Source: Salipiger pallidus
Lineage (GTDB): Bacteria; Pseudomonadota; Alphaproteobacteria; Rhodobacterales; Rhodobacteraceae
Direction of reading: 5' to 3'
Length of the DNA: 64,000 nucleotides
Assembly (NCBI RefSeq): GCF_014643635.1
Contig: NZ_BMJV01000001.1
Span: 372,001 to 436,000, forward strand
Both the position numbers and the translations under genes were made by a program. Below, one piece after another: positions 1 to 64,000 of this stretch (position 1 is the first letter of the stretch; the number at the start of each line of letters is the position of its first letter). The notes below the pieces were generated by a model, which was given only the letters and a program-made list of their open reading frames with translations, was not told where the DNA came from and searched no databases.

Positions 1-47
1 GTGATTTCCTCGACCTGTGTGCCGAGCTGCTCAAGTTCATGTTCCAT
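1..47 (-). CDS. 5' end of an unidentified gene, cut by the window edge
   Basis: Only the first 15 codons are visible, reading leftward off the window. The start ATG (complement of 45-47) follows an AGGAGA ribosome binding site four bases upstream, so it is probably a real start. The visible peptide, MEHELEQLGTQVEEIT, is Glu-rich and looks helical. It is too short to identify. It is divergent from eno, so the roughly 330 bases between them should hold both promoters. Confidence 0.5.
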   Translation of the reverse strand, partial: MEHELEQLGTQVEEI

Positions 48-235
48 TACATCTCCTGCCATCGCGCGCCTCCTCTCCGCTCGTGGCTTCTGTCGGTTTT
101 CTGCACTTGCATCGTCAGTTAGCCGCAGCGCGGCGTTAGGCAAAAGCCGAGGCGGCGGAAAACCGCGAAACAGCGATTTCCCGCGCCTCCCCCTTGCACT
201 TTTCGGGCAGAACTGCGCGTTATGCAGGCGACACA

Positions 236-299
236 TGTTAGCGGTATCGGCAGGACCCGGGAGACCCGGCGCCGCCGGTCCCCAGTGTTAGCGCCCTGC
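236..299. promoter_or_regulatory. Two operator-like TGTTAGCG sites upstream of eno
   Basis: TGTTAGCGGTATCG (236-249) and TGTTAGCGCCCTGC (286-299) carry the left half of a LacI-family type palindrome, TGTTAnCGnTAACA. The first is close to a full palindrome. Their centres are 50 bp apart, and both lie within 150 bp of the eno start. Similar sites precede gap and tkt in this window. In Rhodobacter, the LacI-family regulator CceR controls genes of this pathway, so it is the natural candidate; that link is inference. Confidence 0.5.
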
Positions 300-340
300 C
301 TCGCGGGGCAGCGTTTACATCCATGCCGGGGCTGTTATAG

Positions 341-1654
<1,314 letters not shown>

Positions 1655-1662
1655 GCGCGTCC

Positions 1663-1709
1663 GCACCGCCCCAGCCACGGGGCGGTGCAAATTCCTGTCA
1701 CAGGAATTT
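1663..1709. other. Two back-to-back hairpins in the eno 3' region
   Basis: The first hairpin is GCACCGCCCC (1663-1672) paired with GGGGCGGTGC (1679-1688). It is followed with no gap by AAATTCCTG (1689-1697) paired with CAGGAATTT (1701-1709), which has a three-base loop. Both stems are perfect. They lie between the eno stop codon and the terminator, so the eno mRNA would end in three hairpins. They may stabilise the 3' end. Confidence 0.6.
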
Positions 1710-1740
1710 GGTCGCCGGGCCGATCGGGAGCAAACGGAAA

Positions 1741-1774
1741 AGGGGCGGCACCGCGCGGGTGCCGCCCCTTTTTT
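1741..1774 (+). terminator. Rho-independent terminator of eno
   Basis: A 12-bp stem (AGGGGCGGCACC with GGTGCCGCCCCT, five-base loop) is followed by six T residues. A short A run before the stem means it may also work for the convergent zapA transcript. Confidence 0.85.
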
Positions 1775-1847
1775 CATGCCGCTTTTCATGCCGCTTTTCA
1801 TGCCGTGACCGGCAAAGCAGTGACTGGCAATACGGTGTCTGGCAGGC

Positions 1848-2249
1848 TCAAGACGCCTTGGCTTCGACCTCGTCTGCCACCGCCTCGGCCCGGGCCGCGA
1901 GCTCCGCCAGCGTATCGGTGACGCTCTTGGGGATCACCGGCACCTCGACCTTTTCGGCCTCCGGCGCGGGACGCCCGCGCAGTTCCTTGAGCTCTTCGGC
2001 CATGACGCCCATGCGGTCCTCGGCAGCGCGCAGCCGCTCTTCGAGGCCCACGGTCTTGTCCGCAAGCATGAGCCCCGCCATCAACAGCATCCGCCCCTCG
2101 GGCATGCGGCCGATCTGATCCACCAGAACCCGCGCCTCGGTGTCGAGCATGCGCGCGGCGGTCAGAAGGTATTGCTCTTCGCCCTGCTGGCAGGCCACGT
2201 CGAAGCTGCGCCCGCCGATGTTGATCTGTACCTCGATCTGTTCGCTCAT
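1848..2249 (-). CDS. zapA: Cell division protein ZapA
   Basis: ZapA binds FtsZ and bundles its protofilaments at the Z ring. The 133-residue product begins with the typical ZapA fold (VQINIGGRSFDVACQQGEE, then YLLTAARMLDTEARVL). A long helix with GRMLLMAGLMLADK follows, and then a coiled-coil, Glu/Ala-rich C-terminal tail. The start overlaps the stop of the upstream coiled-coil gene by four bases (ATGA), so the two are translationally coupled. Directly downstream are short repeats (CATGCCGCTTTT twice, then three related 15-mers), followed by the eno terminator. Confidence 0.93.
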   Translation of the reverse strand: MSEQIEVQINIGGRSFDVACQQGEEQYLLTAARMLDTEARVLVDQIGRMPEGRMLLMAGLMLADKTVGLEERLRAAEDRMGVMAEELKELRGRPAPEAEKVEVPVIPKSVTDTLAELAARAEAVADEVEAKAS

Positions 2250-2893
2250 TGCGCGGCCTCCCCATGGTTTCCGCTGGTTTCGGGCGCGGTATTCTCAGAT
2301 GTCTCACCGGCGGCCTGCGCCAGCAACGGCTCGAGCGCGCCAAGCACAGCACGCGCCTCGGCTTCCTCGAGGGCGCGCGCCGCGCGCAGCGCCTCGAGTT
2401 CCGCCAGCATTGCCTTGTTGACGAGGTGAGGCTCACCGACGTTGCCCAACAGCGCCTCACGCATTTCCTGATTGGTGCGCATGAGCATCTCGTTGGACAG
2501 GCGCATGCGCTGAACTTCGCCGTCGAGCGCGGCGAGGCTCTCACGCTGCGCCTCGAGTTGTTCTCGCAGCGCCGCGTCGGCGGCCACGTCCGGCGCGCTC
2601 GGGGCCGTTGGCGTGTCGTTCAGGCGGGCGCGCAGCACCCTCACCCGCTCTTCGAGCTGGGCGTTGGCCATCTTCTCCTCGTCGAGAAGATCGCGCATGC
2701 GGGCGGCTTCGCTGACCGCGGCGTTGAGTTCGGCCTCCATGGCGTAACGGTCGGCCTTCGCCGCTTCGGCGGCGGCGGCATCCTCGGCGGAGGTGTCAGG
2801 CTGCTCCACCGGGGCCGACAGCCCCTCGACCCCTTGTGCAATGCGGTCGAGCGCCCGGGTGAGGCGCGACTGCAATTCGTCGATCTGGCTCAT
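2246..2893 (-). CDS. Coiled-coil protein coupled to ZapA
   Basis: The product (about 215 residues) is almost entirely predicted coiled coil: Glu, Ala, Leu and Arg rich from MSQIDELQSRLTRALDRI to the end, with no membrane segment. Two adjacent ATG codons occur at 2893 and 2896; the inner one has better spacing (5 bases) from AGAGG. Because of the ATGA overlap with zapA and the coiled-coil nature, a role at the division septum is a reasonable guess. The exact family is not recognised. Confidence 0.8.
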   Translation of the reverse strand: MSQIDELQSRLTRALDRIAQGVEGLSAPVEQPDTSAEDAAAAEAAKADRYAMEAELNAAVSEAARMRDLLDEEKMANAQLEERVRVLRARLNDTPTAPSAPDVAADAALREQLEAQRESLAALDGEVQRMRLSNEMLMRTNQEMREALLGNVGEPHLVNKAMLAELEALRAARALEEAEARAVLGALEPLLAQAAGETSENTAPETSGNHGEAAQ

Positions 2894-3073
2894 CATGCCC
2901 TCTCAAGTCTGCCCATCGGGGTCTGTCCTGCCGATCCGCGCGCGAATCGCAATGGCCCCGTTCCGGGGCAGTCTACCAAGCGCTTTCTGAAAATGCGCCC
3001 CCATAACTTCCAACGCCTTATCGCCACCCGTTCACCCATCGCAGAAGCGCCGGATCGCCCATGAAACCGTTTA

Positions 3074-3087
3074 TGATACCGCCAACG
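3074..3087. promoter_or_regulatory. Operator-like site upstream of tkt
   Basis: TGATACCGCCAACG fits the TGnTAnCGnTAnCA pattern with two mismatches. It lies 70 bp before the tkt start. It matters because similar elements precede eno and gap. Confidence 0.35.
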
Positions 3088-3156
3088 CTTGATCTTCGCC
3101 CACGGGCTGGTATTCACCACGGCAACGGCCCACCGGGAGAGAAAGAGGACGTCATC

Positions 3157-5175
3157 TTGGACATCAAAGCCCTGCGCGAAGCCCATCCCGAGCACTGGAT
3201 GCGCTCCACCGCCATCCGTGCCCTTACCCTTGACGCGGTCGCAGCCGCCAATTCCGGCCACTCCGGCATGCCCATCGGCATGGCCGACGTGGCAACGGTG
3301 CTGTGGTCGAAGCACATGAAGTTCGACGCCAAGAACCCCACCTGGCCCGACCGCGACCGGTTCATCCTGTCCGCCGGCCATGGCTCGATGCTGATCTACT
3401 CGCTGCTCTACCTTGCCGGCGATCCGCAGATCACCCTCGACGAGGTGAAGAACTTCCGCCAGTGGGGCGCCCGCACCGCCGGCCACCCCGAGAACTTCCA
3501 TGCCGATGCCATCGAGATGACCACTGGTCCGCTCGGCCAGGGCATCTCGTCCTCGGTCGGCTTCGCCATTGCCGAAGAGAACCTGCGCGCCCGTCACGGC
3601 AAGCAGGTCGTGGATCACTACACCTATGTCATCGCCGGTGACGGCTGCCTCATGGAAGGCGTCAGCCAGGAAGCCATCGGCATCGCCGGCCGCTACGGCC
3701 TTGGCCGCCTCGTGGTGTTCTGGGACAACAACGACATCACCATCGACGGCAAGGTGTCCCTGTCGGATCGCACCGACCAGGTGGCGCGCTTCAAGGCGTC
3801 CGGCTGGCACGTGCAGGAAATCGACGGCCACGACCCCGAGGCCATCGACGCCGCCATCTCCGCCGCCAAGAAAGTCACCGACCAGCCGTCGATGATCGCT
3901 TGCAAGACCCACATCGCCCTCGGCCACGCCGCCCAGGACACGTCCAAAGGTCACGGCGCGCTCACCAACGCTGACCAGAACACCGAAGCCAAGGCTGGCT
4001 GGGGCTGGACCGCTGGCGAATTCGACATTCCCGCCGACGTCAAGTCGTGGTGGGAAGAGGCCGGTTCGCGCGGTGCCTCCGAGCGTGAAGCATGGGAAGC
4101 CCGCCTTGCAGGTCTGTCGGACCGCAAGCAGCAGGAATTCGCCCGCGTCATGGCCGGCGATGCTCCCAAGAAGCTGTCGTCCGTCATTCGCGCGTTCAAG
4201 AAGCAGAACGCCGACTCCCAGCCCAAGGTCGCGACCCGCAAGGCATCGGAAATGGTGCTCGAGGTGGTGAACCCGGTGATGACCGAGACCATCGGCGGCT
4301 CTGCCGACCTGACCGGCTCGAACAACACCAAGACCGGTGACATGGGCATCTTCGACACCGAGGACCGCAAGGGCCGTTACGTCTACTGGGGCATCCGTGA
4401 ACACGGCATGGCCGCCGCGATGAACGGCATCTCGCTGCACGGCGGCCTGCGCGCCTACGGCGGCACCTTCATGGCGTTCACCGACTACGCGCGTCCCGCG
4501 ATGCGTCTGGCGGCCCTGCAGAAGACCCCCACGGTCTTCGTCATGACCCATGACAGCATCGGCCTTGGCGAAGACGGCCCAACCCACCAGCCGATCGAGC
4601 ATCTTGCCATCAGCCGCGCGACCCCGAACATGTTCGTGTTCCGTCCCGCGGACGTGGTGGAAACCGCCGAAGCATGGGAAATCGCGCTGACGCAGAAAGA
4701 GACGCCGTCGGTGCTGTCGCTGACCCGTCAGGGCCTGCCGACGCTGCGCAAAGAGCACAAGAACAACAACCTTGTCGAAAAGGGCGCCTATATCCTTGCT
4801 GACGCGGAAGGCAAGCGTCAGGCGATCCTGCTGGCCACCGGTTCGGAAGTCGAGATTGCCATGAAGGCGCGCGACATCCTGCAGGCCGAGGGCATCGGCA
4901 CCCGCGTGGTCTCCATGCCCTGCTGGGAGCTGTTCGAAGCGCAGGAGGAATCCTACCGCAAGCGCGTTCTGCCAGCCGGCCCCGTGCGCGTGGGCGTCGA
5001 GGCAGCGGCCCGCTTCGGCTGGGACCGCTGGCTGCTGGGCGAGCGTGGCCGCGAGGCCAAGGCGGCCTTCGTGGGCATGGAAAGCTTCGGTGCCTCCGCT
5101 CCGGCAGAGGTGCTGTACGAGAAGTTCGGCATCACGGCCGAGAACGTGGCCCAGAAGGTCCGCGACATGCTCTGA
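3157..5175 (+). CDS. tkt: Transketolase
   Basis: Transketolase moves two-carbon ketol units between sugar phosphates in the pentose phosphate pathway, using thiamine diphosphate and Mg. I chose the TTG at 3157 because it follows AGAGGA at a seven-base spacing and gives the usual N terminus ([14 protein letters not shown]) and 672 residues; E. coli TktA has 663. An in-frame ATG at 3061 would add 32 unconserved residues. Visible motifs are [19 protein letters not shown], the ThDP-binding [13 protein letters not shown]...[10 protein letters not shown], the catalytic glutamate in [13 protein letters not shown] and the [14 protein letters not shown] signature. In many Rhodobacteraceae gap is the next gene; here several genes intervene. 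Confidence 0.96.
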
Positions 5176-5198
5176 TCGCGGTTCTGCCGTGACGAATG

Positions 5199-5232
5199 AA
5201 GGCCCGGCGCACCCCTTGCGCCGGGCCTTTTT
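5199..5232 (+). terminator. Rho-independent terminator of tkt
   Basis: A perfect 13-bp stem (AAGGCCCGGCGCA with TGCGCCGGGCCTT, five-base loop) ends in a T run. It lies 24 bases after the tkt stop. Confidence 0.9.
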
Positions 5233-5286
5233 CATTGCCTGTACCCGCGCCGGCCGCCTACTGTCCTGCCTGAAAGGAGCCCCCAC

Positions 5287-5892
5287 ATGAGCATCCTCGT
5301 CCCCGGCCCCGATGGCCGCCCGCGCTGCGGCTGGTGTGGCACCGTGCCGGAGTTCTTCCCCTACCACGACGCGGAATGGGGCTTTCCGGTCAGCGATGAC
5401 CGTCGGCTCTTCGAGAAGCTCTGCCTCGAGAGTTTCCAGTCCGGCCTCAGCTGGCGCACCATCCTTGCCAAGCGCGAAAACTTTCGTGCGGCTTTTGCAG
5501 GTTTCGACATCGAACGCATGGCCGCCTTCGACGAGACGGACGTGGAGCGCCTGCTTGGGGATGCGGGCATCATCCGCCACAGGGGCAAGATCGAGGCGGT
5601 CATCAACAACGCCCGCCGCTGCATCGAGTTGACGGAACGCGAAGGCTCCCTCGCCCGCTTCGTCTGGACCTACGAGCCCGCGCCCGATGGACTGCCCCCG
5701 CAATCGCAGACCACCTCGCCCGCCTCGGTGGCGCTGTCGAAAGAGCTGAAGAAACGCGGCTGGAAGTTTGTCGGCCCCACCACGGTCTACGCCTTCATGC
5801 AGGCGATGGGCTTGATCAACGATCATCTCGAGGGCTGCGCTCTGCGCGAGGCAGCGGCAGAGGCCCGCCGCGTCTTCAGCCCACCCTCCTGA
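5287..5892 (+). CDS. tag: DNA-3-methyladenine glycosylase I
   Basis: Tag removes 3-methyladenine from alkylated DNA as the first step of base excision repair. The 201-residue product has the family's RCGWCG start and the YHDAEWGFP motif. The zinc ligands of this family map to Cys14, His27, His180 and Cys184 (the last two in NDHLEGC). The LCLESFQSGLSWRTILAKRENFR helix pair and the GDAGIIRHRGKIEAVINNA segment are also typical. The start at 5287 follows AAAGGAG. It sits between tkt and gap, both carbon genes, and has no visible operon partner. Confidence 0.95.
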   Translation: MSILVPGPDGRPRCGWCGTVPEFFPYHDAEWGFPVSDDRRLFEKLCLESFQSGLSWRTILAKRENFRAAFAGFDIERMAAFDETDVERLLGDAGIIRHRGKIEAVINNARRCIELTEREGSLARFVWTYEPAPDGLPPQSQTTSPASVALSKELKKRGWKFVGPTTVYAFMQAMGLINDHLEGCALREAAAEARRVFSPPS

Positions 5893-6122
5893 CGCCCTCC
5901 GGCCTGAGAGCGCGCCCAAGGCGCCCGCAGCAGTGCAGCGCCCTTATCTGGACCGAGGGAAACCTCACCACGTATCAGTCGGTCGCCTCCAGCCACGCGG
6001 CCATCGGTCAGCCGCCGCCCGAAGAAGCGCCCGCACGAGGGCAAAGACACAGCGGTTGCGAGGTGCAGACGATCACCCTACGCTACCGGGGGCAAGGTGC
6101 CGTCAGCAGTAGAGAGGGTCAC

Positions 6123-6416
6123 ATGACAGCTTTCGTGATCGGCCAGATGATGATCCACGACCGCGGCTGGATGGATGAGTACTTCGCCAAGATCCCCGAC
6201 GTGGTGGCACGGCACGGGGGCGCCTTTCGGGTGCGGGGCGGCGCGCCCGAGCGTATGGAGGGCGATGCTCCCCTGCCGCACGCGGCCTTCATCATCGAAT
6301 TCCCCGACCGGGATCACGCAACGGCGTTCTGGAATTCCGATGCGTTCCAGTCCCTCGCCCTCCTGAGGCGCCCGGGCTCCACGCTGGATGCGCTTCTGGT
6401 CGACGGGCTGGACTGA
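6123..6416 (+). CDS. DUF1330/YciI-type small protein
   Basis: A 97-residue protein with the ferredoxin-like alpha/beta dimer pattern of DUF1330: FVIGQMMIHDRGWMDEYFAKIPDV, then GGAFRVRGG, then HAAFIIEFPDRDHATAFWNS. Members are small soluble proteins of uncertain function. I took the start at ATG 6123, which follows AGAGAGGG; a longer frame from 6063 adds an unconserved leader. The preceding 230 bases (5893-6122) hold no gene I can see. Confidence 0.8.
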   Translation: MTAFVIGQMMIHDRGWMDEYFAKIPDVVARHGGAFRVRGGAPERMEGDAPLPHAAFIIEFPDRDHATAFWNSDAFQSLALLRRPGSTLDALLVDGLD

Positions 6417-6647
6417 CCCGGCTCCGTGGCGTGCCGCCTTGGGGTAGACAAGATATCCCTATCGCACGCAAAGCGCCGGCGCGCTTGTTCCTAAAACACA
6501 GCTTTCGACAACACACTCGACGGCCCGAAGGGACGCTTCGGCAGGGACGCTCTGCCTGGCCAAGGGCAGGACGCCACCCGGAAAGCCCTACCGCGCATGT
6601 TGCGACAGGCACCGCTTCAGCCCTCACCCACTTTGGTAAACTGTGGC

Positions 6648-7613
6648 TCAGTGCGGCGCCTTCTTGCCCGGCAGAAGCGGCAGGATACCCTTGGTTATCA
6701 CGGGGACGAGGATGGTGCCCCAGACGATGCCGAGCACGAAATCCTGCGCGGCGGTGGCAAGCCACATGACCGCGGGCGCGAGATCCTCGGACACGGCGTG
6801 GGCGGCGATCTCGGACCAGTGGTGGATGAACTCCTCGGGCGCATGCCAGCCCATCTCGGCCAACATGTGCACGATGATCGATCCACCGACCCAAAGCATG
6901 GCAGCGGTGCCCACAACGGTCAGGATCTTCATCACCCAAGGCATGCCCTTGACGATGCCCCGGCCGATGGCCCGCGTGATCCCCAGCTTGCCCACCTGCG
7001 TCAGCCACAGCCCGATATCATCCATCTTCACGATCACCGCCACGGCACCATAGACCAGCGCGGTGATTCCAAGGCCCACCAGTGCCAGCACTGCGGCCTG
7101 GATCCACACCTCGGTCGCGTCGATGGTCGACAGCGCAAGGGTCATGATCTCGGCCGACAGGATGAAGTCGGTCTTGATCGCCCCCTTTACCTTGGCTTCC
7201 TCGAGATGCGCGGGATCGGTCTTTTCCGCAAGTGCCGCGTCCGGCCCCGAGGGTTTATGCGGCGACAGCGCATGGATGACTTTCTCTGCCCCTTCAAAGC
7301 ACAGGAACGAGCCCCCGAGGATCAGCAGCGGTGGCACCAGCCACGGTGCGAAAGCCGCCATGAGAAGAGCCGCGGGCAGCAGGATGATGAGCTTGTTGAA
7401 GATGGAGCCGCGAGCGATCTTCCAGATGATCGGCAACTCGCGGGCGGGCGCAAATCCGTGCACGTATTTCGGCGTCACCGCGGCGTCGTCGATCACCACG
7501 CCCACCGCCTTCGACCCGGCCTTGGCCGCGTTGGCGGTAATGTCGTCGACCGAGGCCGCCGCCAGCTTGGCGATCGCCGCCACGTCGTCGAGAAGCGCGA
7601 AAAGCCCGCTCAT
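6648..7613 (-). CDS. DUF808 (YedI-like) inner-membrane protein
   Basis: The 321-residue product starts MSGLFALLDDVAAIAKLAAASVDD, as in DUF808/YedI proteins. A GAP-like VVIDDAAVTPKYVHG segment follows, then several hydrophobic helices (ILLPAALLMAAFAPWLVPPLLILGG, AAVLALVGLGITALVYGAVAVIV, ILTVVGTAAMLWVGG). The start at 7613 follows GGAGAC at a five-base spacing. Its function is not established for the family. It is divergent from gap, so the gap operator region may affect it too. The 230 bases downstream (6417-6647) contain no recognisable gene. Confidence 0.88.
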   Translation of the reverse strand: MSGLFALLDDVAAIAKLAAASVDDITANAAKAGSKAVGVVIDDAAVTPKYVHGFAPARELPIIWKIARGSIFNKLIILLPAALLMAAFAPWLVPPLLILGGSFLCFEGAEKVIHALSPHKPSGPDAALAEKTDPAHLEEAKVKGAIKTDFILSAEIMTLALSTIDATEVWIQAAVLALVGLGITALVYGAVAVIVKMDDIGLWLTQVGKLGITRAIGRGIVKGMPWVMKILTVVGTAAMLWVGGSIIVHMLAEMGWHAPEEFIHHWSEIAAHAVSEDLAPAVMWLATAAQDFVLGIVWGTILVPVITKGILPLLPGKKAPH

Positions 7614-7719
7614 ATAAGTCTCCGATCCATGTTTCACGGCAACGTAGCGGAGCCGTGAAGATGATCAAGAAATGCCACGCGCGACTGTTTGCGCAAGCAT
7701 CGCAAAATGCCCCGACAAA

Positions 7720-7773
7720 TGTTAGCGCCACCTTCATGTTTATCGCTAACACTATGAAATGGTTGCGCTAATT
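7720..7773. promoter_or_regulatory. Cluster of three operator-like sites upstream of gap
   Basis: The sites are TGTTAGCGCCACCT (7720-7733), GTTTATCGCTAACA (7738-7751) and TGGTTGCGCTAATT (7760-7773). The first has a perfect left half and the second a perfect right half of TGTTAnCGnTAACA. Their centres are 18 and 22 bp apart, and the last ends about 70 bp before the gap start. They match the sites before eno. Confidence 0.55.
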
Positions 7774-7841
7774 GTGTTGGAATCCAGAAACGCGCAGGTA
7801 TACGAACCCTTGCCCACTGGCCCCAGCAAGGAGAGAATGCC

Positions 7842-8849
7842 ATGACAGTCACCGTCGGGATCAACGGTTTCGGCCGCATTGGCCGCTGCACGCTGGCCCA
7901 TATCGCCGAAAGCGCACGCAACGATGTCCAGGTGGTCCGCATTAATGCCACCGGCCCGATTGAGACGGCCGCCCACCTGATGCGCTATGACAGCGTGCAC
8001 GGGCGCTTCGGCTCCGAGGTGAAAGTCGTGGGGGGCAATGCGCTCGATCTCGGGCGTGGCCCGATCGAGGTGATGTCGACCTACAATACCGCCGAGCTTG
8101 ACTGGAGCGGTTGCGACGTGGTGCTCGAATGCACCGGCAAGTTCAACGATGGCCACAAGGCGGATGCCCACATCCGCCAAGGCGCGAAATCGGTGCTGAT
8201 CTCAGCCCCGGCAAAGAATGTACAGAAAACCATCGTATACGGGGTGAACCACCGCGATCTCGTCAAGGGTGACGTGATGATCTCGAACGGATCGTGCACC
8301 ACCAACGGGCTCGCCCCGCTGGCCAAGGTGCTCGACGATGCCATAGGTATCGAGTCCGGCGTCATGACCACGATCCACAGCTACACCGGCGACCAGCCGA
8401 CGCTGGACCGGCGGCACGACGATCTCTACCGTGCCCGCGCCGCCGCCATGGCGATGATCCCCACCTCCACCGGGGCCGCCAAGGCGCTTGGCGAGGTTCT
8501 GCCGAACCTCAAGGGCAAGCTCGACGGCTCGGCCATCCGCGTGCCCACCCCCAACGTGAGCGCTGTGGACCTGACGTTCCAGGCCAGCAAGGACGTGACC
8601 GTCGAAGATGTGAACGAGGTTGTGCGTGAAGCCGCTGCGGGCCGTATGGGAATGGTACTTGCGTACGACCCCGAACCCAAGGTATCAGTGGATTTCAACC
8701 ACACGACGTCTAGTTCGATCTTCGCACCGGATCAGACGCGAGTGGTCGGCAAGCGCACCGTGCGCGTGCTGGCGTGGTATGACAACGAGTGGGGCTTTTC
8801 GGCCCGCATGGCCGACGTGGCAGCTGCCATGGGCCGCCTGCACCACTAG
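7842..8849 (+). CDS. gap: Type I glyceraldehyde-3-phosphate dehydrogenase
   Basis: It oxidises glyceraldehyde-3-phosphate to 1,3-bisphosphoglycerate, or runs the reverse reaction. The 335-residue product is full length. It has the NAD(P)-binding GINGFGRIGR, the catalytic Cys152 in SNGSCTTNG (usually SNASCTTN), the substrate region HSYTGDQPTLD and the WYDNEWGFSARM end. At the cofactor-selecting turn it reads IN-A36-TGP where NAD-specific enzymes have IN-D. This is as in GapB-type enzymes and suggests NADP use or a gluconeogenic role. The start at 7842 follows AAGGAGAG. The strong operator cluster upstream implies carbon-source control. Confidence 0.96.
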   Translation: MTVTVGINGFGRIGRCTLAHIAESARNDVQVVRINATGPIETAAHLMRYDSVHGRFGSEVKVVGGNALDLGRGPIEVMSTYNTAELDWSGCDVVLECTGKFNDGHKADAHIRQGAKSVLISAPAKNVQKTIVYGVNHRDLVKGDVMISNGSCTTNGLAPLAKVLDDAIGIESGVMTTIHSYTGDQPTLDRRHDDLYRARAAAMAMIPTSTGAAKALGEVLPNLKGKLDGSAIRVPTPNVSAVDLTFQASKDVTVEDVNEVVREAAAGRMGMVLAYDPEPKVSVDFNHTTSSSIFAPDQTRVVGKRTVRVLAWYDNEWGFSARMADVAAAMGRLHH

Positions 8850-8876
8850 GTGACGGCACGGGTCAGACCCCACACG

Positions 8877-8910
8877 AAGAGGCGGCGGAGGGGAGACCGC
8901 CGCCTCTTTA
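8877..8910 (+). terminator. Terminator of gap
   Basis: A 12-bp stem (AAGAGGCGGCGG with CCGCCGCCTCTT, eight-base loop) is followed by a T-rich stretch, 27 bases after the gap stop. Confidence 0.8.
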
Positions 8911-9039
8911 TTCATCCCGGCCTGATCCATCCCGTTCAAACTTTCAGCCAAGACTCTGAACACGCCGCCGAGGGGTCGCTTTTCGGCTGATGGACCTTTG
9001 GTGGCCAATCGGTTGCAAGGAAATGCCAAACACGCGGCA

Positions 9040-9078
9040 CCAGATGCGGAGCCCTGCGGTACAGGGCTCCGCATCTGG
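9040..9078 (-). terminator. Perfect 17-bp inverted repeat after the FMN reductase gene
   Basis: CCAGATGCGGAGCCCTG (9040-9056) pairs perfectly with 9062-9078 around a five-base loop. It starts five bases after the stop of the leftward gene. There is no T run, so it may act as a transcript-end stabiliser or be Rho-assisted. Confidence 0.6.
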
Positions 9079-9083
9079 CACGG

Positions 9084-9635
9084 TCAGCTCAGCTTGTCGA
9101 TCCAGGCGGCGAACCCCTTCATGACGCCACGCAGGAAGTCCTTGGTGCCATCATTGGTGATGTTGCCCTGCTCGTCGAACAGATCGTGGAGCCCGCCCAC
9201 ATAAGCCTCGGGCTGCTGCATCGCGGGCATGTTGAGGAATACGAGCGACTGGCGCAGGTGGTGGTTCGCCCCGAACCCGCCGATCCCCCCCGGCGAGCCA
9301 GTGACGATGGCGGCGGGCTTACCGTCCCACACGCTGCTCCCGTAGGGCCGCGAGCCGACGTCCAGCGCGTTCTTGACGTTCGCCGGCAGTGACCGGTTGT
9401 ATTCCGGAGTCACGAACAACACCGCGTCCGCCCGGCCCATACACTTGCGGAACCGGACCCATGCCTCGGGAACGACGGCTTCATCAAGGTCGGGGTTGTA
9501 AAGCGGCAGATCCCCGGTCCCCACGAAGGTGAATTCCAGACCATCGGGCGCCAGCCCCACAAGAGCCTGCGCAAGCTTGCGGTTGTACGATCCCTCCCTC
9601 AGGGATCCGACGATCACGGCAACATGCTTCGACAT
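9084..9635 (-). CDS. NAD(P)H-dependent FMN reductase (ChrR/YieF-like)
   Basis: A flavodoxin-like quinone/FMN reductase of 183 residues. The FMN phosphate loop is GSLREGSYNRKLA near residues 10-22. VLFVTPEYNRSLPANVKNALD and KPAAIVTGSPGGIGGFGA are the two conserved flavin and dimer regions of the NADPH-dependent FMN reductase family. Members reduce quinones, chromate or azo dyes with NAD(P)H and protect against redox stress. The gene stands alone, with a large hairpin just after its stop. Confidence 0.9.
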   Translation of the reverse strand: MSKHVAVIVGSLREGSYNRKLAQALVGLAPDGLEFTFVGTGDLPLYNPDLDEAVVPEAWVRFRKCMGRADAVLFVTPEYNRSLPANVKNALDVGSRPYGSSVWDGKPAAIVTGSPGGIGGFGANHHLRQSLVFLNMPAMQQPEAYVGGLHDLFDEQGNITNDGTKDFLRGVMKGFAAWIDKLS

Positions 9636-10177
9636 GATGAGCTCCTTTGTGCTTCACGAACAAAGATAGTGCTGGCAGGCCGCAATGATCAGTGCACGGA
9701 TCGCGCTGCATCTGTGCAGGGATACACAATTAATGCGGGATTTTTCCTGGGACCGTTTCGACGCGTGAGAGAGCGGCCCCAAGGGCGCGCCCTGCCTCGC
9801 CTACTGCCTCTGGACGATGCGCAAGGCCGAGCGCCCGCAACGGTCAGAAGTGACCGTCACCGCTCAGGAGTAACAACCCGACCGACCGCCGGCAACGCGG
9901 CCCCATGGCTTTGCCACCGCCGCTGAGCTAAAGCACATGCCGCATTCGAACGTCGCAACCGTTTGGAAGAGGCTCACACCCCAGCCCCGCGCCATCCATG
10001 AGCGTCCGCGACGAAGACGCATACACTCCCTCATCTTGCTCGTACCGAATTTTGCACAGACCCGGCCGACCGCGCTCGCAACGCCTGCAAACGACAAGTC
10101 AGGCGCGCCGCCCGCCCTGCATCTTCTCTTGAAAATACGCATTGCGCAGCGTCGGGGCCGGGCGCTGCACTGGTGGG
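9636..10177. other. Intergenic stretch with no gene seen
   Basis: About 540 bases lie between the starts of the FMN reductase region and the end of fabF. The open frames here encode Arg/Cys/Pro-rich, non-homologous-looking peptides without ribosome binding sites. I see no RNA gene, repeat or terminator that I can defend. Confidence 0.5.
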
Positions 10178-11386
10178 TCAAGCCCGCCGCAGGGCCAGCA
10201 CCGCGTTGAGGCCGCCAAAGGCGAAGGCGTTGGACAACACCGCCGACACCTCGGCCTCACGCGCCTCGTTCGGCACCACGTCGAGCGCGCATTCCGCGTC
10301 AGGCTCCTCATGGTTGATTGTGGGGGCGATCACCCCCTCGCGCAGGGCCATGATGCAGGCCAGCAGCTCCACCGCGCCGGTGCCGCCAATACAGTGCCCA
10401 TGCATCGCCTTGGTGGACGAGATCATCACCCGGTCAGACTGCGGCCCGAGCGCGTCCGCCACGGCGGCGCATTCGGTTTTGTCATTGGCGGCGGTGCCGG
10501 TGCCATGGGCATTGATGTACCCCACCTCCTCGCGCGCCATGCCCGCATCGCGCAGCGCGCCGGAAATGGCCCGCGCGGCGCCTTGCTTGGAGGGCATCAC
10601 GATGTCCGACGCATCCGAGGTCATGGCAAACCCCGCCACCTCGCAGAGGATCTCGGCCCCCCGCGCCTTCGCGTGCTCGTATTCTTCGAAGACGAAGACA
10701 CCTGCCCCCTCTCCTTGCACCATACCATTGCGATTGGCGGAAAACGGGCGACAACCGTCCTTGGACATGACCCGAAGCCCTTCCCAAGCCTTGACCCCGC
10801 CAAAGCACAGCATGGATTCCGACCCACCGGTGAGCATCACCGAACACATTCCCGACCTCACCATCTGGAAGGCCATGCCCATGGCATGGTTCGACGACGC
10901 GCAGGCGGTGGCCACGGTAAAGGTGGGGCCGCGCAGGTTCATCTCCATGCTCACGTGGCTGGCGGCGGCGTTGTTCATCAGCTTCGGCACCACGAAGGGA
11001 TGAACGCGGTTCTTCCCCTCTTCGTAGACCGAGCGGTAATTGTCGTCCTGTGTGGTCAGCCCGCCGCCGGAGGTGCCCAGCACCACGCCGGAGCAATCGG
11101 CAAGTTCGCCATGGAATGTCAGGCCCGACTGTGCCACCGCCTCGCGGGCGGACAGCAACGCGAACTGAGTGAAGCGATCGTAAAGCGCCAGCTGCTGGCG
11201 GTTGAACGCGGTCTCGGGATTATAGCCCTTGACCTGACCGCCGATGCGGATCGACAGGCGTTCCACGTCGCGGAACTCCAGTTCCGAGATGCCGCAGCGC
11301 CCCTCGCGCATGGCCGCAAGGGTCTGGTCCACGTTCCGCCCCAGCGCGTTGATCGTTCCCGCGCCGGTGATGACGACCCGTTTCAC
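10178..11386 (-). CDS. FabF-type beta-ketoacyl-ACP synthase
   Basis: A condensing enzyme of 402 residues with the thiolase fold. Cys162 in VATACASSNHAMG is the acyl-binding nucleophile, and the two catalytic histidines lie in INAHGTGTAANDKTE and GHCIGGTGAVELLA. The C-terminal NAFAFGGLNAVLALRR is typical. It elongates acyl-ACP in the cytosol. Its start overlaps the stop of a dedicated ACP gene by four bases, with lpxD just upstream, so I infer a specialised acyl-chain module, perhaps for lipid A or a related lipid, rather than the housekeeping FabF. No third enzyme of such a module is present here. Confidence 0.92.
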   Translation of the reverse strand: MKRVVITGAGTINALGRNVDQTLAAMREGRCGISELEFRDVERLSIRIGGQVKGYNPETAFNRQQLALYDRFTQFALLSAREAVAQSGLTFHGELADCSGVVLGTSGGGLTTQDDNYRSVYEEGKNRVHPFVVPKLMNNAAASHVSMEMNLRGPTFTVATACASSNHAMGMAFQMVRSGMCSVMLTGGSESMLCFGGVKAWEGLRVMSKDGCRPFSANRNGMVQGEGAGVFVFEEYEHAKARGAEILCEVAGFAMTSDASDIVMPSKQGAARAISGALRDAGMAREEVGYINAHGTGTAANDKTECAAVADALGPQSDRVMISSTKAMHGHCIGGTGAVELLACIMALREGVIAPTINHEEPDAECALDVVPNEAREAEVSAVLSNAFAFGGLNAVLALRRA

Positions 11387-11655
11387 GCGTCGGCCTGCTC
11401 AGCGATCAGCGTCTTGATGCCGGCCACGATGGTGGCGACCGATGAGATGTCAAAATCGCTCTGGTCGGGCTCGTTTGCATTAAAAGGAATCGAGATGTCA
11501 AAGGCTTCCTCGATGGCGAAGATGCTCTCGACCAACCCGAGGCTGTCGATACCGAGATCCTCCGGACTGCTGTCCATCGTCACATCGGACGGCTCCAGCA
11601 TGGCCTGCTCCGCGAGGATCGCGATGACCTTCTCCCTGACAGTCGTGTCACTCAT
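11383..11655 (-). CDS. Acyl carrier protein, specialised
   Basis: A 90-residue acidic protein with the phosphopantetheine attachment motif LGIDSLGLVESIFAIEE (the Ser of DSL). It is somewhat longer than housekeeping AcpP. It is translationally coupled (ATGA) to the FabF-type synthase that follows, and lpxD ends 36 bases upstream. The pair most likely builds or delivers a particular acyl chain. Its relation to the long-chain AcpXL of rhizobia is possible but not shown by the sequence. Confidence 0.9.
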   Translation of the reverse strand: MSDTTVREKVIAILAEQAMLEPSDVTMDSSPEDLGIDSLGLVESIFAIEEAFDISIPFNANEPDQSDFDISSVATIVAGIKTLIAEQADA

Positions 11656-11691
11656 GGCATAGCTCCCTGCTGCCCTTCAGACGCGGTCCAT

Positions 11692-12783
11692 CTACCCGTC
11701 CCCGCGCTCCTTGGGAACCGCTTTCTTCAGAGCGGCCACATCGCGCAGAAGCCGCGGCAAGCGGCGCAGCGCCTTGTAGCTTTCGATACTGCTGTCCATC
11801 TTGGTGGCCGGGTAGCCCAACACCGCCCGCCCCGCAGGGACGTTGGACATGACGACACTGGCCGCACCGGCAATCACGCGGTCACCGACGAAGATGTTGT
11901 CCACCACGCCGGCCTTGCCGCCCAGCACCACGTTGTCCCCGATGCGCGCGGATCCGGCGATGCCTGCCTGTCCGCAAAGCAGGCAATTGCGCCCGATCTC
12001 CACATTGTGACCCACCTGCACGAGGTTGTCGATCTTGGTTCCGTCGCCGATGCGGGTGGCACGCACAGTGCCCCGGTCGATGCAGGTGTTCGAGCCGACC
12101 TCGACATCATCCCCTATCTCGACGCCGCCCAGCGAATGGATGCGGGCCCAGGCCTGCGCCTCGGCATCGCTTTCACGCCCGAGGGTGCTGCGCACCTTCT
12201 CGACCCCGGACGGCTCGGGCGTGACGTAGGAGAATCCGTCACCACCGATCACCGCGCCCATCTGAGCGATGAAGCGGGCGCCGATGCGCAGACGTGGGCC
12301 AATCATCACCCCTGCATGGAGCAGCGCGTTCGGGCCGATCTCGGTCCATGCACCGATTGTGCAATGCGGCCCCACAACCGTTCCATCTCCGAGGCGCACG
12401 CCTGCGCCGATGACAGCGAGCGGCCCGATACTCACGCCCTCGCCGATCTCGGCACTGGGGTCCACGACCGCTGAGGGGTGCAGGCCCTCACCCCAGCCCT
12501 GGCCCGGGTCCATCATCGCAGAAAGCCCTGACAGGGCGTGGCGCGGACGCTTGGCCAGCAGCGCGGCGGCAAGGCCCATGGCCCGCCAGTCCGCGCCCTC
12601 CCAGAGCATGGCGACACGTGCGGCCCCTTCCGGGATCTGTGCGGCAAAATCGGGTTTCATGGCCAGCGCGATCTCTGTCTCCGAGGCCAGCGCGGGCTCG
12701 TTGACGCCGCTCACGATGATGTCGGTGTCGCCCTCGGCGGTAAGACCCAAGGCGGCGGCGATCTCGGCAATGCTGTAGGACAT
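11692..12783 (-). CDS. lpxD: UDP-3-O-acylglucosamine N-acyltransferase LpxD
   Basis: LpxD adds the second 3-hydroxyacyl chain in lipid A synthesis, using acyl-ACP. The 363-residue product has the N-terminal uridine-binding domain (to about residue 95). A left-handed parallel beta helix of hexapeptide repeats follows ([27 protein letters not shown] onward). The catalytic histidine is probably that of the [10 protein letters not shown] repeat. The DGFSYV loop is also typical. It is not next to bamA/skp/fabZ as in many bacteria; here it lies between an L,D-transpeptidase gene and an ACP-KAS pair. Confidence 0.93.
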
Positions 12784-12849
12784 GGAGGACTCCGGGCTGT
12801 CTGCGCCCCGCGTGCTGGACGCACGCGAGGCTTTTCGTCCCCGGCAGAC

Positions 12850-14508
12850 TTAGCTTTGCGGACGCCCCAACGCCACCCCTTCAGCGGCCAGCGCCTGCCA
12901 GATCTTCGCGTCACGCCCGTAGACGTCGTTGCGGAAGTTGATGTGGCCCTTGGGCGTGGTGAAGGCGGTCCGGTAGACAAGATGCACCGGAACCGGGGTT
13001 TCGAGGTTTACCCGCGTCTCGGCCCCCGTGCGCAGGCGGCTCTGGAAGAAGCCCACCGGATCGTCGGTCTGAAGCGCCAGCAGCGCCTTTGCGAAATCTT
13101 GCGGATCGTTCAGCCGGATGCAGCCATGGGAATAGGTGCGCTGCGTCTGGTTGAAAAGGCTCTTGGAGGGCGTGTCGTGCAGGTAGATGTTGTACTTGTT
13201 CGGGAACATGAACTTCACCAGCCCCAGCGCGTTGCGCGGCCCCGGCGGCTGGCGCATGGAGAACGGGAAACTCGCAGCGGAATACTGCGAGAAACCCCGC
13301 CCCCGGTTAACCCGGCGCCCGTTCCTGTCGGTGATCTCGAGATGGCTGACCGCGCCGGGGTTGCGGCGCAACTGCGGCAGGTATTCCTTCACCACGATGG
13401 ACCGGGGCACGTACCACGAGGGGTTGATGACCATGTGGCTCATCACGTCCGAGAATTCCGGCGTGCGCCGGTCTGGGTCCTGATGCCCGATGACCGAACG
13501 GGTTTCAAAGGTGACCTTGCCATCGTCGATGATCTTGGCGTGGAAATCCACGAGGTTGACGAAGACATGTCGCTTGCCCCGCCCTTCGGGTAGGTTCAGC
13601 CAGCGCTCACGCTCCATGGCGACGAGAACCGATTGCAGACGCGCCTCGGGCGAAGTGTTGATCGCGCTCAGGGTCGAGCCGCCGACGATGCCGTCCACCG
13701 CAAGACCGTGGTCCGCCTGGAAATCCGACACCGCGCTGCGCATGGTGTCATCGAAGACAGCCGTGAGCGTCGGCTTGAGGTAGCCCATGGCGCTAAGCCG
13801 GTCACGCAAGGACACAACTTGCTGCCCACTGTCACCCAGCTCGAGCCGCGTCGCAGTGACAGGCATGCCCCAGCCGCCGTGGGCGATCGTGCGCTCGAGC
13901 TCGAGCTTTGCGCGCATGAGGCCGGCATATTCCGGCGTGCGTGGTGCAATGCCATGGATCACCGTGCGCGGCTCACCGTCGGCCATGGCCTGCAGCAATG
14001 CTTCGCTGGGGACGCGAATTGGCGGGCGCTTGATACCACTGTCGACGCGGCGCCCGTCTAGCATGCCGCCGTTGAGATCATGGGCAAAGCGCAGGAAAGT
14101 GCGGCTAAGCTCGATTTCCATTTCGCCCATGGCACGCTCGCCTGTGACGCGGGCCATGCGGGCCATCAGGCCATCGGCATCGTAACGCGCTTCGGGCAGG
14201 CCGTGGTCAGACGCGGTCGCCAGCGCCTCGATCAAGGCGGACCGGCGTTCCGCGCCCACAGCATCCGCCGCGGTCCACAGCGGGGCAAAGTCGCGCGCAC
14301 GGTAGAAGGCAGCGAGCCCCTCGTCCTCGGACAACGCTTCGGCAACCGCCTGCTTGTATGCAGTCATCCCCAGCCCGGCCGTCAGGCTGGGCGCGGAGCT
14401 TTGCGCCGCGGCCTCCTGGGGCAGCGCCCCGGCGACCAGCCCGGAAACGACGATGGCAACCACGCCGGATAGCACGGTGCGGGTTCTGCGTTCTCGGTTC
14501 GTCGTCAT
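12850..14508 (-). CDS. L,D-transpeptidase of the YcbB/LdtD type
   Basis: The 552-residue exported protein has an N-terminal signal or anchor (VLSGVVAIVVSGLVAGALPQEAAAQ). A scaffold domain follows, then a peptidoglycan-binding domain (LGDSGQQVVSLRDRLSAMGYL...VSDFQADHGLAVDGIVGG). The YkuD catalytic domain contains YLHDTPSKSLF and the active-site Cys in YSHGCIRLNDP. Such enzymes form 3-3 cross-links or attach proteins to peptidoglycan in the periplasm. It is divergent from a Tat-exported DUF882 gene, another wall-related protein, and is the first gene of the leftward run into lpxD. Confidence 0.92.
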   Translation of the reverse strand: MTTNRERRTRTVLSGVVAIVVSGLVAGALPQEAAAQSSAPSLTAGLGMTAYKQAVAEALSEDEGLAAFYRARDFAPLWTAADAVGAERRSALIEALATASDHGLPEARYDADGLMARMARVTGERAMGEMEIELSRTFLRFAHDLNGGMLDGRRVDSGIKRPPIRVPSEALLQAMADGEPRTVIHGIAPRTPEYAGLMRAKLELERTIAHGGWGMPVTATRLELGDSGQQVVSLRDRLSAMGYLKPTLTAVFDDTMRSAVSDFQADHGLAVDGIVGGSTLSAINTSPEARLQSVLVAMERERWLNLPEGRGKRHVFVNLVDFHAKIIDDGKVTFETRSVIGHQDPDRRTPEFSDVMSHMVINPSWYVPRSIVVKEYLPQLRRNPGAVSHLEITDRNGRRVNRGRGFSQYSAASFPFSMRQPPGPRNALGLVKFMFPNKYNIYLHDTPSKSLFNQTQRTYSHGCIRLNDPQDFAKALLALQTDDPVGFFQSRLRTGAETRVNLETPVPVHLVYRTAFTTPKGHINFRNDVYGRDAKIWQALAAEGVALGRPQS

Positions 14509-14849
14509 GGGGGCCCCGGATCTATGGATAACCTAGTTCTACAAATGAGATAGTCGCATTCAGCGAGTGTCCACCGCATTCTGCTACGAGGAGGATGTTT
14601 AAGGGCGCAACTGTTTCACCAACGTCACGCACCGGCCCGAAGATCTGTTCTTGGCAAAGAAGCCACACATGTCTTGTGACATACGCAAGTTTTCGCCCAA
14701 AACACTTGCCTATGGAACCAAAATCGTCGTGACGCTTCCGACTCTTTAAACCTTGTGCCATACAAGAGGAACATCTGGGGAGAGATGGCAGGTCGTCCAA
14801 CGAGGCGACATAAACAGGTACAGCGACTAAACGGGACAGGCGCTTTCAC
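14509..14849. other. Divergent promoter region between two cell-wall genes
   Basis: About 340 bases separate the L,D-transpeptidase and DUF882 starts. It is relatively AT-rich and must hold promoters for both directions. A small inverted repeat, CTTGTGCCATACAAG, lies near 14752. I could not assign -35/-10 elements with confidence. Confidence 0.4.
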
Positions 14850-15419
14850 ATGACTGAACAATCTGCAGGCGGCTTCACACGCCGCGGCCTTCTTGGCGCA
14901 TTTGCAGCCACCCTCGTCACGGCAGCACCAACTTACGCGAACGCAGCCGGCTTTCTACGGGGATCTGGCGACATTCGACGGCTGAAGATGTACTCGGGAC
15001 GAACCGGTGAAAAGATCGACATGATCTACTGGATCGAGGGCGAATACATTCCGGAAGCTCTCAAAGAAATCAACCACTTCATGCGCGACTGGCGCACCGA
15101 CGATGTCAAGAACATCGACGCGCGCACCATCGATATCATGACGGCCGCGCATAACCTGACCGGCAGCTCCGAGCCTTACATGCTCATTTCCGGCTACCGG
15201 TCGCCCAAGACCAATGCGATGCTCCGTGCGCGTAGCAGCGGAGTGGCAAAAAAGTCCCGCCATCTTCTTGGCGAAGCGGCAGATCTGCACATGAACTCAC
15301 GCTCCGTGAATCAATTGGCAAAAGCAGCTTCCGCCTGCCGCGCAGGTGGCGTCGGGCGTTACACGAGCTCCAGCTTCGTGCACATGGACTGCGGCCCGGT
15401 TCGCTCCTGGGGTAGCTAA
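14850..15419 (+). CDS. Tat-exported DUF882/YcbK-like murein peptidase
   Basis: The 189-residue product begins with a twin-arginine signal (GGFTRRGLLGAFAATLVTAAP...ANAAG). The mature part fits the DUF882 (peptidase M15-like) family: ISGYRSPKTNAMLR, SRHLLGEAADLH (the HxxGxAxD zinc motif) and FVHMDCGPVRSW. Related MepK/YcbK proteins cut peptidoglycan cross-links in the periplasm. The ATG at 14850 has only a weak ribosome binding site. It is divergent from the L,D-transpeptidase gene, so coordinated wall remodelling is plausible. It is followed by a strong terminator. Confidence 0.9.
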   Translation: MTEQSAGGFTRRGLLGAFAATLVTAAPTYANAAGFLRGSGDIRRLKMYSGRTGEKIDMIYWIEGEYIPEALKEINHFMRDWRTDDVKNIDARTIDIMTAAHNLTGSSEPYMLISGYRSPKTNAMLRARSSGVAKKSRHLLGEAADLHMNSRSVNQLAKAASACRAGGVGRYTSSSFVHMDCGPVRSWGS

Positions 15420-15457
15420 CGGCTTCGCGCATCCTTCCACGGAACCAACTCAGAAAA

Positions 15458-15490
15458 AGGCGCCCGGTTCCCGGGCGCCTCTTCTTTTTT
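15458..15490 (+). terminator. Terminator after the DUF882 gene
   Basis: A 10-bp stem (AGGCGCCCGG with CCGGGCGCCT, three-base loop) is followed by CTTCTTTTTT. The A run before the stem could also serve the leftward strand. Confidence 0.88.
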
Positions 15491-15549
15491 ACAATTTATT
15501 AACTTTCGGTAGTGGCCAACCATCCCGCCAGCGCGGAATGGCGGTATCG

Positions 15550-16116
15550 TCACCCCATGCGGCGCAGGTAGGTCCACGTCGGCACCTTGGCTGAACGCGC
15601 AAGGCAGTAGGCCTCTGCGTCACCGATATACTCGAAGCCACAATTCGTCAGGACCCGCGCCGATGCAGCATTGTCCTGGAACACACTGGCGAAAATCGTC
15701 GAAGAATTCTGCGGATTTGCCTCGACCAGCGCACGCACCGCCTCGGAGCCGTGGCCCGTGTTCCAAAACGGAGGAGCGACCCAGTACCCGATCTCGCTCT
15801 GAGCCGTGTCGATGCGCTTGAGCGAGATAACCCCAAGCACCTCTGATCCACCCTGCCCCGATGCATCCAGCGCCCAGATGTCGCTGCCACGATCCTGCGC
15901 TGTCGCGCGGCTGATATAGGCGTCGATGGCGCCCGGCGGCAGCGGATGGGGAATCGAGATGGTCATGCGCGCCACGCGCTGGTCACCGGCATAAAGCGCC
16001 AGGAGACCGGAATCCGAGCGGCGCAGCGGGCGCAGCATGAACCGCTCTGCGGGGATGTCAGCCTGAAGCGCGACCGGCGCAGGCCGTTCGGGGCTTTTGA
16101 GTTGGTCCAGGTTCAT
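15550..16116 (-). CDS. GNAT family N-acetyltransferase (RimJ-like)
   Basis: The product (about 188 residues) matches the RimJ/RimL type: ERFMLRPLRRSDSGLLALYAGD at the start, then VLGVISLKRIDTAQSEIGYWVAP, the acetyl-CoA region WNTGHGSEAVRALVEAN, and SARVLTNCGFEYIGD near the end. I placed the start at 16116 because AGGAG lies seven bases before it; an ATG two codons earlier is too close. In Rhodobacteraceae such genes often follow rplU-rpmA, as here, but a terminator separates it from rpmA. Confidence 0.88.
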   Translation of the reverse strand: MNLDQLKSPERPAPVALQADIPAERFMLRPLRRSDSGLLALYAGDQRVARMTISIPHPLPPGAIDAYISRATAQDRGSDIWALDASGQGGSEVLGVISLKRIDTAQSEIGYWVAPPFWNTGHGSEAVRALVEANPQNSSTIFASVFQDNAASARVLTNCGFEYIGDAEAYCLARSAKVPTWTYLRRMG

Positions 16117-16198
16117 GTGCATGCTCCTCTTATGCACGTCCTCTTGGTCGTTCCGCGCCCTCCCCCCGAAGACGTGGGGACGAATGCCCCCGGAACGA

Positions 16199-16228
16199 AA
16201 AAGGGGACCGGCGATGCCGATCCCCTTC
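16199..16228 (-). terminator. Terminator of the rplU-rpmA operon
   Basis: On the leftward strand AAGGGGATCGG pairs with CCGGTCCCCTT (one mismatch/wobble) around a short loop and runs into a T tract. It lies just after the rpmA stop. Confidence 0.75.
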
Positions 16229-16249
16229 ATTTCTTGCTGCGAGATCGGC

Positions 16250-16519
16250 TTACTCGGCAGCCTCCGCCACGGGCAGGATGGATACGAAGGTGCGACCCTT
16301 CAGACCCTTGTGGAAGGACACGGAGCCTTCTTCGGTTGCGAAGATGGTGTGGTCCTTGCCCATGCCCACGCCGTTGCCCGGCCAGAACTTGGTGCCGCGC
16401 TGACGGATGATGATGTTACCTGCTTTGGCGGCTTGGCCACCGTACAGTTTCACGCCAAGGCGGCGTCCTGCGGAGTCGCGGCCGTTACGGGACGAACCGC
16501 CTGCTTTTTTATGTGCCAT
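16250..16519 (-). CDS. rpmA: Large-subunit ribosomal protein bL27
   Basis: The 89-residue protein is a standard bL27: [24 protein letters not shown] at the start, then [35 protein letters not shown]. Its flexible N terminus reaches the peptidyl transferase centre of the ribosome. It directly follows rplU with an 18-base gap, and the pair shares one promoter upstream of rplU. Confidence 0.97.
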
Positions 16520-16537
16520 AGGTCAGTCTCCTTGTAC

Positions 16538-17101
16538 TCAGGCGAGGGTCTTGGCTTGTTCAACCCACTCGGGCTTCACTTTGGCGGCCTCGAACGTGTC
16601 GGGGTTCACCGCAGCGAGGTCAGCGTAAGTGTTGATGCCTGCTTCGTTGAGCTTCTTGGCGGCGGCGGGGCCGACACCGGTGATCTGGGTCAGGTCGTCG
16701 CCTGCGGCTGCGGGAGCAGCTGCCGGAGCGGCGGACTTCGGAGCGGAACCCGCGCCGATGGCTGCCTTGACGCCGGACTTGTCTGCGCCGGACGCAAGGA
16801 TCTCGGTCACGCGGACAAGGGTCAGCTTCTGGCGGTGGCCCTTGGTGCGCTGCGAGCTGTGCTTACGGCGACGCTTGACGAAGTTGATGACCTTGTCGGC
16901 CTTGATCTGGTCGACCACCTCTGCCTGCACGGCTGCGCCTGAAACGAGCGGCGCGCCGACGGTGACGCTGTCACCACCCAGCATGAGGATATCGTTGAAC
17001 TGCACGGTTTCACCCGCGTCTGCGGCCAGCTTTTCCACGCGCAGGATATCACCTGCCTGGACTTTGTACTGCTTGCCGCCGGTTTTCATCACCGCGAACA
17101 T
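16538..17101 (-). CDS. rplU: Ribosomal protein bL21 with C-terminal helix-hairpin-helix extension
   Basis: Residues 1 to about 103 are normal bL21 (MFAVMKTGGKQYKVQAGDILRVEKL...VINFVKRRRKHSSQRTKGHRQKLT). The protein then continues through an Ala-rich linker into a helix-hairpin-helix-like domain (LTQITGVGPAAAKKLNEAGINTYADLAA), for 187 residues in all, against about 103 in E. coli. The extension resembles Rhodobacteraceae L21 proteins; its purpose is unknown. The start at ATG 17101 gives the conserved N terminus. The leader is structured and has a good promoter. Confidence 0.95.
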   Translation of the reverse strand: MFAVMKTGGKQYKVQAGDILRVEKLAADAGETVQFNDILMLGGDSVTVGAPLVSGAAVQAEVVDQIKADKVINFVKRRRKHSSQRTKGHRQKLTLVRVTEILASGADKSGVKAAIGAGSAPKSAAPAAAPAAAGDDLTQITGVGPAAAKKLNEAGINTYADLAAVNPDTFEAAKVKPEWVEQAKTLA

Positions 17102-17174
17102 CGTCGTCTTCCTTTTTCTACCGCGTCCTGTGGCGCCCGGTACGGGACTTTTGGGGGGCAATCCCCGCCGTCGG

Positions 17175-17235
17175 ACAGCGCGCCCTTCGAGGGCTGCTGT
17201 AAATATATGAATCAGAAGCGGGGCTGCAAGAGCCC
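17175..17235 (-). promoter_or_regulatory. Structured 5' leader of rplU-rpmA
   Basis: Going leftward from the promoter, the first hairpin is CGGGGCT paired with AGCCCCG (about 17218-17236). The second is ACAGC-A-GCCCT paired with AGGGC-GC-GCTGT (17175-17200), with a small internal loop. Ribosomal protein leaders often bind their own product. This one is a candidate for autoregulation by L21, but I know of no matching motif. Confidence 0.4.
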
Positions 17236-17248
17236 CGTCCGAGCCGCG

Positions 17249-17277
17249 CTTATGCGAAGATAGGGTGCATTTGTCAA
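17249..17277 (-). promoter_or_regulatory. Sigma-70-type promoter for rplU-rpmA
   Basis: On the leftward strand a perfect -35 TTGACA (17272-17277) is followed, after exactly 17 bases, by CATAAG (17249-17254), four of six matches to the -10. Transcription would begin about 140 bases before the rplU start. Confidence 0.65.
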
Positions 17278-17315
17278 GCCTGGCTGAAGACGCGGAACGA
17301 TCCGGCCCGAAGGTC

Positions 17316-18140
17316 TCATAGATCCTGTGCCATCATCTGCTGCGCCGCCGCCCGCCCCAGCGCATAGGAGATGCCGTCGTACATGCCGTTGAAGGCCTCG
17401 AACAGCGCGCGGTTCATCGCCTTGCCCTCGGGGCTGCCCGACAGCTTGACGTAATCACGCATCTCGCGATCGGTCAGGGGCCCGTAGGCCAGCAGCAGGT
17501 AGGCATAGAGCCATTCGCGGGTGTCGGCGCGGGTTTCCGGCTCGGACGCCCAGACCTCGGTCAGGATATCATCTTCGGACATCTCGAGCGCGCCGCCGTC
17601 CACGAGGCCGATGTAGAACTGATAGCTGGCGTTGAGCGCACCCACCACGTTCTCGTTCACAAGATCGTTGGCCTGAACGAATCGTGTGATCTGCCCCAAA
17701 CGCGGGTCGGACGAGCCGTCGATCTGATTGAAGGCCTCGCGCGCGGCTCCTTCGACGCCATCATCAATGAGGGCTCGGCGGGCGGCCAGTTCTTTATCGA
17801 CGATGCCATCCCCCGGAGCGGTCCGGAAATATTCCAGCAGCGGTGCGGGATCGGTGTCGCCGAAGCTCTCGGCAAAACCGTGGCGCACCACGTTCTCCAT
17901 GGTGTCGGTGTCGTAGATCGCCGACACCTCGTCCATCCAGCGTTTGGTCGCGCCGCCAGGGATAAGGTCCATGGCCATTTCTTGCCCGTAGGACATCCCC
18001 TCCTCTCGCATGATCCCGACAATCTCGGGCAGCCCGAGCGCATCGAGAAGCGCGTTCGTCTCCTCTCCCTGCTCTGCGCTGGCACAAAGCGGTGCAAAGA
18101 TGGTCATGACGGAAAGGCATGCGACAAGGCGCAGGTGCAT
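17316..18140 (-). CDS. Secreted DUF2059-family protein
   Basis: The 274-residue product has a signal peptide (LVACLSVMTIFAPLCASA, cut after ASA) and a mature helical, acidic domain. The region AYLLLAYGPLTDREMRDYVKLSGSPEGKAMNRALFEAFNGMY is the DUF2059 signature. The function is unknown; the protein should be periplasmic. DUF2059 genes are commonly found beside rplU-rpmA in this family, as here. Confidence 0.85.
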   Translation of the reverse strand: MHLRLVACLSVMTIFAPLCASAEQGEETNALLDALGLPEIVGIMREEGMSYGQEMAMDLIPGGATKRWMDEVSAIYDTDTMENVVRHGFAESFGDTDPAPLLEYFRTAPGDGIVDKELAARRALIDDGVEGAAREAFNQIDGSSDPRLGQITRFVQANDLVNENVVGALNASYQFYIGLVDGGALEMSEDDILTEVWASEPETRADTREWLYAYLLLAYGPLTDREMRDYVKLSGSPEGKAMNRALFEAFNGMYDGISYALGRAAAQQMMAQDL

Positions 18141-18311
18141 GTAGAAGATTCCCCGGTAAGCAAGTGCATCGCACCCTATGCCTCGCTCGGGTCTTTTCCA
18201 AGGGCACGGCTGCGTGATGAACGTTCTCGGCGCGAGTTCTCATTTTTCTCGAATTTCCCTGTTGCACCCCCCGGCGCATACCGCTAAACGCCCCCTCACC
18301 AAGACCCCCGC

Positions 18312-18401
18312 GGAGAGGTGCCGGAGTGGTCGAACGGGGCGGTCTCGAAAACCGTTGACCCTTCACGGGGTCCCAGGGTTCGAATCCCTGTCTCTCCGCC
18401 A
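18312..18401 (+). tRNA. tRNA-Ser (anticodon CGA)
   Basis: A 90-base gene with a seven-pair acceptor stem (GGAGAGG with TCTCTCC), the long variable arm of serine tRNAs, anticodon loop CTCGAAA (CGA, reading UCG), a T arm with GGTTCGAATCC and an encoded CCA end. It lies about 245 bases before serS on the same strand, so the tRNA and its charging enzyme are neighbours. Confidence 0.97.
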
Positions 18402-18646
18402 CAATCCTTTCAAGGGATTGGCAACCCACAATAAATCGTTGTGCCCTGCCATCCGGTTCAATCCGAATGCTGTGCCTTTTCAGGCCTGTTTCGCGCCTTC
18501 GTTGCAGCTTCGGACAGGCTCTGTAGGGGACGTCTTCCCCCTGCCCCGAACTGGCGGCTGGCGCGGCCCCCCCTCCCTCTACACCTTCATGTCGAAACAG
18601 GGCATAACCGCCCCGACTCGAACCCCTCATGAAAGGACAAGGGACG

Positions 18647-19939
18647 ATGCACGACATCCGCACCATCCGCGAGAACCCCGCGCTCTGGGACGCGGCGCTC
18701 CAGCGCCGCGGGGTGGAGGCCCAGTCGTCTTCGGTCCTCTCGATCGACGAAGAACGCCGCGCCGCCATTCACGCCGCCGAGACCGCTCAGGCCGAGCAGA
18801 ACAAGGCCTCCAAGGAAGTGGGCAAGGCAAAGGCATCCGGCGACGAGGCCGAATTCGAACGGCTCCGCGCCCTCGTGGGCGAGAAGAAGGCCGAGGTCGC
18901 GGCCATGCAGGCCCGCGCCAAGGAACTGGACGCCCAACTGACCGAGATGCTCATGGGCATCCCCAACCTGCCCTACGACGACATCCCCGACGGGGCTGAC
19001 GAGGACGACAACGTCGAAATCCACCGCTGGGGCACGCCCGGTAGCTACGACTTCAAGCCGCTCGAACATTACGAGCTGCCCGGCGTCAAATCCGGCATGG
19101 ATTTCGAGACCGCCGCCAAGCTGTCCGGCGCGCGCTTCGTCGTGTTGTCCGGCGCGGTGGCCCGCATCCACCGCGCGCTGGCGCAGTTCATGCTCGACAC
19201 CCACACCGAGGAAAACGGTCTCACCGAGACCTGGACCCCGGTTCTGGTGCGCGACGAGATGATGCAGGGCACCGGCCAGCTGCCGAAATTCGGCGAGGAC
19301 AGCTACCAGACCCGCGAAGGCTGGTGGCTGGTGCCCACCGCCGAGGTCACGCTGACCAACATCGTCAACGGCCTGACCGTAGACGAAGACACCCTGCCCC
19401 GCCGCTACGTTGCGCACACCCAGTGCTTCCGCTCCGAAGCGGGCAGCGCGGGCCGTGACACTGCGGGCATGCTGCGCCAGCACCAGTTCGAGAAGGTCGA
19501 GATGGTGTCGGTGACCCATCCCGACAAATCTCGCGAAGAGCTTGATCGGATGACCGGCTGCGCGCAGGGCATCCTTGAAAAGCTCGGGCTGCCTTACCGG
19601 ACCGTGGTGCTTTGCACTGGCGACATGGGCTTCGGCGCGCGCCGCACCCATGACATCGAGGTCTGGCTGCCCGGACAGGACAGCTACCGCGAGATCAGCT
19701 CGGTGTCGGTCTGCGGTGATTTCCAGGCGCGGCGCATGAACGCCCGCTTCAAGCCCGCCGGCGGCGGCAAGCCCGACTGGCTGCACACACTGAACGGCTC
19801 GGGCCTTGCGGTGGGACGCTGCCTTATCGCCGTGCTCGAAAACGGCCAGCAGGCGGACGGGTCGGTCAAGCTGCCCGAGGCGCTGCACCCGTGGCTGGGC
19901 GGCAAGACCACCCTCACCGCCGATGGCAAGCTGGTCTGA
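18647..19939 (+). CDS. serS: Seryl-tRNA synthetase
   Basis: SerS charges tRNA-Ser. The 430-residue product has the N-terminal long coiled-coil arm ([23 protein letters not shown] to about residue 110). The class II core has motif 2 ([31 protein letters not shown]) and motif 3 ([17 protein letters not shown]). I chose ATG 18647 because it gives the family N terminus and has GGGAC and AAGGA upstream. A membrane-protein gene follows after three bases. tRNA-Ser-CGA lies upstream. Confidence 0.97.
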
Positions 19940-19942
19940 GCC

Positions 19943-20644
19943 ATGCAGAAGCTCATGGCCGCTGCCACCTTCATCGTGACCCTCGCCTTCGCGGCGGTGG
20001 TCCTCAGCTGGAGCGGTTTCGGGGGCTATCCCCCCGAGGCCTTCCCGGTGCCCCAGGACAATCCGCCGGTCCAGCCGGCGGGCTACGCCTTTGCCATATG
20101 GGGGCTCATCGTGCTGTGGCTTCTCGCGGGCACCGGCTTTGGCCTGCTGCGCCGCAGTGAAGAGGCCGACTGGCAACCTCATCGCAAGTGGCTGACGATC
20201 AGCATCCTCATCGGCGTGCCGTGGCTGCCGGTGGCAGGCATGTCGCCGATCATCGCCACGGTGATGATCTGGGCGATGCTGGTCACCGCCATTGTGGCGC
20301 TGTTCCTGACCGGGGACATGGACCGCTGGCTGCAAACCTCGCCGGTGGCAATCTACGCCGGCTGGCTTACCGCCGCCGCACCTGTGGCCGTGGGCTTTCT
20401 GCTGGGCGGCTACGGCCTGCTCGGGCCGACATCGGCGGCTCTGGTGGGGCTCGGGATCGCCCTCGCCATTGCGCTGGTGATCCAGTACCGCCTGCACCGT
20501 GCGCCGCTTTACGGCATCACGGTGATCTGGGCGCTGGTCGCGGTCATCATCGCCAACACCGCACCGCTCAACATCGCCGTGGTCGGCGTGGCTGTGATTG
20601 GCATCGTGGCGATCCTCGCGCTGCGAGCGACCGATACTGAATGA
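19943..20644 (+). CDS. TspO/MBR-like membrane protein
   Basis: A 233-residue hydrophobic protein with about six or seven membrane helices. The segment VQPAGYAFAIWGLIVLWLLAGTGFGLLRR resembles the tryptophan-rich sensory protein (TspO) region that follows the first helix, and Trp residues occur at most helix ends. It begins three bases after the serS stop and is probably cotranscribed. Assignment to TspO-like proteins is by pattern only; I would not claim porphyrin binding. Confidence 0.65.
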   Translation: MQKLMAAATFIVTLAFAAVVLSWSGFGGYPPEAFPVPQDNPPVQPAGYAFAIWGLIVLWLLAGTGFGLLRRSEEADWQPHRKWLTISILIGVPWLPVAGMSPIIATVMIWAMLVTAIVALFLTGDMDRWLQTSPVAIYAGWLTAAAPVAVGFLLGGYGLLGPTSAALVGLGIALAIALVIQYRLHRAPLYGITVIWALVAVIIANTAPLNIAVVGVAVIGIVAILALRATDTE

Positions 20645-20651
20645 TACCAGA

Positions 20652-20684
20652 GAAGGGCAAGGCGACAGGTTCGCCTTGCCCTTC
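20652..20684 (+). terminator. Perfect 14-bp hairpin ending the serS operon
   Basis: GAAGGGCAAGGCGA pairs with TCGCCTTGCCCTTC around a five-base loop, eight bases after the stop of the TspO-like gene. There is no T run, only CCTCCTC. Confidence 0.65.
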
Positions 20685-20844
20685 CTCCTCGCCTCTTCGC
20701 TCCCTGCCTTTGCCTTGAAGGGTGCTGCGCGATCCTTGTCCCGACATTTCCGGATTGATCGGGCAGATACCTGATCGCGTCGCGGGAACCGCCGATGACG
20801 GCGGAACGTTCCTGCCTGCACCACGTGATCAGGACCGACGTCAC

Positions 20845-21807
20845 ATGCAGATTTTCACATGCCCCAATTGCGGCGCGTCTCTCTATTTTCACAACACCGG
20901 CTGTGTCTGCGGCGAACAGGTCAGCTTTGCCCCGGACAGCCAGGCCATGGTTCCGCTGCGCGACCCTTGTGCCAATCGTGAGATCATCGGTTGCAACTGG
21001 CTGGCGGAGAACGGAGGGCTGTGCCGCTCCTGTGCCATGACAGAAGTGCTCCCCGACCTGCGCGAAGATGCAAACCGCCCTCTTTGGGAAACCTCGGAAC
21101 TGGCCAAGCGCTGGATGCTTGCCAGCCTCATGCGGTGGGGCTGGTTTACCCCTGCCGATCCCGGGGACAGGCCAGTGTTCAAGATGCTGTCTGAAGTGAC
21201 AGCCGCCGGGGACGCCAACGTGGTCATGGGCCACGCAAACGGCACCATCACGATCAACGTGTCGGAGGCAAGCGAGGCCGAGATTGTCAAACGGCAGGAA
21301 CAGCTGAGCGAGCTTTACCGGTCCATGCTGGGGCACATGCGCCACGAAACGGCGCATTTCCTCTTTGTGCGTCTGTCGGACTCGCCCGAGTTCCTTGACC
21401 AGTTCCGCACCGTCTTTGGCGATGAGCGTGCCGATTACGGCAAGGCACTCGAGCGCCATTATGATGACCCCGAGCCGGCAGATTACGATCATATCACGAG
21501 TTACGCCAACGCTCACCCCCATGAGGACTGGGCGGAAACCCTGGCGCATCTGATGCATCTGATCGATCTTCTGGACAGTGCCGCCGCCGTCTCGCTGTCA
21601 CTTCCCGAAGGACCGAAACCGGGCCACGACCCCTATGCCACCGCCGATGTGGATGCCGAGATTTCCATGGCGGTGGACATGGCTATCGCCATCAACCACG
21701 TGAACCGTGCGATGGATCTGCCGGACCTCTACCCGTTCGTCCTCACCCAGGGCGTTCGCGAGAAGATCTCTTTTGCGCACGGATGGCTGAGGCGCAACGC
21801 CAGCTGA
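20845..21807 (+). CDS. Putative zinc-binding metallopeptidase (DUF2248-type)
   Basis: The 320-residue product starts with zinc-ribbon-like Cys pairs (MQIFTCPNCGASLYFHNTGCVCGE, later LCRSC). It has a metalloprotease-like HETAHF motif (HExxH) in HMRHETAHFLFVRLS, followed downstream by SYANAHPHEDWAETLAHLMHLID, which can supply the further ligands. These are the marks of the family of putative zinc-binding peptidases formerly called DUF2248. No signal peptide is seen, so it is probably cytosolic. The start at 20845 has AGGACC upstream; a longer frame from 20722 adds unconserved residues. Confidence 0.85.
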   Translation: MQIFTCPNCGASLYFHNTGCVCGEQVSFAPDSQAMVPLRDPCANREIIGCNWLAENGGLCRSCAMTEVLPDLREDANRPLWETSELAKRWMLASLMRWGWFTPADPGDRPVFKMLSEVTAAGDANVVMGHANGTITINVSEASEAEIVKRQEQLSELYRSMLGHMRHETAHFLFVRLSDSPEFLDQFRTVFGDERADYGKALERHYDDPEPADYDHITSYANAHPHEDWAETLAHLMHLIDLLDSAAAVSLSLPEGPKPGHDPYATADVDAEISMAVDMAIAINHVNRAMDLPDLYPFVLTQGVREKISFAHGWLRRNAS

Positions 21808-22113
21808 TCCTTCGTGCCGTTTGGCTTCAGAGGGTGCTTTGCTCCGCTACCTGCGGCCGCCCCCTAGACATCTGAGGCTAATGGAAACAGAGCGGCACCC
21901 TGAGGGGCGTATTTTCGAGAAGGCGTCAGGAATAGGTTAGCCATTTGGCCAGGAAGGGAGCAGCGCGCATTGTGCCACCTTGCGAAGCTGCATGATGTCT
22001 GGTCGACAAGCTCGTCCCCCCCCCCGCAGGCGTCGCTGGATCAACAGGGCACTGCAAACATCTGCATGGGTGCCCCCTCTGAGGCAATGTCATCGGGGGG
22101 AGCGCACTGAAGG
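21808..22113. other. Intergenic stretch between two convergent genes
   Basis: These 306 bases separate the 3' ends of the zinc peptidase and der. A run of ten C residues occurs near 22018-22027. I see no gene, RNA or strong terminator in it. Confidence 0.5.
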
Positions 22114-23580
<1,467 letters not shown>

Positions 23581-23646
23581 GCGGATTACCTCGGGATCAC
23601 AAGCTGCCCCGATAGCGCATTTGTGCCCAAGGGAAAAGGGGCCATG

Positions 23647-23672
23647 AAAAAAGGGGGCCGAAGCCCCCTTTT
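23647..23672 (-). terminator. Terminator between bamB and der
   Basis: An 11-bp palindrome with a four-base loop (AAAAGGGGGC-TTCG-GCCCCCTTTT on the leftward strand) is followed by further T residues. It would reduce readthrough from bamB into der. Confidence 0.8.
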
Positions 23673-23697
23673 CCCGGATATGATCGGTCGGGCCGGC

Positions 23698-25029
23698 TCA
23701 GCGATAGCCGAGCAGCTGGCCATCGGTGCTGACCACGTAAAGCGTACCACCTGCAACGATCGGCATGGTTGTGGCCCCGCCCGGCACCTCGGTTACACCC
23801 GTGAGAGCGCCATTGGTGGGATCGAAGCTGCGCAGGTAGCCATCGGACGATGCAACGATGAGCCGCCCCCCCGCGAGGATCGGGCCGTGATGCGCATAGG
23901 CGCTGTCGCGGCGGCGCTGCGGACGGCGGACCTCTTCGTAGCCCGGCAGGTCCACGGACCAAACCTGCTCGCCCGTGGACGCATCAAGTCGCACGAGTTT
24001 GTAGGTGTCGGATACGAGGAACACCGAATCTCCCGCGGGCCAGATCGGAGCGAGCGTGCCCATCTGCGCGGTCCAGAGCCGGTCACCGCTACCTTCCGAG
24101 AAGGCAGCGACGCGGCCCGAGTGGTTGCCTACATAAACCCTGCCATCGGCAATCACAGGGCCGCCGGTGAGGTCGCTTACCGTCGCGATGGCATATCCCT
24201 CCCGGCTGCCCGACACAGCGCCGTTCCAGCGCCGCATGCCACCCTCGCGGAAGGCGGCCTGAACGCCACCATTGCCGAAGCCGAAGATCACCGACTTTGC
24301 CCCGATGGCGGGGGACGGCGCGCCGGCGAAGTTGTGAATGCTCTCGACGCTTTCGATCTGCCAGCGAATACGGCCCGTGGCCGTTTCGATCGCCCAGGCA
24401 CGGCTGTCGCCCGACACGACGTAGGCCAGATCACCCTGCACCGACGGCGCGCCGGTGGCTGTGCCCCCCAGCTGCTGTTGCCAGATCTCGGCTCCCGTCG
24501 CCGGATCGAGGGCAGTGAGGCTGCCAAAGCCCGACGCGACATAGAGCCGACCGCCAGAGACGGCCAGGCCGCCGCCCTGCGCCTGCTGCGCCGTGTCACG
24601 GGCCGGAATCATCGGCTTGCGCCACAGCACCTGACCCGAGGTCGACACTGCGGTCAGCACGTGTTCGCTGTCCATGGCGAAGATGCGCCCGTCCGCGGCG
24701 ACCGGGTCGACATTGAGCCGGTTGCGGCGGCTGTCCCCCGCGCCGATGTCCACAGACAGCACCGGACTCAGCGACGCGGCCAGTGCCGCGTTGCCGACGC
24801 GCATCGCCGGGGATGCCGGGCTCTGGGCCCAGGCGCCGTTGCTGGAAATGGCGGGAAGGGAGATAGCCCGCGCGCCGTTCATCGGCGCGGGGTCGGTGGT
24901 CGAGGCACCCTCGAGCACCTCGCGCGTGCCGTAGCGTTCGCCGGGAAGAATGACATCGGCCTCTTCGCAGCCCGCAAGGACGGTCAGCCCGATGAGCCCC
25001 GCCGTGATTGTGGTGATACGCAAATCCAC
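23698..25029 (-). CDS. bamB: Outer-membrane assembly lipoprotein BamB-like
   Basis: The product is a lipoprotein with the lipobox LAGC near residue 20 (ITAGLIGLTVLAGCEEAD). An eight-bladed PQQ-type beta propeller follows, with repeated WS(V/A)DLPG, VYVGNHSGRVAAFSEGSGDRLW and LIVASSDGYLRSFDPTNG segments. BamB helps BamA insert outer-membrane proteins, working from the periplasmic face. I prefer the GTG at 25029, which has AGGACGAGG directly upstream, over a GTG 11 codons earlier without one. The neighbours are yfgM (36 bases upstream) and der, the conserved order. Confidence 0.92.
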   Translation of the reverse strand: MDLRITTITAGLIGLTVLAGCEEADVILPGERYGTREVLEGASTTDPAPMNGARAISLPAISSNGAWAQSPASPAMRVGNAALAASLSPVLSVDIGAGDSRRNRLNVDPVAADGRIFAMDSEHVLTAVSTSGQVLWRKPMIPARDTAQQAQGGGLAVSGGRLYVASGFGSLTALDPATGAEIWQQQLGGTATGAPSVQGDLAYVVSGDSRAWAIETATGRIRWQIESVESIHNFAGAPSPAIGAKSVIFGFGNGGVQAAFREGGMRRWNGAVSGSREGYAIATVSDLTGGPVIADGRVYVGNHSGRVAAFSEGSGDRLWTAQMGTLAPIWPAGDSVFLVSDTYKLVRLDASTGEQVWSVDLPGYEEVRRPQRRRDSAYAHHGPILAGGRLIVASSDGYLRSFDPTNGALTGVTEVPGGATTMPIVAGGTLYVVSTDGQLLGYR

Positions 25030-25065
25030 TGCCCTCGTCCTGTTCTGCCGTCTTGTCCGCACCGG

Positions 25066-25722
25066 TCAGCCGGCGTCCGTTTCGCCACCCAGCGCCACAA
25101 TCAACTGCGACGCGCGCTGGCGCAAGCCCGAGGTCGCCTCGGAATCCTCGGTGATGCCCCGCAGCCGTGAGATCGCCGCGTCACTGTCGCCGGCTTCGAT
25201 CTCGATCAGGGCAAGTTGTTCTTCTGCTAGCAGCCTCAGGGGCTTGCCGGGAATCGCCAGGGCCTCGAGCCCGGCGCGGCGGTCATCCGCAGACAAGCCG
25301 CTGCCAGGGCGGCTCAGGGCCTTGAAGCTGGCGATCTCGCGGTAGATCTCCGGCACGCCATCATTGGCAGCGACCGCCTCGAGCGATTGCGTTGCAGCGG
25401 CCTCGTCCCCGGCCCTGCCTGCCTCGGCGGCGAGCAGCATGGACAGGATCGCCTCGGAGCCGGCGGTGGGCGCGTCGATGGCCGACAGCGCCTCGGCGCG
25501 GGCGGCAGGCTCTTCGGCCTCGAGCGCGGTAAGGATCTCGTCTCCGAGCGCCTGCGCCGCGGCGCGGTCCTGCGCGCTGGAATATTCGTGCCAGGCGGCG
25601 CCGCCCACGAGCACCACCACCAGCAGCACCGCCACCCAGCCCCAGCGCTTGATCAGCGCGTAAAGGCGGTCGCGGCGGACCTCTTCTGTCACCTCGTCGA
25701 TGAAACTGTCGGTATCGCTCAA
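25066..25722 (-). CDS. YfgM-like tetratricopeptide membrane protein
   Basis: A short cytosolic N terminus (LSDTDSFIDEVTEEVRRDRLYALIKRWGW) precedes one membrane helix (VAVLLVVVLVGGAAW) and a helical, TPR-like periplasmic domain of about 165 residues. This is the architecture of YfgM, a chaperone-linked partner of the SecYEG translocon. I chose the TTG at 25722, five bases after GGAGAGG; a longer frame gives a non-conserved leader. It heads the yfgM-bamB pair. Confidence 0.85.
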   Translation of the reverse strand: MSDTDSFIDEVTEEVRRDRLYALIKRWGWVAVLLVVVLVGGAAWHEYSSAQDRAAAQALGDEILTALEAEEPAARAEALSAIDAPTAGSEAILSMLLAAEAGRAGDEAAATQSLEAVAANDGVPEIYREIASFKALSRPGSGLSADDRRAGLEALAIPGKPLRLLAEEQLALIEIEAGDSDAAISRLRGITEDSEATSGLRQRASQLIVALGGETDAG

Positions 25723-25932
25723 GGGGCCTCTCCGGTCTTGTGTCGCCCCCTCCTTACAGGCCTGTGCCGGGCGTGCCAAGGCACCCTCGAGCATCCGCCT
25801 GATGCGGCCAGGACTTCCGCGCCCCGGATACGCCGGTGGCGGGCGGCGGAACGGGGCGCAAGAGGGGGGCGCTGCCCCCGACCCTGCGGGTCTCCCCCGG
25901 GATACTTGAGGTCAAAGGAAATCCGAGGCGCG

Positions 25933-26712
25933 TTACAGGGTGGCGTTGGTGGCGCCACCGTCGAGAAGGATGTTCTGACCGATGATGTAGCCCGCGTGGG
26001 ACGAACAGAGGAAGGCGCACATGCGGCCGAAATCGCCGGCGTCCCCGTAGCGCGCGGCTGGGATCGAGGCCGCGCGGCTTGCGCGGGCTTCAGCGCGGGT
26101 GATGCTTTGCTGGCTGGCGGCATGGTCGTCCATCTGGTCGATCCGGGCGGTGTCATGCACGCCGGGCAGCAGGTTGTTGATGGCAACGCCATGTTTCGCC
26201 ACCTCCCGGGCCATGCCGGCGACAAATCCGGTGAGGCCGGCGCGGGCGGAGTTCGACAGGCCGAGCGGCCGGATCGGTGCCTTGACCGAGCTCGAGGTGA
26301 TGTTGACCACCCTGCCCCAGCCGCGCTGCATCATCCCCGGCACCAGCGCCTGCATCAGGGCAATCGGGCTCAGCATGGAGCCGTCGAGGGCGGCGATGAA
26401 ATCGTCGCGGTTCCAGTCCTGCCAGTCTCCGGGGGGCGGGCCACCGGCGTTGGTGACGAGGATGTCTGCATCGCCCGCCACGTCGAGCAGCCGGGCGCGG
26501 CCGTCTTGGGTGGTGACATCCGCTACGAGCGTGAGGACCTCGGCACCGGTGCGGTCCCGCAGCGTTTGGGCCGCTTCGAGCAGCGGGCCTTCGCGGCGGG
26601 CGTTGATGACCACGGTGCAGCCCGCCTCTGCCAGCGCTTCGGCACACCCGAACCCGAGCCCCTGCGAGGAGGCGCAGACCACCGCACGGCGGCCTTTGAT
26701 GTGAAGATCCAT
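25933..26712 (-). CDS. SDR-family protein lacking the usual Tyr-Lys pair
   Basis: A 259-residue Rossmann-fold protein with cofactor motif ASSQGLGFGCAEALAEAG and NAGGPPPGDW in place of NNAG. At the usual YxxxK site it reads LSNSARAGLTGF after the serine of NITSSSVKAP, so both Tyr and Lys are missing. A subgroup of SDRs has this pattern. The C terminus is GQNILLDGGATNATL. The start at 26712 has GAGG eight bases upstream. The actual reaction cannot be assigned. It is divergent from a Hint-domain gene. Confidence 0.85.
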   Translation of the reverse strand: MDLHIKGRRAVVCASSQGLGFGCAEALAEAGCTVVINARREGPLLEAAQTLRDRTGAEVLTLVADVTTQDGRARLLDVAGDADILVTNAGGPPPGDWQDWNRDDFIAALDGSMLSPIALMQALVPGMMQRGWGRVVNITSSSVKAPIRPLGLSNSARAGLTGFVAGMAREVAKHGVAINNLLPGVHDTARIDQMDDHAASQQSITRAEARASRAASIPAARYGDAGDFGRMCAFLCSSHAGYIIGQNILLDGGATNATL

Positions 26713-26890
26713 GACAGGTGCCTCGTTTTCGTTCCGACCGGGTGCCATATGATGACACATTCCCTTTTCAGACAATGGGGCTATGCTACCGCCGCATGGT
26801 GCCGGTGTCGCGAGACGGCTTCGAGGCGGCGCACAGGTCGATGGGGCCGCAGCGCGGAGCGCGTCCCGCTTTTTGGAAGGCAGGAACTGC

Positions 26891-27907
26891 ATGAGCCAGT
26901 CGCACGGAGCACGCGCAGCGCACAGCGTCCGCGTCTATCGCGCCGAACAGATACGCGTCGTCAACGGCGCAAATCTCGGCGACGGGCTGAGCTTTGCCGA
27001 CGACCTCGTCCTGGACGACATCTACCGTCTGTCGCCGGTTGCCGGGCTGCACCGCTTGTCGCTTTATCCGTCGAGCGAGCAGCCTTTCGCAATTGCGCCC
27101 GACACCGAAATCGCTGCGCCCGGTGCCGACCTGCACCTTGATTGCGCGGTGACCTTCATGTCCGGCGACGGCCAGACCACCGAGGGGCTGGTGCTGGTGG
27201 AAACCGACGAGGACGGCGGCGTCGCGGGCGTGCTGTTCCTGGCGTTGGGGGCGATGACCCCGCGGCAGGATTACGCGCTGGTGGGTATTTCGCGCGAGGC
27301 GGCGTTGCAGACATTCGCGCAGGTAGCTTGCGTGTCTTTCACCCGCGGCACACTGATCACCATGGCATCGGGCGCGCAGAAGCCGGTCGAGGAGCTTGCG
27401 GTGGGAGACCGGGTGCTGACCCGTGACGACGGGCCGCAGCCGGTGCGCTGGCTGGGCCACCATACCACCCGCGCCGCCGGGGCCTTCGCGCCGATCCTGA
27501 TCAAAGCCGGTGTGCTCAACAACTCAGGCGACCTCCTGGTGGGCCCTGATCACCGTCTGTTCATCTACCAGCGGCAGGATCGGCTTGGAGCCGGGCGAGC
27601 CGAGCTTCTGGTCAAGGCGCGTCACTTGGTGAATGGCGACACGATCACCAGGGTTGAGGGTGGGTTCATCGATTTCTACCAGATGATTTTCGACCATCAT
27701 CAGATCATCTATGCCGAGGGGATCGCCGCCGAATCCATGCTGGTGGACACCCGGACGCGCGCTGCCCTGCCCGAGGAACTGGGCGACCGGATCGGGCAGC
27801 TCCTGCCTAGTCATCGCAAGAGCGATCATGGGGATCTCGAGGTTCACGAGGCCCTTCTGGACCGGCCCGACCTTGCGGAACTGCTGCGCAAGTCATCGCG
27901 CGGCTAG
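26891..27907 (+). CDS. Hint-domain (hedgehog/intein-like) protein
   Basis: A 338-residue protein. Residues 1 to about 145 form an uncharacterised N-terminal part. A Hint module of the Hint_2 type then begins at ACVSFTRGTLITMASGAQKPVEELAVGDRVLTRDDGPQPVRWLG, with Cys at its first position as in self-cleaving hedgehog and intein domains. It continues with LLVGPDHRLFI and the KARHLVNGDTIT and YQMIFDHHQIIYAEGIAAES segments. Such proteins are frequent in Rhodobacteraceae; their role is unknown. The start at 26891 follows AGGA. No secretion signal is seen. Confidence 0.85.
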   Translation: MSQSHGARAAHSVRVYRAEQIRVVNGANLGDGLSFADDLVLDDIYRLSPVAGLHRLSLYPSSEQPFAIAPDTEIAAPGADLHLDCAVTFMSGDGQTTEGLVLVETDEDGGVAGVLFLALGAMTPRQDYALVGISREAALQTFAQVACVSFTRGTLITMASGAQKPVEELAVGDRVLTRDDGPQPVRWLGHHTTRAAGAFAPILIKAGVLNNSGDLLVGPDHRLFIYQRQDRLGAGRAELLVKARHLVNGDTITRVEGGFIDFYQMIFDHHQIIYAEGIAAESMLVDTRTRAALPEELGDRIGQLLPSHRKSDHGDLEVHEALLDRPDLAELLRKSSRG

Positions 27908-28249
27908 GCCTGCGCTTCGTTGCTTGAACGCCGGTGGGCGTGGTTATAGGACGGTGGGCAAATCCCACCCCCAGCGCGATTGGATAGGCCATCACGGGTT
28001 GGGGGGGTGTTGGGATAGAGCTCTGCCACCGTGGCGCACAAACACTCCCCCGCGTATTTTGGGAACTCCCAGGGTATTTGGAAAAACGGAGAGTGAACAC
28101 CATAACGTTGGCGTCCTTGTCGCTGAGGCGGCGGCGCGATGCGACCCGAGGTGGCCGCGCGGCATCTTGGGCATGACGGCTCGGGGTCGGGATGGCTTGC
28201 CCTGAACGCCGCTCCCGACCGACGGAGGGTCTGCGCATCCCTTTGCCAG
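27908..28249. other. Intergenic stretch, no gene recognised
   Basis: These 340 bases lie between the ends of the Hint gene and the Rho-N-like gene, which converge. The region has a G-rich run near 28002-28012 and no credible coding sequence or terminator hairpin that I can see. Confidence 0.5.
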
Positions 28250-28504
28250 TCAGTGATTGCGCAGCGCGTTGATCAGCTCGTCCTTTGTCATGTCCGAGCG
28301 TCCCTCGATCTCCAGTTCTTGCGCGCGGCTGTAAAGGTCATCCTTGGTCCAGTCCTCGTAGGCAGGCGCCTTGCCGCCTTTTTCTGAGGGGTGCATGTCG
28401 GGATTGGCCTTGGCATTGGAAATGCGGGCGGCCTTTTCCTTGGACATGCCTTTGTCGCGCAGGTCTTCGTAGAGTTTCTCGTCCTTGAGGCTCGGATTGG
28501 GCAT
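28250..28504 (-). CDS. Small protein with Rho N-terminal-like/SAP-like domain
   Basis: An 84-residue basic-acidic protein with two parts: MPNPSLKDEKLYEDLRDKGMSKEKAARISNAKA at the N terminus and a C-terminal helix-extended-helix DDLYSRAQELEIEGRSDMTKDELINALRNH that looks like the Rho termination factor N-terminal domain or a SAP motif. Such proteins are often found in soil and marine bacteria and may bind nucleic acid. The start at 28504 gives the conserved N terminus. It is divergent from prfC, only 86 bases away. Confidence 0.85.
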   Translation of the reverse strand: MPNPSLKDEKLYEDLRDKGMSKEKAARISNAKANPDMHPSEKGGKAPAYEDWTKDDLYSRAQELEIEGRSDMTKDELINALRNH

Positions 28505-28590
28505 GGCGTCTCTCCCTTTACGGTCGAAACGCTCAGGAGACCCGTGCGGTTCCCCTTCCCAATAGCGCACGGCGCAGCTATATCGCGCCC

Positions 28591-30198
<1,608 letters not shown>

Positions 30199-30280
30199 TG
30201 CACCGGCAGGAGCGCTTGCGCTCCAAGCCTTGGCCGTCACCGGGCGTTTCACGATCCATGATAGAAAACTTTCCGGACAC

Positions 30281-30313
30281 AAAAAAAGGGGCGGCCCAAG
30301 CGGGCCGCCCCTT
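30281..30313 (-). terminator. Terminator between prfC and the OmpA-family gene
   Basis: A 12-bp stem (AAGGGGCGGCCC with GGGCCGCCCCTT, four-base loop) lies at 30286-30313. On the leftward strand it is followed by seven T residues, so it is a clear terminator for the OmpA-family gene; on the rightward strand the T run is weaker. Confidence 0.88.
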
Positions 30314-30337
30314 ATCGTTTCACGGGTCGCGAAGCGC

Positions 30338-32440
30338 TCAGCTGCCCTGAAGCAGCGGAGTGATGCGGCGCACACCTGCGCGGCGGTTGGCGCGCTCGGC
30401 GGCTTGGGTTTCCACCGCGAGGTCACCTTCGCCGTACCCCTGAAGCACCATGTTCTCAGGCGGCACCTGGAAGTACTCGGTCAGCGCAAGCGCCACCGAT
30501 TCCGCACGGCGGTCTGACAGAGCAAGGTTGTAGCTCCATGCGCCCACCGCATCCGTGTGGCCTTCGATCAGGAAGACTTCGCCGGGATTGTCGGCAATGA
30601 TCTGCTTCATCGCGTTGCCGAGGCTGGCCAAGGCCCGCGCCTCCTCGGGGCGGATCGCTGCGGAGCCGGTTTCGAAGTTGATCGAATCTACGCTGATCTC
30701 GGGGATCAGGTGCCGCACCGCATCGATGTTGCGCACTTGGTTGAGCGAGAAGCTCCGACCCACATCCGTATTCTGCGAGGCAAGTGCCGCCGCAAGATCA
30801 GTTTCGGACACTTCCTGCAGGTTCATCCGGCGGGTGTTGTCCTGAGCTTGAGGCAGCTCGTTTATCACGACCTCGGTTTCCTGCCGGGTGTCGTCGAACA
30901 GCACGACTTCCTGACCGTTGGGGAGGGTACGGGCGCGACGCAGCACGCGGCCATCTGCCGCTTTGATGGTCTCAACCGAGGTGCCATCCTCGTAAGCCAC
31001 GACCGAACGGGTGGAACCGTCATCGTAGCGGTAGGTGGTCACGTCCGAGCCGGGCTGGCGCAGCAGCACGTCGTCATTGCGCAGTACGCGGTACTGGCCA
31101 TTTTCCTCGACCACGAGACGATCGCCGGTGTCCTCGACCACGCGGGCATTGTCCCCGAGGATCTCGTTCAGAGCCACGGCACCAAGGCCAAGCAGGGCGG
31201 CCGCGCCGAAGGCATTGCGTGCGGAGTTGTCGTCGTCGTCGTCGTCCTTGTCTTTGCGATTGCCGGTCAGCTGGCCGGTGGCCTCGCCAATGCGGGTGCG
31301 GAAGTCTTCGTTCGAGCTGCGCACATCGTCTTCCGATAGCTGTTCCTCGACGACCTCAGGCTCGTTACCGGCCTGCTCCTCGCCTTCACCGGACATCGCT
31401 GCGGCAGCGGCAGAGCCTGCGCCAAGACGCTCGGCAATGCGAGACGCGAGATCGGCCTGCTCTTGATCATCGGCCGGTGCCGTGGGCTCAGGGCTGTCGG
31501 CAGCGGTGTCGGTGTCGGTGTCGGTGTCGGTGGAATTACCGGCGGGGGTCTCCTCGGCGGTCACGCCCTGACCATCGGCATTCCCTTGTTCCGGTGCATC
31601 TTCAGCCATCGCCGGAGCGTCGGAGGGTGCCTCTTCGGCAGTCTCCTGCGGCTGATCGGCGGCTTCTTCAGAAGACGGGACTGCCTCTGCCGGCGCATCT
31701 TCTGCGCTCATGGCACGGTCGGCAGCATCCGGGATTGGGTCGCTCAGCGCAGGCTGGTCCCCAGAACCGTTCAGCGAACCATCCGCGGCGGCGTCAGCGT
31801 CGGTGGTGCCTTCAGCTTCGACATTGGCCGAACCTTCAGCCTCTGTATCGCCGCCAAGAGCACCTTCGAGACGCTGGATGTCTTCGTCGGAGACTTGGGA
31901 GTCGGCTGCTTCAGGTGCAGCTTCAGCGGTAGCGGGTGCATCGGCCTGCTCCGGAGCTGCTTGCTCCGTGGGTTCGGGCTGCGGCTCGGGGCTGGAGTCG
32001 GCTTGAGCCGCGTTGCCGTTGGCTTTGTTGTTGCCGTTGCCTTGGTTTCCATTGCCTTGGTTCGCATTGCCCAGAGCTCGGTTTTCGCCGTCGCCAGCAT
32101 TTGCGGCAGGCACGTCATCCTGACCACCATCGGCCTGATCCGAGTTGCCTTGATTGCCATTGCCGGGGCGCGCTTCGCCCAAGCTGGGCATCTCGGCGAT
32201 GCGATCGCAATTGACGCCTTCCGGCGCCGTGCCGTCCTCGCAGGCAGCCTTCAGCTGCGGCAGCCGCTTGCGCAGCTCATCGGCCCCAAGGTTGCCAAGG
32301 CCTTCTCCAAGATTGAGGCCTCCGTTGCCGCGAAGCTCCCCTTCGGCTTGCTGGTTGCCCAGCGACTGCGCGAAAGCAGGACTGGTCAGGCTGGCGACGA
32401 CGACCAGCATGGTGGTCGTCTTGAGAAGCGGTCTGGTCAT
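30338..32440 (-). CDS. Large OmpA-family protein with acidic low-complexity middle
   Basis: A 700-residue exported protein. A signal peptide (MLVVVASLTSPAFAQ) is followed by a Leu/Gly-rich segment. Next comes a stretch of about 300 residues dominated by Asn, Gln, Glu, Asp, Ala and Pro (GNANQGNGNQGNGNNKANGN, STDTDTDTDTAADS). Then come a basic-acidic region with KDKDDDDDDNSARN, a beta-rich region (DTGDRLVVEENGQYRVLRNDDV) and a C-terminal OmpA domain (SINFETGSAAIRPEEA...FLIEGHTDAVGAWSYNLALSDRRAESV). The OmpA domain should bind peptidoglycan. The middle contains nucleotide microsatellites (TCGG and GTC repeats), likely variable in length. Confidence 0.9.
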   Translation of the reverse strand: MTRPLLKTTTMLVVVASLTSPAFAQSLGNQQAEGELRGNGGLNLGEGLGNLGADELRKRLPQLKAACEDGTAPEGVNCDRIAEMPSLGEARPGNGNQGNSDQADGGQDDVPAANAGDGENRALGNANQGNGNQGNGNNKANGNAAQADSSPEPQPEPTEQAAPEQADAPATAEAAPEAADSQVSDEDIQRLEGALGGDTEAEGSANVEAEGTTDADAAADGSLNGSGDQPALSDPIPDAADRAMSAEDAPAEAVPSSEEAADQPQETAEEAPSDAPAMAEDAPEQGNADGQGVTAEETPAGNSTDTDTDTDTAADSPEPTAPADDQEQADLASRIAERLGAGSAAAAAMSGEGEEQAGNEPEVVEEQLSEDDVRSSNEDFRTRIGEATGQLTGNRKDKDDDDDDNSARNAFGAAALLGLGAVALNEILGDNARVVEDTGDRLVVEENGQYRVLRNDDVLLRQPGSDVTTYRYDDGSTRSVVAYEDGTSVETIKAADGRVLRRARTLPNGQEVVLFDDTRQETEVVINELPQAQDNTRRMNLQEVSETDLAAALASQNTDVGRSFSLNQVRNIDAVRHLIPEISVDSINFETGSAAIRPEEARALASLGNAMKQIIADNPGEVFLIEGHTDAVGAWSYNLALSDRRAESVALALTEYFQVPPENMVLQGYGEGDLAVETQAAERANRRAGVRRITPLLQGS

Positions 32441-32609
32441 GCTGTGGTCCTTTTCCTCTGTGCCGCGTTTCGGCAGCGGTCGAAGGTTTTAACGCACGGC
32501 ATATCGTATTGGTTCAAACCAGCGGCGGGATTCTGCCGAAAGAGCCAAGTGGCTCCTTTTGCGGTCCAGCCCCCCACCCTGCCTCAGGTCCTGCCCTCCG
32601 CTCCCGGGG

Positions 32610-32894
32610 TCAGAGCTTGCCGCGCCGTCCCCGTGCGCCGCCCCTGCGTTGCGCGCCGCTGCCCGATACCAGCCCTTCGCGCAGCACCTGCGACATGGGA
32701 TGGTCCGGCGCATCATCGTGGCGGCGCAGCAGCGCCTCGATGTGACGCTCCGTCTCGGTGTCCTCGGGCAGGGACAGGGCCCAATCAAGAAAGATCGATC
32801 GGCATTCACCCGGACCGATGCCGTCGATTTTGTAGGCTTCTCGGATCAAGCCCTTGGGATCGTGGCCCTTGTCTGCATTTTCGATGGCGGTCAT
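32610..32894 (-). CDS. Small hypothetical protein coupled to glnE
   Basis: A 94-residue protein (MTAIENADKGHDPKGLIREAYKIDGIGPGECRSIFLDWALSLPED...) with a helical core containing several Glu and His residues and a Gly/Arg-rich tail. Its ATG overlaps the glnE stop by four bases, so it is translationally coupled. I do not recognise the family. The link to GlnE hints at nitrogen control, but that is only by position. Confidence 0.75.
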   Translation of the reverse strand: MTAIENADKGHDPKGLIREAYKIDGIGPGECRSIFLDWALSLPEDTETERHIEALLRRHDDAPDHPMSQVLREGLVSGSGAQRRGGARGRRGKL

Positions 32895-35677
32895 TGGCTG
32901 TCCTCGGGCAATGCTGTGTCGATGATGGCGGCGGCGCGGGCGGTCATGTCTGCCAACGTATCGCGCAGGGCCTGCGGGCTTTCCGTGCCGGTCAGCCGGG
33001 TAAGGAAGGCGCGCCCGCCCGCCCCCGCCTCCTGCGCGTCGAACGCCCCTTCGGTGATGAGACGCGCGCCGATCTGCAGGCTCCAGCACAGGCGGGCGGT
33101 TGCGGCGAGGTGGTCAGCGTCCTCGCGGCTCACCAACGCCAGCCTGGCCGCAGCGGCCAGCCCACGCGAGGTCCGCCGCGGCCCACTGCCAGACAGCAGC
33201 GCGGCGGCCTGCGCGAAAAGCTCGATATCCTGCAGGCGGCCCCGACCGATCTTGGGATCCCACGGATCGCCCTGCCCCTTGGCCGCATGGATACGGCGGC
33301 GCATGTTGGCGAGTTCGGCCAGTACCTTGTCACCCTCCTGCGGGAGGGCCAGCACATCCGTGCGCAGCGCCTCGACCTCGGCGGCCAGTTCCGGCGGGCC
33401 GGTCACGACCCGCGCGCGGGTCAGCGCAAGGTGCTCCCACACCCAAGCCTCGGTGCGCTGGTAGTCGCTGAAGGACGACAGCGCCGTGGCCACTGGCCCC
33501 TGGTTCCCCGAGGGGCGCAGGCGCATGTCCACCTCGTAAAGCTTGCCCTCGGCCATGGGCGCGGTCATCGCGGTGATAAGCGCCTGTGTCAGCCGGGCAT
33601 AGTACTGCCGAGAGGGCAGCGGGCGACGTCCCTCCGAGGCCTCGACCCCGTCGGGATCATAGATCACGATGAGGTCGAGATCGGACAGAGCATGCAGCCG
33701 CCCCGCCCCGAGCGATCCCATTCCCAGCAGCGCCGCGCCGCGCCCCGGCGCGGGCCCGTGCTTGCGGGCGAACTCCTCCTGCACGACCGGAAAAAGCGCC
33801 GCAAGCACGGCGCCCGCAAGGTCTGCATACTGCTGCCCCGCTTCCTCGGGTTCGGAGAGCCCGCGCAGCAAGTGCACGCCCACGCGGAAATGCCATTCAC
33901 GGGTCCAGCGCCGCGCCATGTCGAGGCGGCTCTCATAATCCTCCTCGCGCGACAGCACCTCCGACAGGCCCGCGGTCAGCGCCGACGCCCCGGGCCACGC
34001 GCTGAAGAAATCCCCGCCGATCACCGCGTCGAACACCGCAGCATTGCGCGACAGGTAGCGTGCAAGGTCCGGCGACGTCGACACGATGTCCACAAGCAGG
34101 TCAATAAGCTGCGGGTTGGCATCGAACAGCGCGAAAAGCTGCACCCCGGCAGGCAGCCCCGCGAGGAAGCCGTCAAAGGCCGCCAGAGCCTCCTTCGGAC
34201 GGTCGGCACGGGCGAGGCGTCCAAGGATCTCGGGGCGCAGGCGCTTGAAGATTTCCACCGCTCGCCCCGACCGTAGCGCCGGGTAGTTGGGCCAGCGTGC
34301 CACCTCGTCGCTGCATTCCAGCTCTTCGGGGATGTCGCCGCAGGCCGAGGTCGGACCATCGGGCACGAAGAAATCCTCGGTCAGCGCATGCACCTCGTCA
34401 AGCCGAGCCCGGATCGTATCCCCGAGGTCTTTGGCGTCGGCACCCATGAGCGCGGCAAGCCGGTGGAACCCCTCGTTGGTAGACGGCAGCTGATGGGTCT
34501 GCGCGTCGCGCAGCATCTGGACCCGGTGCTCGACCTCGCGGTGGGCGCGATAGTGGTCCACCAGCCGATCTGTCACGTCCCTCGGCACCCATCCCGTTTC
34601 AGCCAACACCCGCAGCCCGTCCACGGTGCCGCGCACCCGCAGCTCGGGCTCGCGGCCGCCGGCAATGATCTGGCGGGTCTGGGTGAAGAACTCGATTTCC
34701 CGGATGCCGCCCCGGCCCAGCTTCATGTCGTGTCCCTGCAGGCTGATCGCGCCATGGCCCTTACGGTCCCGGTAGCGCAGCCGCATGTCATGAGCATCCT
34801 GCACCGCGGTGAAATCGAGGTGCCGCCGCCACACGAAGGGCCGCAGCGCATCGAGGAACCGTTCGCCCGCATCGATGTCGCCGGCGCAGGGCCGTGCCTT
34901 GACGTAGGCCGCCCGCTCCCAGGCCCGTCCAAGGCTTTCGTAGTAGCGCTCGGCTGCTTCCATGGAGATGCACACCGGCGTCACCGCCGGATCGGGACGC
35001 AGTCGCAGGTCGGTACGGAAGACATAGCCTTCGCCGGTGAGATCACTCAGTAGGGCCGTCATCCGGCGCGTCGCCCGTACGAAGGCAGACCGCGCTTCGT
35101 GGAAATCGTCGCTGTCGAACCGGTCCTGATCGAACAGGCAGATGAGGTCGATGTCAGAGCTGTAGTTGAGCTCGTAGGCGCCCATTTTGCCCATGGCCAG
35201 AACCACCATGCCGCAGGCGTCGCCGAGGTTATCCTCAGACGACACACCGGGCAGCTTGCCGCGCCTGACCTCGCGCGCCAGCGACACCTCGAGCGCGCGC
35301 TGCACCGCGCCCTCCGCCAGCCGGGTCAGCGCGCCGGTGACCTCCTCGAGGCTCCAAGCCCCAGACAGGTCCGCCAGCGCGGTCAGCAGCGCCAGCCGCC
35401 GCTTGGCGGTCCGCAGGCCGCTTTCAACCTTGTCGTCCGGCAGCTCTGGCAGGCCCGCAAGCACCGCCTCGAGCGCATCTTCGGGGGCCTGCACGGCGTC
35501 TTCAAGCCATGCCCCCTCGCGCTGAAGCAGGCCATGCAGATAGGGGCTGGACCCACCAGCCCCTGCGATCAGTTCGGCGACGGGACCGTCGGCCCAGGGA
35601 CAGGACGCGAGGGCTTCTTCGCCAAGCTCGGTCTCGAAGGGGCGTGGCAGGCGGGTGATGCGGCTGGCGATACTCAT
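32891..35677 (-). CDS. glnE: Bifunctional glutamine synthetase adenylyltransferase/deadenylase
   Basis: GlnE attaches AMP to, and removes it from, glutamine synthetase according to nitrogen state, under control of PII. The 928-residue protein has two nucleotidyltransferase halves. The N-terminal one has the GKMGAYELNYSSDIDLICLFD motif, with its two Asp, and RGGIREIEFFTQTRQI. The C-terminal one has GMGSLGAGRLHALSDLDLIVIYD and GRGRLQDIELFAQ. Length and layout match the family. The start at 35677 gives MSIASRITRLPRPFE. The small downstream gene overlaps it by four bases. Confidence 0.96.
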   Translation of the reverse strand: MSIASRITRLPRPFETELGEEALASCPWADGPVAELIAGAGGSSPYLHGLLQREGAWLEDAVQAPEDALEAVLAGLPELPDDKVESGLRTAKRRLALLTALADLSGAWSLEEVTGALTRLAEGAVQRALEVSLAREVRRGKLPGVSSEDNLGDACGMVVLAMGKMGAYELNYSSDIDLICLFDQDRFDSDDFHEARSAFVRATRRMTALLSDLTGEGYVFRTDLRLRPDPAVTPVCISMEAAERYYESLGRAWERAAYVKARPCAGDIDAGERFLDALRPFVWRRHLDFTAVQDAHDMRLRYRDRKGHGAISLQGHDMKLGRGGIREIEFFTQTRQIIAGGREPELRVRGTVDGLRVLAETGWVPRDVTDRLVDHYRAHREVEHRVQMLRDAQTHQLPSTNEGFHRLAALMGADAKDLGDTIRARLDEVHALTEDFFVPDGPTSACGDIPEELECSDEVARWPNYPALRSGRAVEIFKRLRPEILGRLARADRPKEALAAFDGFLAGLPAGVQLFALFDANPQLIDLLVDIVSTSPDLARYLSRNAAVFDAVIGGDFFSAWPGASALTAGLSEVLSREEDYESRLDMARRWTREWHFRVGVHLLRGLSEPEEAGQQYADLAGAVLAALFPVVQEEFARKHGPAPGRGAALLGMGSLGAGRLHALSDLDLIVIYDPDGVEASEGRRPLPSRQYYARLTQALITAMTAPMAEGKLYEVDMRLRPSGNQGPVATALSSFSDYQRTEAWVWEHLALTRARVVTGPPELAAEVEALRTDVLALPQEGDKVLAELANMRRRIHAAKGQGDPWDPKIGRGRLQDIELFAQAAALLSGSGPRRTSRGLAAAARLALVSREDADHLAATARLCWSLQIGARLITEGAFDAQEAGAGGRAFLTRLTGTESPQALRDTLADMTARAAAIIDTALPEDSQ

Positions 35678-35954
35678 GGTGCCTCTTGTATGGGCATTCG
35701 GTCGCCTGCGCGCAATGGGACATGCGTCGTTGCGTCTCTTGGAACAGGCGTAGCGATGGCCAGCAAAAAGGACACGCCCGCGTGCACCGGCAAGGCCGTC
35801 TGCAACCGCAGAGGAACGCCCCCGCGCAACAGGTCAGGTACGGCCGTGTGTGACAGGATATGGACACTTGCGAGAAGCGGAATGCAGTGGCCGTGCGGAC
35901 TTGCACCTTCCCGGCCGCAATGGTCTGTCTCCCACGCACAGACAGGAGTCACCG

Positions 35955-36422
35955 ATGAGCAAGAGCCTCAAGCGCGTCCGCGCGGCGCTGGAAGATGCAG
36001 GTCAGACCGTGGACATCCGCGAGGTCGACAAGGCCCGCACCGCGCAGGAGGCGGCGGACAGCGTTGGCTGTAATCTCGACCAGATCGCAAAGTCGATCAT
36101 CTTTCTTGCGCAGGATAGCGGCGACGCGGTGCTCTTCCTTACCGCCGGAGGAAACAAGGTTTGCGCCGAAAAGGCCTCGGCCCTCGCGGGCGAGCCCCTG
36201 GGCAAGGCGGACGCAGCGCTGATCCGGGCGCAGACGGGCTTTGCCATCGGCGGCGTGTCCCCGGTGGGCCACCTGTCGCCGATCCGCGCCTGGATTGACC
36301 CCCGGCTGCTGGAGTTCCCGCAAGTCTATGCCGCGGCGGGCACGCCACGGCACCTCTTCGCGATAGACCCGGCCCGCTTGCCCTCGCTGACCGGTGCGGT
36401 CGCGGCAGAGTTCACGCTCTGA
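35955..36422 (+). CDS. YbaK/EbsC-type aminoacyl-tRNA editing protein
   Basis: A 155-residue free-standing editing domain. It begins MSKSLKRVRAALEDAGQTVDIREV and has VGCNLDQIAKSIIFLAQ, LTAGGNKVCAEKASAL and FAIGGVSPVGHLSPIRAWIDP, the core of the YbaK/ProX superfamily. Such proteins hydrolyse mischarged tRNAs, for example Cys-tRNA-Pro. The start at 35955 follows AGGAG at a good distance. Divergent from glnE across 277 bases with no recognisable gene. Confidence 0.9.
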   Translation: MSKSLKRVRAALEDAGQTVDIREVDKARTAQEAADSVGCNLDQIAKSIIFLAQDSGDAVLFLTAGGNKVCAEKASALAGEPLGKADAALIRAQTGFAIGGVSPVGHLSPIRAWIDPRLLEFPQVYAAAGTPRHLFAIDPARLPSLTGAVAAEFTL

Positions 36423-36550
36423 TCCTTACGGGCGGGGCTTGCACTGTCCTTCGTCCGAGAGCGCCGCATTTTCCGCGCAAACGCACTGCCGGACCACCTC
36501 TCAGCACGGGACCACGGTGGCCATCATATCCCATGTCCTGTGCATCGTAC

Positions 36551-36578
36551 TTGACCCGCCCGATGCGGATGGTACTGA
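36551..36578 (+). promoter_or_regulatory. Probable promoter of the CAU tRNA
   Basis: TTGACC (36551-36556) and TACTGA (36573-36578) are separated by 16 bases. Transcription would start about six bases before the mature tRNA. The -35 fits well; the -10 only moderately. Confidence 0.4.
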
Positions 36579-36590
36579 GACAGGCACGGT

Positions 36591-36667
36591 GGGCCTGTAG
36601 CTCAATTGGTTAGAGCAGGGCGCTCATAACGCCTTGGTTGCGGGTTCAAGTCCTGCCGGGCCTACCA
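36591..36667 (+). tRNA. tRNA with CAU anticodon, probably Ile2
   Basis: A 77-base gene with a cloverleaf: acceptor GGGCCTG with CGGGCCT (including one G-U and one U-G pair), D loop CTCAATTGGTTAGAG, anticodon loop CTCATAA, T arm GGGTTCAAGTCC and an encoded CCA. The CAU anticodon could be methionine, but the sequence body looks like the AUA-reading Ile2 type, where the C is changed to lysidine, rather than an elongator Met. Confidence 0.9.
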
Positions 36668-37022
36668 AAAACACCGCAAAAGCCGATGTTCCCAATCGAG
36701 GCGTGGACCACAGAAGTCGCATTCTGGTCCATGTGACATCACTGACTTGCAAGCGAAATGGAGCACCTTCGCGAGGCGCGTCGCGCCGGTCAGCAAGGGT
36801 GGTGTGATACCGTGGAATGGGACAGGGACACTGTGGGCCTTGTCTCGATGGAAAAGGCGCCCCCACAAATTCCGGATGCCGGGCGCCCATCGGAACAGCG
36901 CGCCATGTCAAACAGCATCACAATCACGATCTTGAACTGGCTCGAGAACAGCACCGCGAACAGATGGGGCGGTCACTGGCGTGCGCCCCGGCAATCTGAG
37001 CCTGGCGTGCCGCCGCACTATA
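36668..37022. other. Stretch after the tRNA with no recognised gene
   Basis: About 355 bases. The open frames here (for example 36758-37084) have no ribosome binding site or recognisable similarity. No repeat of the tRNA 3' end is apparent, so I cannot call an integration site. Confidence 0.5.
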
Positions 37023-38507
37023 TTACTGGACCAGCCGCACCTCGCAGCTTGCTCCGAGCACCTGCAAATCCGCCGGGGCAATGAACAGCCCCACAATGTC
37101 ATGTACGATTGCCCCGAGCAGCGCCTCGAGCGGTGACAGCAAAGACGTGACACCGCCCAGTAGTCCTCCGACTAATCCCCCCAAGCCGCCCAAGGGAAGC
37201 TGGTCCAGGAGATCCGTTGCCTCATTTGTGATATTCTGGAGCGTCCCCTCGAGCCGCGCCGAGATCTGTTTGACCGTTCTGTCCCGAACCTCATCCGCGG
37301 TGAAGCGCACCGCCAAGTCCGCGGCTTCCACAAGGTGAATTTCCTCGCGCACGGACAGGCCCAGAAGCTCCAGTTCCACCTCCAGCACCGCAAGCGCTGC
37401 ACTGGCGGGGCTGAATAGCGCGCTGGCGTTGTCACCCCCGCTGCACATGGAGGAAGCACCGCTCAGCTGCGCTGTCGCCTGCGCCACCTGGAGCCCGAGA
37501 TTGAGTTTCACCAGTCCGAGCAGGTCGAGACCATTGATCCCGAGGCGGATCTGGGCGGTCTCGGCGTAGGCCTCGGGCGATCCGGGCTCCACGTCGGTAA
37601 CGATGCGGCGCGGCTCCAACACGGTCAGGGACAGCGGGACGTTCGCAATCCCGCCCAGATCAGCCCTCAGGTCAAGATCCACCATGTGCTGAGACAGCAG
37701 CTCCAGAGACGCAAAGACCAAATCAGACCCATCCACCGACGCGCCAGGAATCCTTGCGCCCACCTCAAGACCGCGGTTGGCCTCATCGATCTCGAGCACT
37801 TCGCCAAGCCGGATCGTCTCGGGCGGCGCCGGCACATCCAGCCCGAGCGCCACAGACCAAAGCTGCGCCAGGCTGACGTCGGCATCGAGGACATCACCAT
37901 AGGTCATCGGCGCATCGAGATCTGTCGCCAGCGTTTCCAGCAGCGCATCGACCTGAAGGTCCAGTGCCCCGTCAGAGCACAGCAGGTCCAGGTTCGCTCC
38001 CAGCAGAGGCTGCAGCGCCCCTCTGAACAGGTTGAGCGACGTCAGGCAGTTTGACAGGCTGAAGCTGACCCGCTCGCGCTGAACCGCCGTGGCACTGCGG
38101 GCAATCGGGGCCTGAATGCCCTCCCACAAGGTTGCAACGGCATTGGTGTGCGCTACCGAGCGCACCACGACATGCGCGGCGTTCGGCCGGCGCAAATCTC
38201 CCGGCTCTTTGGGTGTGAATACACGGTTTTCCCAACGCCCAAGCAGAACCTGTTCGGCCAGCGGATCAGACGCCTCGAACTTTTGGTTGTTGGCAATTGA
38301 ACGGCGCGCCTGCTGTAGCGCCGCATCGTCCTCATACGAGTGCCGCACCGCCTCGAGCGCAGCCATGTCGGCCTGTCCCTGCAGGTAGCTTCTGTGGCTG
38401 TTGATCTGAAGCACATCGAAGACAACCGCCGCGCCCAGAAGCATTGCGGGAAGCAGCACGACGGTGGCGGCGGTGATCCCACCATATTGTTCTTTCCAGA
38501 AATTCAT
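37023..38507 (-). CDS. TadG-like pilus-assembly protein
   Basis: The 494-residue product starts MNFWKEQYGGITAATVVLLPAMLLGAAVVFDVLQ, the Tad pseudopilin-like hydrophobic N terminus with the Gly-Xaa-Thr-Ala pattern of TadE/TadG proteins. SYLQGQADMAALEAVRH follows. The rest is a large, mostly beta/helical exported domain rich in Leu and Asp with repeated L-D-L motifs and a Gly-Leu-rich C terminus (GGLGGLVGGLLGG). It directly follows a TadE-like gene with a two-base gap. The other tad genes (tadA-D, cpa) are not here. Confidence 0.75.
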   Translation of the reverse strand: MNFWKEQYGGITAATVVLLPAMLLGAAVVFDVLQINSHRSYLQGQADMAALEAVRHSYEDDAALQQARRSIANNQKFEASDPLAEQVLLGRWENRVFTPKEPGDLRRPNAAHVVVRSVAHTNAVATLWEGIQAPIARSATAVQRERVSFSLSNCLTSLNLFRGALQPLLGANLDLLCSDGALDLQVDALLETLATDLDAPMTYGDVLDADVSLAQLWSVALGLDVPAPPETIRLGEVLEIDEANRGLEVGARIPGASVDGSDLVFASLELLSQHMVDLDLRADLGGIANVPLSLTVLEPRRIVTDVEPGSPEAYAETAQIRLGINGLDLLGLVKLNLGLQVAQATAQLSGASSMCSGGDNASALFSPASAALAVLEVELELLGLSVREEIHLVEAADLAVRFTADEVRDRTVKQISARLEGTLQNITNEATDLLDQLPLGGLGGLVGGLLGGVTSLLSPLEALLGAIVHDIVGLFIAPADLQVLGASCEVRLVQ

Positions 38508-38509
38508 CG

Positions 38510-38959
38510 TCAGCGCCCAATCAAGACTGCTTGACCGACAATCTCCGAGGATCCGCCGTTGATCGTCGAGAACACGGAGCTGAAGCCCATATAGGACAGA
38601 TCGTAGGATAGCTGTATAATGTTCCAGCCGGTCTGAGCACTCGCACTGCAGGTTGGCGACCCGAGATACTCAGGCCGGATCAGGGAGAAGGTATCCGCCA
38701 GGGCCTGCAACAACTCCTGTTCGACGTCGTCGCATAGATCTGCCTGGCTCAAGGCATCACCGCTGTATTGCAACGCTTGCCGCGCGATCTCGAGCGCCAG
38801 CTGCTGAACATCGGAGATCGTCATCAGATACAGCGCCAGCCAGAACAGGCCCGTCAGGATCACCAGAAAAACTGGTAGTAAGATCGCGAACTCAACGGTC
38901 ACCGACCCACTTTGGTCGCGCACCACTTTCCGAAGACGTGTTGACAAATTACTCAGCAA
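38510..38959 (-). CDS. TadE-like minor pilin
   Basis: A 149-residue protein with the TadE signature near its N terminus: VRDQSGSVTVEFAILLPVFLVILTGLFWLALYLM, where Gly-Ser-Val-Thr-Val-Glu-Phe is the pseudopilin processing region with the conserved Glu. The remaining 105 residues should be periplasmic and contain two Cys. It lies just upstream of the TadG-like gene and forms a two-gene unit at the edge of a decayed tract; the DNA before it (38960-39160) is clearly more AT-rich than its surroundings. Confidence 0.82.
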   Translation of the reverse strand: MLSNLSTRLRKVVRDQSGSVTVEFAILLPVFLVILTGLFWLALYLMTISDVQQLALEIARQALQYSGDALSQADLCDDVEQELLQALADTFSLIRPEYLGSPTCSASAQTGWNIIQLSYDLSYMGFSSVFSTINGGSSEIVGQAVLIGR

Positions 38960-39103
38960 AACCGTTCCCCGACCTTAGTTTGGAAATATATCGATAAGGA
39001 TTAGTTGAACAAAATTTGGGTCAAATTGAGGAAATCGGCACAGATCCAGAGAAAATTTCGCAAATGAATAGCTTCAATGCGAATGCACAAAAACGCTCAA
39101 GAC

Positions 39104-39169
39104 CTGCCAAGTTAGGATTAATAGAATAGAGAGCGCAAAAAAGTCTCATAAACTGCCATGTTAGGGTTA
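39104..39169. repeat. Two imperfect 17-bp direct repeats
   Basis: CTGCCAAGTTAGGATTA (39104-39120) and CTGCCATGTTAGGGTTA (39153-39169) differ at two positions and are 49 bp apart. The second one overlaps the left end of the degenerate IS. The purpose is not clear. Confidence 0.5.
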
Positions 39170-40003
39170 GGACCCATCGATTTGGTTGGGCACGCGTGAG
39201 TCACCGTTCGAAACCGAGCGGTGAGCATGTCTGGTCTTTTCTGGTTTAGCGATGCGCAGATGGCGAGTCTGGGGCCTTTGTTCCCGAAGTCACACGGCAG
39301 GCCTTATGTCGATGACCGGCGCGTTCTGAGCGGCTTAGTCTTTATCAATCGCAACGGCTTGCGCTGGCGAGATGCGCCAAGGGAATACGGCCCGCACAAG
39401 ACGCTCTACAACCGTTGAAAGCGGTGGAGCGACCGGGGTGTCTTCGCCGGCATCATGACGAGGCTGGCCGCAGAGCACGGTGAGGAGACGACCGTGTTGA
39501 TCGAAGCAACTGATCTGAAAGCTCATCGTACGGCGTCCAGCCAGGGCGTCAAAAAAGGGGGGGGGTCGCCTGATTAGCCGGACGAAGGGAGGCATGAACA
39601 CGAACTTGCACGCCATCTGCGACAGCCAGGGCCGGCCCATGGACCTATCCCTGACCGCTGGTCCCGTCAGCGACCACATCGGGGCACGTGCGCTCTTCAG
39701 CGGGCTGCCCAACGTGACGTGGCTTCTCGGAGATCGCGGCTACGATGCCGACTGGTTCAGAGAAGCATTTCAGGACAACAAGATAGGCCATTGCCTCCCT
39801 GGCGGAAAGCAGCGGAAGACACATCTCCGCTAGCACAAGCGCAGATATAAGAGGCGTAACCGGATCAAGATCATGTTTGACGGCCTCAAGAAATTGAGAC
39901 GCGTAGCGACGCGTTATGACCGATGTCCCCAAACCTTCTTTTCGGCAGTCATACTCGCATAAATCGTCATTTTCTGGCTGTGAGACTCAATGAGTCCAGA
40001 GCC
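39165..40003 (+). mobile_element. Degenerate IS5-family insertion sequence
   Basis: The transposase remnant (39227-39983) is bounded by imperfect inverted ends: GGTTAGGACCCATCGATT on the left and, read on the other strand, GGCTCTGGACTCATTGAGT on the right. About 13 of 18 positions match with one gap. The total length of about 840 bp suits the IS5 family. Because the ends are diverged and the transposase is broken, it should be immobile. Confidence 0.65.
39227..39983 (+). pseudogene. IS5-family transposase, broken
   Basis: The pieces read SGLFWFSDAQMASLGPLFP, GRPYVDDRRVLSGLVFINRNGLRWRDAP and HKTLYNR, then a TGA where Trp is expected. After the stop come KRWSDRGVFAGIMTRLA and TASSQGVKKGG; a frame slip follows in an A6-G9 run near 39552-39566. 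The frame resumes as TKGGMNTNLHAICDSQGRPMDLSLTAGPVSDHIGA...LLGDRGYDADWFREAF, and a TAG interrupts at 39832. The end reads RRYKRRNRIKIMFDGLKKLRRVATRYDRC, with a further TAA before IVIFWL. That makes at least four lesions. Confidence 0.85.
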
Positions 40004-40017
40004 TAGTCGTATTGCAT

Positions 40018-40445
40018 GGCACCGTGGCCCCTCTTACCATCACAACCCATCGGCTTTCTACAGTGACCGCTGAATTCGTCCTGTCCGCCCCCGGCGTCGT
40101 GGCAGTCCGCACGGCGATCCTCTATGCGGTACCGGTGCTGGTAATCGCCATGATCACCGCCGGGGCCAGCGTCTCGCGGGGCGCTCCGGGGCTCCCATCC
40201 GGGCAAGCGTCACCGCATGGCACTCGCGGCGGCCAACGGTCTGGCCGTGCTCGTTCCATCCTCCGTATTCCTCGGGTTGCGGGCGCAAGCGGGCCATTTT
40301 GCCGCGCCTTTCGTCCTCGTACAGATCGTCGAACTGGCCGCGGGGGCGGTGAATATCTTCCTGCTCGCGCTTAACATGAAGGCTGGAATGGCGTTGCGCG
40401 CGCGGCGGGTACGGCGGGAAAAGTCGTCACATGAGAGTATTCTTC
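40018..40445 (+). pseudogene. Remnant of a small membrane protein, frameshifted
   Basis: One frame gives VTAEFVLSAPGVVAVRTAILYAVPVLVIAMITAGASVSRG; after about 40200 a different frame gives ALAAANGLAVLVPSSVFLGLRAQAGHF followed by VLVQIVELAAGAVNIFLLALNMKAGM. Together they look like a protein of about four membrane helices. I do not recognise the family. It directly precedes the DUF1772 remnant and overlaps its start. Confidence 0.45.
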
Positions 40446-40856
40446 GCCTCTCTCGCGGTCCTCGAATCGGCCGGGTTCGCCGACACGATGCTCTGCATCG
40501 GTCTCGCATTCGACGGCTACTGGACCACCCTGCCGCCAGAAGAAGTCCTGGCATGGTACGCCGTGAACAGCGGGTTCATCGCGCGGACCATACCGGTCGT
40601 GGCGGGCCCCGCGCTGCTAGGTCTTCTCGGATCACTCTGGCTCGCGCGGCGCGACCGGAGCGCGCGCGGACCGTGGGCGATCGCTACCGCCCAAAACTGG
40701 GGCTGGCGCTCGCCACAGGGGTCTACCACCTGCCAACGAACTCGGCACTCGCCAGCGGAGAGATCCTGCCAGAAGCCGTGTCGTCGACGTTGCGAACCTG
40801 GCTTACCCTCCAACGCTCGGTCTCGTCGCGGGCGGTTTTGCCCTGCGCACGATCTG
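40431..40856 (+). pseudogene. DUF1772 (anthrone-oxygenase-like) membrane protein, frameshifted
   Basis: The first frame reads MRVFFASLAVLESAGFADTMLCIGLAFDGYWTTLPPEEVLAWY...RTIPVVAGPALLGLLGSLWLARR. After about 40685 the downstream frame reads LGLALATGVYHLPTNSALASGEI...SSTLRTWLTLQ, and a third frame gives LGLVAGGFALRTI. The YHLPTNSALA and WLTL pieces are typical of DUF1772. At least two frame changes are required, so it is a pseudogene. Confidence 0.6.
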
Positions 40857-40909
40857 ACTTAAGAAAGGCGTTCCAGCATGCACCTGTGCATCTTTCGCTC
40901 TCCCCCTAA

Positions 40910-41456
40910 GACAGACCTTTCAGGATTGCGGCGCGCGGCGGTTTCGACCCTCATCCCGGACCCAAATGCGACAGCGCCAGCCCACGCTCGCGCAAATGGC
41001 CACTTCGAGTAAGTGACCGCGCTGCGCCGAGCTTCAAGGCCTATGTGCGCTGGGGGACATGTAGCGCCGGAACGCTAAGCCATGGGCGCCCTGACCTGTC
41101 GCGATGCCTCATGCTGCGCGAGATGCCTGTCATGGAAGGGGGTGGTCTACAAATGAGGGCCAGTCATCGCATCAAGGGCCCAAATGTGAAATTTATCGCT
41201 ATGCGTTCTGAGGTTAGAAGACGATCTTAAAGGTCTTCCGAGGCTTTCAGAGTTTAAGCTAAGCTATGGCTTTGCAGGCACGCGTCATTCTCCCGGCTGC
41301 TCCACTCGCACACGAAATTCGGCCGCTAACGCCTCGCCCCCTACCGTGGACCCGAAGCACGGATGTCAGTAACCCGGCTATCCCGCACCGTGCAGAAGAA
41401 CGCCGCCGAGACTGTCGCGCTCGCAAAATGCCCGACGTGTGAGTTGCCAGTAGTAC
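40910..41456. other. Decayed DNA with no recognisable gene
   Basis: About 550 bases follow the DUF1772 remnant. Open frames are short and lack ribosome binding sites, and I recognise no protein motif in any of them. It is part of the decaying tract that runs to about 43.6 kb. Confidence 0.5.
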
Positions 41457-41483
41457 GGCGGGTCCTTTCTGAAAGGGCCCGCC
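41457..41483. repeat. Near-perfect 27-bp palindrome
   Basis: GGCGGGTCCTTTC (41457-41469) and GAAAGGGCCCGCC (41471-41483) flank a single base; the only imperfect pair is a T-G. It lies in the decayed tract 60 bp before the first hairpin repeat. Confidence 0.6.
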
Positions 41484-41542
41484 GATCGTGTCTGAGCAAC
41501 CGAAATCACAGCCTTGGCTACGCCTCGGATAAGAGAGAGACC

Positions 41543-41600
41543 GCCGCAAGGCCCCGTCGAACCTTGCGGCGAATCTGACCAAGCATCGCAACGTGATCAG
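41543..41600. repeat. Hairpin repeat, copy 1 (58 bp)
   Basis: The copy starts with a perfect 9-bp hairpin (GCCGCAAGG with CCTTGCGGC) and ends GCATCGCAACGTGATCAG. The second copy has the same length at 41939-41996 with about 13 differences, and the hairpin is kept. I find no protein explanation, although leftward frames through both read LLITLRCL. Confidence 0.7.
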
Positions 41601-41938
41601 AAGGGTGGCGAATGGATGCCACGGGGAACAGTCTACCTTTCCACCGAACGGGTTCAATACTTCATATTGTCCGCATGTATTAGAAAAGTGTGATCACGGT
41701 TTTGCATTTGTGCGAGCCGTTCGGCTCAGTCGCAAGGGGTGACCACTTTTCCGCGCCGCGATCGCCGGAAGGCGAACTTGGCTTCAACCGTCTTTCGATG
41801 CCAGAGAAGGACGCTGAAGCCGGCGGTGACTGGGAAGTTATGGAGGGTGCCCAAGCAAGTTCGGCAATCGGGCAATCCGGATCCGAGGCCAACCACAAGA
41901 CCCAAGCCCTGCCATCGAGCGGCCAGCGACATAGCAAT

Positions 41939-41996
41939 GCCGCAAAGCCCCGTCGGGCTCTGCGGCATCTCTGATCAGGCATCGCAACGTGATCAG
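41939..41996. repeat. Hairpin repeat, copy 2 (58 bp)
   Basis: The stem GCCGCAAAGCCC pairs with GGGCTCTGCGGC (11 of 12 pairs, four-base loop). The last 18 bases, GCATCGCAACGTGATCAG, are identical to copy 1. Loop-proximal bases differ from copy 1 but stay paired. Confidence 0.7.
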
Positions 41997-42363
41997 CAAG
42001 GCAGCATCAGGGATGCTACTCAACCCAAAGTGGTTACTCAGGGATCAAGTTTCAACGCCGCGACTCGGAGATATGGCGCCAAACTGCGTGAGACGAGGTT
42101 TGCATACCGTAAAGGTCGAGCGCTTCAGATACCGTTGGCACCCCCACCCTCTTTCGGCGTTTTGCTGCGGTAAAGGCCGGTGCCGCGCTGGCAGGCCCCT
42201 TCGCGGTGACATGATGGGCCGGTGCCTTTTACGTTCCATGACTAGCGCTCATCAGCGCCAGTGGCGCGGCGGGCCCACCACACTTCATACCGCCGGCTGG
42301 GCCGAGGTCGAACGCCAGGGCGGCAAGGCGTCTGTCTGGCGGAAAAGAATGAAGGCCGACATG

Positions 42364-43360
42364 AGCTACACCATCCTTGGACATCCAAGCCGGAGCAATT
42401 GGGAACTGACGCTCGGCACCATGACATTCGGCGCTGAAACGAAGGAAGATAAATCACTTGAAGTGAATGGTGCCTTCGAGGAGGCGCACGGTAACCTGAT
42501 CGGCACATCAGAGCGTCCATGCCGGGGACGAGACCGAGGCGATTGTCGGACGCTATGTCGCCGTCCGGCTGTTGGATGTCACGCAGCACGCCAGTCTTAC
42601 CACCGAGGGCCGCTATAGCATCTGGCCCGCAATCAGGGCTCACAGCCTGTCGCGCCGCAGCCGGCACAATGCGCTGAAGCTGCCACTGCAGCGGCTGCAG
42701 GTGGACACCATCCACCTGTACCAGTTGCACGCGGCGGACATGCTGACCTCGTCGAGGAACAGTTGCATATCTTTGCCGACGCGATCCGGGCCGGCTAGAT
42801 CCATGACGATGGCCTGTCTTACGTCACCGGCTGGCAGCTGCAGCTGTTCGTACCCACCACGGACCCGCCTGGCCAGTCCAAGCTGGTGTCACTGCAACTG
42901 CGGTTAAACCTGTGGTCGCGCGAGATCGAACAGGAAGCCCTTCCGTCGCTCCAGGACAACGACATCGAACGGCTGCCGTGGTCGCCGCACGCGGTTGGCT
43001 GGCGTGCGGACCAAAATGTACATGCGCGGCGGCACCGCGTCCGAAATCACCCGCGCCGGCGACGGCACGGCACATTCAGAGTGATCCACGGCCGAGTTCC
43101 TGTCCCGGCCCCGCAGCTGGGCCAGCATTGAGGCGCAATGCGACATCGCCAAGCACCACGACGCATCCTCGGCGCAAATGGCGCTGAAATGGCCGCCCCA
43201 ATTTATCGGGCGCGGATCCTTGACCAGCTTGTATCCAACTTGGGGGCAGAAGCGCTCGAGCTTCCGGGGGCGACGGACCGGTTGGGACAGCTCAGCCGCC
43301 CACTGCGCGACACGACCTCCCCCTACTGCGACTTCGGCGTGGTGCAGCGGCAGCGCTTTC
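42364..43360 (+). pseudogene. Aldo/keto reductase, extensively frameshifted
   Basis: Pieces in three frames line up with an aldo/keto reductase. MSYTILGHPSRSNWELTLGTMTFGAE is the N terminus. DETEAIVGRYVAVRLLDV and LQVDTIHLYQLHAADM follow in a second frame. Next come IFADAIRAG then a stop, DGLSYVTGWQLQ, VSLQLRLNLWSREIEQEALP and DIERLPWSPHAVGW. C-terminal pieces are HHDASSAQMALKW and LVSNLGAEALELPGATDRLGQLSRP. At least four frame changes and an in-frame stop are needed. It cannot make a working enzyme. Confidence 0.75.
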
Positions 43361-43685
43361 TCGCCATGGGCGCACAGGGTACCATTGACATCGAAGGAGT
43401 GCTCCGACGCATCATTTCACGGCAAGGTGATCAGAACCATGGGGCGGCGCAGCCCCTTGCCGAACCGGCCCCATTCAGCGCCTTGACGGTCGCCGGCCCC
43501 GACATTTTGCTCTAAATGATCTGATATGGCGGCGGCATCGCGGCAAAATAGAACTAGCGCTTCGAGTCCCTGACCGGCACCGCCCGCAGCGGCTGGCCCT
43601 ACACCGGCTTCCTCGCCGACGCGCCCGCATAACACCAAGAGGCATCGGCTTGATTTCGCCGCTTGCGACGATAGAATGCCAGTGA
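43361..43685. other. End of the decayed tract
   Basis: About 325 bases separate the aldo/keto reductase remnant and the histidine kinase. One frame near 43557-43632 reads FESLTGTARSGWPYTGFLADAPA and stops, which looks like the C terminus of a lost protein that I cannot name. Confidence 0.4.
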
Positions 43686-44891
43686 ATGACGAGTATCACC
43701 TCCCTCCCCGATGATGACCCCCTGTGCCACGACGTCCAGCGCGTCGGGGTGATTGCCGACATCTCGCTCCTTCTCGAGGCCTGCAATGCGGCGACGGGAA
43801 TGGGCTTCACGGCAATCGCCCGGGTGACCGAGGACCGCTGGGTGACTTGCATGGCACTGGACAAGGCCGACTTCGGCCTCAAGCCCGGTGATGAGCTCGA
43901 TGTAAGGTCTACCTTGTGTCACGAAGTGCGCGGGACGCGCAGCACGATCTTGATCCCTGACGTGGACGCGAGCGAGACCTACTGCAGCCACCACACTCCG
44001 CGCACCTACAAGTTCAAGAGCTACATCTCGGTGCCGATCATGCGCAGTGACGGCAGCTTCTGGGGCACCCTGTGCGCCCTCGACCCCAAGCCCCGCGACC
44101 TGACGCCCGAGACGGAACGGCTGTTCCAGCTGTTCGCACGGCTCATTGCCCGCGAGCTCGACCGGCAGGACGAGCTGGAAAAAGGTCGTGCCAACCTGCA
44201 AACCGAACGCGACACCGCCCGACTGCGTGAAGAGTTCATCGCCATCGTCGGCCATGATCTACGCAACCCGATCGCCGCGGTCACCTCCGGACTGCGCATG
44301 ATGTCGGAACGCGACCTGCCCCCCGAACAGACGCAGATGGTCATCTTGGAGATGCAGCGGGCGCTGACCCGCGCCAGCCAGATCATCACCAACCTGATGG
44401 ATTTCGCCCGGGGCCGCCTTGGCGCGGGAATCGAGGTCGAAGCACCTCGCCCCGTGGACCTCGAGCCGGTGTTCCGCGATGTGATCTCTGAGATCACCAA
44501 GGTTGCGCCTCAGCGGGTCGAATGCAACATCGATCTGCCCAACCCCATCGTGGCCGACCCCCAGCGGCTGGGCCAGCTGCTGTCGAACCTGCTGGGCAAC
44601 GCGGTGACCCACGGGGACAGCACCCATCCTGTCATCATCGACATCGCACAGCGCGGCGATCAGCTTCACGCCTCGGTCACCAACCAAGGCGAGCCAATTC
44701 CCGAAGATGTGAAGGCGTCTTTGTTCCAACCTTTTTCGCGCAGAAAAGGACAGAACAGCCTTCATGGATTGGGTCTGGGGCTTTACATCGCGTCCGAGAT
44801 CGCGCGGGCCCACGGCGGCCGGCTCGACGTGACGTCCACCGCTGAGGCCGGAACCACCTTCGCGCTCAGCATGCCAGCACGGCAGGGCTGA
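43686..44891 (+). CDS. GAF-domain sensor histidine kinase
   Basis: A 401-residue soluble kinase with an N-terminal GAF domain (residues about 20-160, including STLCHEVRGTRSTILIPDV and FKSYISVPIMRSDGSFWGTLCALD) and a HisKA H-box with phospho-accepting His190 in FIAIVGHDLRNPIAAV. The ATPase domain has N box LLSNLLGNAVTHG and G box GLGLGLYIASEIARAHGG. No membrane segment is visible, so it senses a cytosolic signal. The start is ATG 43686. Its stop lies seven bases from the stop of a convergent single-domain response regulator, a likely partner. Confidence 0.93.
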   Translation: MTSITSLPDDDPLCHDVQRVGVIADISLLLEACNAATGMGFTAIARVTEDRWVTCMALDKADFGLKPGDELDVRSTLCHEVRGTRSTILIPDVDASETYCSHHTPRTYKFKSYISVPIMRSDGSFWGTLCALDPKPRDLTPETERLFQLFARLIARELDRQDELEKGRANLQTERDTARLREEFIAIVGHDLRNPIAAVTSGLRMMSERDLPPEQTQMVILEMQRALTRASQIITNLMDFARGRLGAGIEVEAPRPVDLEPVFRDVISEITKVAPQRVECNIDLPNPIVADPQRLGQLLSNLLGNAVTHGDSTHPVIIDIAQRGDQLHASVTNQGEPIPEDVKASLFQPFSRRKGQNSLHGLGLGLYIASEIARAHGGRLDVTSTAEAGTTFALSMPARQG

Positions 44892-44898
44892 ACCGCGC

Positions 44899-45252
44899 TC
44901 AGGCCATGGCGCGGGCCAGGTCGTCCACTTCCAGCGGCTTTTCGACGAACACGCCGCCTACCGGCAGCGCACCGACGTCCGGGACCGGCCGACCTGACAT
45001 GACGATAATCCGGCAGTGTTCCGACCGTCGGCGCACTTCGGCGGCGAGCGCCAGCCCTTTGAGCGGTCCGGGCATGTCGATGTCGGTGATAAGCACATCC
45101 ATGCGTTCCGCGTTCTCGAACACCTCAAGCGCCTCGGCCACGTTCCCGGCCTCGACCACGCGGTGCCCCATGTCGGAAAGGCTGAAGGCCAAGTCCATTC
45201 GAATGATGACCTCGTCTTCTACGAGAAGGATATCTAGGGGGTGACAGGTCAT
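44899..45252 (-). CDS. Single-domain response regulator
   Basis: A 117-residue receiver domain with the acidic pocket VEDEV (Glu12, Asp13), phospho-accepting Asp57 in ITDIDMPGPLKG, the switch Ser in IVMSGRP and the conserved Lys in FVEKPLEVDDL. It has no output domain, so it acts through protein contacts, as CheY-like and FixJ-inhibitor-type regulators do. It is arranged tail to tail with the GAF kinase, only seven bases apart. Confidence 0.92.
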   Translation of the reverse strand: MTCHPLDILLVEDEVIIRMDLAFSLSDMGHRVVEAGNVAEALEVFENAERMDVLITDIDMPGPLKGLALAAEVRRRSEHCRIIVMSGRPVPDVGALPVGGVFVEKPLEVDDLARAMA

Positions 45253-45407
45253 GGCTTTGGCTCCGTGTCCGGGGTGGGTCTACAGCGCAGGTCTGACACA
45301 GAAGCCGTACGGCACATGTTCCCAACGAACGACTGGCGGCAGGGTTCCAGTGCCCGGAAAGATACCTTGAGCCCAAACACTCCCGAACCCGCCTGCTCCA
45401 ATGCGAT

Positions 45408-45435
45408 GCCCCCCGAAGCAGATGCTACGGGGGGC
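45408..45435 (-). terminator. Hairpin after the TRAP binding-protein gene
   Basis: GCCCCCCG-AAGCA pairs with TGCTA-CGGGGGGC, an eight-pair stem plus four more pairs after one A-A mismatch and a two-base loop. It lies 70 bases after the dctP-like stop. It has no T run. Confidence 0.5.
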
Positions 45436-45503
45436 TGAAAGACGCCGGGACTTGGCGCGGGCCCGCACGTGAGATCGCGCGGGCGCAGGAGATTGGCCAG
45501 GCC

Positions 45504-46496
45504 TCAGCTTTCCGGCGTCTGCGTGAAGAGTTCCACCAGATCGCGGCCCACCTTGTCGGCCCAGAGATCGAAGGCCGGCTTTGCCGCCTCGGCGAAAGCT
45601 TCAAGCTCTTCGGGGGTCGGATCGTAGACCTCCATCCCCTCGTCCTTCAGCAGCTGGATGCCTTCCTCGGTCTGCTCGCGGGTCAACTCCTTTTGCCAGT
45701 CCATCGCCTCGGTGGCGGCGGTCTGGATCATCTCCTGCTGCTCGGGATCGAGCGCCTCCCACTTGGCAAGGCTCATCATCAGGAAGGCGGGATCGTAGGA
45801 ATAGTGCCAGTTGGTGATGTACTTTTGCACTTCGTAGACGCGCTGCGGGATGATCACCGCGCCGATGGGGTTCTCCTGCCCGTCCACCACGCCCTGCTGC
45901 AGTGCCGAGAACGTCTCGGTCCACTGGATCTGCTGGGGGTTGGCCCCCAGCTCGGACATCACATCGATGAACATCGGGCCCGCGACGCGGATCTTCAGAC
46001 CGGCAAGGTCCTCGGGCGTGCGGATGGGCCGCTTGGAGTTGGTCAGCTCGCGGAAGCCGCTTTCGCCCCAGGCGAGCAGCTTCAGATCGTGCTCTTCCAT
46101 GATGCGGGCCATTTCCTCGCCCGCGGGGCCGTTCACCGCTGCATCCACCTCGTCATACCCCGAGAACAGGTAGGGCAGCGAGAAGGCCGACATCTCGGGC
46201 ACGAGCGTCGAGATGGTGATCGCCGAGGTCACCGAGAAATCGAGCGAGCCGCGCGCCAGCATCTCGCCCTGCTTGAGCTGGTCGCCTCCGGTCAGAACCG
46301 CGTTGGGAAAGACCTTCACGGTCATGTCCCCTCCGGACGCCTCATCCAGCAGCTCGGCAAAGCGCTCGGCGCCCTGGGTGCGGCTGCTGTTCTCGTTGGT
46401 TTCCGACGACAGCCGGAAGGTTTCGGCACTGGCGATGCCGGGCGCGCAAAGGGCTACGGCCATCGCCGCGGTGGTGATCAGTTTTCCGAAAGTCAT
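45504..46496 (-). CDS. TRAP transporter solute-binding protein (DctP family)
   Basis: A 330-residue periplasmic protein with signal peptide MTFGKLITTAAMAVALCAPGIASA (cleaved after ASA). TRAP-type motifs are FRLSSETNENSSRTQGAERFAELL, GEMLARGSLDFSVTSAI, SLPYLFSGYDEVDAAV, the substrate-Arg region GLKIRVAGPMFIDVMSELGANPQQI and VVDGQENPIGAVI. It captures an organic acid or similar solute and hands it to DctQM. The start follows AGGAGAACC. Here no dctQ or dctM gene is adjacent; the gene follows an SDR gene in a two-gene unit divergent from an IclR regulator. Confidence 0.93.
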   Translation of the reverse strand: MTFGKLITTAAMAVALCAPGIASAETFRLSSETNENSSRTQGAERFAELLDEASGGDMTVKVFPNAVLTGGDQLKQGEMLARGSLDFSVTSAITISTLVPEMSAFSLPYLFSGYDEVDAAVNGPAGEEMARIMEEHDLKLLAWGESGFRELTNSKRPIRTPEDLAGLKIRVAGPMFIDVMSELGANPQQIQWTETFSALQQGVVDGQENPIGAVIIPQRVYEVQKYITNWHYSYDPAFLMMSLAKWEALDPEQQEMIQTAATEAMDWQKELTREQTEEGIQLLKDEGMEVYDPTPEELEAFAEAAKPAFDLWADKVGRDLVELFTQTPES

Positions 46497-46533
46497 AAGG
46501 TTCTCCTCCCTCTTCGAATTCATGGCAGCCGCG

Positions 46534-47367
46534 TCAGGCGCAGCGTGCCGACAGTCCTCCGTCGACGACGATCTGCGTGCCGTTGACGTAGCGAGCCTCG
46601 TCCGAGGCAAGGAACAGCGCCGCGTAGGCGGTGTCCCAGGCATCGCCCATCTTGCCGGTAGGGCTGGTGCGGTTGCGCTGTTCGATCATGCTGTCCACGT
46701 CTCCTCCGTAGGACGCGGTCAGCGGCGTGCGGATCATCGGGGTGTCCATCAGCCCCGGCAGCACGCAATTGGCACGGATGCCCTGCGCCGCGTATTGCAA
46801 CGCGATATTCTGAGTCATCGCCATCACCGCCGCCTTGCTGGCGGTATAGGCCACGTAGGGAAAGCCGATCCAGCGAAGCGCGGCCACCGAGCCGATGTTG
46901 ACGATGGAGCCTGCACCCTGTTCGACCATCACCGGCAGCACGTGCTTGCAGGCAAGGAAGATCCCCGTCTGATTCACTTCGAGCACCCGGCGCCAGCTTT
47001 CCTCGGAGGTTTCGACCGGCCCACCGGTTTCGGCAATGCCCACGTTGTTGTGCAGCACGTCGATGCCGCCCAGCGCCTTGACGGCCCCCTCGGACAGCGC
47101 CTCGAGATCGGCAGCAGAGGTGATGTCAGCGCGCATTGCGGTCGCGTCAAAGCCCTCTGCTCGGACGGCCTCCGCGGTACGCTCGGCCGCAGTGAGATCG
47201 CGGTCGGCGATCACCAGAGACGCCCCTTCGCGGGCATAGAGCAGCGCCGAGGCCTTGCCGTTCGACAGCCCTTCCTCGGGCGAACCGCCGCCGATCAGCA
47301 GCACGCGCTTTCCATCCACACGGCCGGCCCTGTGATGGGCGGGCACGATGCTCCCGGCTGTTTTCAC
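46534..47367 (-). CDS. Short-chain dehydrogenase/reductase
   Basis: A 277-residue NAD(P)-dependent enzyme. The cofactor loop is the longer variant GGGSPEEGLSNGKASALLY. Other motifs are VLHNNVGIAETGG, the catalytic Ser and Tyr-xxx-Lys in NIGSVAALRWIGFPYVAYTASKAA, and NGTQIVVDGGLSARC. I chose GTG 47367, which has GGAGGAG seven bases upstream. It is 37 bases before the TRAP binding protein, so the two probably handle the same substrate. Confidence 0.9.
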   Translation of the reverse strand: MKTAGSIVPAHHRAGRVDGKRVLLIGGGSPEEGLSNGKASALLYAREGASLVIADRDLTAAERTAEAVRAEGFDATAMRADITSAADLEALSEGAVKALGGIDVLHNNVGIAETGGPVETSEESWRRVLEVNQTGIFLACKHVLPVMVEQGAGSIVNIGSVAALRWIGFPYVAYTASKAAVMAMTQNIALQYAAQGIRANCVLPGLMDTPMIRTPLTASYGGDVDSMIEQRNRTSPTGKMGDAWDTAYAALFLASDEARYVNGTQIVVDGGLSARCA

Positions 47368-47434
47368 GGCTGTCTCCTCCACCGATATGGCCGCAGACCG
47401 GTACTCCCAACCTGTCTTGCAGCGCAACACTTTA

Positions 47435-47452
47435 TGTTCATATTATGGAACA
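47435..47452. promoter_or_regulatory. Palindrome in the SDR/IclR divergent promoter region
   Basis: TGTTCATATTATGGAACA is a TGTTC-N8-GAACA palindrome. Its central CATATTATG also occurs at 47571-47579. The two copies lie between the divergent SDR and IclR genes, which is where an IclR-family protein usually binds. That is inference from position and symmetry. Confidence 0.45.
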
Positions 47453-47695
47453 CACGGATGAGTAAGTGTCCATTGAGGAATTGGATTGTGTGCATGAGTG
47501 CGAATTAATTAATTGATTCTGCGTATCAAATGCCTTCAACCACCCTCTCACATCAGAACGCAGCAATGACCATATTATGAGAATAAATGAACTTCGCTGC
47601 GCTTTCCGCAGAATCGCGGAGCAGCCGGGCTGGCCCAAGCGCCCAGCGCCCGCTAGACATCGGTCAGACCTTCGCCGCTGATAAGAAAGCCCCCC

Positions 47696-48496
47696 ATGGC
47701 CCCGAAACAGGAAAAGACCACCGGCGCCCAAAGCCTGCACCGTTCCTTTGGACTGCTTCGGATGATCTCGTCCCATGCGGCGCGGGGGTTGAGCCTCGTG
47801 GAGATCTGCAAGCGCTCCGGCATTGCCCGAAGCACAGTCTACCGCATGCTGCGCGCCTTGCAGAACGAAGGGCTGGTCGAACAGGATCCCGACGATGACC
47901 GCTACTACCTCGGGCGCGAAGCGTGGCTCATGGGGCTGGCGGCCGAAAGCCGGTACGGCATGACAGACGTGGCAAAGGCGACGCTGGCCTCGCTCAGTGC
48001 CGAGGCAGGGGACATTTCGTTGTTCCTGCAGCGCATCGGCACCCATACGGTCTGCATTGCCCGCAACGAAGGAAGCTATCCCGTGCGCACGCACACTGCG
48101 CAGGTGGGCGGGCGGTATCCTCTTGGCGTGGGCGGGGGCAGCCTGGCCATCCTGGCCGCCTGCCCCGATGACGAGATCGACTGGATCCTCGAGCGCAACG
48201 CCGACGAAATGGCGCGGGACCACCCCGGCTTTCCGCCGCCTTTCCTTCGCGAGCTGATCGACGAAACCCGCGCGAACGGCTATGCAGTGAACCCGGGCCG
48301 GGTCTATGCCGAAAGCTGGGGGGTGGGCATTCCATTCTTCGATCCGCAAGGCACTCCTCGCGGGGCGATCTCGCTTGCCGGGGTTCCGAACCGCATCGAA
48401 CCCCGCATTCCCGAGGTGGTGACCATCCTCAAGAATGAACAGCCCCGCCTCGAGAAACGCCTCTATGGTGCCGCGTCGGGACGTGGGATCGACTGA
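47696..48496 (+). CDS. IclR-family transcriptional regulator
   Basis: A 266-residue protein with an N-terminal winged helix (SFGLLRMISSHAARGLSLVEICKRSGIARSTVYRMLRALQNEGLVEQ) and a C-terminal IclR effector-binding domain (YPLGVGGGSLAILAACPDDE, GYAVNPGRVYAESWGVGIPFFD, RGAISLAGVPNRIE). It is divergent from the SDR-TRAP binding protein unit and most likely regulates it. The start at 47696 lies in the context CCCCCATGG. Confidence 0.92.
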   Translation: MAPKQEKTTGAQSLHRSFGLLRMISSHAARGLSLVEICKRSGIARSTVYRMLRALQNEGLVEQDPDDDRYYLGREAWLMGLAAESRYGMTDVAKATLASLSAEAGDISLFLQRIGTHTVCIARNEGSYPVRTHTAQVGGRYPLGVGGGSLAILAACPDDEIDWILERNADEMARDHPGFPPPFLRELIDETRANGYAVNPGRVYAESWGVGIPFFDPQGTPRGAISLAGVPNRIEPRIPEVVTILKNEQPRLEKRLYGAASGRGID

Positions 48497-48663
48497 GACA
48501 GCGCGGCCATGACGTCGCGGCAAAGACCGGCCGACGCCCAGCGCCGAAGGCTGTTTCCAGTCGCCCTGCCCCAATATGGCCCTAACTCTCCCGGCAACGG
48601 CATCCCGGGGCGCGCCACGGGACTGCACACTCACGAAACACTATCCCAATGGGAGATCCCGAC

Positions 48664-49776
48664 ATGGCACAGACTGGCAAGCAACTATTTACCACGCTGG
48701 ACGCGGACGGCACCCTGACCGTCAAGATAGAAGACGTCGCAATCCCCGAGCCCACCGGATCGCAGGTGCTGGTCAAGATGGAAGCCGCGCCGATCAATCC
48801 GTCGGACCTTGCCATCCTCGTGGGTGGCGCAGACCTCGACACCGCGCATTACACGCCGGGCAAGTTCGTCGCCACCGTGCCCGAAGCGGTCAACGCGGGA
48901 TCGGGCGCCCGGCACGGCCTTAAGCTCCCTGCCGGGAATGAGGGCGCCGGTACGGTGATCGCCGCTGGTGACAGCGACGCGGCACAGGCGCTGATGGGGC
49001 AGCGGGTGTCCTGCGTCCCGGGCAATGCCTACAGCCAGTATTGTGTTGCCGAAGCGGCTATGTGCCTGCCTCTTGGCGATCATTCCGCCAAGGACGGCGC
49101 CAGTGCCTTCGTCAATCCGATGACCGCGCTCGGCTTTGTCGAGAGCGCGCGCATGGACGGGCAGGATGCGATCCTTCACACTGTGGGTGCGTCGAACCTC
49201 GGGCAGATGCTGACGCGGATATGCAAGGAGGATGGCATCGGCCTCGTGAACATCGTGCGGAAGGCTGAGCAGGCAGAGCTCCTGACGCAAATGGGCGCCT
49301 CGAACGTGGTGAACTCCTCCGACGACGGGTTCATGCAGCAACTCACCTCTGCAATTGAAGACACGGGCGCCTTCTACGGCTTTGATCCCATCGGGGGCGG
49401 GCGTACGGTGGATACCGTCTTCAAGGCCATGGAGAAGGTCGCCGTGAGCCAAATGACCGAGTATTCGCGCTATGGCTCCAACCAGCTCAAGCGGATGTTC
49501 ATCTATGGCCGGCTCGACAACAGCCCCACCACGCTGACCCCCGGCTACGGCTTTGGCTGGTCTCTGTCCGGCTGGCTTTTGTTCCCCTTCCTGCAATCTG
49601 CCGGCACCGAGACCGTCCAGCGCATGCGTCAGCGCGTACGCGACACGCTGACGACCACCTTTGCCAGCCACTACAAGGCGCATGTCGGTCTCGAGGAGAT
49701 GCTGACCAAGGAAGCGGTGACGGATTACGCCGGCATGAAGACCGGTGAGAAGTACCTCGTGACCCCTTGGGCCTGA
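48664..49776 (+). CDS. Zinc-type alcohol dehydrogenase-like (MDR) protein
   Basis: A 370-residue medium-chain reductase. It has the GroES-like N-terminal part (VLVKMEAAPINPSDLAILVGG, LPAGNEGAGTVIAAGD) and a Rossmann part (DAILHTVGASNLGQMLTRICKEDGIGLVNIVRK, FYGFDPIGGGRTVDTVF). Zinc-ligand Cys and GHE motifs are missing (NEGAG), as in the quinone-reductase-like branch, so it may be zinc-free. The start at 48664 follows GGGAGA. No operon partner; the octamer array begins 16 bases after its stop. Confidence 0.88.
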   Translation: MAQTGKQLFTTLDADGTLTVKIEDVAIPEPTGSQVLVKMEAAPINPSDLAILVGGADLDTAHYTPGKFVATVPEAVNAGSGARHGLKLPAGNEGAGTVIAAGDSDAAQALMGQRVSCVPGNAYSQYCVAEAAMCLPLGDHSAKDGASAFVNPMTALGFVESARMDGQDAILHTVGASNLGQMLTRICKEDGIGLVNIVRKAEQAELLTQMGASNVVNSSDDGFMQQLTSAIEDTGAFYGFDPIGGGRTVDTVFKAMEKVAVSQMTEYSRYGSNQLKRMFIYGRLDNSPTTLTPGYGFGWSLSGWLLFPFLQSAGTETVQRMRQRVRDTLTTTFASHYKAHVGLEEMLTKEAVTDYAGMKTGEKYLVTPWA

Positions 49777-49792
49777 GCACCTGACGCGTCTT

Positions 49793-50325
49793 TTGGAGCC
49801 TTGGAGCCTTGGAGCCTTGGAGCCTTGGAGCCTTGGAGCCTTGGAGCCTTGGAGCCTTGGAGCCTTGGAGCCTTGGAGCCTTGGAGCCTTGGAGCCTTGG
49901 AGCCTTGGAGCCTTGGAGCCTTGGAGCCTTGGAGCCTTGGAGCCTTGGAGCCTTGGAGCCTTGGAGCCTTGGAGCCTTGGAGCCTTGGAGCCTTGGAGCC
50001 TTGGAGCCTTGGAGCCTTGGAGCCTTGGAGCCTTGGAGCCTTGGAGCCTTGGAGCCTTGGAGCCTTGGAGCCTTGGAGCCTTGGAGCCTTGGAGCCTTGG
50101 AGCCTTGGAGCCTTGGAGCCTTGGAGCCTTGGAGCCTTGGAGCCTTGGAGCCTTGGAGCCTTGGAGCCTTGGAGCCTTGGAGCCTTGGAGCCTTGGAGCC
50201 TTGGAGCCTTGGAGCCTTGGAGCCTTGGAGCCTTGGAGCCTTGGAGCCTTGGAGCCTTGGAGCCTTGGAGCCTTGGAGCCTTGGAGCCTTGGAGCCTTGG
50301 AGCCTTGGAGCCTTGGAGCCTTGGA
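49793..50325. repeat. Octanucleotide tandem array, about 66 copies of GGAGCCTT
   Basis: The eight-base unit TTGGAGCC (equivalent to GGAGCCTT) is repeated without any change I can see for about 533 bp. Because eight is not a multiple of three and the unit has no stop in any reading, all six frames are open. That creates long false frames (EPWSLGAL repeats rightward, KAPRLQGS repeats leftward). It starts 16 bases after the dehydrogenase stop and ends 230 bases before a small membrane-protein gene. Perfect homogeneity suggests recent slippage growth. Confidence 0.97.
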
Positions 50326-50554
50326 AATTCGCGCCGGGTTCGAACGCAAGGACAAATCTGCATCCATCGAAAAATTCCAGCCGTCGCCCCGATCAGCCGG
50401 GTGGCGGCGCGAGGGACATCGCAATCATCCGCCAATCAGGAACCGCTCACGCTGATAGCTGTTCTATTCCCTTGCCGAATGGTATTAATTCCCCGTCATG
50501 GCACGCCCGTGCACACAAGGAACTCAAACGCCAACTTCCCCAAGGAGGCCCGCA

Positions 50555-50800
50555 ATGAGCGCTCATATCGTTATTGTCCTGATACTGACGCCCTTCGTGC
50601 TGGCATTCGTTTACGCAGGCATACACGAGTACCTGCGCTACAAGTCCGAGGGCAAGGCAACCTATGGCCTCGTGTTCGACGAAGAAACCGGCACCTCCTA
50701 CGTGACCGGCATCGGCGACGAGGACGAGGCATTCGACCCGGAAGAGTTCGACCCCGCCGATTACAATGACCCCGAGATCGCCGACGAGTCCAAAACCTGA
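50555..50800 (+). CDS. Small single-pass membrane protein with acidic tail
   Basis: An 81-residue protein with an N-terminal membrane helix (IVIVLILTPFVLAFVYAGI), a short basic-polar stretch (HEYLRYKSEGKATYGLVFDEE) and a strongly acidic C-terminal tail (GDEDEAFDPEEFDPADYNDPE). The start has an excellent AGGAGG ribosome binding site six bases upstream, so it is a real gene. I do not recognise a family. It lies between the octamer array and the riboswitch-controlled que operon; a small hairpin near 50818-50840 may end it. Confidence 0.75.
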   Translation: MSAHIVIVLILTPFVLAFVYAGIHEYLRYKSEGKATYGLVFDEETGTSYVTGIGDEDEAFDPEEFDPADYNDPEIADESKT

Positions 50801-50954
50801 GCCGACGGCTCGGATGTAAGGGGGCATGTCTTGCCCCTTCTTACGCAATGCCGGCTGTTCGCATCACCACAGGCAGTTTTGCCGGGCAGTCCCCTGACTG
50901 TCCTTGCGCACCCCCTCTTGCGCAACTGGGCGCGTAGCACTAAACGCCCCCGCA

Positions 50955-50989
50955 ACCGGTCGCAGCCTACCCGGTCAACAAAACAAGGG
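50955..50989 (+). promoter_or_regulatory. PreQ1-I riboswitch controlling queC
   Basis: Stem P1 is ACCGG (50955-50959) with CCGGT (50971-50975). The loop begins TCGCAG and contains CC. The tail is TCAACAAAACAAGGG. In order and spacing this matches the compact class I preQ1 riboswitch: an A-rich tail that docks into P1 and an AAGG end that pairs with the loop. It closely resembles the known Thermoanaerobacter tengcongensis example from memory. The AAGGG is also the ribosome binding site of queC (start at 50996), so bound preQ1 should block translation of the operon that makes it. Confidence 0.88.
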
Positions 50990-50995
50990 TCAAAA

Positions 50996-51697
50996 ATGAA
51001 AACTCTCGTCATCTGCTCGGGCGGACTCGATTCCGTGTCGCTCGCCCACATCACCGCTGCCGAGCATCAGCTCACGCGGCTGGTCTCCTTCGATTACGGC
51101 CAGCGCCATCGCAAGGAGCTCGACTTCGCCGAGGCCGCTGCAACGCGCCTTGGCGTTCCCTTTCACCTCATCGACATGCGCACCATTGGGGCCGCGCTGA
51201 CCGGATCGGCGCTGACCGACGACATAGACGTGCCCGACGGCCATTACGCCGAAGAGACCATGCGCATCACCGTGGTCCCCAACCGCAATGCCGTCATGCT
51301 GGCCATCGGCTTCGGCGTTGCCGCCGCCAACGGCGACGAGGCGGTTGCAACGGCGGTCCATGGCGGCGATCACTTCATCTACCCCGACTGCCGCCCCGCC
51401 TTCACCCAGGCCTTCGGGGCGATGCAGCGCATGGCGCTTGACGGATATGCGGACGTGGCGCTCCATACCCCCTTCGTCACCCGCACCAAAGCCGACATCG
51501 TCGTCGAGGGCGCCAGGCATGCGACCCCCTTTGCCGAAACGTGGTCCTGCTACAAGGGTGGTGATCTGCATTGCGGGCGCTGCGGCACCTGCGTGGAGCG
51601 GCGCGAGGCGTTCCACCTCGCAGGCGTGGCCGATCCAACGGCCTACGCGGACCCCGACTACTGGCGGCAGGCCATCGCAGGACGGGAGGTGCAGTGA
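50996..51697 (+). CDS. queC: 7-cyano-7-deazaguanine synthase
   Basis: QueC converts 7-carboxy-7-deazaguanine to preQ0 with ATP and ammonia. The 233-residue product has the PP-loop SGGLDSVSLA, DYGQRHRKEL, VPNRNAVMLAIGFGVA and the zinc-binding Cys185, Cys193, Cys196 and Cys199 (CYKGGDLHCGRCGTC). Its ATG is seven bases after AAGGG, within the preQ1 riboswitch expression platform. Its stop overlaps the queD start by one base (TGATG). It is the first gene of queC-queD-queE-queF. Confidence 0.98.
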   Translation: MKTLVICSGGLDSVSLAHITAAEHQLTRLVSFDYGQRHRKELDFAEAAATRLGVPFHLIDMRTIGAALTGSALTDDIDVPDGHYAEETMRITVVPNRNAVMLAIGFGVAAANGDEAVATAVHGGDHFIYPDCRPAFTQAFGAMQRMALDGYADVALHTPFVTRTKADIVVEGARHATPFAETWSCYKGGDLHCGRCGTCVERREAFHLAGVADPTAYADPDYWRQAIAGREVQ

Positions 51698-52050
51698 TGT
51701 TCCGCATCCGCAAGGAATTCCACTTCTCCGCCTCGCACCAGTTGACCCACCTGCCGGACGATCACCAGTGCGCTCGGCTGCATGGGCACAACTATATCGT
51801 TGTGGTCGAGCTGGCCTCGGGCACCCTGAACGCAGATGGCTTTGTACGCGATTACCATGATCTCAAGCCGCTCAAGAGCTATATCGACGGCGCGTTCGAC
51901 CACCGGCACCTGAACGATGTGCTCGACATGCCCTCGACCGCCGAGAACATGGCGAAGCATTTCTTCGACTGGTGCAAGGCCCGCTGGCCGGAAACCAGCG
52001 CCGTTCTGGTCAGCGAGACGCCCAAGACATGGGCGGAGTACCGGCCATGA
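51697..52050 (+). CDS. queD: 6-carboxytetrahydropterin synthase QueD
   Basis: QueD makes 6-carboxy-5,6,7,8-tetrahydropterin from dihydroneopterin triphosphate. The 117-residue product has the zinc ligands His14, His29 and His31 and the catalytic Cys25 ([24 protein letters not shown]). FDHRHLND and [14 protein letters not shown] are also typical. It is coupled to queC (TGATG) and to queE (ATGA). Confidence 0.97.
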
Positions 52051-52757
52051 CCAGCCTGCGCATCGCCGAGATCTTTGGCCCCACCATCCAGGGCGAAGGT
52101 GCTCTCATCGGAGAGCCGACTGTGTTCGTGCGCGCGGGTGGCTGCGATTACCGCTGCTCGTGGTGCGACAGCCTGCACGCGGTGGACAGCGCCTATCGCC
52201 ACCAATGGGCCCCCATGGCACCCGAGGCGATCTGGACCGAGCTGCAGCAGCTGTCGGGCGGCCAGCCTCTTACCGTGTCGATAAGCGGTGGCAACCCGGC
52301 CATTCAGGACTTCGGCCCGCTCATCTCGCTGGGCCGGGCCGAGGGGTACCGCTTTGCCTGCGAAACCCAAGGGTCGGTGGCCCGGCCCTGGTTTGCAGAT
52401 CTCGACACGCTTGTGCTGTCGCCCAAGCCCCCCTCGAGCGGCGAGACCGTGGATTGGGACGCCTTTGCACACTGTGTCGAGGCAGGGCGCGGCGCGCGCA
52501 GCACGGTCATGAAAATCGTCATCTTCGACCGCACCGATTACGACTGGGCCAAGCACGCTCACGCCCGGTTCCCGGATCTGCCGCTGTATCTGCAGCCCGG
52601 CAATCCCGAGGTGGACCCGGAAGAGCCCGTGGACCTTGGCGCGCTGTCGGACCGGCTGGGCTGGCTGACCGACACCGCCATGGCCGACCGCTGGTTCGCC
52701 CCCCGTATCCTCCCGCAGCTGCATGTGCTCATCTGGGGCAACAAGCGCGGCGTCTGA
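52047..52757 (+). CDS. queE: 7-carboxy-7-deazaguanine synthase (radical SAM)
   Basis: QueE is a radical SAM enzyme that contracts the ring of carboxytetrahydropterin to 7-carboxy-7-deazaguanine. The 236-residue product opens with [22 protein letters not shown] and has the iron-sulfur CX3CX2C motif at Cys33, Cys37 and Cys40 ([11 protein letters not shown]), followed by SISGGNPA. It begins four bases inside the queD stop (ATGA). queF follows after 18 bases. Confidence 0.97.
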
Positions 52758-52775
52758 CCTTTCGGAGACCTTACC

Positions 52776-53240
52776 ATGACCGACAGCATCTACAGCAACC
52801 TGACCCAACTTGGCGGCGACACCCGCATCCCCGAAAGCCCCGAGGCGGCTGAGCTCGAGCGGGTGCAGAACCCGCAGGCCGACGTGCAGTACAACGTGCG
52901 TTTCACCGCGCCCGAGTTCACCTCGCTATGCCCGATGACCGGCCAGCCAGATTTCGCACACATGGTCATCGACTACGTGCCCGGGCAGTGGCTGGTGGAA
53001 AGCAAGTCTCTGAAGCTTTATCTGACATCCTTCCGCAATCACGGGGCCTTCCACGAAGATTGCACCGTTTCCATCGCCCGCCGGCTCGTCGAGTTCCTCG
53101 ATCCGCAATGGCTGCGCATCGGCGGCTACTGGTACCCGCGCGGCGGCATCCCCATCGATGTGTTCTGGCAAACCGGCCCCATGCCCGAAGGCGTCTGGAT
53201 CCCCGATCAGGGCGTCCCCCCCTACCGCGGACGAGGCTGA
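52776..53240 (+). CDS. queF: preQ0 reductase (NADPH-dependent)
   Basis: QueF reduces the nitrile of preQ0 to preQ1, the riboswitch ligand. The 154-residue type I enzyme has the nucleophile Cys52 and Asp59 in [14 protein letters not shown], the QueF NADPH motif with Glu75 ([10 protein letters not shown]), and [10 protein letters not shown]. The start has CGGAGA upstream. It completes the path from GTP to preQ1 except for folE. Later steps, tgt and queA, are not in the window. Confidence 0.97.
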
Positions 53241-53430
53241 GCGGCCCGGCATTCCATGATTGGTGGTCAGTGAACGGCATTGATGGCCGAGCGTGTCCTG
53301 TGCTGGACATGCCTCAAAGCACGAGGCCTGCTGGCTCGGCTACAGGCCGGGGCATACCTTCTGATCCAGTGTCTGCGATGAGGGGGGTCGCCTGAACACG
53401 TTCAGGCTCTCCCAAGAAACTGGTCATAAT

Positions 53431-53626
53431 GGCCAGCTAGATTGCGAGTCATCCGAACACGGTCGGGCTCTCCTGCCACGCAGAGCGACATGATTAGGTG
53501 GGCGCCAGGCCCACGGGCAGGCGGACTTGGCCAGCTAGATTGCGAGGCATCCGAACACGGTCGGGCTTTCCTGCCACGCAGAGCGACATGATGCGGCGGG
53601 CGCCCGGCCCACGGGCAGGCGGACCC
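53431..53626. repeat. 98-bp tandem duplication downstream of queF
   Basis: Copies 53431-53528 and 53529-53626 each begin GGCCAGCTAGATTGCGAG and end near GGGCAGGCGGAC, with about eight differences. A shorter, more diverged relative (GAACACGTTCAGGCTCTCC) precedes them at about 53395-53413. The first copy has a GTGGGC-GCCAG-GCCCAC hairpin. I see no coding function. The stretch 53241-53646 otherwise has no gene. Confidence 0.85.
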
Positions 53627-53646
53627 TGCGCATGCCGTGGCAACAC

Positions 53647-53707
53647 CCGAGCTGCCGAGCTGCCGAGCTGCCGAGCTGCCGAGCTGCCGAGCTGCCGAGC
53701 TGCCGAG
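53647..53707. repeat. Second octamer array, 7.6 copies of CCGAGCTG
   Basis: The unit GAGCTGCC repeats perfectly over 61 bp, just after the 98-bp duplication. As with the larger array, the eight-base period keeps frames open (ELPSCRAA rightward, GSSAARQL leftward), producing false peptide extensions. Confidence 0.95.
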
Positions 53708-54050
53708 AAGCGATGCAGCGTCATTGCAACCGGATCAACCAGTCTGCATCGTCGGACTGACTGGCAGCCATCTGGCTCAAAAGCGCACAGCGCCAACGTG
53801 GCTGGCGCATGGTCGCGCATCCGAGGCCTTTGATGCGCCGGAATGCCAGCGCCATTGCCTGCCAACCGACCTTCTCCAAGGCGTCTGGTGCGACCGCCCG
53901 TCCTGCACGCTGCTATGCGACGACATGCGGGTCCATGATGATCACTCGCCTTTGCGCGCGGCAACGTTCGCGCGCCGACTATGGGCTGGAACCGCCCGCC
54001 AATGTGGGCCACTACCGCAAGGCACCCCTGCTGCCGAAAAGGAGCCCGTT

Positions 54051-55499
54051 ATTTCCTTCCCCGTCGCAATTGCCCTTACCCTCGTCATGTCCGCCGTGGG
54101 GCTGACCTACGAGATCGCCGCGGGCCGCGTGCTTGCTCCGTTCTTCGGAACCTCACTCATCACCTGGACCACGGTGATCGCCACGGTGCTCAGCGGCTTT
54201 TCCCTTGGCAGTGGGATCGGCGGCATGGTCGCCGAACGCCCTCGGCCGCAGGCGCTCCGCCACGCCCGCGCCGCGCTGGTGGCGGCAGCGGTACTGATGA
54301 CCGTCTCACCGACGCTGCTCGGGTTGTTCCACGGCTGGGGCGCGCGCGGCACCTCGGGCATGGTGATCTGCGTGATCCTCGTGTTCTTCCCCGCCTCGGT
54401 GTTCATCACCCTGCCCTCGCCCCTGCTGGCCAAGCTCGCCATCGAGGCGCGACCCGGACGCGAAGGCTCCTCGCTGGGCTTCGTGCTGGCGGCGGGCTCT
54501 GTCGGGGCGATCTTTGGATCGGTGCTGTCCGGCTTCGTGGCCTTGCCGCTGATCGGGGCCACCGCCACCTTCGCCACCTGCGGGGTGCTGGCGCTCGGCT
54601 GCCTGCCGTTCCTGCGCGGCAGTGCGCCCGGCTCGCGCGGCACCATCCTCGCGGCGGTCGGGTTCGTCGGCTTTGCCGGGCTGGCGGGCGCACCGGCCTG
54701 CCAGTTCGAATCCGGGCAGTCCTGCCTTTACGTCGAAACGCGTGGCCCCGAGGTGCGGCTGTTTTCGGACGGGGTGCTGCAGGCCGCCGAGGACCGGCAG
54801 CAGGAGGTATCCGCAAACGGTGACCCGACACTGGCGCTGCCCTACACTGACTGGCTCTGGTCGCGGCTCGACACCGACCTCGGCCCCGACGCCAAAGTCC
54901 TGTTCATTGGCGGAGGCGGCTACACCCTGCCGACCGAGCTGCTCGACTCGCGCCCCGACGCACAGGCAATCACGGTCGAGATCGACCCTCTGGTCACCGA
55001 AGTGGTGCGGGCCCACATGCCGCGCGCCAGCACCATGATCGAACAGGCCGGATTTGACGCCACGAAACCTGCAGCCGGGCCGGACCAGCGCCTTGGCATC
55101 GTGCACGCCGATGGACGCGCCTATCTGAACGAGACGGACGCGCGCTTTGACGCGGCGGTGATGGATGCGTTTTCCTCGGGCTCCGTCCCGGCGCACCTTG
55201 TGACGGTCGAAACCTACGAACGGCTGCGCGAGGTGGTGGACGGGCCCGTCTACGTCAACCTGATTGACCGCCCCGATGGCCCGCTTGCGCGCGGGGTGCA
55301 CCAGATCCTGTCGCAGCTTTACGCGCACGTGGAGGTGGTTCAGGGCAACATCAGCGCACGGGGACTTGGCAACGTGCTTCTTGCCGCGTCGGACAGCCCG
55401 CTAGCCCCGCTGGCCCAGCTGCCTGAAGGCTACGGCCCGGCAAAGCTGAGCCCTACTCGCGCCTTCACCGACGACCGAGGCTGGGTCGGCCACCGCTAG
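54051..55499 (+). CDS. Membrane-anchored spermidine synthase-like protein
   Basis: The product (about 483 residues) has an N-terminal half of about eight membrane helices (ALTLVMSAVGLTYEIAAGRVLAPFFG, IATVLSGFSLGSGIGG, GFVLAAGSVGAIFGSVLSGFV). The C-terminal half is a spermidine-synthase-like methyltransferase fold (KVLFIGGGGYTLPTELL, QAITVEIDPLVTEVVRAHM, LGIVHADGRAYLNE, FDAAVMDAFSSGSVPAHLVTVE). The family function is unsettled. The best ribosome binding site (AAAAGGAG) is followed six bases on by ATT, in frame and at the expected N terminus; the next ATG at 54087 would cut into the first helix, and the ATG at 53925 has no binding site. I therefore infer an ATT start. Confidence 0.85.
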   Translation: MSFPVAIALTLVMSAVGLTYEIAAGRVLAPFFGTSLITWTTVIATVLSGFSLGSGIGGMVAERPRPQALRHARAALVAAAVLMTVSPTLLGLFHGWGARGTSGMVICVILVFFPASVFITLPSPLLAKLAIEARPGREGSSLGFVLAAGSVGAIFGSVLSGFVALPLIGATATFATCGVLALGCLPFLRGSAPGSRGTILAAVGFVGFAGLAGAPACQFESGQSCLYVETRGPEVRLFSDGVLQAAEDRQQEVSANGDPTLALPYTDWLWSRLDTDLGPDAKVLFIGGGGYTLPTELLDSRPDAQAITVEIDPLVTEVVRAHMPRASTMIEQAGFDATKPAAGPDQRLGIVHADGRAYLNETDARFDAAVMDAFSSGSVPAHLVTVETYERLREVVDGPVYVNLIDRPDGPLARGVHQILSQLYAHVEVVQGNISARGLGNVLLAASDSPLAPLAQLPEGYGPAKLSPTRAFTDDRGWVGHR

Positions 55500-55588
55500 C
55501 AGGTGGCTCCGGGGTGCCCAAGCCGCACGGTGGCGGCCTGGGCGTCGTCATGGGACCGCAGCCCCCGGTGGGGATCAGGTCAAGACGA

Positions 55589-56749
55589 TCAGGCCGGAAT
55601 GATCACGCCCGGAAGGTTGCCTGTCATCGTCTCATTCGGCTGGAAGTGGATGACCGACCGGATGGATTGTCCCGCGTGAAGCAGATCGAACGCGGTGTTG
55701 ATCTGCTCGTGGGTCATGTTGTGGGTGATGTAGGGATCCACGTCAAAATCTCCGCGCAACCATTCGTCCACCATGCCCGGCAGCTGGCTGCGCCCCAGCA
55801 CGCCGCCAAAGGCCGACCCGCGCCAGACCCGGCCCGTGACCAGCTGGAAGGGCCGCGTGGCGATCTCTTCGCCGGCACCGGCGACGCCGATCACGGTGCA
55901 TTCGCCCCAACCCTTGTGGCAGCATTCCAGCGCCGAGCGCATAACGTTGACGTTGCCGATGCACTCGAAGGAATAGTCCACGCCGCCGTCCGTCATATCG
56001 ACGATGACATCCTGGATGGGCTGGCCGAAGTCCCTGGGATTGATGCACTCATGCGCGCCTAGCTGCTTGGCGAGGGCGAACTTGCTCGGGTTGGTGTCGA
56101 TTCCGATGATGCGGCTTGCGCCTTGCATCTTCGCCCCTTGGATCACCGCCATGCCGACCGCTCCGAGGCCAAAGACCGCAACGGTCGCGCCCGCCTCGAC
56201 CTTGGCGGTGTTGCGTACCGCGCCCATGCCGGTCGGCACGGCGCAGCCCATCACCGAGGCCTTGGCCAAAGGCGCGTCCTTCGAGATCTTTGCCACGGCG
56301 ATCTCGGGCAGCACGGTGTATTCCGCGAAGGTCGAGGTGCCCATGTAGTGGTGGATCATCTGCCCCTTGTAGCTGAACCGCGAGGTGCCGTCGGGCATCA
56401 GGCCCAGACCTTGGGTCTTACGGATCGACTGGCTGAGGTTGGTCTTGCCCGACTTGATGTAGGGGCAGTTGGGGTCTTCGGGGGTGTAGAGCGGGATCAC
56501 GTGATCGCCGGGCACCACGGAGATGACGCCCCGGCCAACCTCTTTGACGATGCCCACGCCCTCGTGGCCGAGCACTGCGGGAAACAGCCCCTCGGGATCG
56601 CGGCCCGACAGGGTGAACATGTCGGTGTGGCACAGGCTGGTGGTGACGATACGGACGAGAACCTCGCCCTCTTTCGGGCCCTCGAGGTCGATCTCCTCGA
56701 TCTCGAGGGAGCGGTTGGCTTCCCAGGCAACGGCGGCGCGGACTTTCAT
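55589..56749 (-). CDS. Class III alcohol dehydrogenase-like, structural zinc site lost
   Basis: A 386-residue MDR enzyme of the S-(hydroxymethyl)glutathione dehydrogenase type. It keeps the catalytic zinc ligands (Cys40 in SLCHTD, His62 in LGHEGVG, the Cys in [16 protein letters not shown]) and the [16 protein letters not shown] cofactor loop. The structural zinc cysteines expected at 92, 95, 98 and 106 read Asp92, Cys95, Ile98 and Ser106, so three of four are gone. It may oxidise formaldehyde-glutathione or another alcohol. The start at 56749 has GAGGA upstream. It is divergent from a GlxA-type regulator. Confidence 0.92.
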
Positions 56750-56867
56750 GGGATCATTCCTCTTGTTGTTGTCTGCCGTGATGTTATGAAATAACGTTCG
56801 ACCCCATGGAGCCGATACCCGGCAGATCCGGCCAACCAGCACCGCAATCCGGCCTTACGAGACGTTC

Positions 56868-57866
56868 ATGTCTGCACAAGATACCCCCGCCCGCCGCATC
56901 GGGCTTGTCATCTATCCCGGCTTCAAGACGCTCGAGGCCACTGGCCCCCTGAGTGTGCTCCATTACGCCAACGAACACCTGCGCGTTGCCGGGCGCCCGA
57001 CGGGCTATGACGTCACGGTCATGGCCCCGCGCCCGGGTCATGTGCCATCCGATACGCTGGTGTCGCTTGAGGCGACCGAGGCACTGCCGCAAGGTGATCT
57101 GCCCAACACAGTGTTCATCGCTGGCGCCGCCGCCATCGAAGACGCGCTGGAACGCGAGGCCGACCTCGTGCGCTGGTGCCGCCGCCACTGGCGTGAGGCC
57201 GACCGCTTTGCCGCGCTGTGCACCGGCAGTTTCTTCCTTGCCGCCGCGGGTCTGCTGGACGGCAAGCCTGCCGCCACGCACTGGAATTACGCTGAGCGCC
57301 TGGCGCAGCTCTTTCCCGAGGTTCAGGTGGATGCGGATGCCATCTTCGTGCAAAGCGGCAGCCTCTGGACCTCGGCTGGGGTGACGGCGGCCATCGACTT
57401 GTCACTGGCCTTCGTCGAACAGGATCATGGCCGTGACATCGCCCTGAGGGTCGCACGGGACATGGTGATGTACCTCAAGCGCCCCGGCGGACAATCGCAG
57501 TTCTCGACAGTCCTGACCGGGCAGATGTCCGGGGCCTCCGGCGTGGCGGATGTTCGCAGCTGGGCCAGCCTCAACCTCGAGCAGCCCATGACGCTGGACG
57601 ATCTCGCGACCCGCGCCGGGATGAGCGTGCGCAGCTTCACCCGCGCCTTCACCGCCGAAGTCGGCCTGTCGCCCATGGCCTGGCTCGAGCAGGTTCGGAG
57701 CGACCGGGCCCGCACGCTGCTTCTGGACGGCGACCTGCCGCTCAAAGCCATCGCGCAGCGGGCCGGCTTCCGCTCGGACGAGCAGATGCGCAAGGTATTC
57801 CGCCGCCGCTTTTCACTGTCGCCAAGGGACTACCGCGCAAGATTTACCACCTCGCGCAGCGCCTGA
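56868..57866 (+). CDS. GlxA-type AraC regulator with DJ-1/PfpI domain
   Basis: A 332-residue protein with an N-terminal DJ-1/PfpI-like domain (IGLVIYPGFKTLEATGPLSVL, with nucleophile-elbow-like FAALCTGSFFLAAAGLLDGKPAATHW) and a C-terminal AraC double helix-turn-helix (MTLDDLATRAGMSVRSFTRAF, LPLKAIAQRAGFRSDEQMRKVFRRRFSLSPRDYR). GlxA-like regulators respond to small amino or aldehyde compounds. It is divergent from the alcohol dehydrogenase across 118 bases, the arrangement of a dedicated activator. Confidence 0.92.
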   Translation: MSAQDTPARRIGLVIYPGFKTLEATGPLSVLHYANEHLRVAGRPTGYDVTVMAPRPGHVPSDTLVSLEATEALPQGDLPNTVFIAGAAAIEDALEREADLVRWCRRHWREADRFAALCTGSFFLAAAGLLDGKPAATHWNYAERLAQLFPEVQVDADAIFVQSGSLWTSAGVTAAIDLSLAFVEQDHGRDIALRVARDMVMYLKRPGGQSQFSTVLTGQMSGASGVADVRSWASLNLEQPMTLDDLATRAGMSVRSFTRAFTAEVGLSPMAWLEQVRSDRARTLLLDGDLPLKAIAQRAGFRSDEQMRKVFRRRFSLSPRDYRARFTTSRSA

Positions 57867-57870
57867 GCGG

Positions 57871-58536
57871 CTACCACGGAATCTGCCGTCCGGCGTAGTC
57901 TAGGAACTGCCCGGTCTGTTCGGGCGTCACGCCGTCGATCACCGCCAACAGGCGCTGAGCCGCTTCATCGGCGGTCACAGTCGGATGCCGGTCCTGATAG
58001 CCTTCGGTAAAGCGCGTCCGGACGGTCCCGGGATGCAGGCAGACGCAGCTCAGGTGGCGATACTTGCGCGCAAGTTCAATCGAGGCACCATGGATCAGCT
58101 GGTTCACACCGGCCTTGGCCGCACGGTAGCCGTACCAGCCCCCCATGCGGTTGTCCCCGATGGAGCCCACCCGCGCCGACAGCACGGCAAAGACCGCTCG
58201 GCTGTCCCGCGGTAGCAGGCGACGCGCATGTTTCAGCACGAGAAGTGGCCCGATGCCATTGACGGCGTATTGCTGCGCCAGCGCCTCCGCCGAGACGGCG
58301 TCGAGCGATTTCTCCGGCTCCGCCCCGTCGATCCGCAGCGCCCCCGTGGCAACGAAGATCAGATCGAACGGTCCCTCCAGCGCCCCGAGCGCCCGGGCGA
58401 TGGTCTCTTCATTGGTGAGGTCGAAGCCATCGACGGATCGCGACAGCCCGGTGACCTCGACATTCCTTGAGCGAAGGGCTTCGGTTGTCGCCAACCCGAT
58501 ACCTCCCGACGCGCCTATGACAAGAGCTCTGTTCAT
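57871..58536 (-). CDS. SDR-family oxidoreductase (CsgA-like)
   Basis: A 221-residue Rossmann enzyme with VIGASGGIGLATTEALRSR, the catalytic Ser in VLSARVGSIGDNRMGGWYGYRAAKAGVNQLI (Tyr-xxx-Lys in YRAAK) and LHPGTVRTRFTEGY. This is the pattern of the small CsgA/C-factor type SDRs. The start at 58536 gives MNRALVIGASGG. Its stop is four bases from the stop of the GlxA-type gene, tail to tail. Confidence 0.9.
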   Translation of the reverse strand: MNRALVIGASGGIGLATTEALRSRNVEVTGLSRSVDGFDLTNEETIARALGALEGPFDLIFVATGALRIDGAEPEKSLDAVSAEALAQQYAVNGIGPLLVLKHARRLLPRDSRAVFAVLSARVGSIGDNRMGGWYGYRAAKAGVNQLIHGASIELARKYRHLSCVCLHPGTVRTRFTEGYQDRHPTVTADEAAQRLLAVIDGVTPEQTGQFLDYAGRQIPW

Positions 58537-59220
58537 GGCATGCAATCTAGCGGGACCGGCGCATCCTTCAAATCTGTGACACTTCCGTATCAGCGCCCGT
58601 TGCGCCACGATCTTCGGCCTGCGCATCCATGGCCGGGACTGGCCGGAACAGCCTGCTAAACCCTGAAGTTCGGCAGCACGCCGTGATCGCCACCCTACGC
58701 GCCGGGCGATCCTGAGTACCCGCGCCCCAATCCCCTAGAGCGTGAGACAAGTGGCTGAGGGCGGGATGAACCGCTCAGGTCGGTCTGTAACGCATGGCGA
58801 GCCACAAAAATCCCGGCAATGCTTGCACAGAACAGCCCCATTCCCGCAACCAATCCGCCTCTCCGCCTAGTATGCTGGCTGCCCTACCACGCAAGACCGC
58901 CGAAGCGTCTGCGATTGCCTCATGTTCCTGATCCGACACTCCAGCACCCGATCAAGCCTGTAACCGGCGCTGAGCGCAGTCCTGACGAGCGCCGAATATG
59001 CATTGTCGTCAGAGTGTCGCGCTTCGCAGATACAAGGTGTCGGCTCTGGCAGCGCCGCAGTTCCCCCTCAGGTAGAAGGCCGTGGCAGCAACATCGCGCG
59101 AAGGGTCACCTTCCGAAAACTATTTGCCGAAAGGCGCATTTTTTGCCGACAACGCTCTGGACAGTCCTCGGAAGCTCGGCTATTTCGCCCTCACCCGAAG
59201 GGCAGCGCCCTTCACCCAGT
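58537..59220. other. Long intergenic stretch before tRNA-Phe
   Basis: About 680 bases without a credible gene. Rightward frames (for example 58819-59241) give Pro/Arg-rich peptides with no ribosome binding site. The tRNA-Phe promoter must lie near its end, but I could not assign it. Confidence 0.5.
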
Positions 59221-59295
59221 GCCCGGGTAGCTCAGGGGTAGAGCAGTGGATTGAAAATCCTCGTGTCGGTGGTTCGATTCCGCCCCCGGGCACCA
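59221..59295 (+). tRNA. tRNA-Phe (anticodon GAA)
   Basis: A 75-base gene with acceptor GCCCGGG/CCCGGGC, D loop CTCAGGGGTAGAG, anticodon loop TTGAAAA, T arm GGTTCGATTCC and encoded CCA. A tyrosine-recombinase remnant starts about 30 bases downstream, so the 3' end was probably an integration site. Confidence 0.97.
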
Positions 59296-59326
59296 TTACT
59301 AATAAAATCATGATAAATTCATATAT

Positions 59327-59860
59327 TCAGGCGCTGATTTGTCCGACTGGTGGACATTTCTGCGAAAGATGCGACGCTATTTGTCTTGGCTTTGTTTTCC
59401 TGCAAGGCCGCGAAATGCGAACTCGGCGCGAATTTTGACTCGCTGCTCCGGTATAACGCGCCACTTCTTTACTTCTCCAATGGCCGGTAATCGCGTTGAT
59501 CTCTTTGGTGCGTCCCAGCTCTACAAGGCGTGCGGCGGCTGCCTTCTGTGTCCGTGAACCGAACACTCTTTCAAACCCGCCTCATCGAACCCCTTGCGGA
59601 AACGAATGCCGAAGTCCTTAGAGGTAAAGGGGCGGTTGAAGACCGTGACCAGGAACGCAAGATCGCGGGTCGGCGTCTGGTCAATGATCCCTGCAACTCG
59701 GGGATGATCTGAATTTCCATCCGAAAGGGTTTGCGGTTGCGTCCCTTCTGCTGGATGAACACAAGCCATCCGTTCCCGACATGCTGTCGGCTGAGCAGAA
59801 CAGGTCCGAACGCCTCAGGCCGTGTAGATCGCCAAGGTCAAGTGACCTGCTCCCCTTGGA
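59327..59860 (-). pseudogene. Tyrosine recombinase (integrase) fragment, frameshifted
   Basis: Reading leftward toward tRNA-Phe, the first recognisable piece is LHGLRRSDL (the Arg box) near 59800. FIQQKGRNRKPF and IIDQTPTRDLAFLVTVFNRPFTSKDFGIRFRKGFDEAGLKECSVHG follow in another frame. AAAARLVELGRTKEINAITGHWRSKEVARYTGAASQ, with the His/Trp and Tyr regions, is in a third. These are ordered as in the C-terminal catalytic half of phage-type integrases. The N-terminal half is missing and at least two frameshifts are present, so it is inactive. Confidence 0.8.
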
Positions 59861-59885
59861 GTCCGCGGCTTTAAGCTCGCGCTGT

Positions 59886-60050
59886 TCAGCGTTTCCCCCT
59901 ATCCGCGGCCAGATCTGACACGGCGCGCTTACGCTTCACGGCTTCCAACGCCACACGAGCCCTCAAGCAAGCGTCGTGGCTTCTGCGTTTCGAAAAGTTC
60001 TGATCCCCTCGTTCTGCAAACTGGAAATTGTCAGATTGCTGTCCGGTCAT
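59886..60050 (-). pseudogene. IS3-family OrfA fragment
   Basis: A leftward frame reads FSKRRSHDACLRARVALEAVKRKRAVSDLAADRGKR and then stops. This corresponds to the helix-turn-helix start of IS3-type OrfA proteins, where RVALEAVKGxxTVSELAAxYG is usual. The rest of the transposase is not present. It abuts the integrase remnant. Confidence 0.6.
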
Positions 60051-60163
60051 CCAAGAGGTGCTCCGGTTGATGAAGTTCCTCACGTCCAAGCTTGCTGCCC
60101 GTTCCGGTGGCGGGCATTGTTGTTGTCGAAACAGATTCTCTTGCACACGAAGGCCTCACGCCC

Positions 60164-60859
60164 ATGAAGAATTCGGTGGCTTATCCTCAGCTTCTGAAGT
60201 GCCGACTGTTTGCCGACTTGTGCCATGATGACAAGGCGGAGTTGCTGGACCGTTGCACCGCGCGCACCTACGAGCTGCCCGAAACGGTCCTGAAGCAGGG
60301 AGAGCTGTCGCCGGGGATCTTTTTCATCGCGCACGGCCGCATGGACGTGATTGTTCACGGGGACGGCGGAGAGCAAACGCTACTCGCACATCTGGGTCCC
60401 GGTGATACTGCCGGAGAGATTGAGTGCATTTCACAGGAACCCTGCATCGCGTCATGCAGGACACAACCCTTGGCAACGCTTCTGCTGTGCCCTCAGCCCG
60501 TCGTGGCGGACTACCTGCGCGTGCCATTGTTCATTCGCAACGTGGCGTCGGTTTTCCGCGGCAGGCTCGAGCAGGACAATGCCATGAAGGCTCTTGATCA
60601 GCATGGCTCCCTTGAACAACGTCTTTTCCTGAGGCTGAGGACGCTCTGTGATGGACGCGACCGGGTTCGCGCGAACCAGGCACATCTTGCGGAAATCCTT
60701 GGATGTTCGCGCCAAAGCATCAACAAGGCGATCGGTCGGCTGCGTACCGCTGGCATAATCGAGGTCGCCAAGGGAGAAGTCCGCCTCCTTCAATCCGATC
60801 CGGCTCTTGAAGAGCTTGCGGACACGCCACGCCTTGGCACCGTCGCGCAGTCGGGCTGA
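60164..60859 (+). CDS. CRP/FNR-family transcriptional regulator
   Basis: A 231-residue regulator. The N-terminal cNMP-binding-type domain runs CRLFADLCHDDKAELLDRCTARTYELPETVLKQGELSPGIFFIAHGRMDV...LGPGDTAGEIECI. A C-terminal winged helix follows (RVRANQAHLAEILGCSRQSINKAIGRLRTAGIIEVAKGEV). No N-terminal iron-sulfur Cys cluster is present, so it is not FNR itself. The start at 60164 gives MKNSVAYPQ. It lies just outside the integrase scar, tail to tail with an MCP. Confidence 0.9.
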   Translation: MKNSVAYPQLLKCRLFADLCHDDKAELLDRCTARTYELPETVLKQGELSPGIFFIAHGRMDVIVHGDGGEQTLLAHLGPGDTAGEIECISQEPCIASCRTQPLATLLLCPQPVVADYLRVPLFIRNVASVFRGRLEQDNAMKALDQHGSLEQRLFLRLRTLCDGRDRVRANQAHLAEILGCSRQSINKAIGRLRTAGIIEVAKGEVRLLQSDPALEELADTPRLGTVAQSG

Positions 60860-60939
60860 GCGGATCATGTCAAAAGCTGAATCGGCGGCCGCCCCGTTTG
60901 AAGGTCGCTGCTCTGAACGATCAGCGACCACGCGCCCGA

Positions 60940-62310
60940 TCACCAGCTGCTGGCCTCTTTCTGGAGGCCAAGGTCCACGCTGTCCCAGCCGGAGGAACCT
61001 GCTGCGGCCTGCTTGCTGAGCGTGAAGACGGACACGCTCTGGCTCAGCGCTGCGCTGTTGCTTGACAAAGTCCGGGTAACGCTGGTGGTCTCGTTGACCA
61101 TCGCCGCGTTCTGCTGCGTCACCGTATCAAGCTGCGAGATGGCGGTGTTGATTTCTCCGAGAGTCATGGTCTGTTCATTCAGGCCATGCACCACTTCGCG
61201 GATCCGGTCCGAGATACGCTCGACCCCGCCGAAGATACTGGTCAGCTCACCGCTGGCGCGCACCACGAGCTCGACCCCGGCTTTCACGTGATCACCGCTT
61301 TCGCTGATCAGCCCCTTGATCTCCTGCGCTGATTCCGCAGAGCGCTGCGCCAGCGAACGCACTTCGGAGGCAACTACCGCAAAGCCGCGGCCGGCCTCGC
61401 CGGCGCGGGCGGCTTCGACCCCAGCATTCAGTGCCAGGAGGTTGGTCTGGAAGGCGATGTCGTCGATCACCGAGATGATCTGCGAAATCGATTCCGACGA
61501 TGTCTCGATCCGCTTCATCGCGGTGGTCACATCTTCGACCACCTTGCTGCTGCCCTCGGCCGCGCCCTTGGTGTCCTCAGCCTCGCGTCCGACTTCGGAC
61601 GCGTAGTCCGCGGCGGAGCGAGCGTTGGAATTCAGCTCTTCCACCGCTGCGGCCGTCTGTTCGAGCGTTGCCGCCTGGGTTTCAGTGCGGCGCGACAGTT
61701 CATCGGAGTTGGTGCCGATCTGCGTGGCGATGCCGTCGATCATATCCGAAACGCCCCGCACCTGCGTGATGAGGGTGGCAAAGGTTTCGACCGCGATATT
61801 GAAGGCGTCCGCAAGCTCGTAAAGGCGATCGTTTTCCTGCAGATCCACGCGCACCGTGAGGTCCCCCTTGGACAGCGCGTCCAGCCCTTTCGCGATCTCG
61901 CGGATCGCCTCGCGCTGGCTGGTGATCTCCGTAGCGATCTTGGTAATTCGCACCACCTCTCCCGTCTCGTCGAAGACCGGGGCGTAGGTGGCCGCGATCC
62001 AGATCACCTCGTCTTCCTTGGTGATCCTCGGGAATTCGTCCGAAAAGAATTCCCCGGCCTTCAGCCGTTCCCAAAAATTCTTGTAGTTTTCAGTTTCGCG
62101 GTACTTGCGCTGCACGAAGATGCTGTGATGCTTCCCGACCACCTCATCGGCAGTGTAACCCAATGCGTTCAGAAAATTGTCATTGGCATGCAGGATGATC
62201 CCATCCGGTGAGAAATGGATGACAGCCTGCGTCCTTTCCACGATCTGGATCAGCGCGGCATCCGCGCTGATCGCTTCGGGCTTATGTTCGGCCTTGCGCG
62301 AAAACCACAT
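60940..62310 (-). CDS. Cytoplasmic PAS-domain methyl-accepting chemotaxis protein
   Basis: A 456-residue receptor without membrane helices. It has a PAS domain at about residues 20-135 (ALIQIVERTQAVIHFSPDGIILHANDNFLNALGYTADEVVGKHHSIF, with a PAC motif YAPVFDETGEVVRITKIATEIT) and a HAMP-like stretch. The MCP signalling hairpin has the highly conserved tip IDDIAFQTNLLALNAGVEAARAGEAGRGFAVVASEVRSLAQRSAESAQEI. No CheR-docking pentapeptide is at the end. It probably senses redox or another internal signal, like Aer-type proteins. Confidence 0.95.
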   Translation of the reverse strand: MWFSRKAEHKPEAISADAALIQIVERTQAVIHFSPDGIILHANDNFLNALGYTADEVVGKHHSIFVQRKYRETENYKNFWERLKAGEFFSDEFPRITKEDEVIWIAATYAPVFDETGEVVRITKIATEITSQREAIREIAKGLDALSKGDLTVRVDLQENDRLYELADAFNIAVETFATLITQVRGVSDMIDGIATQIGTNSDELSRRTETQAATLEQTAAAVEELNSNARSAADYASEVGREAEDTKGAAEGSSKVVEDVTTAMKRIETSSESISQIISVIDDIAFQTNLLALNAGVEAARAGEAGRGFAVVASEVRSLAQRSAESAQEIKGLISESGDHVKAGVELVVRASGELTSIFGGVERISDRIREVVHGLNEQTMTLGEINTAISQLDTVTQQNAAMVNETTSVTRTLSSNSAALSQSVSVFTLSKQAAAGSSGWDSVDLGLQKEASSW

Positions 62311-62381
62311 TATCGAATCCCTTATCCGCCTGATGTGGTCTGCTATACTCCCTCAACTCTTACCGAAGCCTGAATGCCCGC

Positions 62382-63374
62382 TCAGGCGGGCACATTGGCC
62401 ATCAGCGACTCGTAGGCGATGGAATAGCTTTCGCGCCGCGCCGCAGGATCGTGCATGGCGCTGGACAGGATCATCTCGTCCGGGCGGTAGCGGTCGATGA
62501 TGGCGCTCAGCTGCTCGCCCACCTGTTCGGGGTTGCCCGTTGCCGAGATCGACAGCGCGTGTTCCGCAGAGGCGACGAACCGCGGATCCGCCACCGATGA
62601 GATATCGTCAACGGGGTACGGGAAACGCCCCGGGGTGCCGGTTCGAAGGGCGATGAACTGCTGCTGTTGCGAGGTCTTGAGGCGGCGCGCCTGCGCCTCG
62701 GTCTCGGCCGCCCAGACGTTCGCGGCCAGCATGAAATGCGGCTTGTCGGTGACGCCGGGCTGGAACCGGTCGCGGTAGATGCTGATCGCCTGCTCCAGCG
62801 CGTCAGGCGCGAAGTGCGAGGCGAAGGCATACGGCAGGCCCAGATGCGCCGCCAGCTGAGCCCCGAACAGAGACGAGCCGAGGATCCAAACGGGCACGAA
62901 GGTGCCCTGCCCCGGCACCGCGCGCACCGGCTGGTTCTCCACGGGGTTGCCCAGGAAGCCGAGCAGCTCCACCACATCCTCGGGGAAACGGTCTGACGAT
63001 GTGTGGTTGCGGCGCAGCGCCATGGCGGTGACCTGGTCCGAGCCGGGCGCGCGCCCGAGGCCTAGGTCGATGCGGTCGGGGAAGAAGCTGGCCAGCGTGC
63101 CGAATTGCTCTGCGATTACCAGCGGCGAGTGGTTGGGCAGCATGACGCCGCCTGCGCCCACGCGGATGCGCGAGGTAGCGGCAGCGACCTGCCCGATCAC
63201 CACCGAGGTCGCGGCAGAGGCGATGCCGGTCATGTTGTGATGTTCCGCCAGCCAGAACCGGTGGTAGCCGGTCTTCTCCGCGTGCTGCGCCAGCGCGACC
63301 GTATCGGCAAGCGACTGCGGCACGGAGCCGCCTTCGGGAACGGTGGAGAGGTCGAGTACGGAAAGCGGGATCAT
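62382..63374 (-). CDS. LLM-class flavin-dependent oxidoreductase
   Basis: A 330-residue luciferase-like monooxygenase: [46 protein letters not shown], then [42 protein letters not shown]. It belongs to the MsnO8-like branch of the family, which uses reduced FMN; the substrate is unknown. I chose the ATG at 63374, which is eight bases after AAAGGA; an ATG three codons earlier is too close. Confidence 0.93.
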
Positions 63375-63494
63375 GGGCTGCATCCTTTGTGTAAGGTTCC
63401 CGATGTAACCACGCCTGACGCTCATGAAAGGCCGCCGCCGGATATTCGGCGGCGGAAAAACGTTGCGCTGCGGTCACGAAACCGTGCGCGGCAG

Positions 63495-63986
63495 TCAGCC
63501 GCCCGTGTAGACCTCGACTGTCGGCAGATCTGTGAGCGGCGCCTCGATCAGGCGCATGGCCGCGAGCGACAGGCGGCTGCCGCCGGTGGCCGGCCCGGCA
63601 ATGGGGATCAGATCGACCTGCGCCGACTTGCCATTGTAGACCACCCGCCCCTTGCCCTCGGCGGTGACCAGCGGCGTCTCAAGCCAGAAGCCCGAGCGGG
63701 ACGGATCGCCCAGCGAGGCCACCGTGGTGCCCAGGCTGCGTTCGCCCGCAGGTTCTGATGGGGCAGAGGCCGCGGCACGTTCCTCGGCGCTGGTGGTGTC
63801 GAACTGGTCGACGGTCCGGGCGCCCGCCGGGGGGCGAATGGCCTCGGCAGCGGGCGACGTCGGGGCGTCGCCTGCAGGCGGCGCGGTCACGGATGCGGGG
63901 GCCGCATCGGGGGTTTTATCGAACATGCCGGATACGGAGGCGCAGCCAGACAAAAGGACAAGCGGGAGGGCATATGCTATCTTCAT
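63495..63986 (-). CDS. Small lipoprotein of unknown function
   Basis: A 163-residue lipoprotein: MKIAYALPLVLLSGCASVSGMF has the lipobox LSGC. An Ala/Pro/Thr-rich linker follows, and then a C-terminal domain (SLGTTVASLGDPSRSGFWLETPLVTAEGKGRVVYNGKSAQVDLIPI...SRLSLAAMRLIEAPLTDLPTVEVYTGG). The last part resembles a family sometimes annotated, probably wrongly, after galactarate dehydratase. The ATG at 63986 lies near the window edge, so the upstream region cannot be judged. Confidence 0.8.
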   Translation of the reverse strand: MKIAYALPLVLLSGCASVSGMFDKTPDAAPASVTAPPAGDAPTSPAAEAIRPPAGARTVDQFDTTSAEERAAASAPSEPAGERSLGTTVASLGDPSRSGFWLETPLVTAEGKGRVVYNGKSAQVDLIPIAGPATGGSRLSLAAMRLIEAPLTDLPTVEVYTGG

Positions 63987-64000
63987 GTGCAAAGAGTATC

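Follow-up and report, generated by a model that had tools for sequence, protein, structure and literature searches.

The queCDEF locus and its leader

The window analysed here, a stretch of 64,000 nucleotides from Salipiger pallidus, carries four neighbouring queuosine genes on its forward (+) strand, the strand on which the promoter and the RNA element in front of them are located as well. By means of NCBIfam equivalog cut-offs, these were assigned as queC, encoding 7-cyano-7-deazaguanine synthase (50996-51697; TIGR00364, 169.3 bits against a cut-off of 150.3), queD (51697-52050; TIGR03367, 94.6 bits, cut-off 89.25), queE (52047-52757; TIGR03365, 359.9 bits, cut-off 206.1) and queF, encoding preQ1 synthase, the maker of the presumed ligand (52776-53240; TIGR03139, 152.6 bits, cut-off 86.9). 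All four pass, confirming the complete queCDEF set that an earlier note on this DNA had proposed. The start of queD overlaps the stop codon of queC (TGATG), and the start of queE that of queD (ATGA). Elsewhere, the S. pallidus genome carries tgt, queA and a Vut_1 transporter, so that preQ1 can be both made and used.

Directly in front of queC, positions 50955-50989 read ACCGG-UCGCAGCCUAC-CCGGU-CAACAAAACAAGGG, followed by six bases and the ATG at 50996. The span of 50955-50996 given previously is thus correct, with 50996 being the A of the queC start codon. The two strands of stem P1 are ACCGG (50955-50959), assigned from the sequence, the alignment to Rfam model RF00522 and covariation of the outer pair, and CCGGU (50971-50975), assigned from sequence and covariation. 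They enclose the loop UCGCAGCCUAC (50960-50970). The tail CAACAAAACAAGGG (50976-50989) lies 3' of P1 and consists of an A-rich L3, CAACAAAA (50976-50983), and the motif CAAGGG (50984-50989), in which C50984 and G50987 are predicted to form P2 with G50965 and C50963, respectively. The Shine-Dalgarno sequence of queC, AAGGG, is itself part of this tail motif, and the distance from AAGG to the start codon amounts to 7-9 bases in 78 of 81 sequences. In a minimum-energy fold of 61 bases of the window calculated without pseudoknot, P1 is absent.

Upstream of the element, a sigma-70-like promoter is predicted by motif at 50918-50945, comprising TTGCGC (50918-50923), a spacer of 16 bases and CTAAAC (50940-50945). 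The pattern TTG-N17..21-TA occurs upstream of the element in 67 of 80 related loci, compared to a mean of 6.4 and a maximum of 14 in mononucleotide shuffles, the motif having been picked after inspection and the loci being related. Transcription would accordingly start at about 50952, giving a predicted leader of about 43 bases that is nearly all aptamer. A perfect 8-bp tandem repeat, TTGGAGCC, occupies 49793-50325 between two ORFs upstream of queC (66.6 copies, 533 bp, 100% match), and downstream of queF a 98-bp duplication (53430-53624) and a second perfect 8-bp array, CCGAGCTG (53647-53707, 7.6 copies), are found.

Assignment to the preQ1-I family

The element is very probably a class I preQ1 aptamer of type II, with the Shine-Dalgarno sequence built in, and resembles the aptamer of Thermoanaerobacter tengcongensis (Tte). 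With the Tte structure (PDB 6VUI) it presumably shares the 5-bp P1, the UCGCAG start of the loop and an A plus the specificity C before the 3' strand of P1. The A-rich L3, the CAAGG tail and the predicted location of the Shine-Dalgarno sequence in P2 are common to both. By count, L2 of the window element exceeds that of Tte by one base (CCUA instead of UAA), and L3 has one base less. Further differences to Tte are the occurrence in Alphaproteobacteria and a P1 nearly fixed as CCGG/CCGG.

In the Tte aptamer, U6, C15 and A29 contact the ligand, A14 acts as gatekeeper, G5-C16 forms the floor of the pocket, and P2 consists of C9-G33 and G11-C30 (PMC10622847, PMC8222354). Mapping the window element onto these roles gives U50960 for U6, C50963 for C9, G50965 for G11, A50969 for A14, C50970 for C15 and A50983 for A29, with G50959-C50971 as the floor and C50963-G50987 plus G50965-C50984 as the counterpart of P2. 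Hence, all nucleotides of Tte reported to contact preQ1 or to build its pocket have counterparts in the window.

The marks of type II, UCGCAG...AC and CAAGGG, are present when compared to the published type descriptions (PMC8752633, PMC10622847). Type I aptamers (Can, Hin, Ngo) have the class I fold in common with the window element and are distinguished by a U in front of the specificity C, by a tail with CUA and by two bound preQ1 molecules (PMC8752633); the first two marks are missing here, the window element having A50969 instead of U and a CAAGGG tail instead of CUA. In type III, the loop is tight, rich in pyrimidines and lacks the G and A found in GCAG (PMC10622847); such a loop is likewise missing here, as that of the window element contains GCAG. 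The E. coli yhhQ riboswitch, being proteobacterial and translational, is alike in these two respects, yet belongs to type III and differs in exactly this loop. The B. subtilis queC riboswitch (type II) shares class, ligand pocket and the target operon queCDEF, whereas transcription is controlled there via a terminator (PMC10907184) and the ribosome-binding site lies within the aptamer here. It should be noted that the numbering of types differs in PMC8222354, where type 1 denotes Tte and type 2 denotes B. subtilis.

Covariance model searches

An Infernal search with the Rfam PreQ1 model had been proposed as a check. Using cmscan on 501 bases at a relaxed threshold, RF00522 matches 50950-50992 with 31.4 bits (E 1.5e-4), and across the 4.44-Mb genome the same match ranks first with an E-value of 3.1e-4, the runner-up having E 6.3. 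The match is therefore significant, though below the RF00522 gathering score of 39, and for this reason a default Rfam scan of the window does not report the element and returns three tRNAs only. Near-identical elements of relatives score 24.8-28.7 bits with RF00522 or do not even reach E 1, and out of 20 loci not one reaches the Rfam cut-off, which hence appears to leave out the whole alphaproteobacterial group. With R1, a covariance model built from alphaproteobacterial elements, the window element scores 62.1 bits, being itself among the model sequences.

Conservation and covariation

For an assessment of conservation, 80 queC loci were gathered from public genomes by protein similarity, independently of the element. 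The element, with its P1 stem and A-rich tail, is located directly 5' of queC in 79 of them, the exception being locus L100, and due to this constant position it is more than a chance resemblance. Its 19-base core displays 99.4% pairwise identity, compared to 31% for the 39 bases upstream of the element and 50% for third positions within queC codons 1-40. Listing the loci without any pattern, the ligand-contacting bases and the floor pair are retained in 79 of 80, and AAAAC is kept in all elements. A later parse of the elements itself demands U, AC and AAAAC.

When 52 distinct elements are compared, six standard pair types are seen at the outer position of P1 (AU 27, CG 10, UA 10, GU 2, GC 1, UG 1), 51 elements being paired there and one unpaired. 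Double changes at this pair number 22, compared to a shuffle mean of 7.1, and none of 500 shuffles reaches this value in a control that ignores relatedness. Additionally, the second P1 pair carries a compensatory swap from C-G to G-C in one element (L150). The other P1 pairs as well as both P2 pairs are invariant or nearly so; C50963-G50987 and G50965-C50984 are possible in 52 of 52 elements and never vary. Variation is so slight in four of the five P1 pairs and in P2 that the covariation comes from one P1 pair plus one swap. L2 varies in length, with loop insertions occurring only between pocket bases. The third base of L2 and the base following AAGG seem to be linked (C with G in 8 of 9), which was put down to common descent.

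Within P1, the inner CCGG/CCGG is almost fixed (51 of 52 elements), although pairing is all that the stem requires. One could imagine that the alphaproteobacterial copies represent a distinct subtype rather than ordinary type II, the almost fixed P1 and the CCY loop having an additional function, for instance a different balance between the ligands preQ0 and preQ1 or a second binding partner. We assign a low probability to this idea.

Distribution in Alphaproteobacteria

Earlier surveys described preQ1-I riboswitches mostly in Firmicutes and sporadically in Proteobacteria (PMC2258182, PMC3766115), and the earlier note regarded a copy in a Rhodobacteraceae-like genome as unusual. This turned out to be wrong. 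Besides the 79 of 80 related loci, the element was found by model match in 24 of the 29 genomes with QueC among 296 genomes of the same family, and it also occurs in Rhizobiaceae and other alphaproteobacterial families. In total, R1 matches are present in 26 of the 296 genomes, two of them without an adjacent queC and one of these weak (L152). Across the class, 8 of 385 genomes contain matches, and in one further family the loop variants UCGCGGACCUAC and UCGCAGAAUUCCUAC occur before queC. In a sample of 398 genomes from the phylum, strong matches are confined to the window's class or family and stand before queuosine genes, with the restriction that R1 is alphaproteobacterial by construction and would miss distant types. 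Weak matches without queuosine genes (L128, L152, L205-L209, L211, L212) were taken as chance. In Rhodobacterales and Rhizobiales, queC genes of this lineage are thus as a rule preceded by the element.

Of the remaining five family genomes with QueC, one (G670, locus L179) retains the 3' half only and four have no clear element. At L179, an apparent IS3-type transposase end abuts this 3' half and the 5' half is gone; the resulting queC with Shine-Dalgarno sequence and no aptamer would either be a switch knocked out in nature or stem from a join made in assembly. Among the queC relatives, the element is absent from L100/L163, L173, L177 and L180. Upstream of queC at L186 (G408), no model match is obtained, yet a similar-looking tail, GATAAACAAGGG, is present, perhaps belonging to a copy that has diverged or decayed.

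The element also accompanies other queuosine genes. In genome G992, a second copy with the tail AAAACAGGAG stands directly before an unlinked queF (L210). In genome G450 (L148), it lies about 70 bases before queF, near position 1500 of the reverse strand, so that its Shine-Dalgarno part is not adjacent to the queF start; this queF is followed by a protein matching a queuosine-precursor transporter model (Vut-type) below the cut-off, and no queC of this lineage was found in G450 by the QueC search. Judged by position, the element would therefore control queCDEF, queF (L210) and queF plus transporter (L148).

Probable mechanism of control and alternative explanations

Taken together, the element is very probably a class I (type II) preQ1 riboswitch switching off queC translation. 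The earlier proposal of a translational preQ1-I riboswitch on the queC ribosome-binding site is thereby upheld by the model match and by the conserved P1 and A-rich tail. At low levels of preQ1, CAAGGG in the tail would be free and ribosomes could load. Upon binding, preQ1 is expected to pair with C50970 and to touch U50960 and A50983, whereby an H-type pseudoknot consisting of P1, C50963-G50987 and G50965-C50984 would close and mask the beginning of the Shine-Dalgarno sequence, leaving queC untranslated. Production of a tRNA-modification precursor would most likely be shut off in this way once its supply is sufficient. Direct occlusion of the ribosome-binding site has been described for Tte (PMC10907184), and the short predicted leader with no room for a terminator makes it likely here, too. 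As their starts lie within the stop codons of the preceding genes, queD and queE probably fall together with queC, and queF, located 18 bases further, may follow. Speaking against this reading are the RF00522 score below the gathering threshold, the limitation of covariation to one pair plus one swap, the missing P1 in the pseudoknot-free fold and those queC relatives that lack the element.

That the same fold recognizes a ligand related to preQ1, such as preQ0, is improbable. In its favour, Tte, with nearly the same pocket, binds preQ0 just 17-fold more weakly than preQ1 (PMC10622847), and in G450 a queuosine-precursor transporter is encoded downstream of the element; against this, every pocket base equals that of preQ1 aptamers, and queF, which makes preQ1, is under the element in several genomes. 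Even less probable is a preQ1-I aptamer acting mainly by transcription attenuation in the manner of B. subtilis and not at the ribosome-binding site. The B. subtilis queC leader does so with the same aptamer class (PMC10907184), but in the window the tail is the Shine-Dalgarno sequence, the six bases left before the ATG give a terminator no space, and the AAGG-to-start spacing is retained as described above. Least probable of all is a protein-binding or DNA-level operator, or a conserved promoter or ribosome-binding region that is aptamer-like by descent or chance, for which the near-invariance of inner P1 beyond what pairing demands might speak, but against which count two-sided changes in the outer and one inner P1 pair, loop bases matching the preQ1 pocket one by one with insertions only between them, and the element before unlinked queF.

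Origin and transfer

Transfer of the operon or an under-reported lineage had been offered as explanations for a copy in this family. The latter fits best, as the Rfam cut-off misses these copies. Import from Firmicutes was rejected as unsupported, with strong matches in the sample of 398 genomes occurring only in the window's class or family under the alphaproteobacterial model R1, which would overlook distant types. Some transfer within Alphaproteobacteria is plausible because the operon is patchy, plasmid copies exist and the tree is of mixed order: this QueC lineage is present in about one tenth of the sampled family genomes and about half of the sampled genus, its plasmid copies are common, and in the QueC tree Rhizobiales (Hyphomicrobiales) stand among Rhodobacterales at three places. 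These data fit loss together with some transfer of operon and switch as a unit within the class, the tree alone being no proof.

Spread by phages was considered as well and rejected. Roseophages with queC genes exist (PMC11806900), and the exact core was found in just two IMG/VR contigs, phage QueC proteins all being less than 60% identical. One of these contigs (L119) carries queCDE beside genes reading as ribonucleotide reductase, and the other (L120) displays an apparent prophage edge beside a tRNA adjoining queC.

Plasmid copies and relevance for model symbionts

Element matches were obtained in 145 plasmid records, and the checked ones, among them Sinorhizobium meliloti pSymB and plasmids of S. 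fredii, Paracoccus denitrificans and P. seriniphilus, carry the element directly before queC. In S. meliloti 1021 (pSymB 1161668-1169697, L220), the element is located at about 4001-4030 of this region (pSymB position 1165700, minus strand), directly before queCDE. These genes are known as exsBCD, and symbiosis with Medicago suffers when queC, queF or tgt is mutated (PMC3568095). Since the pSymB operon carries the element and these mutants are symbiotically impaired, a defined switch becomes testable in a model symbiont.

A riboswitch is not mentioned in the main text of the S. meliloti queuosine paper (PMC3568095), and no report of preQ1-I in Rhodobacterales or Sinorhizobium was found in the literature searched, which excluded the main taxonomic survey (McCown 2014). 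An annotation gap is closed, the Rfam cut-off excluding what is apparently the standard queuosine control in many Rhodobacterales, Sinorhizobium and Rhizobium. At the same time, a clean and short leader for probable direct occlusion is at hand together with natural variants, namely loop insertions, the P1 swap, the copy truncated beside a transposase gene and the queF copy. On plasmid pD4M1F of Paroceanicella profunda, the queCDE region occurs twice (L216, L221); the second queC is apparently frameshifted, and the riboswitch is identical at both copies.
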